A DNA stretch of 36,561 nt from a virus. Shown one piece after another: positions 1-36,561 of this stretch. The translations under genes and the position numbers were made by a program. Each line of letters begins with the position of its first letter. The first letter of the stretch is position 1. The stretch spans positions 1 to 36,561 of the IMG/VR virus record IMGVR_UViG_3300032246_001756; one strand, written 5' to 3'. The notes below the pieces were generated by a model that was given only the letters and a program-made list of their open reading frames with translations, did not search any database and was not told the origin of the DNA.

Positions 1-858
1 AAACGCAACATTCTAAATACTCACAATCTAGTCAAGAAGGTAGCAACATTACCTCCTGAACTACGCATGGTTCGTCTTACTAGCGATATGCTCAGTTTCT
101 ATACGCATGATGACTGGAAAGGTTTCTGGCATGATAGTGACATTCAAAATAAACTACAACATTGGATGGCACCAATTGGTGAAACTGCACGGGCTAATGA
201 TGTTCGTCTTAGCTTTCACCCTGATCAATTTGTAGTTTTAGCAAGCGACCGTGAAGAAGTAGTAAATAAGAGTATAGAAGAATTTGAATATCATTGTGAC
301 ATGGTTCGTTGGATGGGCTATGGCAAGACATTTCAAGACTTCAAAGTTAATGTACATATCAGTGGTCGTAAAGGTCCACAGGGCATTCGTGATGTGTATA
401 ATCGTTTGTCACCCGAAGCCCGAAACACACTTACACTAGAAAATGAAGAATACACACATGGACTTACAGACTGCTTATCATTATCTGACCTCGTGCCTAC
501 GGTCATGGACATTCACCATAATTGGATTCGTGAGGGCAAATACATTCAGCCTAATGACCCGCTTGTACAACGGGTTATTGACAGTTGGCGTGGTGTTCGC
601 CCTACTATGCATTACAGTGTTAGCCGCGAAGATATACTCAGAGACTTTTCCTCTACTGATTGCCCAGACCTGGAGTTATTGCTAGCAGATGGACATAGTA
701 AGCAAAAACTGAGGGCACACAGTGACTATTATTGGAATGATGCAGTGAACGATTGGGCATTGACATTCTGTGAGAACTTTGATATAATGTGTGAATCAAA
801 GGCAAAGAATCTTGCCAGCTTTAAATTACTTGAAAGATACAAAAATGGGATTATTTGA
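1..858 (+). CDS. uvsE: UV DNA damage endonuclease (UvsE/UvdE), 5'-truncated by window edge
   Basis: The reading frame is open from the first base of the window, so the true start lies upstream; the first internal ATG is at 67. UvsE nicks DNA 5' of UV photoproducts and other lesions using a metal-dependent TIM barrel. The visible part carries the family hallmarks: LRMVRLTSDMLS near visible residue 21 (the YRiSS-like strand), RLSFHPDQFVVL near residue 69 with its metal-binding His, NVHISGRKG, LTLENEE, PTVMDIHHNW and a late MHYSVSRE. The family is about 300 residues; 285 are visible, so perhaps only a short N-terminus is missing. It ends in TGA overlapping the start of the next gene. The role would be light-independent repair of phage DNA, sensible for a sunlit-water phage (inference). 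Confidence 0.86.
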   Translation, partial: KRNILNTHNLVKKVATLPPELRMVRLTSDMLSFYTHDDWKGFWHDSDIQNKLQHWMAPIGETARANDVRLSFHPDQFVVLASDREEVVNKSIEEFEYHCDMVRWMGYGKTFQDFKVNVHISGRKGPQGIRDVYNRLSPEARNTLTLENEEYTHGLTDCLSLSDLVPTVMDIHHNWIREGKYIQPNDPLVQRVIDSWRGVRPTMHYSVSREDILRDFSSTDCPDLELLLADGHSKQKLRAHSDYYWNDAVNDWALTFCENFDIMCESKAKNLASFKLLERYKNGII

Positions 859-1279
859 TAAACTATTTGGCAAAAAGCCAGAACCAGTAGTAGAGGCTAC
901 TAAAGAAAAGAAACCACGCAAGCCTAAGGAAAAAAAAGAAGCACCAACATCTTCTGATAAAGAGAAAGCTAATGCAGAGGGACTACCTTACGTTAATATT
1001 CTAAAGATGGAAATTGATCCATACGATATTAATAGTGGTGCATTTGAACTTGACTTCAACGACAAATTTGTTTTGAATTTGATTCGTGCAGGTTATAAGA
1101 TTCGTGATGACGATAGTGATACTATCATCGTAGACAGATGGTTTCAAACAGTTTGCCGCAATGTAGCACTTGAACTGTATGAACAACAACAAGCAGACCC
1201 TGAGAATCGTGCAATGGCTAGTGAGATGCGTGTTGTAAGGACTAGAGATTTAGGTGATGGGCGTACAGAGGTAAGTTAA
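845..1279 (+). CDS. Conserved phage protein with MGLFDKLFGKK N-terminus
   Basis: Function not recognised. I place the start at the ATG at 845 rather than at 791, because the N-terminus MGLFDKLFGKKPEP is a recurrent phage and bacterial amphipathic start and because it gives a short 14-base overlap with uvsE. Residues 10-45 are a Lys/Glu/Pro-rich, probably disordered linker. Residues 50-145 (YVNILKMEIDPYD to the end) look globular and acidic. No catalytic motif or membrane segment is visible. It overlaps the next gene by one base (TAATG), which suggests translational coupling. Confidence 0.7.
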   Translation: MGLFDKLFGKKPEPVVEATKEKKPRKPKEKKEAPTSSDKEKANAEGLPYVNILKMEIDPYDINSGAFELDFNDKFVLNLIRAGYKIRDDDSDTIIVDRWFQTVCRNVALELYEQQQADPENRAMASEMRVVRTRDLGDGRTEVS

Positions 1280-1863
1280 TGTTTAATAATATTTTGTTGA
1301 ATGCACCTGATTTTTATTTTGATTTGGGATCTATAGATAGTCACACTCAAGTATATCAAATCTTGCGTGATAATCAAATCAATAAAATGTACGTCTATGC
1401 TATTATGTATAGAAAAAGTTTCACTGAGTATGAATTTTTAAAGATTGGACAGAGTTGTCCAGAACCCGATGAGAAAACTGAAAAAGCCGTCGGAGAACGG
1501 TTAGGTAGACAGCTTGCATGGTTTGATGGTTGGGGCTACGAAAAACCAAAAAGCGTACACGGCGCTGATTTTTATCTCAACACGTTGAATGAAATTAAAA
1601 ATGGTAATTTACCTAACTATTTAAATAATAAGAAATTTTTGTGCGTAGGTGTTTGGAATATTGATAGTAGGGCAGCTTCTGTAGCCAATTTTATTCGTAA
1701 AGACCGAGATATGACTGAGTGGGTTGAAGGGGAATTAGCAAACCAACATAAAAAACAAAAATTATGCTTGCCCTTACTAAACTACAAAGACCCTACTAGG
1801 AATTATTCTTATGTTAATTGTAATGTAGATGTGAATCATTTTTCAACATTATTTTCTTATTAG
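1279..1863 (+). CDS. Unknown protein, possible GIY-YIG-like fold
   Basis: The start ATG shares a base with the stop of the preceding gene. The N-terminal half contains MYVYAIMYRK (residues 36-45), then FLKIGQS and further on ERLGRQLAWFDGW. This spacing resembles the Y-x-Y, KIG and Arg elements of divergent GIY-YIG or T5orf172-like nuclease domains. The catalytic Glu cannot be assigned with certainty, so the resemblance is tentative. It is the last gene before a strong promoter, so it probably ends the upstream transcription unit. The protein is 194 residues with no membrane segment. Confidence 0.65.
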   Translation: MFNNILLNAPDFYFDLGSIDSHTQVYQILRDNQINKMYVYAIMYRKSFTEYEFLKIGQSCPEPDEKTEKAVGERLGRQLAWFDGWGYEKPKSVHGADFYLNTLNEIKNGNLPNYLNNKKFLCVGVWNIDSRAASVANFIRKDRDMTEWVEGELANQHKKQKLCLPLLNYKDPTRNYSYVNCNVDVNHFSTLFSY

Positions 1864-1894
1864 GATTTGTTGTAAAAATACAACGGTCCCGTAG

Positions 1895-1923
1895 TTGACA
1901 ATAAGTGGAAAAGGTGCTATAAT
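1895..1923 (+). promoter_or_regulatory. Sigma70-type promoter
   Basis: TTGACA at 1895-1900, 17-base spacer, TATAAT at 1918-1923: a perfect consensus. It reads into the gene at 1954, leaving a leader of about 25 bases with no Shine-Dalgarno sequence. The first spacer bases (ATAAGTGG) resemble those of the promoter family at 10632, 12536 and 31801. Confidence 0.85.
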
Positions 1924-1953
1924 TAAGTATTAAATTGTACTACAGACTACTTT

Positions 1954-2745
1954 ATGGCAGCTATCTCATTTAATCTTTTTAAGTCTTCCTGCGAAGATAG
2001 GGGTTATAACGAACGTGTATATGAGGAGCAAAACAACTGTGTCCTTTACACTAACAACGGTGTCAAATGTGAGATTAAAAAGAATCACTATACAGTAGGT
2101 TGGTTGGCACGACCAGAAGATGTAGCCGAAATGCGTAAACGAATCCTTGAGCAAGGGTTTACTGAGAAGATTGGAAAAAGATCACTTACCCGCAAGGATG
2201 CAAAAGACTTTATCAATATCAATTTTGACGGTGATGTACTTGAGAACTTTTGGATTATCATTGGTACTATTGAAGCTATTGAAACCATTGTACGCAAGGT
2301 GCGTGGTCAAGCAATCAAACCCATTCCACGTGAAATAAGTGAACGTAATATCTTTGAAAAGATTGCCAAACGTTTCCGTTATTTTATTGACAACGAAGAT
2401 GGGTTTGGTTTAGAGAATGCTCGGGCATTGCTTGAAGGTGATAGTATTGACCATTTAATCACAATTGGTGAAAGTGTTAAGCGTACTAAAGAAAACAGTT
2501 ACCGTGAACATATTGTTCCTTGTATCATGGTTTTCAATCAAGCAGTGACAATGACTATGGAAAAACGTAGCATTACCGAAGTAGCACAGATGATTAAAAA
2601 CAATTTGGCTATAGTATTGATTACTAACGAAGAGGCAGAATTACTAGACAATGAGTTAGATATGCAAACGAGTATGCCCGAAAATTGGAATTTCGGAGAT
2701 AGTGTATTTGCAAGATTAGTTACTGCCCAAATACAATTGAAATAA
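1954..2745 (+). CDS. Conserved hypothetical protein, 263 aa
   Basis: Not recognised. It follows a perfect early-type promoter directly, but the ATG lacks a Shine-Dalgarno sequence. The protein is soluble and charged. Residues 60-105 (PEDVAEMRKRIL, then KRSLTRKDAKDFI) look helical and basic, and FDGDVLENFWIIIGTIEAIE forms a hydrophobic helix around residue 90-110. A Lys/Arg-rich stretch EKIAKRFRYF sits mid-protein. No enzyme motif was found. A strong early promoter and a position just upstream of the 5' nuclease would fit an early function (inference). Confidence 0.8.
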   Translation: MAAISFNLFKSSCEDRGYNERVYEEQNNCVLYTNNGVKCEIKKNHYTVGWLARPEDVAEMRKRILEQGFTEKIGKRSLTRKDAKDFININFDGDVLENFWIIIGTIEAIETIVRKVRGQAIKPIPREISERNIFEKIAKRFRYFIDNEDGFGLENARALLEGDSIDHLITIGESVKRTKENSYREHIVPCIMVFNQAVTMTMEKRSITEVAQMIKNNLAIVLITNEEAELLDNELDMQTSMPENWNFGDSVFARLVTAQIQLK

Positions 2746-2765
2746 TCTAAATAGTAGTATATAAT
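2737..2765 (+). promoter_or_regulatory. Sigma70-type promoter placed for a leaderless transcript
   Basis: TTGAAA at 2737-2742, 17-base spacer, TATAAT at 2760-2765. Only six bases separate the -10 box from the ATG at 2772, so transcription should begin at or next to the start codon. The -35 box lies in the last codons of the upstream gene. A TAAATA late-type motif sits inside the spacer at 2748-2753. Confidence 0.8.
2748..2753 (+). promoter_or_regulatory. TAAATA late-promoter-like motif
   Basis: CTAAATAG matches the motif seen at 8982, 20351, 27771, 35391 and 36292. It lies 18 bases before the ATG of the 5' nuclease, inside the spacer of the sigma70-type promoter. This may allow expression in two phases of infection (inference by analogy to the T4 late element TATAAATA). 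Confidence 0.4.
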
Positions 2766-2771
2766 ACACAT

Positions 2772-3767
2772 ATGAAATACGCATTAATCGACACTGCAAA
2801 TACATTCTTTCGTGCCCGACATATCGCTAGCAGAAATAGCGATACATGGGAGAAGATCGGGATGGCACTTCATTTGACAATGGCTAGCTGTAATCAGATT
2901 GTCCGCAAGTTTGGAGTAGATCATGTTGTGTTCTGCTTGGAGGGGCGCAGCTGGCGCAAGGACTTCTACACGCCTTACAAAAAGAATCGTGTAGTAGATG
3001 CAATGTCTCAGACAGAAGCAGAGGTTGAAGAAAACAAAATGTTTTGGGAAACGTATGAAACATTTACCACTTACTTAAAAGAGAAAACTAATGTTAGCGT
3101 ATTGCGTGATCCAATTGCTGAGGCTGATGACTTAATCGCACGTTTCATTCACTTGCATCCCGAAGATGAACATTTTATTATCAGTAGCGATACAGATTAC
3201 TTACAATTGATTACTCCAACTGTAAAACAGTACAATGGTGTAGCAGGTCATCTGATAACACTTGAAGGATATTTTGATGACAAGGGTAAGCCTGTAAAAG
3301 ACAAAGAAAAGAATATTAAACTACTAGAAGATCCACAATATCTATTGTTCAAAAAATGTATGCGTGGTGATGGTACTGACAATGTATTCAGTGCATATCC
3401 CGGTGTCAGAGAGAAGGGTTCACAAAAGAAAGCTGGACTGATTGAAGCCTATGCTGACAGGACTAAACAAGGTTTTGACTGGAACAATATGATGCTCCAA
3501 CGTTGGACAGATCATAATGGTGTTGAACGTAGAGTGCGTGATGATTATGAACGCAATCGTATCTTAATTGACTTGACTGCACAACCGGATAACATTAAAG
3601 AATCAGTAGATAATAGCATTCGTCAAGGTGTGCGTACAACTACTATTTCGCAAGTTGGTATTCACTTTATGAAGTTTTGTGGTAAATATGATTTGGATAG
3701 AATCAGTACAAATGCTGAGACTTATTCCAAGTGGCTTAACAGTCCTTATGCAGGTGTATTAAAATGA
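2772..3767 (+). CDS. 5'-3' exonuclease / flap endonuclease (T4 RNase H-like)
   Basis: A FEN-type 5' nuclease that removes RNA primers and flaps during phage DNA replication. Visible motifs in order: YALIDTANTFFRARH at the N-terminus (first metal Asp at residue 7), FCLEGRSWRKDFYTPYKKNR (basic arch region), EADDLIARF and SSDTDYLQLI (metal-binding acidic residues), then KKCMRGDGTDNVFSAYPGV, matching the helix-three-turn-helix DNA clamp with its GD-DN signature. At 331 residues it is slightly longer than T4 RNase H (305). There is no Shine-Dalgarno sequence and a -10 box lies six bases before the ATG, so the message is probably leaderless. It overlaps the next gene by four bases (ATGA). Confidence 0.92.
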   Translation: MKYALIDTANTFFRARHIASRNSDTWEKIGMALHLTMASCNQIVRKFGVDHVVFCLEGRSWRKDFYTPYKKNRVVDAMSQTEAEVEENKMFWETYETFTTYLKEKTNVSVLRDPIAEADDLIARFIHLHPEDEHFIISSDTDYLQLITPTVKQYNGVAGHLITLEGYFDDKGKPVKDKEKNIKLLEDPQYLLFKKCMRGDGTDNVFSAYPGVREKGSQKKAGLIEAYADRTKQGFDWNNMMLQRWTDHNGVERRVRDDYERNRILIDLTAQPDNIKESVDNSIRQGVRTTTISQVGIHFMKFCGKYDLDRISTNAETYSKWLNSPYAGVLK

Positions 3768-4003
3768 ACGAACGAATTAAACAACTACTCAATGAAGCAA
3801 CAAGTGGTCATGAGCAAGAGCATGATCGTTCAAAAGTTATGACTGTCTCAGATAAAGAGATGGACAAGTTCGCCCAGTTGATTGTGCGTGAATGTGCGAA
3901 AAAAGGATTTGACATTTTTGATGAAGAACCAGACGCACCAGCAAGTGACTTACAGTTTTATGTTCGTGACAGAATCAAAGAACATTTCGGAGTTGAAGAA
4001 TGA
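3764..4003 (+). CDS. Small connector-family protein, copy 1 (FAxLIVREC...HFGVEE)
   Basis: One of four paralogues in this window (others at 5968, 32610 and 34883). Shared features are an MNERIK-like start, a central helix F-A-Q-L-I-V-R-E-C-A, an acidic aromatic segment and the terminus IKEHFGVEE. It overlaps the genes on both sides by four bases. The codons for the last residues contain GGAG at 3989-3992, exactly seven bases before the ATG of the following gene at 4000, so the end of this gene acts as that gene's ribosome binding site. The family is common in environmental phages; its biochemical role is unknown to me. Confidence 0.85.
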   Translation: MNERIKQLLNEATSGHEQEHDRSKVMTVSDKEMDKFAQLIVRECAKKGFDIFDEEPDAPASDLQFYVRDRIKEHFGVEE

Positions 4004-4155
4004 TGGACGCTAATACATGGTCTTTTTTATGGGGATGTATAAGTGGCATTGGATTAGGCGCAGGGGTAATGTTTGCATTGATGTTTGATTACTACGAACT
4101 TACACAACGGATGAAAAGAGTCATGTGGGCTATCATCTATAAAGAAAGAAAGTAG
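4000..4155 (+). CDS. Small membrane protein, 51 aa
   Basis: Starts MMDANTWSFLWG, overlapping the previous stop (ATGA), with GGAG seven bases upstream inside the preceding gene; the second ATG at 4003 is an alternative. Residues 7-30 form one hydrophobic, Gly-rich transmembrane segment, followed by a basic tail ending in IIYKERK. That suggests an N-out, C-in single-pass inner-membrane protein. Function unknown; holin-like or superinfection-exclusion roles are possible but nothing specific supports them. Confidence 0.7.
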   Translation: MMDANTWSFLWGCISGIGLGAGVMFALMFDYYELTQRMKRVMWAIIYKERK

Positions 4156-4161
4156 AAAATT

Positions 4162-5004
4162 ATGGCACAACATGGTAATTATTGGACTTGCAGTCCGTTC
4201 GCTGATTGGGTCCGTGGAACTAAAAAGTTAAGTTCTGGTACCGGTGAAGAATGGCGTGATTGGGAACTAGCAGCTAAAGCCAAGTCTCCCGTTCGTTTTT
4301 GGCTTGCTGATGAAGGTCTAGGGCACTTGCAAGATTTTGTAACATATCCTATTAGGAAATTATATGACATTAAGTATTACATCAATAATCGTTTTGTTAG
4401 CCGTACTCATGCTCTCACCGCTCATCCTAGGGATATTAAGCCTGGCGATTGGAGTGATGTTGGTGACAGAATACTTCCTTGTTTATTCAATGAACTCGTG
4501 GACTTTGTTGAAGTTGAATCAGCCTGGCATCACATTGCCTGGGATGCTGCGGCAAGAAAAAAGTATAACTGTCCTTTTTATGCTAGTGGTTGGTTCCGTT
4601 GGCGCACTTGGCGTTGCAGTCAAGCAGGCATTGACCATCTTGACTGGGCAATGACACTTACTATGGATGAAACGTGGGGTATCAATTCCGATAACAAAGC
4701 ATATGGCAAGCTGACAAAGCAAGGGGAAAATGCCAAAGAGATTAAAGAACTATACACTTGGTGGACAGTTACCTATCCAAATCGTCCTGATGCACATGAT
4801 GCAAGTGGTTGGACAGCCTACTGTGATAGTTTGCGAGATGAACATGGTGAACGCTGGATTGGCGTAACTTCACAGGATCCTGCTACTAAAAAAGCAGGTG
4901 ACAAGGCTCTTAAACTGTCACGCAAGATAGAAGAAGCCTACGAAAAAGAAGATGAAGAAATGATGATTCGTTTAATTAAGATAAGACATAGTTTGTGGAC
5001 TTGA
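4162..5004 (+). CDS. Conserved phage protein, Trp-rich, 280 aa
   Basis: Function not recognised. The N-terminus MAQHGNYWTCSPFADWVRGT is distinctive, and the protein has very many Trp residues, for example WFRWRTWRCSQAG mid-protein and YTWWTVTYPNRPDAHD later. Several aromatic, His and Cys clusters are present but no clear metal-site spacing. The last 50 residues are charged and helical. It seems to be cytoplasmic. It starts six bases after the small membrane protein and ends two bases before the next gene, so it belongs to the same transcription unit. I recall similar proteins in environmental phages, but without a function. Confidence 0.8.
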   Translation: MAQHGNYWTCSPFADWVRGTKKLSSGTGEEWRDWELAAKAKSPVRFWLADEGLGHLQDFVTYPIRKLYDIKYYINNRFVSRTHALTAHPRDIKPGDWSDVGDRILPCLFNELVDFVEVESAWHHIAWDAAARKKYNCPFYASGWFRWRTWRCSQAGIDHLDWAMTLTMDETWGINSDNKAYGKLTKQGENAKEIKELYTWWTVTYPNRPDAHDASGWTAYCDSLRDEHGERWIGVTSQDPATKKAGDKALKLSRKIEEAYEKEDEEMMIRLIKIRHSLWT

Positions 5005-5005
5005 T

Positions 5006-5455
5006 ATGAAAAAGATTTTTTACGAAAAAGTAGGACGTAAGTACGTACCTATAAGTGAATACGATAGCAATCTAATGGATGGCTACTCTTATGGCACGCA
5101 CTTGCTTATGGTTTACCCAGGTGGTGCTAGCCGCCGATACAACATTGACCCTAACTATGCGGCTATGATTGCAGCCAGCCGAGTAGCTGAAGAGGCTATG
5201 ATTCGGGCTATGCATAAAGCCAGCGAAATGCGGCCTGTTCGTACTCCTATTACACCTGCACAACAAAAAGCATGGAAGAAATTGGCTAAAGAGTTTGGTG
5301 ATGAACTTTGTACGTTGAGCGGAGCCAGTTCACATGACATTGCCGAAGCAGGTATTCATGCCCTGCAAGTGGAAGCAGACAAACTGATGAATAACCCTGC
5401 TGTAAAGAAAGCCTACGAGCATTTCTTACTAGTTGCTGAATTGACAAAGGATTAA
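5006..5455 (+). CDS. Conserved hypothetical phage protein, 149 aa
   Basis: Begins MKKIFYEKVGRKYVPISEYD, a short beta-rich head with YGTHLLMVYPGG (residues 30-41), followed by a long helical part with Ala-rich segments (YAAMIAASRVAEEAMIRAMH) and a second helical block near AWKKLAKEFGDEL. No catalytic motif. It is immediately downstream of the 280-residue gene (one base between them), so the two are probably co-translated. Confidence 0.78.
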   Translation: MKKIFYEKVGRKYVPISEYDSNLMDGYSYGTHLLMVYPGGASRRYNIDPNYAAMIAASRVAEEAMIRAMHKASEMRPVRTPITPAQQKAWKKLAKEFGDELCTLSGASSHDIAEAGIHALQVEADKLMNNPAVKKAYEHFLLVAELTKD

Positions 5456-5457
5456 TT

Positions 5458-5625
5458 ATGACAGTAGAAGAATACGTTACAGAATTAGAATTAAAACTTG
5501 ACCCTGCTACAGTTGAGAAGTTTAGTGATTGGCCAGTAGATACAAAACTATACATGTATATTCATCATCTTCAACTTGGATACATGGAGGAGTTTAAAAA
5601 GTTATTGGAAAAACACAATGCATAA
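5458..5625 (+). CDS. Small hypothetical protein, 55 aa
   Basis: Starts MTVEEYVTELELKLDP two bases after the previous stop and ends KKLLEKHNA. It looks like a compact, acidic all-helical protein with an aromatic core (YMYIHHLQLGYM). The last eight bases overlap the next micro-gene, which supports real coupled translation. Function unknown. Confidence 0.6.
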   Translation: MTVEEYVTELELKLDPATVEKFSDWPVDTKLYMYIHHLQLGYMEEFKKLLEKHNA

Positions 5626-5734
5626 ATATATCACCAACAAATTCAATAGTGTATTCCTTCCCTACGAAGAAGGTATGATTGAATGGTTAACAGAGAATTA
5701 TCCGAATAGTAAATATATTGTAGTAGAGGTTTAG
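5618..5734 (+). CDS. Small hypothetical protein, 38 aa
   Basis: Starts MHKYITNKFNSV inside the end of the preceding gene and ends in TAG, whose final G is the first base of the next gene's GTG start (TAGTG). Acidic and aromatic, with no membrane segment. The precise nested boundaries are the main support. Confidence 0.5.
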   Translation: MHKYITNKFNSVFLPYEEGMIEWLTENYPNSKYIVVEV

Positions 5735-5958
5735 TGAAGAAATACATCTGTTGTATATTGATACTGATTGCTGTTTCACCCACCACAGCTTACAAAACTC
5801 AACGGGTGTGCGAAACCAGTGAGGCTTCTTCAAAAGCACCTGCTAAAACAACATGCAAAACAGTATTGGTTATGACAGAGGCACAGAAAAAAGCAGTTGA
5901 AGAAGAAAAAGCCCGACGAGAAAAGAAACCTGCAAAACAAGCAGCACCTAAACATTAA
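5734..5958 (+). CDS. Exported Lys/Ala-rich small protein with signal peptide
   Basis: Uses a GTG start overlapping the previous stop by one base. Residues 1-19 (MKKYICCILILIAVSPTTA) form a typical Sec signal peptide, with a likely cleavage site after the TTA segment. The mature part is about 55 residues, has two Cys residues that could form a disulfide (VCETSE and TTCKTV), and ends in a helical, charged and Pro/Ala/Lys-rich tail. It probably acts in the periplasm; target unknown. Confidence 0.65.
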   Translation: MKKYICCILILIAVSPTTAYKTQRVCETSEASSKAPAKTTCKTVLVMTEAQKKAVEEEKARREKKPAKQAAPKH

Positions 5959-5967
5959 GAGACTAAC

Positions 5968-6234
5968 ATGAACGATAAAATTAAAGAACTTGCTGAACAG
6001 GCTGGATTCAACCTTCCTAATAATTTAGTTGAAGGTGTAAATGGTCCGGGTGTTGTAACAGAAAAAGATAAGTTGGCCGAGTTCGCCGAGTTGATTGTTC
6101 GGGAATGTGCCAAGGCTGCATATCTATACGCTAGTGATTCAGAGAACTATGAACACTATGACAACAATGGTTGGGATTGCCTACCTGGTGATTTACAAAG
6201 CCATATTAAACAACATTTTGGAGTTGAAGAATGA
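5968..6234 (+). CDS. Small connector-family protein, copy 2
   Basis: Paralogue of the proteins at 3764, 32610 and 34883: MNDKIKELAEQAGF start, FAELIVRECAKAAY helix, acidic aromatic patch NYEHYDNNGWD, and IKQHFGVEE terminus. GGAG at 6220-6223 in the last codons lies seven bases before the next gene's ATG at 6231, and the two genes overlap as ATGA. The organisation is the same as in copies 1 and 4, which argues that the 3' end is kept as a translation-coupling signal as well as coding sequence. Function of the protein unknown. Confidence 0.85.
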   Translation: MNDKIKELAEQAGFNLPNNLVEGVNGPGVVTEKDKLAEFAELIVRECAKAAYLYASDSENYEHYDNNGWDCLPGDLQSHIKQHFGVEE

Positions 6235-6530
6235 TGAAAGATTTTATGTATGAACAACAACGGGAATCTATTACCGAAGAATGGGGTGATGAGATATCGC
6301 AGCCTCTACTTTCGGAAAAACTAAATGTGCCCCGAGTGAGTTACAGGATCTATTACTCTAAAGACAATCTAACCCGTAGAATTTTTATCTTCCGTGGCAA
6401 CTGCACACCAGCAGAGACTGAAACGATGCTAGGGCTAGGATTTACTTTTGCTAGTGACGGCGATACAGGAAACATTCCCGACCAACCAGTAGAGGTTTGC
6501 GAGGCAGTATTATCAAGTGGGAATTATTAA
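6231..6530 (+). CDS. Hypothetical protein, 99 aa
   Basis: Coupled to connector copy 2 by ATGA overlap, using the Shine-Dalgarno sequence inside that gene. Helical N-terminus (MYEQQRESITEEWGDE), then a beta-rich domain around VSYRIYYSKDNLTRRIFIFR, ending in VCEAVLSSGNY. No known motif. The stop is directly followed by the next ATG. Confidence 0.7.
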   Translation: MMKDFMYEQQRESITEEWGDEISQPLLSEKLNVPRVSYRIYYSKDNLTRRIFIFRGNCTPAETETMLGLGFTFASDGDTGNIPDQPVEVCEAVLSSGNY

Positions 6531-6728
6531 ATGAATATTGATCGCATACAAGCACAAAATAATGAACTATATAGATTGCAAGAAATTCATAGAGTAGATA
6601 AACGCCATTTGGAAAAAGTTCAAGATGAGGCTAGAGTTAAACATCAGCATGAAGTGGATGAAGCCAAACGAATTGAAATGAATCGTAGAATGAATCGTCC
6701 TGGACAAAACATAGATAAAATAGCTTAA
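6531..6728 (+). CDS. Small coiled-coil protein, 65 aa
   Basis: Starts at the base after the preceding stop. Almost entirely charged helix: IQAQNNELYRLQEIHRVDKR then HLEKVQDEARVKHQHEVDEA. It has heptad-like spacing and a basic tail (RRMNRPGQNIDKIA). Likely an oligomerising coiled coil; function unknown. Confidence 0.65.
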   Translation: MNIDRIQAQNNELYRLQEIHRVDKRHLEKVQDEARVKHQHEVDEAKRIEMNRRMNRPGQNIDKIA

Positions 6729-6729
6729 T

Positions 6730-7020
6730 ATGAATCAAAAAGAATATTTTGAATTGCATCGTTATCAAGCCAAATATGAATTTGGTCAACGTATCTTTGG
6801 GTATTGGAATAAAATCCCATTTATAGGTAGTGTAGGTAATGATACTTTAATCAATGATTTGGTAGGCCCACAATACAGTATTCATTTGGATTTACCAATT
6901 CGCTTTGAGAATACCACATATAATGTTATAGTAGACAAACAAAGTAATTTTAAAAAGATTACAAAATTAATAGAAATGGAAGAAGATGTCAAAACCACTA
7001 ATCGCAAAACCCGTCGTTAA
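6730..7020 (+). CDS. Hypothetical protein, 96 aa
   Basis: Starts MNQKEYFELHRYQAKYEFGQ one base after the previous stop. Mixed alpha/beta composition with VGPQYSIHLDLPIRFENT mid-protein and a basic C-terminus (KTTNRKTRR). Its last 35 bases overlap the start of the next gene in another frame. No family recognised. Confidence 0.65.
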   Translation: MNQKEYFELHRYQAKYEFGQRIFGYWNKIPFIGSVGNDTLINDLVGPQYSIHLDLPIRFENTTYNVIVDKQSNFKKITKLIEMEEDVKTTNRKTRR

Positions 7021-7444
7021 AAATCAATTTTGGATTGTTACAGATGGTACAGAAAAAGTAGGAAATGTTATTGCTGATGGGTCCGGCTTTGCAGTTAAAC
7101 TCAACGGCAATAAAACTCATTTTAAAAATACCAATACTATTCAAAAGCAAACTAATATTCAGTTTCAAACAATCAAAACTGAAAAGATAAAGCATGAGTT
7201 GCCCTTCAATGAATATCCAACAACAAAGAAGGTATTCAATTCAATGCTGGATATCAAACGAAAACTCCACTTATTCACCAAGACATTAAAAAGCAAGTGC
7301 TATCACACTGCGGGTTGGTATGTATTGTATCAGGGAAGTGAACCAACTATTACGTTTTGTCCTAAATATATCTTTATCCAGCGTTATGAGTATGTTGGTC
7401 CTTTTAAAACTGAGGATGATGCAAAAGCAGTGATAAATATCTAA
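6986..7444 (+). CDS. Hypothetical protein, 152 aa
   Basis: The ATG at 6986 follows a purine-rich GAAGAAG a base upstream, and the first 35 bases overlap the preceding gene, so the start is plausible but not certain. Basic throughout, with NQFWIVTDGTEKVG and SGFAVKLNGNKTHFKN suggesting repeated short beta units, and CYHTAGWYVLYQGSE later. The final segment YVGPFKTEDDAKAVINI resembles the end of small phage proteins that carry a repeated beta-hairpin. Function unknown. Confidence 0.65.
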   Translation: MSKPLIAKPVVKNQFWIVTDGTEKVGNVIADGSGFAVKLNGNKTHFKNTNTIQKQTNIQFQTIKTEKIKHELPFNEYPTTKKVFNSMLDIKRKLHLFTKTLKSKCYHTAGWYVLYQGSEPTITFCPKYIFIQRYEYVGPFKTEDDAKAVINI

Positions 7445-7644
7445 TGATTCATATCAAACGATTTATTGATAGAGTAGCTAGTATTGAAAGCAGACAGGGT
7501 AAGGATGTGGTTATTCCATTAACCGATGCCCGTGGACTGCGTGATGAATTGGCTAAATTACTAATAGATCACTATGATGCTACTGAAGGAAAGAAGAACA
7601 CTTCCGAAGTTATTGAAGTAGAACTAGTCGGAGGTAAATTTTAA
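7444..7644 (+). CDS. Conserved small phage protein, 66 aa
   Basis: Begins MIHIKRFIDRVASIESRQGK and continues DVVIPLTDARGLRDELAKLL, a pattern I recognise from T4-like environmental phages without a known function. Alpha/beta, acidic C-terminus ending IEVELVGGKF. It shares one base with each neighbour. A TAAATA motif (7434-7439) lies four bases before the ATG but also codes for the end of the upstream gene, so it may be chance. Confidence 0.72.
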   Translation: MIHIKRFIDRVASIESRQGKDVVIPLTDARGLRDELAKLLIDHYDATEGKKNTSEVIEVELVGGKF

Positions 7645-7937
7645 TGAGTAGAACGCAACCAAAAGTATTATTAGAACTTGTAGATAAAACAACATACAAG
7701 TGCGATCAAATTGTAGAAGCTAGTGGCATATGGGCTGTATTCTATGATCGCCAGCCTATCAATTTAAAATCACAACACTACTTGGATAATGAAGCTACAC
7801 CTAAATATAAGAAAACAAGTTTCAGTAATCCAGGGCATGCACGAAATCTTTGTCGCAAACTAAACACGCAATTTAAAACAGATAAATTCACTGTAGTGTT
7901 TATGAATAACGGTACCACTGTGTACCCAGATGAGTGA
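7644..7937 (+). CDS. Hypothetical protein, 97 aa
   Basis: Starts MSRTQPKVLLELVDKT in a TAATG overlap with the preceding gene. Predicted beta-rich first half (YKCDQIVEASGIWAVFYD) and a basic second half (GHARNLCRKLNTQFKT). It overlaps the next gene by eight bases. No family recognised. Confidence 0.68.
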   Translation: MSRTQPKVLLELVDKTTYKCDQIVEASGIWAVFYDRQPINLKSQHYLDNEATPKYKKTSFSNPGHARNLCRKLNTQFKTDKFTVVFMNNGTTVYPDE

Positions 7938-8319
7938 TAGAAAAACACTAAAGTATACTATCACTAGGGCAGTTATGGATCAACTGCCTAGCAACAACAT
8001 TCCAATTGAAATAATCATAAGTGATTGGTGGTTCACCAAATCAGGCGATAGCCTACGCCTAACTCCTCAGGGTGACACAATGTTTAGACAGGCAGAAATT
8101 GAATATTTTGATTTACCAGTTAAAATTAAACATACCAATTGGTATAAGTTTCTAACTGAATGCAATAGGAAAATTAAATGCCCATATTACTTTAGTGTAA
8201 ATAAAGGTGAAGCAATTAAAGAACCTTTCATAAGACTATACGATAGTAAGACCGCAATGATGCTGGCACTATACGGCGATATAGAAAGTTATTTAGAATC
8301 AGTGAGGATACGACAATGA
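7930..8319 (+). CDS. Hypothetical protein, 129 aa
   Basis: Starts MSDRKTLKYTITRAVMDQLP, overlapping the previous gene by eight bases. Contains IIISDWWFTKSGDSLRLTPQGD and a C-terminal MMLALYGDIESYLE segment. It overlaps the next gene by four bases (ATGA). This arrangement of LTPQGD-like text recurs in small T4-like phage proteins, but I cannot name a function. Confidence 0.68.
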   Translation: MSDRKTLKYTITRAVMDQLPSNNIPIEIIISDWWFTKSGDSLRLTPQGDTMFRQAEIEYFDLPVKIKHTNWYKFLTECNRKIKCPYYFSVNKGEAIKEPFIRLYDSKTAMMLALYGDIESYLESVRIRQ

Positions 8320-8492
8320 CAGAAGAAAAGAAAAGTAAAAATCCATTTATTAACATGGCTAATGAAGTTAAAAAGAATAATGCCAGTGAGCATCCCGGAT
8401 TGGGAAAAGCTCCAAAAAAGCAAGGACCTAAAGTAAATACTAAAGGATTTGGTGGGTCAAGTGTTGTTCGTAGAACTGGACGAGGTGGTTAA
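8316..8492 (+). CDS. Small basic Gly/Lys-rich protein, 58 aa
   Basis: Starts MTEEKKSKNPFINMANEVKK in an ATGA overlap. The C-terminus is rich in Gly, Lys and Arg (KAPKKQGPKVNTKG then VVRRTGRGG) and looks disordered and nucleic-acid binding. Its stop codon overlaps, on the other strand, the stop codon of the convergent gene at 8489-8977, so the + strand run of small genes ends here. Confidence 0.65.
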   Translation: MTEEKKSKNPFINMANEVKKNNASEHPGLGKAPKKQGPKVNTKGFGGSSVVRRTGRGG

Positions 8493-8977
8493 TACCACAC
8501 ACCTTCGTTACGCATACGTTTAATAAAAGACAAGTAATTACTACATACACCAAAGCATGTTAGGTGTACAGTACTAAACATTGCTCTGTCTTGTATCTCG
8601 GGCAGAAATATAACACTAGTGTTGTTTATAGCAACAGTTCCGGGGGTGATAATCTTCCCGTTGCTTGCTGTTACGGGTGTGTTTTCTGTAGCCGAGGGAA
8701 ACCAAAAGTAATTTGGATACAACTTGCTTGGTTGTGTTACTATCCAATCTTGCATTTCAGTATTCATGGCATTAATCCAAAAACGAGGACCTTGAATATA
8801 TTTCTCAGTTACTTGTGTTATGGGTTGAAAAACGCCCAAATACAATATTCCATTTTCACGCCAAACATTAACCATTGTGCTGAATCCAGCATTCATTGAT
8901 TTAGTTATTTGTCCGGGAGTAGCTGCATCTTCAAAATTGGTTCCGTCAAAGATGCCCTGATAAGATATATATTGCAT
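8489..8977 (-). CDS. Conserved phage protein on the minus strand, 162 aa
   Basis: One of the few minus-strand genes here. Begins MQYISYQGIFDGTNFEDAAT and ends CSNYLSFIKRMRNEGVWY. The pattern of AGFSTMVNVWRENGILYLGV, then FWINAMNTEMQDW and KLYPNYFWFPS, vaguely suggests a small glycerophosphodiesterase-like barrel, but catalytic residues are not evident, so I leave the function open. There is no Shine-Dalgarno sequence; a TAAATA late-type motif ends four bases before the ATG. It is transcribed toward the preceding run of genes. Confidence 0.75.
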   Translation of the reverse strand: MQYISYQGIFDGTNFEDAATPGQITKSMNAGFSTMVNVWRENGILYLGVFQPITQVTEKYIQGPRFWINAMNTEMQDWIVTQPSKLYPNYFWFPSATENTPVTASNGKIITPGTVAINNTSVIFLPEIQDRAMFSTVHLTCFGVCSNYLSFIKRMRNEGVWY

Positions 8978-8981
8978 TTAG

Positions 8982-8987
8982 TATTTA
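8982..8987 (-). promoter_or_regulatory. TAAATA late-promoter-like motif before minus-strand gene
   Basis: On the minus strand the sequence reads ACTAAATACTAA followed by ATG at 8977: TAAATA, four bases, start codon. It is identical in its core ACTAAATAC to the motif at 20351. Finding it correctly oriented before an isolated minus-strand gene supports a real signal. Confidence 0.55.
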
Positions 8988-9027
8988 GTCTTGTCAACGG
9001 AACCGTGGGCTACTGCGTTATATATGT

Positions 9028-9192
9028 ATGCAAGATAAAAATCAACTTGACTGCTACGATGAGATGAAAAAGGATAAAACCGAATCACATCAGGAACAAT
9101 ATTTTCCCACTCGTTATGATTGGAGACTATCCAATTGTGATGAAAAACGTAGTGTTCCCTGTAGAATTAAAGATGAAAAACATCAAGCATAA
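9028..9192 (+). CDS. Small hypothetical protein, 54 aa
   Basis: Starts MQDKNQLDCYDEMKKDK and contains three Cys residues (LDCYD, SNCDEK, VPCRI). Acidic first half and basic end. No Shine-Dalgarno sequence; the bases before the ATG are TTATATATGT, which could be a -10 element of a leaderless message. Low-complexity charge and short length keep confidence moderate. Confidence 0.45.
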   Translation: MQDKNQLDCYDEMKKDKTESHQEQYFPTRYDWRLSNCDEKRSVPCRIKDEKHQA

Positions 9193-9220
9193 ATTTCATT
9201 AACACTAAAGGAAACTTCAA

Positions 9221-9481
9221 ATGAAAACAATCGCTACTCTTATCGCTACCTTGGTAGCAACTGCTACTTTTGCTGCTGAACCCGCTAAGACAACTACTGC
9301 TGCACCTGCAGCTACTCCTGCTGTTACAGCACCTGCTGCACCAGCTAAGACCGAAATGAAGTTAGCTAAGAAGAAGGGGGACAAAAAAGCTGTTGCCACT
9401 AAAAGTACTAAGCCAGCTAAACCTGCCAAGGACAAAAAAGCTACAGCTAAGGCTGCTCCAGCAGCACCAGCAGCTAAGTAA
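9221..9481 (+). CDS. Exported Ala/Lys/Pro-rich repetitive protein
   Basis: A good Shine-Dalgarno sequence (AAAGGAAA) precedes the ATG. Residues 1-19 form a Sec signal peptide (MKTIATLIATLVATATFAA) with an A-x-A type cleavage site before EPAK. The mature part is almost only Ala, Lys, Pro and Thr, with repeated PAKP, KPAKDKK and APAAP units, similar to histone-H1-like tails. Because it is exported, DNA binding in the cytoplasm is unlikely; interaction with anionic envelope polymers is possible (inference). Compare the non-exported Lys/Ala/Pro-rich gene at 27401-27694. Confidence 0.75.
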   Translation: MKTIATLIATLVATATFAAEPAKTTTAAPAATPAVTAPAAPAKTEMKLAKKKGDKKAVATKSTKPAKPAKDKKATAKAAPAAPAAK

Positions 9482-9485
9482 TCTA

Positions 9486-9686
9486 ATAACATGTGATGAT
9501 GATGACGATGACGGTCCAGAAGATTTAGACTGTCATCTGTCATACGGTCGTCCTAAAGTCTACGAAGTAGATGAAAAAGTTACAGATTTAGGTAATGAAC
9601 CATTATCAGATTATGTAATTGTTAGATTAGCTGTTGCCAGAGCAAAAGCCATGCAGAAATATAGGGAAACCTATGATGAGGCATAA
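9486..9686 (+). pseudogene. Coding frame without a usable start codon (Asp-rich N-terminus)
   Basis: From about 9486 to the TAA at 9684-9686 the frame reads codons like its neighbours and gives TCDDDDDDGPEDLDCHLS, then a helical DYVIVRLAVARAKAMQKYRE segment typical of small phage proteins. There is no in-frame ATG, GTG or TTG after the upstream stop at 9481; the nearest is a TTG at 9393 inside the preceding gene. An ATG at 9491 is one base out of frame, next to a TG/GAT repeat. A two-base slippage loss, or an assembly error, would explain it. Alternatives are an ATA start or a frameshift from the upstream gene. Confidence 0.5.
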
Positions 9687-9689
9687 ATA
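9684..9689 (+). promoter_or_regulatory. TAAATA late-promoter-like motif
   Basis: CATAAATATATG overlaps the stop codon at 9684-9686. It lies 54 bases before the gene at 9744, which has its own Shine-Dalgarno sequence, so this copy would give a leadered transcript. Confidence 0.3.
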
Positions 9690-9743
9690 TATGTAGTTAG
9701 AGTTCTACACAAAAACTCAACTTACACATACACAGGAGAACAA

Positions 9744-9929
9744 ATGTTAAACCAATTAGCAGGTTATTTTCATAACCTATTCAATAACTTCGGCAAACCC
9801 CAGACTTATGGTTCTGCACTAGAAGAATATATAGTAAGTCACTCCCCTCAAACTGCATGTGATATAGACCGATTGATCCGTCAATTCCATATTTCCCAAG
9901 AGAGAAATCACGGAAAATTATGGTTCTGA
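9744..9929 (+). CDS. Conserved small phage protein, 61 aa
   Basis: A good Shine-Dalgarno sequence (AGGAGA) lies six bases before the ATG. Starts MLNQLAGYFHNLFNNFGKPQ, an amphipathic aromatic helix, followed by YGSALEEYIVSHSPQTACDI and a basic end RNHGKLWF. The EEYIVSH..T..DID pattern is familiar from small phage proteins; function not known. It overlaps a possible 29-residue micro-gene. Confidence 0.72.
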   Translation: MLNQLAGYFHNLFNNFGKPQTYGSALEEYIVSHSPQTACDIDRLIRQFHISQERNHGKLWF

Positions 9930-10009
9930 TCTACTGGTGGCCTGTATCTGACGAAGAATGGGAGCGGTTGAATCACCCTGAAAAATTTCAACCAAAACGA
10001 GAAAAATAA
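9920..10009 (+). CDS. Possible micro-gene, 29 aa
   Basis: Starts MVLIYWWPVSDEEWERLN, overlapping the previous stop by ten bases, and ends in TAA 23 bases before the next gene. Trp-rich and charged. Supported only by its position and codon-like composition. Confidence 0.35.
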   Translation: MVLIYWWPVSDEEWERLNHPEKFQPKREK

Positions 10010-10032
10010 CATACACACACAAAGGAAATATT

Positions 10033-10314
10033 ATGTTTACACCTGAATTTTATATCGATCTGTTTCAATCCTCTAAGAGATTGGCAACCAACAAAGTGTT
10101 CGCTGACGAACGGTTAAATAAAGTCGCAAATGACTTTATAGATGCCCAAACAATCTTTGCAAAAATGCTAGCAAAGAATACAATAGAGATGTTAACTTAC
10201 AGCGTTGAAAGCGTAAGTAAAGTAATTTATCCTCAAGGTGAGGATGAGTCAGTCAAAGCAAAGACTGCTAAAAAATCAGCTAAGACAGACACAGACATTA
10301 ATCAAGGAGAATAA
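10033..10314 (+). CDS. Phasin-like helical protein, 93 aa
   Basis: A clear Shine-Dalgarno sequence (AAAGGAAA) precedes the ATG. Residues 1-70 are helical with the phasin-like order F-x-x-N, then FIDAQTIFAKMLAKNTIEML and YSVESVSKV. Phasins coat polyhydroxyalkanoate granules in bacteria, and phage homologues have been annotated; a granule role here is not shown. The last 25 residues are Lys/Ala/Asp-rich and disordered. It is followed one base later by the next gene, with AAGGAGA in its own 3' end as that gene's ribosome binding site. Confidence 0.6.
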   Translation: MFTPEFYIDLFQSSKRLATNKVFADERLNKVANDFIDAQTIFAKMLAKNTIEMLTYSVESVSKVIYPQGEDESVKAKTAKKSAKTDTDINQGE

Positions 10315-10315
10315 T

Positions 10316-10588
10316 ATGTCACAATTTGATACACCAAAATTACCCGAAGTAAAATTCAACAAGAACGGATACGAAATCCGTGCAGACATTCTAGATATGG
10401 CAAAGGGCCTGATTACTGAAGAATACCATTCCAAGTTCCATGGTTGGGAAATGTCAGTAGCCAAAGATGAGAAGACTGGTCAAGTGGTTAGCACAGTAGC
10501 TATGCCAACATTCCCGGGTCTAGACAAGATTTTAGAAGCTGCTGAAAAGATGTATGGTTTTGTAAATCAAAACACACCTAAGAAGTAA
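10316..10588 (+). CDS. Conserved phage protein, 90 aa
   Basis: I choose the ATG at 10316 (MSQFDTPKLPEVKF) because AAGGAGA lies at the right distance. The upstream part of the frame would overlap the phasin-like gene. Motifs: KNGYEIRADILDMAKGLI, a helical FHGWEMSVAKDEKTGQVV, and FPGLDKILEAAEKMYGFVNQ. It pairs with the phasin-like gene as a two-gene unit closed by a hairpin. I recall similar proteins in environmental myoviruses, with no function. Confidence 0.75.
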   Translation: MSQFDTPKLPEVKFNKNGYEIRADILDMAKGLITEEYHSKFHGWEMSVAKDEKTGQVVSTVAMPTFPGLDKILEAAEKMYGFVNQNTPKK

Positions 10589-10602
10589 TTCTTACTCAAA
10601 AT

Positions 10603-10624
10603 AATGCCCCTTAATTGGGGCATT
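10603..10624. terminator. Perfect 8-bp hairpin, probable terminator
   Basis: AATGCCCC, six-base loop TTAATT, GGGGCATT. On the + strand no U-tract follows; on the minus strand ATTTT follows the stem. It lies between the phasin-like unit and the next promoter, so it likely insulates the two units. Confidence 0.6.
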
Positions 10625-10631
10625 GCCATGG

Positions 10632-10660
10632 TTGACAATAAATGGTTTCGGGTATATAAT
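10632..10660 (+). promoter_or_regulatory. Sigma70-type promoter of the conserved family, leaderless
   Basis: TTGACA 10632-10637, 17-base spacer containing ATAAATGGTTTCGGGTA, TATAAT 10655-10660. The ATG at 10667 is only six bases after the -10 box, so the transcript should start at or beside the start codon. Confidence 0.88.
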
Positions 10661-10666
10661 ACATTT

Positions 10667-10888
10667 ATGAAGTCAAAAATCTATATCACACAACGAGATA
10701 ACGACCGTTTCTTTAAACAGAAATTACCCACGTGGCGTAACGGTTTTTGTTACATTCAACGCAAAGTGACATTAGAACCTGACCCCCACGATGTTTATCC
10801 TGAAGGTGAGTATGGATATATCACTATCGGTAAGGTCAAGGTAACTGTGATTGGCAGCAATCATTATGGCGAATTTTGGATACAATAG
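10667..10888 (+). CDS. Hypothetical protein, 73 aa, probable leaderless message
   Basis: The frame is open further upstream, but the ATG at 10667 is the sensible start because the promoter's -10 box ends at 10660. No Shine-Dalgarno sequence. Protein starts MKSKIYITQRDNDRFFKQKL and is beta-rich and basic-acidic, with TIGKVKVTVIGSNHYGEFW at the end. One base separates it from the lipoprotein gene, so it is probably the first gene of a two-gene operon. Function unknown. Confidence 0.75.
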   Translation: MKSKIYITQRDNDRFFKQKLPTWRNGFCYIQRKVTLEPDPHDVYPEGEYGYITIGKVKVTVIGSNHYGEFWIQ

Positions 10889-10889
10889 T

Positions 10890-12098
10890 ATGAAAAAACT
10901 TTTATTATTGTTATCCATTGTACTCACTGGGTGCGGTGGGGGCGGGTCAAGTGACCCAAGCAGCACCACCAGTACTGCAAAAGCAGAGAGTAAACCTGTA
11001 ATCACATGCCTTATTTCTAGCACTATTGCACCAGCAGGTTATACTGGTTCTTATGCAATACCCACTCCAACTAAAAGACTAGTCACTACTATCCAACGTA
11101 GTGTTGGCATCAAAGATTATTATCCTGACAATAAATGTAAATACGCAGCCGAATTAGATAAGCTACAAACTCTAGGTGTAGATAGAATTTGGGTGTACAA
11201 TTACGGAGTATGGGACGATTTCAATAAACCTGTATGGACTATTGATAATACATCATGGCAAATTCCAAAAGAAAGTTTCACCTATTTAGTTACCGAAGCT
11301 AAAAAAAGAAATATAAAAGTATTCTTAGCACTTCAATTTACTGCGTTTGACAATCAAGGAACTATGCTACCGTTTGGGGTAGATATTTCGTCAGCACTCT
11401 TACAAAAGATGTTAGATAGTCATCATAGTGCAATCGTTGATTATGCCAAGTATGGAGAGAGTATAGGCCTAGCAGGAATCAGTATTGACTGGAATGCTTT
11501 TTATATTAAAAATTGGTATGACTACCCCGATCAATGGGCAACCAATATGGTTTCAATTGCTAATGATATTAGAAGTAATTTTTCAGGTGTGATTACTTAT
11601 GGACAAATAGGAAGTCCACATTATGATACTAGAATTTATAATGTTGTAGATGAACTTCATATTCATTTGGCACCCAGGCTTACGCAAATAGAAAATGCCA
11701 ACATAAGTGTTAGCTTATTACGTGACAAATTTACAGACTTGATTAATCAGTTTTACATTGATTACCATCAGACTAGTAAGCCTATCATATGGGAAATTAG
11801 CGTACAGAGCCGTGACAAATATTTTACTGAAGGTTGGGTAGAAGATGGATTCTGTGTAAATAACTGCATTCAAAATTCGTATGTCACAGATTTTAGTATT
11901 CAAGCTATGGGCATTGAAGCTGCACTGGAAGCAATAGCCATGCAAAATAAATTCACTACTAAATCAGTTGACTTTCACACATCATATTGGCACACCGACA
12001 CAATGACTCCTGGTTCAGAAGGATTCCCCAATCTGTCTCAGTCAATTAGGGGAAAACCTGCTGAAAATATAGTCAAATATTGGTTTAGCCGAGGTTGA
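10890..12098 (+). CDS. Lipoprotein with glycoside-hydrolase-like TIM barrel, 402 aa
   Basis: Start chosen at 10890: MKKLLLLLSIVLTGCGGGG gives a clear lipoprotein signal with lipobox LTGC (Cys at residue 15) followed by a Gly/Ser/Thr linker. The mature domain, from about residue 60, has barrel-like strands: RIWVYNYGVWDDFN, KRNIKVFLALQFTAF, SIGLAGISIDWNAFY, GVITYGQIGS, DELHIHLAPR and KPIIWEISVQSRD. The layout recalls GH113-type or phage tail GTA-type TIM barrels; the Glu in IWEIS and the Asp in SIDWN could be catalytic. The enzyme would be anchored in the envelope of the infected cell, which is unusual for a phage. Substrate unknown; surface glycan trimming is inference. Confidence 0.75.
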   Translation: MKKLLLLLSIVLTGCGGGGSSDPSSTTSTAKAESKPVITCLISSTIAPAGYTGSYAIPTPTKRLVTTIQRSVGIKDYYPDNKCKYAAELDKLQTLGVDRIWVYNYGVWDDFNKPVWTIDNTSWQIPKESFTYLVTEAKKRNIKVFLALQFTAFDNQGTMLPFGVDISSALLQKMLDSHHSAIVDYAKYGESIGLAGISIDWNAFYIKNWYDYPDQWATNMVSIANDIRSNFSGVITYGQIGSPHYDTRIYNVVDELHIHLAPRLTQIENANISVSLLRDKFTDLINQFYIDYHQTSKPIIWEISVQSRDKYFTEGWVEDGFCVNNCIQNSYVTDFSIQAMGIEAALEAIAMQNKFTTKSVDFHTSYWHTDTMTPGSEGFPNLSQSIRGKPAENIVKYWFSRG

Positions 12099-12123
12099 CA
12101 ATAAATCAGTTTGGGTATATAAT
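12095..12123 (+). promoter_or_regulatory. Sigma70-type promoter of the conserved family
   Basis: TTGACA 12095-12100, 17-base spacer, TATAAT 12118-12123. The -35 box contains the TGA stop of the lipoprotein gene. The initially transcribed region AGAATCTTAAACAGT matches that of the promoters at 12536, 30819, 31367 and 31801. Confidence 0.88.
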
Positions 12124-12155
12124 AGAATCTTAAACAGTCGAAACAAGGAAACAAA

Positions 12156-12533
12156 ATGTCAAACGAATTCAAATCTTGGGAAGAAATGTCTGAGCTGGAA
12201 CAAGCCCGTGAGACCTTCTGGGATATGTACAAGGATGCTCATGGTTTTCGTCCCCGACATGTAGATACCTCGGGCTGGACTCTTGCTGAGTTCCAAGCAG
12301 AGTTTGATTACCTTGGTGGAATTATTGAACAAGAGGAAGCCCATCGCAAAGCCTCCGAAGCAGAGGCTATCGTCAAGTTTGAACAGCACGTGACCAACAC
12401 TATATGTATGGGTGCTCGCAATCGTGAGACCGCGCTTAAGTGGATCATGGATGCTAGCAACGCCAATGGTGACTGGGAATATCTGTGTCATGAACTGGGC
12501 TTGCCCTACAGTTACTTCAAGCAAGTGGCCTGA
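12156..12533 (+). CDS. Conserved phage protein, 125 aa
   Basis: AAGGAA lies before the ATG. Starts MSNEFKSWEEMSELEQARET, then FWDMYKDAHGFRPRHVDTSG, a signature I recognise from many environmental phages with no function assigned. Helical and acidic, with ETALKWIMDASNANGDWEYL and a final LPYSYFKQVA. The strong promoter suggests early expression. Codons are noticeably more GC-rich than neighbours (CTGGAA, CCCCGA, CGGGCT), hinting at separate acquisition. Confidence 0.82.
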   Translation: MSNEFKSWEEMSELEQARETFWDMYKDAHGFRPRHVDTSGWTLAEFQAEFDYLGGIIEQEEAHRKASEAEAIVKFEQHVTNTICMGARNRETALKWIMDASNANGDWEYLCHELGLPYSYFKQVA

Positions 12534-12535
12534 GG

Positions 12536-12564
12536 TTGACAATAAATGGTTTTGGGTATATAAT
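12536..12564 (+). promoter_or_regulatory. Sigma70-type promoter of the conserved family
   Basis: TTGACA 12536-12541, spacer ATAAATGGTTTTGGGTA, TATAAT 12559-12564. The leader reads AGAATCTTAGACAGTTAAG then CGGAG before the ATG at 12598. The spacer is identical to that at 31801. Confidence 0.9.
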
Positions 12565-12597
12565 AGAATCTTAGACAGTTAAGAAACGGAGTTAATT

Positions 12598-12831
12598 ATG
12601 AATCTCAGTATCAACGACAGAATTTCTTGGACTTGTAGTGCAGGTGTTCTTGAAGGTATTATCTCTAACATTTGCCTAAGATCCAATGGTGCTAAACAAA
12701 TTGTTCCTTGGATTGATATTGATGTTACAGTTACTCAGAAAAAAGACCGTGCATATAGTGTCCGACTTTGCGCTACCGAATCAAATCTCAAAATGATGCG
12801 TGTTGCTAAACTTGAAACCGAACTTGCTTAA
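12598..12831 (+). CDS. Hypothetical protein, 77 aa
   Basis: GGAG lies eight bases before the ATG. Starts MNLSINDRISWTCSAGVLEG, beta-rich, with IVPWIDIDVTVTQKKD and VRLCATESNLKMMRV. The pattern looks like a small SH3- or OB-like barrel (inference). First gene after a strong early promoter and nine bases before the next gene, so likely co-expressed with it. Confidence 0.75.
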   Translation: MNLSINDRISWTCSAGVLEGIISNICLRSNGAKQIVPWIDIDVTVTQKKDRAYSVRLCATESNLKMMRVAKLETELA

Positions 12832-12840
12832 GGAATAGTA

Positions 12841-13497
12841 ATGGCTCGTTATCAGAAACCTGTTCCCTTGAATCTGAACGCTGATGACGTTTGGGCGGCT
12901 GCTTGTCAAGCACAACGCCTTAATGGTACCTATGTTAAAGAGGGACAAACCTCTGAACTAAACCCCAATGTAATTTGCAAGACCAATCGGCAAATAGTAA
13001 TGTCATTAATGGCAGACATTACCCAAATCACTAGTGAAGACCGTGAACAAGGTAAATTGGTTCGTCAGTTTTATCAAGGATATACATTCAAAATCCTTAA
13101 AGGTATCAAACTGTCAGAGTTTGACAACACCGCAATGTTGCTTGCAAACCGTGAAACTATAGATAGCAATTATGATATCGCAGTAGTTACTAGTTTGCCC
13201 TCATGCTATGAGCGTGGTATCAAACGTCAAACAGTAGACCAGCGAGTTGCTTTTGCTACCGGCGGATACGTTGGGCGATTGACTGAAAAAGTATCGGTTT
13301 CAATTGAAGTATTAAAATCTTTCTATTCGCAAAATTGGAATACTCACTATGTTACTGGTATTACTAGTGACGACCAAGTGTTATTCTTTGCGTACAAACA
13401 ACAACTAGAAGTGGGCAAGATGTATGACCTTTATGGTACTGTCAAAGCACACCGTGATAATTCTACTCAACTTAACCGTGTAAAGGTAATTGCATGA
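12841..13497 (+). CDS. Conserved hypothetical protein, 218 aa
   Basis: Starts MARYQKPVPLNLNADDVWAA. The N-terminal half is helical; the C-terminal half (from VAFATGGYVGRLTEKVSVSI) is beta-rich, ending TSDDQVLFFAYKQQLEVGK and YDLYGTVKAHRDN, reminiscent of an OB-fold such as those in nucleic-acid binding proteins. No catalytic motif. Its final bases overlap the first of a run of five membrane micro-genes. An early nucleic-acid role is inference only. Confidence 0.75.
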   Translation: MARYQKPVPLNLNADDVWAAACQAQRLNGTYVKEGQTSELNPNVICKTNRQIVMSLMADITQITSEDREQGKLVRQFYQGYTFKILKGIKLSEFDNTAMLLANRETIDSNYDIAVVTSLPSCYERGIKRQTVDQRVAFATGGYVGRLTEKVSVSIEVLKSFYSQNWNTHYVTGITSDDQVLFFAYKQQLEVGKMYDLYGTVKAHRDNSTQLNRVKVIA

Positions 13498-13658
13498 TCT
13501 GGGTTTGGATACTGATGACTATGAATGAACAAGGTGTTATTCAACAATCTCGGCCCATGCAAACTGAGGCAGAGTGTGTGCAATTGGGTAGGATAGTGCA
13601 TGTGTTTGGGGACACGAGCATTCTATGCGTACCACGTAAAACACAATTAGTTGAATAA
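13494..13658 (+). CDS. Micro-protein, 54 aa, with hydrophobic N-terminus
   Basis: ATGA overlap with the previous gene. Starts MIWVWILMTMNEQGV, a short hydrophobic segment, followed by a Cys pair (AECVQLG and ILCVPRK). The same layout (exported start, paired Cys, C-V-P near the end) occurs in the 72-residue protein at 31152. This suggests a small periplasmic disulfide-bonded fold (inference). Confidence 0.55.
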   Translation: MIWVWILMTMNEQGVIQQSRPMQTEAECVQLGRIVHVFGDTSILCVPRKTQLVE

Positions 13659-13795
13659 TGAGTTTTTATATAATTGACCTTGACAAGTGGATTGCATATT
13701 ATCAGTTGTTAGCAATTTATTTGGTTTTATACGCTGCATTGGTAGCTACAAATGTAGCGATTTTATTTGATAGTTTATTTGGAGAAAAAGGATGA
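13658..13795 (+). CDS. Small membrane protein, 45 aa
   Basis: TAATG overlap with the previous gene. Starts MSFYIIDLDKWIAYYQLL and has a single hydrophobic helix over residues 15-38 (LAIYLVLYAALVATNVAILF) with a short charged end FGEKG. AAAAAGG near its 3' end serves as ribosome binding site for the next gene. Function unknown. Confidence 0.6.
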   Translation: MSFYIIDLDKWIAYYQLLAIYLVLYAALVATNVAILFDSLFGEKG

Positions 13796-13923
13796 AATAT
13801 ATTTTGGTAACACTAGTGTTGACAGCAATTGTAGGTTGTAGTACAATAGCAGGAACTGTCAAAGGTTTAGGTGAAGATGTAAAAGCAGGGGCTGACTCTA
13901 TTTCAGGAATGATTAAAAAATGA
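13792..13923 (+). CDS. Entericidin-like lipoprotein, 43 aa
   Basis: Starts MKYILVTLVLTAIVGCST: lipoprotein signal with lipobox I-V-G-C (Cys at residue 16). The mature peptide STIAGTVKGLGEDVKAGADS then ISGMIKK matches the entericidin EcnA/EcnB pattern, in which the lipidated Cys is followed by a short Thr-containing stretch, G-x-G-E-D-(I/V), a Gly and I-S. Bacterial entericidins are tiny envelope lipoproteins linked to a toxin/antidote pair. Here the gene sits in a run of overlapping membrane micro-genes (ATGA on both sides), so a role in lysis, envelope stress or exclusion is possible. Function on a phage is inference. Confidence 0.72.
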   Translation: MKYILVTLVLTAIVGCSTIAGTVKGLGEDVKAGADSISGMIKK

Positions 13924-14051
13924 AAAACTTTATTTTAGGCACTATATTTGGAATCGTTATCTCTACAATAGGATTTGGTGGTGTAGCCAAACTACTTGAT
14001 AACGGTGTAAACAAAACAAAAGCAATTGTGCAAGAACAGGTAAAAGAATAA
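13920..14051 (+). CDS. Small membrane protein next to entericidin-like gene, 43 aa
   Basis: ATGA overlap with the lipoprotein gene. Starts MKNFILGTIFGIVISTIGFG: one Gly-rich transmembrane helix, then an amphipathic charged part (AKLLDNGVNKTKAIVQEQVK). Recurrent in environmental phages to my memory, usually near other tiny membrane genes. A partner role for the entericidin-like lipoprotein is inference. Confidence 0.6.
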   Translation: MKNFILGTIFGIVISTIGFGGVAKLLDNGVNKTKAIVQEQVKE

Positions 14052-14158
14052 TGACACTGGGTTGGTTAGCTGTAATTGTAATGACACTGACAGGTAATGT
14101 TGGTTGGGCAATGCTTTTGGCATTTTTTATTTGTTTGGCTACTCCCAGTGGACAATAG
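14051..14158 (+). CDS. Small membrane protein, 35 aa
   Basis: TAATG overlap with the preceding micro-gene. Starts MTLGWLAVIVMTLTGNVGWA and continues with a second hydrophobic stretch MLLAFFICLATP; it could be a helical hairpin in the membrane. Fifth and last of the overlapping micro-genes. Function unknown. Confidence 0.5.
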   Translation: MTLGWLAVIVMTLTGNVGWAMLLAFFICLATPSGQ

Positions 14159-14180
14159 CATTTACTAAAGGAGCAAAATA

Positions 14181-14612
14181 ATGGGACTTGATATGTACGC
14201 TTATGTAGCCCGCAAAGGTCAACATGATGAATACCAGGGACAAGACGGTGATTGGAATCCCGAGACTCATGTGTGGGAAACTAAGGGCTCAGTAAGTAAG
14301 CCCATTGATCTTGCCTACTGGCGCAAGCATCCTAGTCTACACGGTTACATGGAGCAACTTTGGCAAAAGAAGGGTATGCCCGGTGGTAGTATCACTGATG
14401 GTAGCTTCAATGGAGTTGAACTTGAACTAACTTGGAAAGACATTGATGATCTTGAACAAGTTGTGCGTCATGGAAAACTACCATTCACTGAAGGTTTCTT
14501 CTTTGGTAAGCCAAGTGACAATGAATATTATGAGCAGGATCTCAAGTTTTGCACCGATGCAAAAGCAGAAATATTTTTTGGATTTAAAGTGTTTTATAAC
14601 TCAAGTTGGTAG
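14181..14612 (+). CDS. Conserved phage protein with MGLDMYAYV start, 143 aa
   Basis: AAAGGAG lies seven bases before the ATG. The N-terminus MGLDMYAYVARKGQHDEYQG and the later IDLAYWRKHPSLHGYMEQLW are hallmarks of a widespread phage and bacterial protein of unknown function. Further motifs: DGSFNGVELELTWKDIDDLE and LPFTEGFFFGKPSDNEYYEQ, with a C-terminal KVFYNSSW. Soluble alpha/beta protein of normal family length as far as I recall. No catalytic residues can be assigned. Confidence 0.82.
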   Translation: MGLDMYAYVARKGQHDEYQGQDGDWNPETHVWETKGSVSKPIDLAYWRKHPSLHGYMEQLWQKKGMPGGSITDGSFNGVELELTWKDIDDLEQVVRHGKLPFTEGFFFGKPSDNEYYEQDLKFCTDAKAEIFFGFKVFYNSSW

Positions 14613-14613
14613 T

Positions 14614-14979
14614 ATGGCTGAAAAATTAACACTGTTTACAAAACACGAAGAAATTCGCATATTAGGTGCGTTAACTATTCCTGACCATACAACAGAAGCA
14701 CTAGACAATTATTTTCTTAGAGGTTTTCAGCCTGGCGGTTTTCTTACAAGCATACTTACTAATAATTTGTATGGGGCAGTGGGTAGTGCAGACGCTGCCA
14801 ATCGTCACGTAATCTATGAGATTACTCTTTGGCTAACTCGCAGTGATATGATTATACCATATGACAGTTTCGGTTCTGTTGAAAGAGTCATTGATTGGTT
14901 ACATGATAAAAATAGTATCAGAACAAACTTTGTTGATAAGTTTGAAAAAGAATATATTTGGAAAACATTGAAAGCATAA
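14614..14979 (+). CDS. Hypothetical protein, 121 aa
   Basis: Start chosen at 14614 (MAEKLTLFTKHEEIRILGAL), one base after the preceding stop, because the longer frame would lie mostly within that gene. Contains GFQPGGFLTSILTNNLYGAV and YEITLWLTRSDMIIPYDSFG. Alpha/beta and acidic. One base separates it from the next gene. No family recognised. Confidence 0.7.
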   Translation: MAEKLTLFTKHEEIRILGALTIPDHTTEALDNYFLRGFQPGGFLTSILTNNLYGAVGSADAANRHVIYEITLWLTRSDMIIPYDSFGSVERVIDWLHDKNSIRTNFVDKFEKEYIWKTLKA

Positions 14980-14980
14980 T

Positions 14981-15328
14981 ATGACAGGCTGGAACACAAT
15001 TAGAAAAATTCGTAAGTTTGAAGAACGTGCAGAACTTCTTGGCATGCGATTTACTGCTTACCGAAATGATGATGTTTACGGTGAGAATGTGGCATTAGTG
15101 CCCAAGGACAAGGAAGCATTGCCAATCTACTCACGTGATGCTGTGTTGTTTGCTGGCACATTGGAAGCGGCTGATCAGTTTATGCAAGGCATACTGTGGG
15201 CACGAGATTATGATGATATGCTAAAGGTCAGTAATGATGTAAAGCGTAAACGCAAAGAACAAGATGAACGCAACCTCCAACTGGTTCGTATCTTGAAAAA
15301 TGAAAAGAATAGTTTGGTAAAAACATGA
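14981..15328 (+). CDS. Hypothetical protein, 115 aa
   Basis: Starts MTGWNTIRKIRKFEERAELL; the first half is alpha/beta (DDVYGENVALVPKDKEAL, DAVLFAGTLEAADQFMQG) and resembles small phage proteins of unknown role. The C-terminal 35 residues are a basic helix (VKRKRKEQDERNLQLVRILK). ATGA overlap with the next gene. Confidence 0.72.
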   Translation: MTGWNTIRKIRKFEERAELLGMRFTAYRNDDVYGENVALVPKDKEALPIYSRDAVLFAGTLEAADQFMQGILWARDYDDMLKVSNDVKRKRKEQDERNLQLVRILKNEKNSLVKT

Positions 15329-15543
15329 CAAAAAATTTCACAATTGGGGCACTGCTCCTTATAACAATATTGCTTGCACTACGTCCGGATCCTGAGAGCA
15401 TGTGTACAGATGACCCTAATACAGTTGTTATTGAATATGAATGCAGTAGTCTAGATGATTATGATGAAGTACCCCTAGAGGTTACTAATGAATGTCGTAA
15501 ACGTGCAATAGAGTCTACTATACATAGTAAAACAAAAATTTAA
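15325..15543 (+). CDS. Small signal-anchored protein, 72 aa
   Basis: Starts MTKNFTIGALLLITILLALR, an uncleaved signal anchor or signal peptide, followed by a short acidic domain with three Cys residues (SMCTDD, YECSSL, NECRKR). Probably faces the periplasm. It sits between an ATGA overlap and the DNA ligase gene 12 bases downstream. Function unknown. Confidence 0.65.
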   Translation: MTKNFTIGALLLITILLALRPDPESMCTDDPNTVVIEYECSSLDDYDEVPLEVTNECRKRAIESTIHSKTKI

Positions 15544-15555
15544 ATAGGAACAATA

Positions 15556-16902
15556 ATGAGTGCAAGTTGGATTAATAAATTAAACGAATCAGATAGTCGC
15601 CTTCACAAAGAAGATGTAGTATTGCAAGCACTAGAGGCAAGTGTCCTAGGTAGTACAAATGCTATCAATTTTTTAACATTTGCAAAAGCATGTTACAACC
15701 CATATATAACATTTGGTGTTAAACAGATTCCTGACACAGTGGGCATCGTTAGCGCAGAAAATCCTTGGGATGATTTTAATGAACTGATGACCGAACTCAG
15801 TCAACGTAAATTGACTGGTCACGCAGCCCGTGATGCAGTACAGAGTTTGGCTGAACGTTTTGACAGTGATGAATGGAACACATTTCTTGCTCCTGTTTTA
15901 CGCAGAGACCTTCGTGTAGGTATCTCTAGCACTACAATCAATAAAATTTGTAAAAAGACTGCTTACGAAATTCCTATCTTTGGTTGCCAACTAGCAACTA
16001 ACAGTGAGGGTCGTCCTGAAATGAAGGGCACAAAACGTCTTGAACCTAAACTAGATGGTGTTCGTGCATTGTTTACAGTTATCCCTAGCGACAACGAAGT
16101 AGCTATTATTTGTTTCAGTCGCAATGGCAAAGTGTTTGAAAACTTTGGTCACATTGAAAATCAAATTCGTGACAATTGGACTAAAATGGTTCGTGCATGT
16201 GCAAGCGTAGATCAGGGTCGTAGTTTGGTTGATGGGTTTGTACTTGATGGTGAAGTGATTGGTAATACATTCCAAGAACTCATGCGACAAGCACGCCGTA
16301 AAGATAATGCACAAGCAGAAGATAGTGTATTCAACGTATTTGATATTGTTCCACTGCAAGACTTTCGCAGAGGACATTGGAATGCTCAACTTAAAAAGCG
16401 TATTCAACTACTTGATGCAATGCGACCAGTCATTGAAGAAATGCCCAATGTTGAATTGCTTCCTCACATCATGGTTGACCTTGATACTGCTGCAGGTAAG
16501 GATCAACTTGAACGCTATGCTCAGGACAATGTGAAAGCAGGATTTGAAGGCATTATGATTAAAGAGTTAGAAGCCCCATATATCTGTAAGCGTAGTACAG
16601 ATTGGATGAAATGGAAACCTACGATTACTGTAGATTTGGAGGTGATCGGTGTTGAAGAAGGTACTGGTAGAAATAAAGGACGACTTGGAGCACTGGTTTG
16701 TTCCGGTGAAGATGACTCCAAGTTCATTACAGTCAATGTTGGTAGTGGCTTTAGTGATACTGACAGAGATAATTTATGGCGCGACCGCAATATGGTTATT
16801 GGTAGAACTTGTGAAATATTGTGTGACGTAATTACCCAAAATCAAGATGGTAGTTATAGCTTGCGCTTTCCCAGATTCGTTCGCTTTCGTGATGATAAGT
16901 GA
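15556..16902 (+). CDS. ATP-dependent DNA ligase
   Basis: Seals nicks in phage DNA through a covalent Lys-AMP intermediate, comparable to T4 gp30. Motif I is EPKLDGVRALF with the adenylated Lys at residue 165. Further motifs follow in order: CFSRNGKVFENFG (Ia-like), VLDGEVIG (III), VFNVFDIV (IIIa), FEGIMIKE (IV) and DWMKWKP (V), then an OB-fold with GRNKGRLGALVC. The N-terminal 150 residues match the helical DNA-binding domain of larger phage and archaeal-type ligases. At 448 residues it is near the T4 enzyme (487). AGGAACAATA precedes the ATG. Confidence 0.95.
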   Translation: MSASWINKLNESDSRLHKEDVVLQALEASVLGSTNAINFLTFAKACYNPYITFGVKQIPDTVGIVSAENPWDDFNELMTELSQRKLTGHAARDAVQSLAERFDSDEWNTFLAPVLRRDLRVGISSTTINKICKKTAYEIPIFGCQLATNSEGRPEMKGTKRLEPKLDGVRALFTVIPSDNEVAIICFSRNGKVFENFGHIENQIRDNWTKMVRACASVDQGRSLVDGFVLDGEVIGNTFQELMRQARRKDNAQAEDSVFNVFDIVPLQDFRRGHWNAQLKKRIQLLDAMRPVIEEMPNVELLPHIMVDLDTAAGKDQLERYAQDNVKAGFEGIMIKELEAPYICKRSTDWMKWKPTITVDLEVIGVEEGTGRNKGRLGALVCSGEDDSKFITVNVGSGFSDTDRDNLWRDRNMVIGRTCEILCDVITQNQDGSYSLRFPRFVRFRDDK

Positions 16903-16908
16903 TATAAT
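16900..16908 (+). promoter_or_regulatory. Possible extended -10 promoter
   Basis: TGATATAAT fits an extended -10 element (TG, one base, TATAAT at 16903-16908) overlapping the end of the ligase gene; no convincing -35 box. It would drive the SPFH gene with a leader that carries TAGGAG. Confidence 0.5.
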
Positions 16909-16929
16909 GTTTTTTAATTAGGAGTTTTT

Positions 16930-17787
16930 ATGTTTACTATTATTGTTGGTATTTTAGTTGGTATTTTAGTTGGTGGGGCGATTACGTTTCTTTCGGACCT
17001 CAAACACACTACTGCGGGTATTGTAGCAGGGTTAGCAATTATTTTTGTTTCAATTGGTATTTCTAGTTTTACTATAATTAGTGCAGGGCACACTGGAGTA
17101 CAAATTACACTAGGCGAAGTCAATCGCTTGCCCTTAATTGAAGGTGTACACTTTGTTAATCCAATCAGTCAAGTTAAAAATGTTGATGTGCGACTACAAA
17201 AAGCAGAACTAAAAGCTGCAAATGCAGGCACCAAAGATTTGCAAGTTGTGCATACTGATATTGTAGTTAACTTTCGTCTTGACCCGCTTAAAGTTCCACA
17301 TATCTATAAAGAGTATGGACTAAACGTAGATGAAAAGGTTCTTGGCCCCGGTATCAATGAGGCGTTTAAGAGTGTGACAGGTCACTATACAAGTGAAGAA
17401 CTTGTGACTAAGCGTGATTTGGTTAGTGCAGAGATTTTGCAACACTTGATCGCTAAGATGGCTCCGTTCAATATCACCGTAAGCAATATCAGTTTAGTAA
17501 ACTTTGGATTTAGTCAAGCGTATCAACAAGCTATTGAGGATAAAGTAATCTCGGCTCAGAAAACTGCAAAGGCTGAACAAGATTTGGCACGTATTAAAGT
17601 TGAAGCAGCAAGTCGTATTGCACAGGCTGATGGTGAAGCTAAAGCTATTGCAATTCAAGCGGCAGCTATTCAAAGTAACGGTGGTGAAAACTACGTTAAG
17701 TTGCAGTGGATCGAAAAATGGGATGGTAAGCTGCCAAGCACAATGTTAGGTAGTGATACAAAAACATTGATGAACGTCGGTAAGTAA
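16930..17787 (+). CDS. SPFH / band 7 (prohibitin-like) membrane protein
   Basis: TAGGAG lies before the ATG. Two N-terminal hydrophobic segments (residues 2-20 and 28-52) anchor it. From about residue 55 the SPFH domain is recognisable: AGHTGVQITLGEVNRLPLIE, GVHFVNPIS and a VNFRLDPLKVP strand. A long Ala/Glu/Lys coiled coil follows (AQKTAKAEQDLARIKVEAAS then ADGEAKAIAIQAAAI). Bacterial relatives (HflK/HflC, prohibitins, flotillins) form ring cages in the membrane and regulate proteases such as FtsH. In a phage that also carries Clp genes, an influence on host membrane proteolysis is a reasonable inference. 285 residues, the usual length for prohibitins. Confidence 0.9.
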   Translation: MFTIIVGILVGILVGGAITFLSDLKHTTAGIVAGLAIIFVSIGISSFTIISAGHTGVQITLGEVNRLPLIEGVHFVNPISQVKNVDVRLQKAELKAANAGTKDLQVVHTDIVVNFRLDPLKVPHIYKEYGLNVDEKVLGPGINEAFKSVTGHYTSEELVTKRDLVSAEILQHLIAKMAPFNITVSNISLVNFGFSQAYQQAIEDKVISAQKTAKAEQDLARIKVEAASRIAQADGEAKAIAIQAAAIQSNGGENYVKLQWIEKWDGKLPSTMLGSDTKTLMNVGK

Positions 17788-17790
17788 ATT

Positions 17791-18318
17791 ATGACACCGA
17801 TTGAAATCTACATTGTTGTAATGATTACAGTCGGTGCCGTAATTGGCATCAGCTATGCATACCGAGTAAAGCAGCAACGTCAAGCAAAAGCTGCTAAATT
17901 AGCATTGGATCGTGAAAATGTACAAAAAGCAAAAGACAGATTGAATAATGCTAGACTGATTCGCCTGCAAGAAAAAGAAAAAATTAAACAATGGTGGGCC
18001 AATTCAACTTCAACAACTACAGAAACTAAGGTAGTATCTGCTCAGCCAGCTGTTGCAAGTTATAATAGTATGCGTACACCGAATCGTCCAATGTATGATG
18101 GTAGCAATGATTTACTAACATCAATGATTGTTATGGATACACTGACTAGTCCAAGATATATGGCTTCAAATTCTATAGAACAGAATAGCTATTCATCCTC
18201 TACCCCCGAAACTAAAACAGATACTTATAGTGCTCCTGAACCAGAACGTTCAAGCTATTCTAGTAGTTATAGTTCGTCAGATAGTGATTCAAGTTACTCA
18301 AGTTCAAGCAGCGATTAA
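17791..18318 (+). CDS. Membrane-anchored protein with Ser-rich tail, 175 aa
   Basis: Three bases after the SPFH gene. Residues 1-22 (MTPIEIYIVVMITVGAVIGI) are one transmembrane segment, followed by a charged coiled coil (AKLALDRENVQKAKDRLNNA and following). Then comes a disordered region ending in a tail of almost pure Ser with Tyr and Asp (SSYSSSYSSSDSDSS). Such Ser/Tyr tails occur on many bacterial membrane proteins. The tight spacing suggests a partner of the SPFH protein; the function itself is unknown. Confidence 0.72.
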   Translation: MTPIEIYIVVMITVGAVIGISYAYRVKQQRQAKAAKLALDRENVQKAKDRLNNARLIRLQEKEKIKQWWANSTSTTTETKVVSAQPAVASYNSMRTPNRPMYDGSNDLLTSMIVMDTLTSPRYMASNSIEQNSYSSSTPETKTDTYSAPEPERSSYSSSYSSSDSDSSYSSSSSD

Positions 18319-18340
18319 ATATATTTTTGGAGTATTATAA

Positions 18341-18517
18341 ATGGAAGCACAATTTAAAGTAGGTGACAAAGTAGAAAAGGTCGGTGGCGACTATACTTTC
18401 GTAGGACATGTTGTAGCAGTATTTGCTAAACTAAGTGGAGCAATTCGTTTGGTCGTTGAAGATGACCGAGGCGTGTTGCATGTGTATAGTGAGAAAATTT
18501 TACGTTCAGTGGAGTAA
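18341..18517 (+). CDS. Small beta-barrel-like protein, 58 aa
   Basis: TTGGAG lies before the ATG. MEAQFKVGDKVEKVGGDYTF then GHVVAVFAKLSGAIRLVVED looks like a KOW/SH3-type small barrel, of the sort often found as stand-alone phage or bacterial proteins. The spacing KVGDKV...G.V is typical. Three bases before the next gene. Function unknown. Confidence 0.7.
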   Translation: MEAQFKVGDKVEKVGGDYTFVGHVVAVFAKLSGAIRLVVEDDRGVLHVYSEKILRSVE

Positions 18518-18520
18518 AAC

Positions 18521-19894
18521 ATGATAACATTTGTAAAGCATGAATGGCATCAACATGATCGCCAATATGCAATTGAACTTGATGAAGCATTATTGAGTGA
18601 GATTTATCCTGATTTGGATGATGATGAAATTACAAAAAAACTTGCAGACATTGAATCCGGTGAACTTGACCCTCAAGAAGTTTTTGATGATGCCATCGAT
18701 AATGATGTTGATATTAATTGGGAATTTCAATATGATGATTGTTGGACTGATCGTAAAGGTGGCTATGAAGTTACATATGAAATAGGTGATGATGACAGTT
18801 GGCATACTGAACCTGCACCCCCAGAGCCAACACACAAGTGTACCAAATGTCGTTGGACAGGTCAAAGTTACAACACACTTACACAATACTTACGTGAAGA
18901 TGGTACTGTGATTCAAGAAGATGATGAAGGCGGAGAAGAATCAGATATCACAAAGGATATTTGTCCTATGTGTGATAGTGATGTAGAGTTTACTGAAGTT
19001 GGCATCAAGGAAGATGCAGAACGCAAAGAACGTGAAGCACGTTGGGCACAAGAAGAAAAAGATGAAGAATACAGTGAAGAAGGTCTTGCTGAACGCACTA
19101 AAGGATTAGAAGAGGCATTGGAAGAACTCAAGCGTGAGTTTGAAAATCTTAGTGTCCAAGACGACGAAGAATTAAATGAAGTAAAGAAACCAGTAGCTGA
19201 ATGGCCGTTTAAAAATGGTGAAATAACTGACGCATCAGTATCAGATACTGAAACACTTCCAAACTATCCTGCAGGTGAATATACAATTCGTATTTGGGGG
19301 CGCACTCGTGAAATTGGCGTAGGTAAGATTAATAAACAACAGTACGAACACTGGAGTCACGAAGATCACGAGGATGATCTCTCCGATGCTATGAATGAGT
19401 CATATGATTATGACGAGAACGATACTCCAAAAAAAGCACGATTTGATAATCCATATTATGAGTATCAAGATGTTCATTCATTCTGGGGATTTGATGAAGA
19501 TGATACTCATATGACTATCACGGATGAAAGTGGTGAAGAAATCTATGAGGGTGATTTGTCAAGTTTCATTAGTGAAGCGCACGGAGATAATGATAGTCGT
19601 TGGGATGCTACAGAAGAAGTAGAAGAACTATACCCGGATAATTTGGGCAAAGGTTACTTTGTGGTGTGGACGCAAGGTGGTAAAGGTAGTTGTATTCAAA
19701 CTACTATTGATACTGCAGGTGAAGAGTTTGACCCTCGCAAACTAAAGTATACTACTTGGGATGTTGAAGGTAGCACAGTTGTAAATCGTTTGAGTTACGA
19801 TGGTAGTGAACTTGGTGACTATGGTATGGATCCCGAACATGATAACTGGCGTGGGCAATGGTCACAGTTTAATGTTTATCACAACAAAAAATAA
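18521..19894 (+). CDS. Very acidic zinc-ribbon protein, 457 aa
   Basis: Highly acidic over its whole length, with Asp/Glu runs such as IYPDLDDDEI and EEDGVIQE-like segments. Two Cys knuckles, HKCTKCRWTG near residue 107 and DICPMCDSD near residue 147, form a probable zinc ribbon. A coiled coil follows (RTKGLEEALEELKREFENL). The C-terminal half is folded and aromatic, with YTIRIWGRTREIGVGKINK, GKGYFVVWTQGGKGSC and WDVEGSTVVNRLSY. Not recognised. The charge could mean DNA mimicry or only a soluble structural role; both are speculation. It is one of the largest unknown genes in the window. Confidence 0.78.
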   Translation: MITFVKHEWHQHDRQYAIELDEALLSEIYPDLDDDEITKKLADIESGELDPQEVFDDAIDNDVDINWEFQYDDCWTDRKGGYEVTYEIGDDDSWHTEPAPPEPTHKCTKCRWTGQSYNTLTQYLREDGTVIQEDDEGGEESDITKDICPMCDSDVEFTEVGIKEDAERKEREARWAQEEKDEEYSEEGLAERTKGLEEALEELKREFENLSVQDDEELNEVKKPVAEWPFKNGEITDASVSDTETLPNYPAGEYTIRIWGRTREIGVGKINKQQYEHWSHEDHEDDLSDAMNESYDYDENDTPKKARFDNPYYEYQDVHSFWGFDEDDTHMTITDESGEEIYEGDLSSFISEAHGDNDSRWDATEEVEELYPDNLGKGYFVVWTQGGKGSCIQTTIDTAGEEFDPRKLKYTTWDVEGSTVVNRLSYDGSELGDYGMDPEHDNWRGQWSQFNVYHNKK

Positions 19895-19905
19895 GGAATA
19901 AAATC

Positions 19906-20133
19906 ATGCGTAAAACAGTTTATAAAGAAGTTGATATTGATGTTGACCTTGAAGATTTTGAAACTGATGATTTGATTGATGAATTAGAAAGTCGTGGTGA
20001 ATTACCTACTACGAGTGGTATATATGATTCCAAAGAACTATTAGAACAAATTTGGATGCTTCGCCGTAACAGTAAAGGTTATCAAACAGAACTAGACCAA
20101 TTGATTTATCAAGTTACTGGTCACGTAGTATGA
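19906..20133 (+). CDS. Conserved small acidic phage protein, 75 aa
   Basis: AAGGAATAAA precedes the ATG. MRKTVYKEVDIDVDLEDFET then DDLIDELESRGELPTT is a pattern I recognise from other phages, with a charged helical second half (KELLEQIWMLRRNSKGYQTE). ATGA overlap with the next gene. Function unknown. Confidence 0.75.
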   Translation: MRKTVYKEVDIDVDLEDFETDDLIDELESRGELPTTSGIYDSKELLEQIWMLRRNSKGYQTELDQLIYQVTGHVV

Positions 20134-20327
20134 CACATCCACTAGTAGGTAGATCATATACCTTTGAAGATGGAAATAAGATGGAGATAATCCAAGTAAG
20201 AGAACAAGATGAACTACGTGGTGGTGCTAGTGTTACTTACTTGGCTTATCAAGGTCCTGGCATTCCACAAAAATTAATACTAAATTTAGAACAATTCATT
20301 GATATATACGGTCAGTTATTTGAATGA
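20130..20327 (+). CDS. Hypothetical protein, 65 aa
   Basis: ATGA overlap with the preceding gene. MTHPLVGRSYTFEDGNKMEI followed by YLAYQGPGIPQKLILNLEQF looks like a single small beta domain. No known family. It is the last gene before the TAAATA motif at 20351. Confidence 0.68.
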   Translation: MTHPLVGRSYTFEDGNKMEIIQVREQDELRGGASVTYLAYQGPGIPQKLILNLEQFIDIYGQLFE

Positions 20328-20350
20328 CGTTAATACATAGTCTTTTAGAC

Positions 20351-20356
20351 TAAATA
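20351..20356 (+). promoter_or_regulatory. TAAATA late-promoter-like motif, near-leaderless
   Basis: ACTAAATACAAG then ATG at 20361: TAAATA followed by four bases and the start codon. No Shine-Dalgarno sequence. The core ACTAAATAC is identical to the minus-strand motif at 8982. Confidence 0.55.
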
Positions 20357-20360
20357 CAAG

Positions 20361-22004
20361 ATGCTTAAAAGAATATTCAGTTTTTCCAATCTCACACTAT
20401 TAGTAGCATTAATCCTTAGTACTATCGCCGCATGGTATAGTATTATTGGTTTGACTACTATCTTTGCTGGAGCAGTAGTTCCAGTTATCATCATGGGTTC
20501 GGCACTTGAACTCGCTAAGATCACCACAACTGTATGGCTGCGTAAGTATTGGCATCGTGCTGGGTTGTTACTCAAACTCTACTTGGTGCCTGCTGTAATG
20601 GCTATTGCATTGATTACAAGTATGGGTATCTTTGGCTTTTTAAGTAAAGCACACATGGATCAGGGTGTTACATCAGGTGATGTACAAGCCAAGATATCAA
20701 TTTATGACGAGAAGATTAAAACTAGTAAAGACAACATAGATGCCAATCGTAGGGCGCTTAAACAAATGGATGAGGCTGTAGACCAAGTCATGGGCAGAAG
20801 CAGTGACGAAAAGGGTGCTGAAAAATCCGTTGCTATTCGTAGAGGTCAAGCCAAAGAACGTGTGCGACTACAAGCTGAAATCATTGCCGAACAGAAAACA
20901 ATTAGCCAACTGTCTGAACAACGAGCCCCTATTGCAGCCGAAGTACGCAAAGTTGAAGCAGAAGTGGGTCCAATCAAATATATTGCAGCATTACTATATG
21001 GTGATAATCCTGATGCTAACATTTTAGAACGTGCTGTACGTTGGGTTATTATTTTACTTGTTATTGTATTTGATCCACTTGCTATTGCTCTTGTACTAGC
21101 AGCTAACGCAAGTAAAGATTGGGATAAAGAAGAGGAAGAAGATACTCCTGCATATGAAGCTGATTATAGTCCTATTAGCGATGAAGTACTGGAACAATTA
21201 CGTGCTAGTGCAAACAAAGATTTACCGTCAGGTGAATTAATTAGCAAAGAGGAGTTGTTTCCTCCCGAAGTTGAACCTGAACCAAGTGACGATACACTAG
21301 AACCTTGCTACAAGTGTGGTACACCATTGGTTGATGCTCCTGGCATTGGTCCCTTCTGCCCAAATAAAAAATGTGATGTGTTTGACAGTCCTTACATAAA
21401 AGATAGCAAACCAATTGATATTACTTATATTCCACCTGAACCAGTTGTAATAGAACCTGTAGTTGAAAAAGAAATGACTGTTGATTCTACTGAAAAAATC
21501 GTTGACCAAGATCCAAATTTTGAAGGCATAAAAGTTGATGGTGAATGGGTACAAACAGGTCCTGCATTTAAAGAAATACCCAAAGTTGAATTAGATGACA
21601 AGATCGTAGCCAATACTATTCCTTTTGAAAATTTAGAAGGTGGTTATGTAATGTATGATGGCAAGCACATGCACAAAGATGTATTAGTGGGTATGCATCC
21701 TGATATGTTAAAATTAGTTGCTGATTCGGGCAGAGAAAGTAAAACTAGTTTTGGAACGGTATTTCCATCTGTATCTACAAAAGGGGATACCTTTGTTCGT
21801 GTAGATACCTTACCAAATAAGGTATACAAATTTGATGGAACCAGGTGGATTGTTGTTAATAAAGAACAGTCAACTAGCTACCTACATGACCAAGAATATA
21901 TCAAGTATTTGGTCAAAAAGATTGAAGCGGGTGAGTATGATATTGAATTGTTATCTGATATTGAAAGACAGCAAATTGAAGAATACTTGACCAAAAGCGA
22001 TTGA
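20361..22004 (+). CDS. Conserved phage membrane/coiled-coil protein, 547 aa
   Basis: Three hydrophobic helices lie in the first 95 residues (LTLLVALILSTIAAWYSIIG, FAGAVVPVIIMGSALEL, LYLVPAVMAIALITSMGIFG). A long coiled coil follows (DEKIKTSKDNIDANRRALKQ and on), then a fourth membrane segment (WVIILLVIVFDPLAIALVLA). The C-terminal half is a cytoplasmic or lumenal acidic tail with a zinc knuckle pair (CYKCGTPLVD and FCPNKKCD). To my recollection, proteins with this N-terminal arrangement are widespread in aquatic myoviruses, but the function is unknown. No Shine-Dalgarno sequence; a late-type motif lies four bases upstream. Size and abundance suggest a late envelope or assembly role (inference). 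Confidence 0.85.
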   Translation: MLKRIFSFSNLTLLVALILSTIAAWYSIIGLTTIFAGAVVPVIIMGSALELAKITTTVWLRKYWHRAGLLLKLYLVPAVMAIALITSMGIFGFLSKAHMDQGVTSGDVQAKISIYDEKIKTSKDNIDANRRALKQMDEAVDQVMGRSSDEKGAEKSVAIRRGQAKERVRLQAEIIAEQKTISQLSEQRAPIAAEVRKVEAEVGPIKYIAALLYGDNPDANILERAVRWVIILLVIVFDPLAIALVLAANASKDWDKEEEEDTPAYEADYSPISDEVLEQLRASANKDLPSGELISKEELFPPEVEPEPSDDTLEPCYKCGTPLVDAPGIGPFCPNKKCDVFDSPYIKDSKPIDITYIPPEPVVIEPVVEKEMTVDSTEKIVDQDPNFEGIKVDGEWVQTGPAFKEIPKVELDDKIVANTIPFENLEGGYVMYDGKHMHKDVLVGMHPDMLKLVADSGRESKTSFGTVFPSVSTKGDTFVRVDTLPNKVYKFDGTRWIVVNKEQSTSYLHDQEYIKYLVKKIEAGEYDIELLSDIERQQIEEYLTKSD

Positions 22005-22029
22005 CCTTTAATCCAATATAGTATATAAT
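22001..22029 (+). promoter_or_regulatory. Sigma70-type promoter
   Basis: TTGACC 22001-22006, 17-base spacer, TATAAT 22024-22029. The -35 box contains the TGA stop of the upstream gene. The leader carries CTGGAG before the ATG at 22061. The spacer differs from the conserved promoter family. Confidence 0.82.
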
Positions 22030-22060
22030 ACTCTTATCGTTAACTAACTGGAGTTATCCA

Positions 22061-22678
22061 ATGAAACTTAAACTCGCTGCATTAGCAGTTGCTATCGTAC
22101 TTGCTGGCTGTGCCTCAACTAAAGAGGGTGAAGGACCTGTAAAATCACAGAAACTTTCTACATCATTTACCAGTGAGAAAATTAAAATTGAAACAAGTTG
22201 CACTTGGCATGTGTTTAGACCAAACGATTGTGAAGTTGTTGCTATTGAATCTACCGCTACTGCCACATCATTTGGTAATACTGCAAACAATCGTAAAACA
22301 GCATTAACCGTTGCTGAAATGCGAGCCAATTCACATGTAGCAGAATTTATCTCTAAGGATATCTCTACTACACGGGTGACAAACACTATTGCTAAGAATC
22401 TTGAAAAAGCAAGTGACAAAGTTAAATCAGGTAATAGCGATGGTTCTACTGTAGAAATGACAGACAAAGAAGCTGCTACTGTCAGCCTGCGTGAGAACAA
22501 TAATCAAACAGTACATACTCTTACTGAAACAATTCGTACAAATTCACAGGCTATCCTTAAAGGATTTGTGAAAATCAACGAAGAAGTAGTCGGTAATCAA
22601 GAAGTGCTAGTCACTATTCGTTGGGATAAAGACAACGAACGTGCTGCTGAAATGTTGCGTAAAAAATTCAGTAACTAA
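22061..22678 (+). CDS. Lipoprotein, possibly LPP20-like, 205 aa
   Basis: Signal MKLKLAALAVAIVLAGCAST with lipobox L-A-G-C (Cys at residue 17), so it should be lipidated and sent to the outer membrane. The mature domain has a Cys pair (ETSCTWHVFRPNDCEVV), a helix NNRKTALTVAEMRANSHVAE typical in position for LPP20/FlgP-like folds, a low-complexity stretch, then EVLVTIRWDKDNERAAEML at the end. The next gene, three bases downstream, is also exported. I suggest a two-protein envelope complex; the similarity to FlgP/LPP20 is weak and needs profile comparison. Confidence 0.72.
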   Translation: MKLKLAALAVAIVLAGCASTKEGEGPVKSQKLSTSFTSEKIKIETSCTWHVFRPNDCEVVAIESTATATSFGNTANNRKTALTVAEMRANSHVAEFISKDISTTRVTNTIAKNLEKASDKVKSGNSDGSTVEMTDKEAATVSLRENNNQTVHTLTETIRTNSQAILKGFVKINEEVVGNQEVLVTIRWDKDNERAAEMLRKKFSN

Positions 22679-22680
22679 AC

Positions 22681-23676
22681 ATGCTACGGCTACTTTGTTT
22701 AGTAGCATGTTTATTGTTTGTTAATACTGTACTTGCCGATAACAAATACATTCGTGTAGTTGGTGAAGGTTCTACTGTTGAGCAAGCAAAAGAAGATGCT
22801 TTCCGTACTGCTGTGCAACAACGAGCAGGTGCAATTGTACTAAGTGAACGACAGGCTAACTTAGGTAAATTGGATAAAGATAACATATCATTGTTTAGTG
22901 CAGGATATGTTGATGATTTCAAAATCATTGATATCAATCAAAGTGATGCTAACATTAAAATTACACTAGATGTACTAGTAGCAGATAGCAAATTACTTAA
23001 TCAAGTAGTAAGTACTGGCAAAACTGCACAAGGTATAAATGGTGACAAAGCTAGTGTTGCATTAGGTACTTATTTAGATCAGAAACAAAAAGGTGACAAT
23101 CTATTAAATGTAGTGATGCGTACTTATCCGCAAAATGCATTTATTGTGAAACAGCTACCATATACATTGGCTGTTGATAGTTATCGTAACACAGTATTTC
23201 AAATTCCCTATTCAATGAAATGGAATTATGATTACATTGTAGCATTCAACGAAGCAATGTCTTTGGTTGAAGATAATGTAGGATTCATGCAGCAAGCACC
23301 GAGTAATGTTATTGTTATGGCTAAAAATCCAAAAGATTTTCTATTGGGTAAAAAGAATCACTATAAAATTAATGATATACCTATTCTTACTAGAATTAAA
23401 GATGCAATGACGTATGATAGAGAAGTAAGAATTCAATTGATTATTAGCGAGAATAATGGTACTGTATTGTATCATACGTGTTATGTTCCAGATTCAATTA
23501 ATGGTAGGAAGAATAGTTTCTACGATATAGGCGATCCTAGATTGTTAACAGTTAACGGTAATGAAGTTGAAAGTGGTGTGTTACGTGCAATGATTGATCC
23601 AGCACATAATTACGTAGTACAACGTGCGGGTAAAATTGAAGTATCAGTGGTACCCAATAGTAGCTGCCCACGATAA
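22681..23676 (+). CDS. Exported protein with FlgT-N/LPP20-like N-terminus, 331 aa
   Basis: Signal peptide MLRLLCLVACLLFVNTVLA with likely cleavage before DNKY. The mature start, IRVVGEGSTVEQAKEDAFRT then AVQQRAGAIVLSERQ, matches the beta-strand plus long-helix arrangement of FlgT N-terminal and LPP20-type domains of outer-membrane accessory proteins. The remaining 220 residues are alpha/beta and unrecognised, with a Cys near each end of the last third. It is coupled to the lipoprotein gene and transcribed from the promoter at 22001. Location: periplasm, perhaps bound to that lipoprotein (inference). Confidence 0.72.
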   Translation: MLRLLCLVACLLFVNTVLADNKYIRVVGEGSTVEQAKEDAFRTAVQQRAGAIVLSERQANLGKLDKDNISLFSAGYVDDFKIIDINQSDANIKITLDVLVADSKLLNQVVSTGKTAQGINGDKASVALGTYLDQKQKGDNLLNVVMRTYPQNAFIVKQLPYTLAVDSYRNTVFQIPYSMKWNYDYIVAFNEAMSLVEDNVGFMQQAPSNVIVMAKNPKDFLLGKKNHYKINDIPILTRIKDAMTYDREVRIQLIISENNGTVLYHTCYVPDSINGRKNSFYDIGDPRLLTVNGNEVESGVLRAMIDPAHNYVVQRAGKIEVSVVPNSSCPR

Positions 23677-23714
23677 TTAAAATAGATAGCAAATAATAAA
23701 AGATAAATTAATAT

Positions 23715-24920
23715 ATGACTGTAGAATCAAAACTAAATTATTGCTCTTTTTGTGAAACCCACAAAGATAAAGTTAAAAAACTAATCGTAGGTGATGATGT
23801 TGCTATATGTAGCGACTGTATTGAACTATGTAGTAAACTCCTTGAAGATGAAACCTCTGTAGTTGAAGCAGAGGAAAAACAAGAAGAGGTTAAAAATGAT
23901 CCTTCTAGTATCAAAGAATATTTAGATTTACACGTTATCGGACAAAACAGTGCTAAAACTGTATTAAGCGTGGCTATTGCAAATCACTACAAACGCATTA
24001 CTTATCCACCAAAAGATTTAGAAATTGCTAAAGGAAATGTGTTAATCATAGGTCCTACTGGTAGTGGTAAAACACTGCTGGCCAAGACTGTAGCCAAATA
24101 TCTCAAAGTGCCCTTCGTTGTTGCAGATGCTACAAGTTTAACAGAAGCTGGTTATGTAGGTGATGACGTTGAATCAATGATTAGTATGTTGGTTAACGCA
24201 GCAGGTGGTGATCCTAGACTAGCAGAACGTGGCATTGTGTTTGTTGATGAGATTGACAAGATTGCACGTAAAGGTGAATCAACCAGTCTTACACGTGACG
24301 TATCAGGTGAAGGCGTACAACAAGCATTGCTTAAGTTAGTTGAGGGTACAGTATGCCGCATCCCTGCAGGTGGTGGAAGAAAACACCCCGGTGGTGATAT
24401 GTTGGAAGTTGATACGAAAAACATCCTATTCATATCAGGTGGGGCATTCGTTGGATTGAGAGATATCATTGGTAATAGAAAGAATGGTACTAGTATTGGT
24501 TTTGGTGCAGATATTAAAGATAGTAAAAAAGAAGGTGATTTAAGTCAAGTTACCCCGGACGACCTTACTAAATATGGAATGATTCCTGAATTTATTGGAA
24601 GATTCACCACGACAGTTAGCATTGAAGAATTATCCAAAGAAGAATTATTGAGAGTACTAACTGACGTTAAAAATAACTATATTGCCCAATACACATACTT
24701 GTTTGGTATTGATGAAATTGAACTGAAGTTTACCAAAGATGCACTAGAACAAATTGCTGAAAATTGCATTTCATTTAAAACCGGGGCACGTGGTTTGCAT
24801 ACTGAAATTGAGCGTGTACTAATGCCACACATGTACAATACTAAAAAATACAGAGAAAATAACATTAAAAAGATAAATATTACTAAGGAGCAAGTTTTAG
24901 AACCCAAATCAATAGTATGA
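23715..24920 (+). CDS. clpX: ATP-dependent Clp protease unfoldase subunit ClpX
   Basis: Full-length ClpX of 401 residues. Zinc-binding domain with C10, C13, C32 and C35; Walker A GPTGSGKT at 113-120; pore loop AGYVG at 145-149; Walker B VFVDEID near 175-181; RKH loop GGGRKHPGG; ClpP-docking loop SIGFGADI; and sensor 2 region [11 protein letters not shown]. All parts needed for unfolding and docking to ClpP are present. The start lacks a Shine-Dalgarno sequence; TAAATT with five bases to the ATG could be a variant of the late motif. It overlaps the bS21 gene by four bases. The phage also encodes ClpP at 30092. Confidence 0.96.
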
Positions 24921-25138
24921 GTATAAAAGGAAGACGAGTTATTGTCACTGACGGAAACGTTGAAAAAGCACTACGTAAATTCAAAAAAAAGATTACTGAT
25001 CAAAACCTATTGCAGGAATTGCGTGAGCGTGAACAATATGTCAAACCTTCTGTACAGCGTAAAGTTGATAAAGGATTAGCCAAACGTAGATGGCAAAAAT
25101 ACTTGCGTGACCAGAGTCTTCCCAAAAAACTGTTCTAG
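24917..25138 (+). CDS. rpsU: Ribosomal protein bS21 (phage-encoded)
   Basis: 73 residues, the normal bS21 length. [20 protein letters not shown] then [18 protein letters not shown] match the conserved A-L-R-x-F-K-K, E-L-R-x-R-E-x-Y-x-K-P-S-x-x-R-K signature, with a basic tail. bS21 binds the 30S platform beside the 3' end of 16S rRNA and is needed for efficient initiation on Shine-Dalgarno messages in enteric bacteria. Phage bS21 genes are known in large phages; they presumably replace the host copy. It is translationally coupled to clpX (ATGA overlap) and has no strong ribosome binding site of its own. Confidence 0.93.
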
Positions 25139-25141
25139 TAT

Positions 25142-25786
25142 ATGTCATTAAAAAATAGATATTTTTTTTATTTAGGATTTGGTGGAAATTGTGTGCATTT
25201 TATTGCTACCCTAGCCCATTATAATTTTTCAGGATGCGTTGACACTATACTCTTTAGCAGCAGTGGTCATTCTCATCGTTATACCAAAGCTAATAATATA
25301 TTTAGAAATGGGGATGGACAATTTACTATAACTGATGTTTTTCCTAGTGAAATGAAACGTTTAGATAACGATACTCTTACATACATTACATTGGATACTG
25401 AACTAGATGCACAATTTAGTGCAATTAATCATTATTTAAAAGTAATGCATGATATTCGGTTCTATGACTCTTTTTACAAAGACAAAGCTGACAAACCTGA
25501 TAGGTACTCCCAAGAAGTTTATATCGAATACTGTAGGCATATGAGACCTGCCTTAGTTCTTTTACCACGGCTAGTCCAACCCGAACCGTCAACATTTGAC
25601 ATAAGTTTCTCTGATATCTACCGTAATAAGAATAAAATTATAAATTTTATAGAAAATCTTACACAAAAAAAGTCTAACAAAATGCTTGAAACAAATTATG
25701 ATAACTACTTAGAACTACAAAAAAAAATATTAATAGAAAAAGCTCCGTGGTTTTATTATGATGAGGGTAAATATTATTTTACCTAA
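25142..25786 (+). CDS. Conserved phage protein, 214 aa, unknown
   Basis: Three bases after bS21. Starts MSLKNRYFFYLGFGGNCVHF, a hydrophobic strand followed by a Gly-rich turn as in nucleotide-binding or sulfotransferase-like folds, though no P-loop is present. The C-terminus FSDIYRNKNKIINFIENLTQ then YDNYLELQKKILIE resembles the tail of sulfotransferase-like phage proteins. Function left open. Lower-quality codons and more A/T than clpX. Confidence 0.7.
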   Translation: MSLKNRYFFYLGFGGNCVHFIATLAHYNFSGCVDTILFSSSGHSHRYTKANNIFRNGDGQFTITDVFPSEMKRLDNDTLTYITLDTELDAQFSAINHYLKVMHDIRFYDSFYKDKADKPDRYSQEVYIEYCRHMRPALVLLPRLVQPEPSTFDISFSDIYRNKNKIINFIENLTQKKSNKMLETNYDNYLELQKKILIEKAPWFYYDEGKYYFT

Positions 25787-25789
25787 ATA
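25784..25789 (+). promoter_or_regulatory. TAAATA late-promoter-like motif upstream of hsp20
   Basis: CCTAAATAG overlapping the stop codon of the upstream gene, 94 bases before hsp20. If used, it would give a leader that includes the hairpin at 25826-25853. Confidence 0.35.
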
Positions 25790-25810
25790 GTAGAATTTTT
25801 TACGTATTTC

Positions 25811-25819
25811 TGCTAGAAT
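25811..25819 (+). promoter_or_regulatory. Extended -10 promoter of hsp20
   Basis: TGCTAGAAT: extended -10 (TG, one base, TAGAAT at 25814-25819) without a good -35 box. Expected transcription start is near 25826, which is the first base of the hairpin. Confidence 0.5.
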
Positions 25820-25825
25820 AAATAT

Positions 25826-25853
25826 ATGTGAGTGCCGATAGTCGGGCTCACAT
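25826..25853 (+). promoter_or_regulatory. 5'-terminal hairpin in hsp20 leader
   Basis: ATGTGAG pairs with CTCACAT, with an inner CCGA/TCGG stem and a TAG loop. It would form the very 5' end of the hsp20 mRNA if transcription starts from TAGAAT at 25814. The Shine-Dalgarno sequence (AAAGGAG) lies about 20 bases downstream outside the stem, so this looks like an mRNA-stabilising or regulatory 5' hairpin rather than a simple ribosome-site thermometer. Confidence 0.6.
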
Positions 25854-25883
25854 AGTCATCTTGCTTAATAAAGGAGAAAACAA

Positions 25884-26336
25884 ATGACAAAAACACTAAC
25901 TTTCCGTCACCTTGACATTCCACAACTAAACAAATTTGGTATCGGTTTTGATACTATGTTTGATGAGTTGCAGCGAGTGCATTCACAACAATCCGGTACA
26001 AACTATCCCCCATATAATGTCGTCCAAATTAATGAGGATGAATATATGATTAGTATGGCTGTAGCTGGCTTTGGTCCTGATAATCTTTCAGTAATAAAAG
26101 AGAAAAACTTTTTGATTATTGAAGGTAAAGAATATCAGTCCGATAGTGAACAAATTGTGCCTAACTATCTACATAAAGGTATCAGTAACAGAGACTTCCG
26201 CAGAGAATTCAAACTTGCTGACCACGTGGAGATAGAGAACGCACATCTTGAATTGGGTATTCTTAACATTCATCTAAAACGTGAAATCCCTGAAGATAGT
26301 AAGCCCAGATCAATTGCTATATCATATACTAAATAG
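25884..26336 (+). CDS. Small heat-shock protein Hsp20 (IbpA-like)
   Basis: AAAGGAG precedes the ATG. An alpha-crystallin domain spans about residues 45-140: PPYNVVQINEDEYMISMAVA, the beta-strand GFGPDNLSVIKEKNFLIIEG, FRREFKLADHVEIENAHLEL, then GILNIHLKREIPE with the C-terminal motif region. This is the standard order for IbpA/IbpB-type holdases that bind aggregating proteins for later refolding. 150 residues, usual length. Monocistronic: its own promoter and leader hairpin upstream, a strong terminator 11 bases downstream. Hsp20 genes are found in several large aquatic phages, perhaps to protect virion assembly. Confidence 0.93.
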   Translation: MTKTLTFRHLDIPQLNKFGIGFDTMFDELQRVHSQQSGTNYPPYNVVQINEDEYMISMAVAGFGPDNLSVIKEKNFLIIEGKEYQSDSEQIVPNYLHKGISNRDFRREFKLADHVEIENAHLELGILNIHLKREIPEDSKPRSIAISYTK

Positions 26337-26346
26337 TATACTAGCA

Positions 26347-26374
26347 GTGTGCAGTCAAAAAGCTGCACACTTTT
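26347..26374 (+). terminator. Rho-independent terminator after hsp20
   Basis: GTGTGCAG, eight-base loop TCAAAAAG, CTGCACAC, then TTTTAT. A perfect 8-bp GC-containing stem followed by a U-run; the best terminator in the window. Confidence 0.88.
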
Positions 26375-26397
26375 ATAAATCATAATCGGTAACTAAT

Positions 26398-26703
26398 ATG
26401 TCTAAAACAGAAACAAAAATCAAGATTAAACCTAACCTCGCATTGGTCGAGCCACCGTTGTACAAAATCATTTATATTAATGACAATGTTACCAGTATGG
26501 AATTTGTTGTGGGTAGTTTGATTGATTATTTTAATTATAATCAGGATACTGCACACAGTATTACTCATAATATTCACGAAGAAGGTAGTGCTGTAGTTGC
26601 TGTGTTGCCCTATGAAATTGCTGAACAGCGTGGAATTGAAGTTACCTTAGAAGCACGAAGTCAAGGATTTCCTCTACAAATTAAAGTAGAGGCTGATGCT
26701 TAA
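26398..26703 (+). CDS. clpS: ClpS-like N-degron adaptor
   Basis: 101 residues, like host ClpS. A disordered N-terminal 18 residues is followed by PPLYKIIYINDNVTSMEFVV, the binding-pocket strand (E. coli N-D-D becomes N28-D29-N30, gate Met at 34). Then come the helix TAHSITHNIHEEGSAVV with the pocket His at residue 60, and a closing segment ARSQGFPLQIKVE. ClpS delivers proteins with destabilising N-terminal residues to ClpA-ClpP. No clpA is in the window, so it may act through the host ClpAP. Its stop overlaps the stop of the convergent gene. Confidence 0.9.
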   Translation: MSKTETKIKIKPNLALVEPPLYKIIYINDNVTSMEFVVGSLIDYFNYNQDTAHSITHNIHEEGSAVVAVLPYEIAEQRGIEVTLEARSQGFPLQIKVEADA

Positions 26704-27401
26704 AGAGCGATCTCTATTCGTTTAGGCCAATAAGGCTTTCTACCAAAATAGCCATTATTAACATAGTTGACATTATTAATAGTAGTGTCAACTATTTTTC
26801 CATACGTGCCATACAACCAATGAGATATTTTGCTTTCAGTATCAGCTAGCATTGCTATGCCTAAATTTAATTGATTTTGTATAGCTTCTGGTTCTTCACC
26901 AAAGTATAGTTCAACACTAGGAACTGAATTACTAACTATTACAATCTTTTTAACATCCAAATGTTTTTGCAATCGTTCAATAGTATTTTTTAGATAGAGT
27001 AAATCTTCATTGCGGCACTGCTCAAGCAATACATCAACTATTGGATCGGTGTGGATGGTATTACCATACCATCCATTGGCGCCGGCAATTGCAATACCAT
27101 CAACTACTACCACGTGATGGTGCATGACGGCTACATTGCGTATATGTTTACAAATTTTATATATTTCTTCGGTTCTTTTATGTACATCAATCGTATTGTT
27201 GTATTCCAATGAACCTAGAGTATAGAATATACCCTGATAGAATTTAGATAAATGTAATAGGGTTTGCTTTATAGTGCGTAAATCTTCACTAATATTACCT
27301 GCTATAATACAGTATAAACTAGTTGCTTTACCTTCCCAATTAAAACTATCTTCGGGGGATAGATTCAAATCACTAATTAGGTCAAACCCTATTATATTCA
27401 T
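26700..27401 (-). CDS. Metallophosphoesterase homologue with all metal motifs lost
   Basis: Aligns by eye along its length with the intact phosphoesterase at 33157. The five metal and catalytic motifs are all replaced: D-L-H becomes SDLNL (residues 10-14), G-D becomes AGNIS, G-N-H-E becomes LGSLEY, G-H-H becomes VSNSVPS, and G-H-M-H becomes YGTYGK. Between them the scaffold is kept, for example NVAVMHHHVVVVDGIAIAGA versus NVYFLEQELKVIDDVTFIGA and the following W. So the fold is probably retained without phosphoesterase activity, as a binding or structural protein. On the minus strand, coupled by TAATG to the Lys/Ala/Pro-rich gene that precedes it. Confidence 0.75.
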   Translation of the reverse strand: MNIIGFDLISDLNLSPEDSFNWEGKATSLYCIIAGNISEDLRTIKQTLLHLSKFYQGIFYTLGSLEYNNTIDVHKRTEEIYKICKHIRNVAVMHHHVVVVDGIAIAGANGWYGNTIHTDPIVDVLLEQCRNEDLLYLKNTIERLQKHLDVKKIVIVSNSVPSVELYFGEEPEAIQNQLNLGIAMLADTESKISHWLYGTYGKIVDTTINNVNYVNNGYFGRKPYWPKRIEIAL

Positions 27402-27694
27402 TACTTAGCAATGCTAATTCTAGGCTTCTTTGTTGCAGGAGCTTTTGGCTTAGCTGGGGCTTTAGCTTTTGCAGGGGCTTTAGCTTTTGCAGGGGCTTTA
27501 ATTGCAGCAGCTTTGGGCTTTGCTACTTTTGGCTTAACTGGAGCTTTAGCAGGTGCTGCTTTAACTTCCAATGGAATTGGTGTAGTTGCAGCTGGCTCAG
27601 GAACCTTATAAGGCACTGAATTATCTACTGACGCAGGTGTTGCTACTGGGGCTGTGGATTCAATCCCGAATAGACTTTTTAGAAATTTGATCAT
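27401..27694 (-). CDS. Lys/Ala/Pro-rich histone-H1-like protein, 97 aa
   Basis: Start chosen at 27694 (MIKFLKSLFGIES) because GGAG lies eight bases upstream of that ATG. The first 12 residues form an amphipathic helix like MGLFDKLFG in the gene at 845. The rest is a disordered Lys/Ala/Pro polymer with repeated KAPAKAKAPAKAK and KPKAAA units, similar to eukaryotic H1 or bacterial H1-like tails. No signal peptide, so cytoplasmic nucleic-acid binding is plausible. A TAAATA motif sits 18 bases upstream of the start. Confidence 0.75.
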   Translation of the reverse strand: MIKFLKSLFGIESTAPVATPASVDNSVPYKVPEPAATTPIPLEVKAAPAKAPVKPKVAKPKAAAIKAPAKAKAPAKAKAPAKPKAPATKKPRISIAK

Positions 27695-27711
27695 AATTTT
27701 CTCCTTCATTG

Positions 27712-27717
27712 TATTTA
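27712..27717 (-). promoter_or_regulatory. TAAATA late-promoter-like motif, minus strand
   Basis: On the minus strand AGTAAATACAATG precedes GAAGGAG and the ATG at 27694. It would drive the two minus-strand genes with a short leader that holds the Shine-Dalgarno sequence. Confidence 0.45.
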
Positions 27718-27770
27718 CTATCGGTTAATACATATATATTTTTTTAATGCGTCTAACTTACGTAAAAGCA

Positions 27771-27776
27771 TAAATA
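27771..27776 (+). promoter_or_regulatory. TAAATA late-promoter-like motif, near-leaderless
   Basis: CATAAATACTAAACT then ATG at 27784: TAAATA followed by seven bases and the start codon, no Shine-Dalgarno sequence. Divergent from the minus-strand motif at 27712, so the 55 bases between them hold two opposite late-type elements. Confidence 0.55.
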
Positions 27777-27783
27777 CTAAACT

Positions 27784-29286
27784 ATGCGTGAATTTATAAA
27801 TATTATCCAAAATTTGACTGAAGCTGCGGTTGGAATGAGTGCCAACGAAATCAAAAAATATCAGTGGAGATTTGACAAATTTATTGAATACATTACACAG
27901 CGTAAACCATTCACTACTGTTGATGGCGGGGAAGCATTGATTGACCCGCGTGAAGCCAAACGCTTTAAACAGATGTATGATAACGGTGAGTTTACCGGAG
28001 CATTACAAGCTAGACAAACAGACGGTGAACCCATTGCACTGAGTAGTTTAGCTAAAACTAAGGACTTTGGTGGTGCAGCCGTAGCATTTGGACAGGATGC
28101 ATCTACTGGTGGCAAAGAAGCATTATTGGTAAAACCAAGTCAAATTGGTATATGTGATAAGAATATCCCGGCATCCGACTTATACGAATTTATTAGAACT
28201 AACCCAGTATTAAAAAGCACTGAGTATGGTAGAGTTGTCATACAATTAGCTGATTATATCGTAGCGGGTGAATATGTGATGCTTCCAGAAGAATATCAAG
28301 AAAAAGACAAAGAAAAAATTCGTAAAGCTATTGTTGATTATGCAGGTGAATACTTGGGTGTACTAGCGTTACTTTACAATAGAAGCAGATTCCCCAAACG
28401 TGCTGAATTCAATCAATGGTTGGGCGGCACGACTGACGATTTAATTATTAACTTTCCTTTAAAAGCAAACACTAATCTTGCAGACAGTTTTGCTACTATC
28501 ATTAATCCAAAGACACAGCATACACTTAACATCTCTAGTAAGGGAACAGGTGGAGGTGCTGCCCCTGCAATATCGGGATTAAAATTACCCGACTATGTAA
28601 AAAAGAATCCTAATTACAAAGTTGTAACTAATTTTGTACAATTGTGCCAACAAGAGGGGACGATTCAGCAAGCCTTTTCTATCATGGATTTACTTTATGC
28701 TACTAATCCAAAATCAATTGATAAAAAATGGCATGCATTTTTACCCTTTGCAACACAATCACCTAAACTACAATTATTAGCTAAACAAAGTTTAGATAAC
28801 AAAAAGAATCGGATTGATACTCCTCTCCCAAACAAATATTCAAAATTGTTTAATGATTTAGCGGCTACGGAAAGTGCGAGTGATGGTGGAAAATTAGTTT
28901 ACTCAATTAAAAAAGAAGTTGCTGATGCTGTAAATAACAAAGATGCTATTCCAGAATTCAAAGCTGCTATTTTAGAAATTTTAGAAATGAATTTTATACA
29001 ACAATACACTGATTATGCAAGTGGACAGCTATTGTTTGCAACTCAGTGGCCTGCAAAACTAGACGGTGATATATCGGTGGTGAATAAGTCTAGTGCAGTG
29101 GATCCAACTGCAGGTGGATTTAGTTTTAAACTAGGCAGAACTGATGATAGTGTCAGTAGCGAACCGGGCGAACCTTATATTGATACAGATGATAATAGTG
29201 GTCAAGATTTGACTACCGTTGCAAAGAATATAGTAAATCCAGTACGCAAAGAAAAAGAAACTTCAGTTCGCAGTAAACGAAAATAA
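27784..29286 (+). CDS. Predicted capsid-targeted protein with prohead-protease site, 500 aa
   Basis: The N-terminus MREFINIIQNLTEAAVG resembles T4 capsid-targeting sequences (short amphipathic helix then a protease site). L-T-E followed by A at residues 11-14 fits the T4 gp21 cleavage rule (Leu or Ile, any residue, Glu, then a small residue). The rest is alpha/beta and not recognised; a Gly-rich LNISSKGTGGGAAPAISGLK segment near residue 257 recurs in phage proteins, and the S-x-K could belong to a PD-(D/E)xK-like core, though this is weak. Acidic, disordered C-terminus ending RSKRK. If packaged, it would be injected with the DNA (inference). Driven by a late-type motif. Confidence 0.75.
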   Translation: MREFINIIQNLTEAAVGMSANEIKKYQWRFDKFIEYITQRKPFTTVDGGEALIDPREAKRFKQMYDNGEFTGALQARQTDGEPIALSSLAKTKDFGGAAVAFGQDASTGGKEALLVKPSQIGICDKNIPASDLYEFIRTNPVLKSTEYGRVVIQLADYIVAGEYVMLPEEYQEKDKEKIRKAIVDYAGEYLGVLALLYNRSRFPKRAEFNQWLGGTTDDLIINFPLKANTNLADSFATIINPKTQHTLNISSKGTGGGAAPAISGLKLPDYVKKNPNYKVVTNFVQLCQQEGTIQQAFSIMDLLYATNPKSIDKKWHAFLPFATQSPKLQLLAKQSLDNKKNRIDTPLPNKYSKLFNDLAATESASDGGKLVYSIKKEVADAVNNKDAIPEFKAAILEILEMNFIQQYTDYASGQLLFATQWPAKLDGDISVVNKSSAVDPTAGGFSFKLGRTDDSVSSEPGEPYIDTDDNSGQDLTTVAKNIVNPVRKEKETSVRSKRK

Positions 29287-29299
29287 ACAGGAGGTTATT

Positions 29300-30034
29300 G
29301 TGGCAAAACAGAAATGTGAATTTGACTGGTCTTCAATCAATCGCTACGATCTAACTGAATATGTTTGGTCAGTATATCCTAAACTAATCAACAAAGAACT
29401 GACTGTGGAAAAATTTCACAGAACTTTAGGTAATCATATAAAGCATGTTATCCCAATTAAATTAAAAAAATTGAGCGAGAAAAAGGTTGAAAATAATTGT
29501 GTCTGGGTAGGCGGCATGTACTATAGTGACCTAGACGAAATGAAACAAAAACCAATTGAATTGGTACTTGTTTATAAAAATGGAAAAGATACGATTAAAA
29601 TCACTCCAAAAAGTTTTCACAGGACATGTCATACCATAACCAATACTATAATGCATGAAATAATTCACATGCGACAGTATCGCCGCAGAAAATTTAAAGT
29701 CTTACCTGCATATAATAGCAATGCTGAAAAGACAGAACAACATGAGGAACAAACTTACTTAGGTTGTAGTGATGAAATTGATGCATATGGATATAATATT
29801 GCTTGTGAGTTGTTATGGAAATTTGAAAACGATACCGACAAAGTAATCAAATATCTTGACGAGGATCAATGTGGTAAGAAAAGAAATCATAATAGTTGGA
29901 GAATGTATCTAAAAGCATTTAACCATGACCATGAACATCCTATTATTAAACGAGTAAAACAAAAAGTTGTCAGATATCTCCCAAATGCAATATATGGTAA
30001 GCCCTATCGTAATAAAGATTGGATAAGCAACTAA
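29300..30034 (+). CDS. HExxH zinc metalloprotease-like protein, 244 aa
   Basis: Starts with GTG, preceded by CAGGAGG, an excellent Shine-Dalgarno sequence. ITNTIMHEIIHMRQYRRRKF holds the zincin motif H119-E-I-I-H123; SDEIDAYGYNIACEL, 35 residues later, supplies an acidic residue in a helix, as in gluzincins (third ligand, inference). The C-terminus is basic. No signal peptide, so it should act inside the cell or within the virion. It lies between the predicted capsid protein and clpP, 13 bases after the former. Substrate unknown. Confidence 0.75.
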   Translation: MAKQKCEFDWSSINRYDLTEYVWSVYPKLINKELTVEKFHRTLGNHIKHVIPIKLKKLSEKKVENNCVWVGGMYYSDLDEMKQKPIELVLVYKNGKDTIKITPKSFHRTCHTITNTIMHEIIHMRQYRRRKFKVLPAYNSNAEKTEQHEEQTYLGCSDEIDAYGYNIACELLWKFENDTDKVIKYLDEDQCGKKRNHNSWRMYLKAFNHDHEHPIIKRVKQKVVRYLPNAIYGKPYRNKDWISN

Positions 30035-30043
30035 CCATAATAG

Positions 30044-30072
30044 TTGCAATTGTCTGTACTTTCTGTTAAAAT
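30044..30072 (+). promoter_or_regulatory. Sigma70-type promoter of clpP
   Basis: TTGCAA 30044-30049, 17-base spacer, TAAAAT 30067-30072, with AAGGAAG then the ATG at 30092. This supports the start at 30092 rather than the upstream in-frame start at 30044. Confidence 0.7.
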
Positions 30073-30091
30073 TGTAATTTTAAGGAAGTAT

Positions 30092-30679
30092 ATGAGTTTA
30101 GTCCCAATCGTTTTAGAACAAACTGCAAAAGGTGAGCGTAGTTATGATATCTATAGCCGCATGTTGCGTGACCGTGTGATTTTGCTTGAGGGCGAAGTAC
30201 ATGATCAAATGGCAAATCTAGTTGTTGCACAATTGCTTTACTTGGAAAGTGAAGCAGATAAAGATATCAGTGTTTACATCAATAGCCCAGGTGGAAGTGT
30301 AACTGCTGGTATGGCAATCTATGATGCAATACAATTTATTAAACCCGATGTACAAACTATCGTTATGGGGCAGGCTTGCTCAATGGGCAGTTTACTTGCA
30401 CAAGCAGGTGCTAAAGGTAAGCGTTATATGTTACCCAATGCTAGACACATGATTCATCAACCATCAGGTGGCGCACGTGGTCAAGCTACTGACATGGAAA
30501 TTCAAGTTCGTGAAATTCTAGCTATGAAAAAGAGTCTTACTCAAATTTATGTTGACCACAATAGTGTAGGTAAAACGTATGATGAGTTGGCTAAGGATAT
30601 GGAACGAGACTTTTTTATGAGTGCAACTGAAGCGGTAGCATATGGTCTAGCTGATGCTGTATTGAAAAAGCGTCCATAA
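30092..30679 (+). CDS. clpP: ATP-dependent Clp protease proteolytic subunit ClpP
   Basis: 195 residues, like mature Clp[18 protein letters not shown] is the oxyanion strand; [11 protein letters not shown] carries the nucleophile (Ser97), [11 protein letters not shown] the His (His122) and [18 protein letters not shown] the Asp (Asp173), so the triad is intact. It starts near the mature N-terminus ([20 protein letters not shown]), so no long propeptide is expected. It would assemble as two heptamer rings and pair with phage ClpX, whose IGF loop is kept, or with host ClpX/ClpA. Own promoter at 30044. Followed by an early promoter for other genes. Confidence 0.96.
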
Positions 30680-30684
30680 AACGG

Positions 30685-30713
30685 TTGACAATAAATGGAT
30701 TTTGTGCTATACT
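30685..30713 (+). promoter_or_regulatory. Sigma70-type promoter of the conserved family, leaderless
   Basis: TTGACA 30685-30690, 17-base spacer beginning ATAAATGG, TATACT 30708-30713. The ATG at 30720 is six bases after the -10 box, so the message would be leaderless. Confidence 0.82.
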
Positions 30714-30719
30714 TACGGC

Positions 30720-30815
30720 ATGAAATACTTAATTGAACTACTTCAAGCGGCCATCATTGCACTAACAATGTTTGGCCCTTTTTTCTACTACTTTGCATTT
30801 ATGATGAAACCCTAA
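30720..30815 (+). CDS. Leaderless membrane micro-protein, 31 aa
   Basis: MKYLIELLQAAIIALTMFGP followed by FFYYFAFMMKP: one hydrophobic transmembrane helix with a Gly-Pro kink, ending in a positive tail. It has its own strong promoter but no Shine-Dalgarno sequence. The stop is three bases before the next promoter. A dedicated early promoter for so short a frame argues that it is real. Function unknown; a membrane inhibitor or exclusion protein is inference. Confidence 0.65.
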   Translation: MKYLIELLQAAIIALTMFGPFFYYFAFMMKP

Positions 30816-30818
30816 AGG

Positions 30819-30847
30819 TTGACACTAAATGGTTTCGGGTATATAAT
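30819..30847 (+). promoter_or_regulatory. Sigma70-type promoter of the conserved family
   Basis: TTGACA 30819-30824, spacer CTAAATGGTTTCGGGTA, TATAAT 30842-30847. The leader contains CTTAGACAGTTAATTAAAGG, then the ATG at 30880. Nearly the same as the unit at 31367. Confidence 0.9.
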
Positions 30848-30879
30848 ACACTCTTAGACAGTTAATTAAAGGACTTGAA

Positions 30880-31152
30880 ATGCGTACAAAAACTATCATT
30901 GAGGGTTTGAAAAATTCTCAAAAATTCCGTGTGATTTTCAAGGGTGATGGTAGTGAAAATGACATTGGTATGTATATGACGGTCAAGCAAATGACCGAGC
31001 AATTTGCTACAGTTAACGCCCGCGCCACTTGCTGGGATGCACTTTTGCAGTTGGCAAATATGCGTTACTTTGCTAAGGTTGACGGGAAGCCAGTACCCTC
31101 TGGTCTTGGCACTACAATCCGCGGTAAACAGATTCAAGTGGATTTGGTATAA
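30880..31152 (+). CDS. Hypothetical protein, 90 aa, first early-array gene
   Basis: AAAGGA precedes the ATG. MRTKTIIEGLKNSQKFRVIF, then GMYMTVKQMTEQFATVNA and ATCWDALLQLANMRYFAKVD: basic alpha/beta protein, possibly with a helix-turn-helix-like middle (MTVKQMTEQFATVNARATCW), but this is not certain. It shares one base with the next gene. Early expression is predicted from the promoter. Confidence 0.75.
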   Translation: MRTKTIIEGLKNSQKFRVIFKGDGSENDIGMYMTVKQMTEQFATVNARATCWDALLQLANMRYFAKVDGKPVPSGLGTTIRGKQIQVDLV

Positions 31153-31370
31153 TGTTTAATTTACTGTACACCGTTATTATTGCAGGTTCACCTCTAATGG
31201 CATTTTTAGGTGAATACAATGATTTACCCAGTTGTCAATATGCTATCCGTGAAATCTACGCAGCCAGATTGAATGTTCCGGGGCAACGCAACCCAGAGTT
31301 TGATAAAACTATTCAACTTACCATGAGTACCAAAGCAGAATTCTTGTGCGTTCCGGTCAAAAAAGGTTGA
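31152..31370 (+). CDS. Small exported protein, 72 aa
   Basis: TAATG overlap with the preceding gene. A hydrophobic start MFNLLYTVIIAGSPLMAFLG acts as signal or anchor. The rest has a Cys pair (PSCQYAIREIY and EFLCVPVKKG), the layout also seen in the micro-protein at 13494. A single disulfide in the periplasm is likely (inference). The TGA stop lies inside the -35 box of the next promoter. Confidence 0.68.
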   Translation: MFNLLYTVIIAGSPLMAFLGEYNDLPSCQYAIREIYAARLNVPGQRNPEFDKTIQLTMSTKAEFLCVPVKKG

Positions 31371-31395
31371 CATTAAATGGTTTTGGGTATATAAT
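31367..31395 (+). promoter_or_regulatory. Sigma70-type promoter of the conserved family
   Basis: TTGACA 31367-31372, spacer TTAAATGGTTTTGGGTA, TATAAT 31390-31395; the leader again holds CTTAGACAGTTAATTAAAGG before the ATG at 31429. Confidence 0.9.
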
Positions 31396-31428
31396 ATATT
31401 CTTAGACAGTTAATTAAAGGACTTGAAA

Positions 31429-31797
31429 ATGACACATAAGACACTAGCACAAATGTCCCAGGAAGCCGCAGTAGAGCAAATGGCAGATGCAGAATTTGAC
31501 ACTAAATTCAACTACTACGATACCGTGCGTGACGAGTTGGGACTACGTGCTATCTGGTCAATCTACGAGGTAGATAATCTTAGCGAACCCCATCCCTACA
31601 AAGGTGTCACACACCTAGTCTATGAAGATTGGTTTGGAAAATCAATTGTTGTTGCAATCAATGGTCTTACTTATGCGGCATTATTTGTTGCGGCAAATGC
31701 GGCAATTACTCGGGCTAATACGCATCACAATTTTATTGAAGCATTTGAGCAAAACCCCAAAAACCCAGAAATTCTAGTTTTGCACACCGGATCTTAA
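31429..31797 (+). CDS. Hypothetical protein, 122 aa
   Basis: The ATG at 31429 is preferred over a TTG two codons earlier because AAAGGA is at the right distance, as in the sister unit at 30880. Starts MTHKTLAQMSQEAAVEQMAD; helical first part, then IWSIYEVDNLSEPHPYKG and a beta strand LVYEDWFGKSIVVAI, then an Ala-rich helix (FVAANAAITRANTHHNFIEA). Function unknown. Single gene between two array promoters. Confidence 0.75.
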   Translation: MTHKTLAQMSQEAAVEQMADAEFDTKFNYYDTVRDELGLRAIWSIYEVDNLSEPHPYKGVTHLVYEDWFGKSIVVAINGLTYAALFVAANAAITRANTHHNFIEAFEQNPKNPEILVLHTGS

Positions 31798-31800
31798 TGG

Positions 31801-31829
31801 TTGACAATAAATGGTTTTGGGTATATAAT
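31801..31829 (+). promoter_or_regulatory. Sigma70-type promoter of the conserved family
   Basis: TTGACA 31801-31806, spacer ATAAATGGTTTTGGGTA, TATAAT 31824-31829; leader AGAGTCTTAATCAGTTAAC, then CAGGAG before the ATG at 31863. Confidence 0.9.
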
Positions 31830-31862
31830 AGAGTCTTAATCAGTTAACAACAGGAGTTCAAA

Positions 31863-32336
31863 ATGGGTACACGTTCACGAATTGGTGTCATGCATGGTGA
31901 CAAAGTTAAAAGTGTTTACTGTCATTGGGATGGTTATCTAGCCCACAATGGCAAACTGTTACAGGAAAACTATGATAGTGCCAAAGCCAATCATTTAGTT
32001 TCGCTGGGCGACATGAGCAGTCTTAGAGCAGAAATTGGTGACAAGCATCCCTTCAGTGGCTATGATGTTACTCCTAATATCACTTCACAAAAGTATGATG
32101 AATTGTATGGCGACATGTGTACATTTTACGGTCGTGATCGTGAGGAAACAGGTGTTGATTTTAAAGTAGCATTGACCTTTCAAGAATTCATTGACCAATG
32201 CGACAATTGCGATGCTGAATATTACTATATCATGCGTGATGGTGTATGGTATTGTGGTGTTAATCGTAGCGATGATTCAATGGTTCAAGGTCAAATGTAT
32301 GTATTGGCTGACGAATTGGCTAAGGTTGAGGTGTAA
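31863..32336 (+). CDS. Conserved phage protein with MGTRSRIGV start, 157 aa
   Basis: A good Shine-Dalgarno sequence (CAGGAG). MGTRSRIGVMHGDKVKSVYC then HWDGYLAHNGKLLQENYDSA is a signature found in very many phage proteins, function unknown to me. Acidic Cys-containing middle (IDQCDNCDAEYYYIMRDGVW). The C-terminal third looks like a beta-strand and helix (GVNRSDDSMVQGQMYVLADE). Early expression predicted. TAATG overlap with the next gene. Confidence 0.85.
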   Translation: MGTRSRIGVMHGDKVKSVYCHWDGYLAHNGKLLQENYDSAKANHLVSLGDMSSLRAEIGDKHPFSGYDVTPNITSQKYDELYGDMCTFYGRDREETGVDFKVALTFQEFIDQCDNCDAEYYYIMRDGVWYCGVNRSDDSMVQGQMYVLADELAKVEV

Positions 32337-32494
32337 TGAATATCAAAGAACAACTGCTAGCCCTTGCTTACGAGCAGGAAGATCGAGTGTTTGGCTCCAG
32401 TGAGCGTGACGAGTTTGATTGCCTCATTGCCCTGATTGAAGATGGCACCATCGACACCTTTGAAGAACTTGCCCGGTATGGAATTGAAAAATGA
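32336..32494 (+). CDS. Small acidic protein, 52 aa
   Basis: TAATG overlap at the start. MNIKEQLLALAYEQEDRVFG then FDCLIALIEDGTIDTFEELA: a compact helical, acidic protein. Codons are more GC-rich than neighbours. ATGA overlap with the next micro-gene. Function unknown. Confidence 0.6.
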   Translation: MNIKEQLLALAYEQEDRVFGSSERDEFDCLIALIEDGTIDTFEELARYGIEK

Positions 32495-32610
32495 ATGAAG
32501 GAAAAGTAATCCCTATTGTGTTGGAACGATATGCAGGACCACATTGTCCAGATTCTTGCTATCAATGTCAATATCATAACAAATGTCTTGATGAAGCGGA
32601 GATGGAATAA
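32491..32610 (+). CDS. Cys-rich micro-protein, possible zinc knuckle, 39 aa
   Basis: ATGA overlap. MNEGKVIPIVLERYAGPHCP is followed by DSCYQCQYHNKCLDEAEME: four Cys residues (19, 23, 26, 32) with a nearby His, which would suit a small metal site. Its AUG-proximal context is weak and a shifted ATG exists at 32495 in another frame. TAATG overlap with connector copy 3. Confidence 0.55.
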   Translation: MNEGKVIPIVLERYAGPHCPDSCYQCQYHNKCLDEAEME

Positions 32611-32843
32611 TGAACAAACGAATTTTAGAATTAGCAAGACAAGTATGGCCTGATCCTAATACCAGCCATGTCAATCACGAAAAGTTCGCCGAGTTGATTG
32701 TTCGGGAATGTGCTGACTTGTGTGAACACGAATCCAACGATGATGAATATGACCAGTATGATATGGGAATGTCAGTCAAGGCAGAAAGTATCAAAACAGC
32801 GATTAAACAACATTTCGGAGTTGAAGAACAATGGAAGCAGTAG
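32610..32843 (+). CDS. Small connector-family protein, copy 3
   Basis: Paralogue of the genes at 3764, 5968 and 34883: MNKRILELARQVWPD, KFAELIVRECADLCE and IKQHFGVEEQWKQ. It carries a six-residue C-terminal extension compared with the other copies, and the next gene starts inside it (overlap 13 bases). GGAG at 32817-32820 lies ten bases before that ATG, three bases further than in the other copies. Acidic aromatic region DEYDQYDMG. Function unknown. Confidence 0.83.
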   Translation: MNKRILELARQVWPDPNTSHVNHEKFAELIVRECADLCEHESNDDEYDQYDMGMSVKAESIKTAIKQHFGVEEQWKQ

Positions 32844-33160
32844 TAGAAACAACTGAATGGTCTGGTGAGGTTCAGCCCAATCATAAATACTTGCTTGATG
32901 GTGCAAAGGTTCTTGCGTATATTAAACAAGGTTCTACTACACCTTTCTATTTCAAAACACCATTGACAATTGACAAGCGTGGTCGCAAGTTTGTACCACT
33001 GAAAGCTAATCCATTTAAGGTAAAAGAAAAAGCCACAGTTATCAAAGTGTCCGGCAGCAAAGGTGCTGTTTACTCTATTGATACACTAGAAAAAACATGT
33101 ACATGTCCCGGATATATTTTTCGGGGAGCATGTAAACATTTAACAGAATTAGTAAAATGA
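32831..33160 (+). CDS. SWIM zinc-finger protein, 109 aa
   Basis: The C-terminal 30 residues, YSIDTLEKTCTCPGYIFRGA then CKHLTELVK, match the SWIM motif C-x-C-x(n)-C-x-H, a small zinc module in DNA- or protein-binding proteins. The first 70 residues form a basic beta-rich domain (KYLLDGAKVLAYIKQG, RGRKFVPLKANPFKVK). Stand-alone SWIM proteins are common in phages; the target is unknown. It overlaps the phosphoesterase gene by four bases, so the two are co-translated. Confidence 0.82.
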   Translation: MEAVVETTEWSGEVQPNHKYLLDGAKVLAYIKQGSTTPFYFKTPLTIDKRGRKFVPLKANPFKVKEKATVIKVSGSKGAVYSIDTLEKTCTCPGYIFRGACKHLTELVK

Positions 33161-34005
33161 AAATAGCACTATGCAGTGATCTCCATTTAGAATTTGCAGA
33201 TATCAACATCCAAAATACAGAGAATGCAGATGTATTGATCTTATCCGGAGACATTCTTGTAGCCGAGGACCTGCACAACCATCCTGAAATGAGTTACGGC
33301 CCCTACAGTAAGGTTAATCTAGCTGACTTGGGTCGCAGACAGTCAACCGCACTACGTTTCCGTGAGTTTATCAAACGGTGTAGTTTTCAATTCCCACACG
33401 TTGTAGTAATTGCAGGTAATCACGAATTCTATCATGGTAACTGGAAAGCTAGTATTCAATATCTGCGTGATGAATACAGTAAATTTCCGAATGTCTATTT
33501 CCTTGAGCAAGAACTTAAGGTGATTGATGATGTTACCTTCATCGGTGCAACATTGTGGACTGACTGTAACAAGGGTGATCCATTGACACTACACGCATTG
33601 GGTGACATGATGAATGACTTTAGAATCATTCGTAATGATGAACACGGGTATACAAAGTTGCGTCCTGCTCACACTATGCACAGGCATCAACAAACTGTCA
33701 GTTATATCAAAACAGTATTGGCCGATAGAAAAGATAGAAAGGTAGTTGTTGTAGGTCATCATGCACCTACATTCAATAGTGTGCATGAACGCTATCGTAA
33801 TGACCAATTGATGAATGGTGGATATGCCAGTGACTTGAGCGAATTCATTATGGATCATCCACAGATTGTATTATGGACTCATGGTCATATGCATGATCCT
33901 TCTGACTACATGGTTGGTGAAACCCGCGTGGTTTGCAATCCTCGTGGTTATGCAGGACATGATAGTCAAGCTGATGTGTTTGAAACAAAGTTTTTGGTCA
34001 TCTAA
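33157..34005 (+). CDS. Calcineurin-like metallophosphoesterase, intact motifs
   Basis: All family motifs are present in order: CSDLHLEF (D8, H10), LSGDILVAE, AGNHEFYHG, VVGHHAPT and WTHGHMHD, giving a dimetal site. The enzyme class hydrolyses phosphodiesters or phosphomonoesters of nucleotides, nucleic acids or proteins; the substrate cannot be told from sequence. 282 residues. It is the active counterpart of the degenerate homologue at 26700. ATGA overlap with the SWIM protein gene upstream suggests a joint function. Confidence 0.92.
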   Translation: MKIALCSDLHLEFADINIQNTENADVLILSGDILVAEDLHNHPEMSYGPYSKVNLADLGRRQSTALRFREFIKRCSFQFPHVVVIAGNHEFYHGNWKASIQYLRDEYSKFPNVYFLEQELKVIDDVTFIGATLWTDCNKGDPLTLHALGDMMNDFRIIRNDEHGYTKLRPAHTMHRHQQTVSYIKTVLADRKDRKVVVVGHHAPTFNSVHERYRNDQLMNGGYASDLSEFIMDHPQIVLWTHGHMHDPSDYMVGETRVVCNPRGYAGHDSQADVFETKFLVI

Positions 34006-34029
34006 GTTAACATTGTTAACCAAATACTA

Positions 34030-34058
34030 TTGTGTAGAATGCCGTGTTCTGTTACAAT
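34030..34058 (+). promoter_or_regulatory. Promoter of the winged-helix gene
   Basis: TTGTGT 34030-34035, 17-base spacer, TACAAT 34053-34058 with TG one base upstream (extended -10). It differs from the conserved early family, as expected for a separately controlled gene. Confidence 0.6.
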
Positions 34059-34074
34059 AGTATCACGTTGTAAC
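34051..34074. promoter_or_regulatory. Dyad operator candidate over the -10 and start region
   Basis: GTTACAA at 34051-34057 and its exact inverted copy TTGTAAC at 34068-34074, ten bases between. The left arm covers the -10 box and the right arm covers the likely transcription start, a position where a dimeric repressor would block RNA polymerase. The adjacent gene encodes a winged-helix protein, so autoregulation is a natural inference. Two GTTAAC palindromes at 34006 and 34015 lie just upstream. Confidence 0.5.
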
Positions 34075-34103
34075 AACAGCGATTTATATAGAAAGAAAAC
34101 AAA

Positions 34104-34358
34104 ATGACTTTAACTAAACAAGCCCGTGTCTTAGAGGCACTACAATCTGGTGAGCAACTCACCGCAAAGCAAATTGCTGCACGTTTTGGTGTTAAAAACC
34201 CAACTGCTACTGTAAGCGACTTGCGTTATTCTGGTTTTGCAGTTTATGCAAATCAGCATACCGACACTAAAGGTCGTGTAACTACTAAGTATCGTTTGGG
34301 TCGCCCCAGCCGTGAAATCGTAGCTGCTGGCTATCGTGCTATGGCAATGGGCATCTAA
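34104..34358 (+). CDS. Winged-helix DNA-binding protein, 84 aa
   Basis: MTLTKQARVLEALQSGEQLT then AKQIAARFGVKNPTATVSDL is a helix-turn-helix, and RYSGFAVYANQHTDTKGRVT followed by TKYRLGRP gives the wing strands. Small stand-alone proteins of this type are common in large phages and presumably regulate transcription. It has its own promoter with a dyad over it and is followed by a hairpin terminator, so it is a single-gene unit. Codons are GC-richer than its surroundings. Ligand or target unknown. Confidence 0.82.
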   Translation: MTLTKQARVLEALQSGEQLTAKQIAARFGVKNPTATVSDLRYSGFAVYANQHTDTKGRVTTKYRLGRPSREIVAAGYRAMAMGI

Positions 34359-34383
34359 TCTCTTTTACTGATTAGTAAGGTTT

Positions 34384-34404
34384 AACGGGCACCTCAAGCC
34401 CGTT
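34384..34404 (+). terminator. Rho-independent terminator after winged-helix gene
   Basis: AACGGGC, seven-base loop ACCTCAA, GCCCGTT, then ACTTATTTTATA. A GC-rich 7-bp stem with a loose U-rich tail. Confidence 0.75.
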
Positions 34405-34427
34405 ACTTATTTTATACTAGGAGTTAC

Positions 34428-34886
34428 ATGAATATTTTTCACAAAATTATGAACAAACTAGGTCGATATAGGCTAATTCCAGATCGTACTACTGGTGCAG
34501 ATTATATGCACAGATACTACATCTTTCTCAAAGACCGCAAATGGTTTCCCTTTAATATTACATTGCACAAGATTGTTCGTAGTGACGATCCTATTATGCA
34601 TGACCATCCATGGGGATTCATAACTATCATACTTAAGGGTGGTTATTATGAACATACCCCTCACGTTAATCCTTATACAAAAGAAATAGTCGGTGAGAAC
34701 AGAGTTTGGCGTGGCCCTGGTAGTATCATCATTCGTACATCAAATGAATATCATTGGCTTGAATTAGAAAAAGAAAAGCCTGTTACTACACTATTCTTTA
34801 TGGGATCACAAAAACGTGATTGGGGATTCTTATTGAACAACAAATGGGTTCAACATGAAACTTACTTAAAGAATGCCAAACAATGA
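34428..34886 (+). CDS. Cupin-fold protein, 152 aa
   Basis: TAGGAG precedes the ATG. The core, IMHDHPWGFITIILKGGYYE, is a cupin motif 1-like strand pair with two His residues. It is followed by GENRVWRGPGSIIIRTSNEY and H-W-L-E-L, giving a possible second His for metal binding. Cupins range from metal dioxygenases and sugar isomerases to binding domains; no substrate can be assigned. Widespread among phages to my memory. Its end overlaps connector copy 4 by four bases. Confidence 0.75.
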   Translation: MNIFHKIMNKLGRYRLIPDRTTGADYMHRYYIFLKDRKWFPFNITLHKIVRSDDPIMHDHPWGFITIILKGGYYEHTPHVNPYTKEIVGENRVWRGPGSIIIRTSNEYHWLELEKEKPVTTLFFMGSQKRDWGFLLNNKWVQHETYLKNAKQ

Positions 34887-35119
34887 ACGAACGAATTAAA
34901 GAACTTGCTGATGAGGCTAATTTTTCCATTAGTGAAGATAAAGCAAACAAATGGTTTATAATTCAGGGTTCCGGTCATCATTTAGAAAAATTTGCAGAAC
35001 TGATTGTGCGAGAATGCGCCCAAGTTGCAGATATTGAAAGAGATACTTCAGCCGGGTGTGGATATGTTACATACACCGATGGACAAAGAATTAAAAAACA
35101 TTTTGGAGTTAAAGAATGA
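34883..35119 (+). CDS. Small connector-family protein, copy 4
   Basis: Paralogue of the genes at 3764, 5968 and 32610. The first nucleotides (ATGAACGAACGAATTAAA) are identical to those of copy 1. Central KFAELIVRECAQVADIER, terminus IKKHFGVKE. It overlaps both neighbours as ATGA. GGAG at 35105-35108 is seven bases before the ATG of the MazG-like gene at 35116. This is the fullest example of the connector arrangement: the coding ends are also translation signals. Confidence 0.85.
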   Translation: MNERIKELADEANFSISEDKANKWFIIQGSGHHLEKFAELIVRECAQVADIERDTSAGCGYVTYTDGQRIKKHFGVKE

Positions 35120-35397
35120 ATAATGAATTAAAAGAAATTATGTTAATCCTGCAAGAAGAATGTGCAGAAGTAACGCAAGCCGTTAGTAAGTGTATGCGTT
35201 TTGGTCCCGATCAAATGAAGCCGGGGAAAGATAGAACCAATCTTAATATGCTTGAAGAAGAAATTGGTGATCTGTTTGCTATGGTTGAATTGCTAGTTGA
35301 TATGAAAGTTGGAGTTACTCAAAATGGTATCAGCAAAGCAAAGAAACTGAAATTTGAAAAATTGAAAAAGTGGTCTAACTTAACTATTAATAAATAA
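35116..35397 (+). CDS. MazG-like nucleotide pyrophosphohydrolase, 93 aa
   Basis: All-alpha NTP pyrophosphatase fold. ILQEECAEVTQAVSKCMRFG supplies the E-x-x-E helix and MLEEEIGDLFAMVELLVDMK the E-x-x-D helix that bind Mg2+; the order and the roughly 40-residue spacing fit. These enzymes clean up non-canonical (d)NTPs or cut (p)ppGpp-related nucleotides; phage MazG-like proteins are common. At 93 residues it is a single domain, like other phage MazG-like proteins. Translationally coupled to connector copy 4. Confidence 0.85.
   Translation: MNNELKEIMLILQEECAEVTQAVSKCMRFGPDQMKPGKDRTNLNMLEEEIGDLFAMVELLVDMKVGVTQNGISKAKKLKFEKLKKWSNLTINK
35391..35396 (+). promoter_or_regulatory. TAAATA late-promoter-like motif, near-leaderless
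   Basis: AATAAATAATACT then ATG at 35402: TAAATA followed by five bases and the start codon. It overlaps the end of the MazG-like gene. No Shine-Dalgarno sequence is present for the next gene. Confidence 0.45.
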
Positions 35398-35401
35398 TAC
35401 T

Positions 35402-35746
35402 ATGGAATATTCTCTATTATTGGTGTTGTATCTGATTAGCGCATTCATGTTGGGGATGTTTGCAATGGATAAAATTATCTTTTATAAAATCCGCAAAGCA
35501 CTTAAAGAAGCAGGAATAGATGTTGATTCCGAAGAATCTACCAGTGTTAAGGTTAGAAAATTCTTTGTAGAGACTATCAATGATAATCTATATCTGTACG
35601 AGACCGATACTAATAATTTCATTGGTCAAGGAAAGTCATTGACTGAACTAGCATTACTTTCTAAGGATAAAGCAGATATTGCAGGTGTCAATTATAACGA
35701 AGAAATAATTTGGTTTGTGAATGGTGAAGTGAAAACAACAGTATGA
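35402..35746 (+). CDS. Membrane-anchored protein, 114 aa
   Basis: Residues 3-22 (YSLLLVLYLISAFMLGMFAM) are one transmembrane helix, then a short basic linker (FYKIRKALKEAG) and a soluble beta/alpha domain, KVRKFFVETINDNLYLYE to IIWFVNGEVK. The soluble part would be cytoplasmic. Not recognised; the layout is common in T4-like environmental phages. It overlaps the next gene by four bases. Confidence 0.75.
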   Translation: MEYSLLLVLYLISAFMLGMFAMDKIIFYKIRKALKEAGIDVDSEESTSVKVRKFFVETINDNLYLYETDTNNFIGQGKSLTELALLSKDKADIAGVNYNEEIIWFVNGEVKTTV

Positions 35747-36276
35747 AAATTAAGTTAGGTAAATTTCCTAAGAAAGGAAATAGAAAAATCAGTGTAGAAA
35801 TTGATGAACACGATACTTGGAATTTAGATCATACACTAGCACTAATAATTTACCCTGCATTGCTACAGCTTAAAGCAACAAAGCAGGGAATACCAAGTGA
35901 GTTTACTGAAGTCGGGGGAGAAGATTGGTCTAGTCAAGACAGTTTTGATTTTTATCAAGAAACACATACTGAGTCGTGGAAAGTTGGTCTAGAGCGATGG
36001 GATGAAACACTAGACAAAATGATTTGGTCATTTGAGCAATTGCTTAAGGGCGATTATGACGATCAATATCATCATGGTGATGCCGAATATAATTGGGTTA
36101 AAACTGACAAAACATACCCCAATCCAATCACAGGTAAAGTAGAAGATACATTCAAAATGGTTGATCAGAATCCAACTGAACATTGGTACGATGGTGTTGG
36201 TCATCTAAAACATGAAGAACGAATCCAAGAAGGATTAGAGTTGTTTGGCCGTTACTTCCGATCTCTATGGGATTAA
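35743..36276 (+). CDS. Conserved phage protein, 177 aa
   Basis: MKIKLGKFPKKGNRKISVEI then DEHDTWNLDHTLALIIYPAL is a signature I recognise in many T4-like and environmental phages. Further: LLQLKATKQGIPSEF, a His/Asp/Trp-rich middle, and DETLDKMIWSFEQLLKGDYD. Acidic, soluble; some phage proteins of this type have been found in structural or DNA regions, but function is not established. The stop codon lies inside the perfect palindrome at 36262-36287. Confidence 0.82.
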   Translation: MKIKLGKFPKKGNRKISVEIDEHDTWNLDHTLALIIYPALLQLKATKQGIPSEFTEVGGEDWSSQDSFDFYQETHTESWKVGLERWDETLDKMIWSFEQLLKGDYDDQYHHGDAEYNWVKTDKTYPNPITGKVEDTFKMVDQNPTEHWYDGVGHLKHEERIQEGLELFGRYFRSLWD

Positions 36277-36287
36277 TCCCATAGAGA
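36262..36287. terminator. Perfect 26-base palindrome spanning the stop codon
   Basis: TCTCTATGGGAT and its exact reverse complement meet at a central TA; each half is 13 bases. It can form a stem of up to 11 bp with a small loop. There is no U-run on the + strand, so it may be a transcript-end stabiliser, a bidirectional terminator or a protein site. Confidence 0.55.
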
Positions 36288-36291
36288 AAGA

Positions 36292-36297
36292 TAAATA
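36292..36297 (+). promoter_or_regulatory. TAAATA late-promoter-like motif, near-leaderless
   Basis: GATAAATAGTAAT then ATG at 36303: TAAATA followed by five bases and the start codon of the GIY-YIG gene. No Shine-Dalgarno sequence. Confidence 0.45.
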
Positions 36298-36302
36298 GTA
36301 AT

Positions 36303-36561
36303 ATGAAAATATATACTATATACCGAGTAACTAATCTCATCAATAATAAGGTTTACATTGGATTTGACTCTATTTGGCCGAGACGCAAAGCACAGCATAA
36401 AAGCACAGCAAAATATTGCACTGGAACAAATATTGCATTTTACAATGCGATAAAAAAACACGGTTGGGACAATTTTATCTGGGACATAATTTATCAATCT
36501 ACTGACGGAAATTATACAAAAAATTTTATGGAACCATATTTTATTACAGAATATAACTCAT
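36303..36561 (+). CDS. GIY-YIG endonuclease, 3'-truncated by window edge
   Basis: The frame is open to the last base, so the gene continues beyond the window. The N-terminus MKIYTIYRVTNLINNKVYIG carries the paired Y-x-I-Y and V-Y-I-G strands. WPRRKAQHKS supplies the catalytic Arg region, FYNAIKKHGWDNFIWDII the typical helix and strand, and MEPYFITEYNS the Glu that binds the metal. This matches stand-alone phage GIY-YIG enzymes such as T4 Seg proteins and I-TevI, usually homing endonucleases. It is set off from the upstream gene by a palindrome, as expected for a mobile insertion. Confidence 0.85.
   Translation, partial: MKIYTIYRVTNLINNKVYIGFDSIWPRRKAQHKSTAKYCTGTNIAFYNAIKKHGWDNFIWDIIYQSTDGNYTKNFMEPYFITEYNS

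Follow-up and report, generated by a model that had tools for sequence, protein, structure and literature searches.

A phage gene for ribosomal protein bS21 that is coupled to clpX, in a genome where many genes lack a Shine-Dalgarno (SD) sequence, raises the question of whether the phage-encoded bS21 shifts host ribosomes towards leaderless messages, or whether the ribosomal protein and the leaderless-type genes are two separate features that happen to share a genome. We approached this question through a 36,561-base virus record with 37% GC (the window, meaning the whole stretch of DNA analysed), a fragment of a large freshwater phage, together with related viral contigs and a panel of cultured phages. 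The product of 24917-25138 is a genuine full-length bS21. It scores 51.4 bits against the Pfam Ribosomal_S21 model, for which the curated cut-off is 27, and covers positions 2-53 of the 55 in that model. A profile search (hmmsearch) with the alignment of the bS21 family also recovers bS21 chains from ribosome structures (E values as low as 6e-11), and the conserved core of the viral proteins (R-x-R-E-x-Y-x-K-P type) aligns with the ribosomal chains of solved structures; 26 columns are invariant across the 18 viral sequences in the alignment. No tRNA and no Rfam family was found in the 36,561 bases of the window, and a scan of bacterial genomes for a bS21 that could identify the host gave only weak or partial matches, with up to 57% identity.

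The start codon of bS21 overlaps the stop codon of clpX (ATGA) in the window, and a 4-nt overlap is present in 70 of 81 related loci. Together with the Pfam and PHROG matches, this bears out the original prediction of a full-length bS21 coupled to clpX. The coordinates of these and the other features discussed here are collected in Table 1. A scan of viral contigs yielded 80 loci whose bS21 is 62-99% identical, and since some of these lie on contigs of 200-525 kb, the relatives form a clade of large phages. The gene order g20361 - g22681 - clpX - bS21 - (variable) - hsp20 - clpS - g26700 (minus strand) - clpP is kept in nearly all of these loci, the variable position being occupied in the window by a gene whose product has no Pfam or PHROG match, and no similar sequence in nearly all related loci. 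Within this arrangement, hsp20 has an SD in 54 of 54 distinct upstream regions and clpP in 38 of 38, while clpX is preceded by GATAA[AG]T at about -13, without an SD, in 49 of 54 distinct upstream regions of its orthologues. The GATAAATT box found at this position in the window is a predicted late-type promoter, from which a leaderless clpX-bS21 message would arise. Two further observations concern this region. In almost every distinct upstream region, the hsp20 leader (25850-25883 in the window, and its orthologues) carries CTTGCTTA a few bases 5' of the AGGAG SD; this sequence resembles a MotA box and yet is located inside the leader. One relative of 524,565 bases (G004) carries two different bS21 copies, at 63726-63941 and 471898-472113, which may reflect either two phages joined in one record or a true duplication.

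Table 1. Features of the clpX-bS21 cassette and leaderless-type genes and candidates in the window.
Feature	Coordinates	Strand	Evidence
5' nuclease, predicted leaderless	2772..3767	+	PF02739; sigma70-type promoter TTGAAA-17-TATAAT-6-ATG
Leaderless-type candidate, GATAAATATCTA-ATG	7444..7644	+	box also in G002 and G003 orthologues
Leaderless-type gene, TTGACAAGACTAAATACTAA-ATG	8489..8977	-	box also in G002 orthologue
Leaderless-type late gene, unknown membrane protein	20361..22004	+	CTAAATA box ends 5 nt before ATG
GATAAATT box, 13 to 6 nt 5' of clpX ATG, without SD	23702..23709	+	predicted late-type promoter
ClpX: C4 zinc finger, Walker A (GPTGSGKT), IGF loop	23715..24920	+	PF06689, PF07724; motifs from translation
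bS21 (rpsU-like), 73 aa	24917..25138	+	PF01165, E=8.5e-14; PHROG 21469 'ribosomal protein S21'
Protein of no assigned family between bS21 and hsp20; variable among relatives	25142..25786	+	
Hsp20 small heat-shock protein, strong SD	25884..26336	+	PF00011, E=1.1e-14
ClpS adaptor	26398..26703	+	PF02617, E=5.3e-23
Leaderless-type candidate, GTAAATACA-ATG	27401..27709	-	
Leaderless-type late gene, GCATAAATAC 5' of ATG	27784..29286	+	7 of 11 distinct upstream regions have the box
ClpP peptidase, start at 30092 with SD AAGGA	30092..30679	+	PF00574, E=3.7e-78
Leaderless-type candidate, ATAAATAATACT-ATG	35402..35746	+	box also in G002 and G003 orthologues

An SD is present in 25 of the 60 curated genes of the window, leaving 35 without one. 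Nineteen of these 35, including bS21 and the gene that follows it at 25142, lie within 8 nt of the previous gene or overlap it and have no promoter-like box; they are internal cistrons, stop-start coupled and not leaderless. Because these make up 19 of the 35, the absence of an SD is in itself weak evidence for leaderlessness, and we rejected it as a criterion; the real leaderless signal is the geometry of a promoter set against the ATG. Such a box stands at leaderless distance in eight SD-free genes (2772, 7444, 8489 on the minus strand, 20361, clpX at 23715, 27401 on the minus strand, 27784 and 35402), and the remaining eight show neither coupling nor a box. The claim that at least nine genes of the window are SD-free and appear leaderless is thus confirmed in part only. 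Two of the eight boxed genes could possibly be coupled instead of leaderless, since 7444..7644 overlaps the previous gene and 35402..35746 starts 4 nt after it. The box is best documented for g20361, where [AC]TAAATA is present in 43 of 47 distinct orthologous upstream regions, none of which has an SD. The 5' nuclease, suspected from the outset to be leaderless, retains its predicted promoter in the orthologue of the relative G002 as TTGACA-17-TATAAT-6-ATG, in support of that suspicion.

Other small genes of the window show repeated arrangements of their own. Paralogous small proteins (MNERIK...FAELIVRECA...HFGVEE) are encoded at 3764-4003, 5968-6234, 32610-32843 and 34883-35119, and the C-terminal codons of these paralogues (GGAGTTGAAGAATG) carry the SD and the overlapping start of the next gene (6231, 32831, 35116). 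Several small genes (12598, 30880, 31429) share a leader element, CTTAGACAGTTAA, located about 25 nt upstream of the ATG, and the leaders at 30880 and 31429 are near-identical.

The relatives G002 and G003 were read whole, with start codons defined by a simple gene caller that uses no SD terms; the start codons of clpX, g20361 and the terminase are backed by conserved N-termini. In both genomes TAAATA favours two distances from the gene start, with a narrow peak at -11/-10 and a wide one from -31 to -23, whereas in T4 the peak is distal only. TAAATA falls within -13 to -9 in 22 of 324 genes of G002 and 29 of 489 genes of G003, none of which has an SD, against control expectations from distal positions of 2.8 and 3.8, and at only 0.23% (G002) and 0.13% (G003) of ATGs that are not starts. 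Including box variants raises the counts to 28 and 38, and two further relatives, G012 and G015, have the near box in 12 of 232 and 13 of 202 genes, again with no SD. When clade loci are pooled, 96 upstream regions have the near box and one of these has an SD, while 94 have the distal box and 59 of these have an SD (p = 2e-26 for the mutual exclusion of near box and SD). The near box is kept in the orthologue for 16 of the 25 near-box genes of G002 that have one in G003 (p = 1e-12), and in the terminase orthologues it is present in 38 of 42 distinct cases. Besides the terminase large subunit, the class includes gp25-like and gp5-like baseplate proteins and other virion proteins. SD-leadered genes, with the distal box at -31 to -23, form a class separate from the near-box genes.

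A second type of promoter is found at the same place. Sigma70-type promoters (TTGACA-like/TATAAT) whose -10 element starts at -14 to -11 precede 21 of 1247 clade genes, 17 of the 21 at exactly -12, compared with 6 of 3460 genes in other phages (p = 4e-8 for the clade excess). The -10 element spans -12 to -7 relative to the transcription start site. With a -10 element at -12 of the ATG and standard geometry, sigma70-type messages would therefore have the A of the ATG as their first nucleotide. The late box also fits a leaderless start, since in T4 late promoters roughly one helical turn separates the TATA box from the start site downstream of it (PMC2988020) and a gp55-like late sigma is encoded in eight of nine large relatives (phrog_12791, E about 1e-71 to 1e-75). 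Roughly 6-9% of the relatives' genes have a promoter placed for a message start right at the start codon. Their upstream regions combine a -10 element or late box at the distance of a start at the ATG with a missing SD, and we predict from this promoter geometry, on which our estimate of leader length rests, that the near-box class is leaderless. We consider both the conserved leaderless-type architecture and the clpX-bS21 cassette to be real.

The explanation that we favour, with a probability of roughly 0.6, is that these are two independent features: a bS21 that belongs to a proteostasis and ribosome cassette, and a leaderless class that exploits an ability of the host. On this explanation, bS21 occupies the second position in a conserved phage cassette that runs clpX-bS21-(x)-hsp20-clpS and is followed at some distance by clpP, and its translation would depend on termination-reinitiation coupling to clpX. 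The protein most likely replaces host bS21 in the host 30S subunit, probably in the late phase, alongside a phage Clp/Hsp20 protein-quality system. Host RNA polymerase carrying the gp55-like sigma of the phage would read the T4-type late promoters. These, together with some sigma70-type promoters, lie about one helical turn from the ATG, which would place the message start at the start codon or within a few nucleotides of it. The leaderless class most likely uses leaderless translation native to the host, an ability that we assume, and phage bS21 would not be needed for it. The leaderless sigma70-type messages are presumably read before the late clpX-bS21 message and would then be translated by unmodified host ribosomes; if the sigma70-type promoters are early, their messages precede phage bS21, which argues for the host's own ability and against a need for bS21. 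The conserved leaderless-type class accordingly carries a prediction about the host, namely that it translates leaderless messages well.

The clpX-bS21 overlap itself could point to a more direct partnership, in which the shared message yields a phage ClpX(P) that eliminates host bS21 or different host factors, and phage bS21 substitutes for what is lost. McNutt et al. 2023 (PMC9976891) speculated about a protease, encoded by bS21 phages, that would act on host bS21, and the overlap conserved in 70 of 81 loci gives this idea a concrete and testable form. Outside the clade, clpX overlaps bS21 in PA5oct and is followed by hsp20 and clpS in the order of the window clade. In SCTP-2 the order is clpX-bS21-clpS, with hsp20 not between, and in Atu_ph07 clpX is followed about 2 kb on, across the circular origin and with intervening genes, by bS21, hsp20 and clpS. 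The relatives GAP32 and 121Q, which lack bS21, also lack ClpX, and RaK2, likewise without bS21, has a marginal ClpX match only. In the Sinorhizobium phage Phosso, clpX and bS21 are about 8 kb apart, and an IF-3 gene (L550 4309-4830) lies directly 3' of clpX, placing a second initiation component beside a Clp unfoldase. Against this partnership, Vibrio 2.275, HTVC008M and Melnitz have bS21 and no ClpX, and in other viral bS21 families ClpX adjoins in only 6 of 152 loci, so that we rejected the idea that viral bS21 generally lies next to ClpX. The synteny shared by related jumbo phages can be explained by common descent, and the role of host bS21 as a substrate is putative. We also rejected the CobS/peptidase/hsp20 neighbourhood of pelagiphages as independent support for a link to proteases, because the cyanophage Syn9, which lacks bS21, has the peptidase and CobS in the same region. 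We regard a ribosome exchange driven by ClpX as unlikely.

A lower probability still attaches to the model put forward in the original prediction, in which phage bS21 replaces host bS21 and thereby shifts initiation to leaderless or SD-free phage messages. The protein adjoins the anti-SD, E. coli 70S ribosomes take up phage bS21, with incorporation into the 30S subunit shown for the bS21 of HTVC008M (PMC6375957), and Flavobacterium ribosomes without bS21 show improved initiation on a strong-SD message and poorer initiation on SD-less ones (PMC9976891). However, HTVC008M bS21 cut in vitro translation of GFP to about 5% (PMC6375957), the E. coli 61S particles that favour leaderless messages lack both bS1 and bS21 (PMC12186496), and the sigma70-type members of the class, as argued above, probably precede bS21 synthesis. 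If bS21 accompanied or caused the leaderless class, its carriers should be enriched in SD-free or leaderless genes, and we therefore searched PF01165 in cultured phages to define carriers and compared their box counts with controls. The leaderless-type class is absent in the carriers PA5oct, Vibrio 2.275, Phosso and Atu_ph07. SCTP-2 does not exceed background (6 near-box genes against 7.0 expected) and Melnitz is near it (3 against 1.8). HTVC008M, a cultured pelagiphage, does have the class, with 12 of 183 genes against 2.5 expected; its late box is mostly ATAAATAG, a few nucleotides before the ATG in these twelve genes, so that leaderless-type late genes may also occur outside the clade. The non-carriers GAP32, 121Q, RaK2, T4 and the cyanophages all lack the class. 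Counted by lineage, it is present in 2 of 8 carriers and 0 of 5 non-carriers (p = 0.49). At the gene level and with HTVC008M left out, 14 of 1898 carrier genes have the near box compared with 2 of 1380 in non-carriers (p = 0.02, uncorrected for base composition), and six of the 14 come from the AT-rich SCTP-2, where the distal-position background explains them. Nor do carriers use fewer SDs (p = 0.11; the difference runs the other way owing to the cyanophages, which lack bS21 and have the lowest SD use). Since the distal late-promoter class is kept in every phage of the panel, the difference in the near class is not due to loss of the promoter system. We therefore rejected bS21, on this panel, as a predictor of the leaderless class, and a causal link from one to the other is not supported; a weak link is possible, given that the clade and HTVC008M have both. 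The value of this negative result is that it halts a tempting but unsupported connection between the two features.

A combination of these two models appears very unlikely: ClpX(P) made from the leaderless clpX-bS21 message would strip away host bS21 or a different component of initiation, phage bS21 would replace it, and ribosomes altered in this way would prefer the late leaderless messages of the clade. Most improbable of all is that the boxes abutting the ATG reflect AT-rich composition or start calling, with ordinary SD-free leadered messages behind them, since, although the window has 37% GC and starts were called by a simple script, the distance of the box from the ATG is defined to within 2 nt and has a bimodal distribution, the near box excludes SDs and is conserved across orthologues, T4, GAP32 and RaK2 lack it despite comparable or lower GC, and the sigma70-type promoters stand at exactly -12.

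How do the two features compare with known systems? Substitution of host bS21 by a phage protein has already been proposed and partly tested (Mizuno 2019, PMC6375957; Chen 2022, PMC9723584). As in those accounts of phage-encoded bS21 (also Al-Shayeb 2020, PMC7162821), the protein described here is full-length, comes from a large aquatic phage and would fit the proposed late-phase replacement that favours phage messages. Here, however, bS21 overlaps clpX in a Clp/Hsp20 cassette, whereas in the phages of Chen et al. (PMC9723584) it lies among structural genes on the opposite strand, and their hosts are Bacteroidetes, which ignore SDs, whereas the clade studied here has SDs in about half of its genes. 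In huge phages, phage S1-like proteins are reported to correlate with missing SDs (PMC7162821). In the literature that we searched, with incomplete coverage, we found no description of the clpX-bS21 overlap, nor of a leaderless class in T4-related jumbo phages. For these phages, a leaderless-type class that includes the terminase, virion genes and clpX-bS21 and draws on two promoter types thus appears to be new.

A close counterpart is the lytic Thermus phage phiYS40, in which middle and late messages are leaderless while the initiation machinery is changed, with IF2 raised and IF3 lowered (reviewed in PMC3594737). In our clade, by contrast, T4-type late and sigma70-type promoters provide the geometry, and leaderlessness is a prediction from sequence. 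Moreover, no IF3 or HPF gene was found in eight large clade records (IF3_C was the model searched for IF3), and we rejected such a phage factor as the cause of a leaderless preference. PA5oct, Atu_ph07 and SCTP-2 have clpX, bS21, hsp20 and clpS in the same or a close order and lack the leaderless-type class. T4 late transcription (gp55/gp33/gp45; PMC2988020, PMC7892883) shares with the clade a gp55-like sigma and a TATA-type box that is separated from the start of transcription by about one helical turn; in T4 and the other jumbo relatives, however, this box lies 20-40 nt from the ATG and leaves room for an SD, whereas the phages described here have a second class in which it lies 10-11 nt away.
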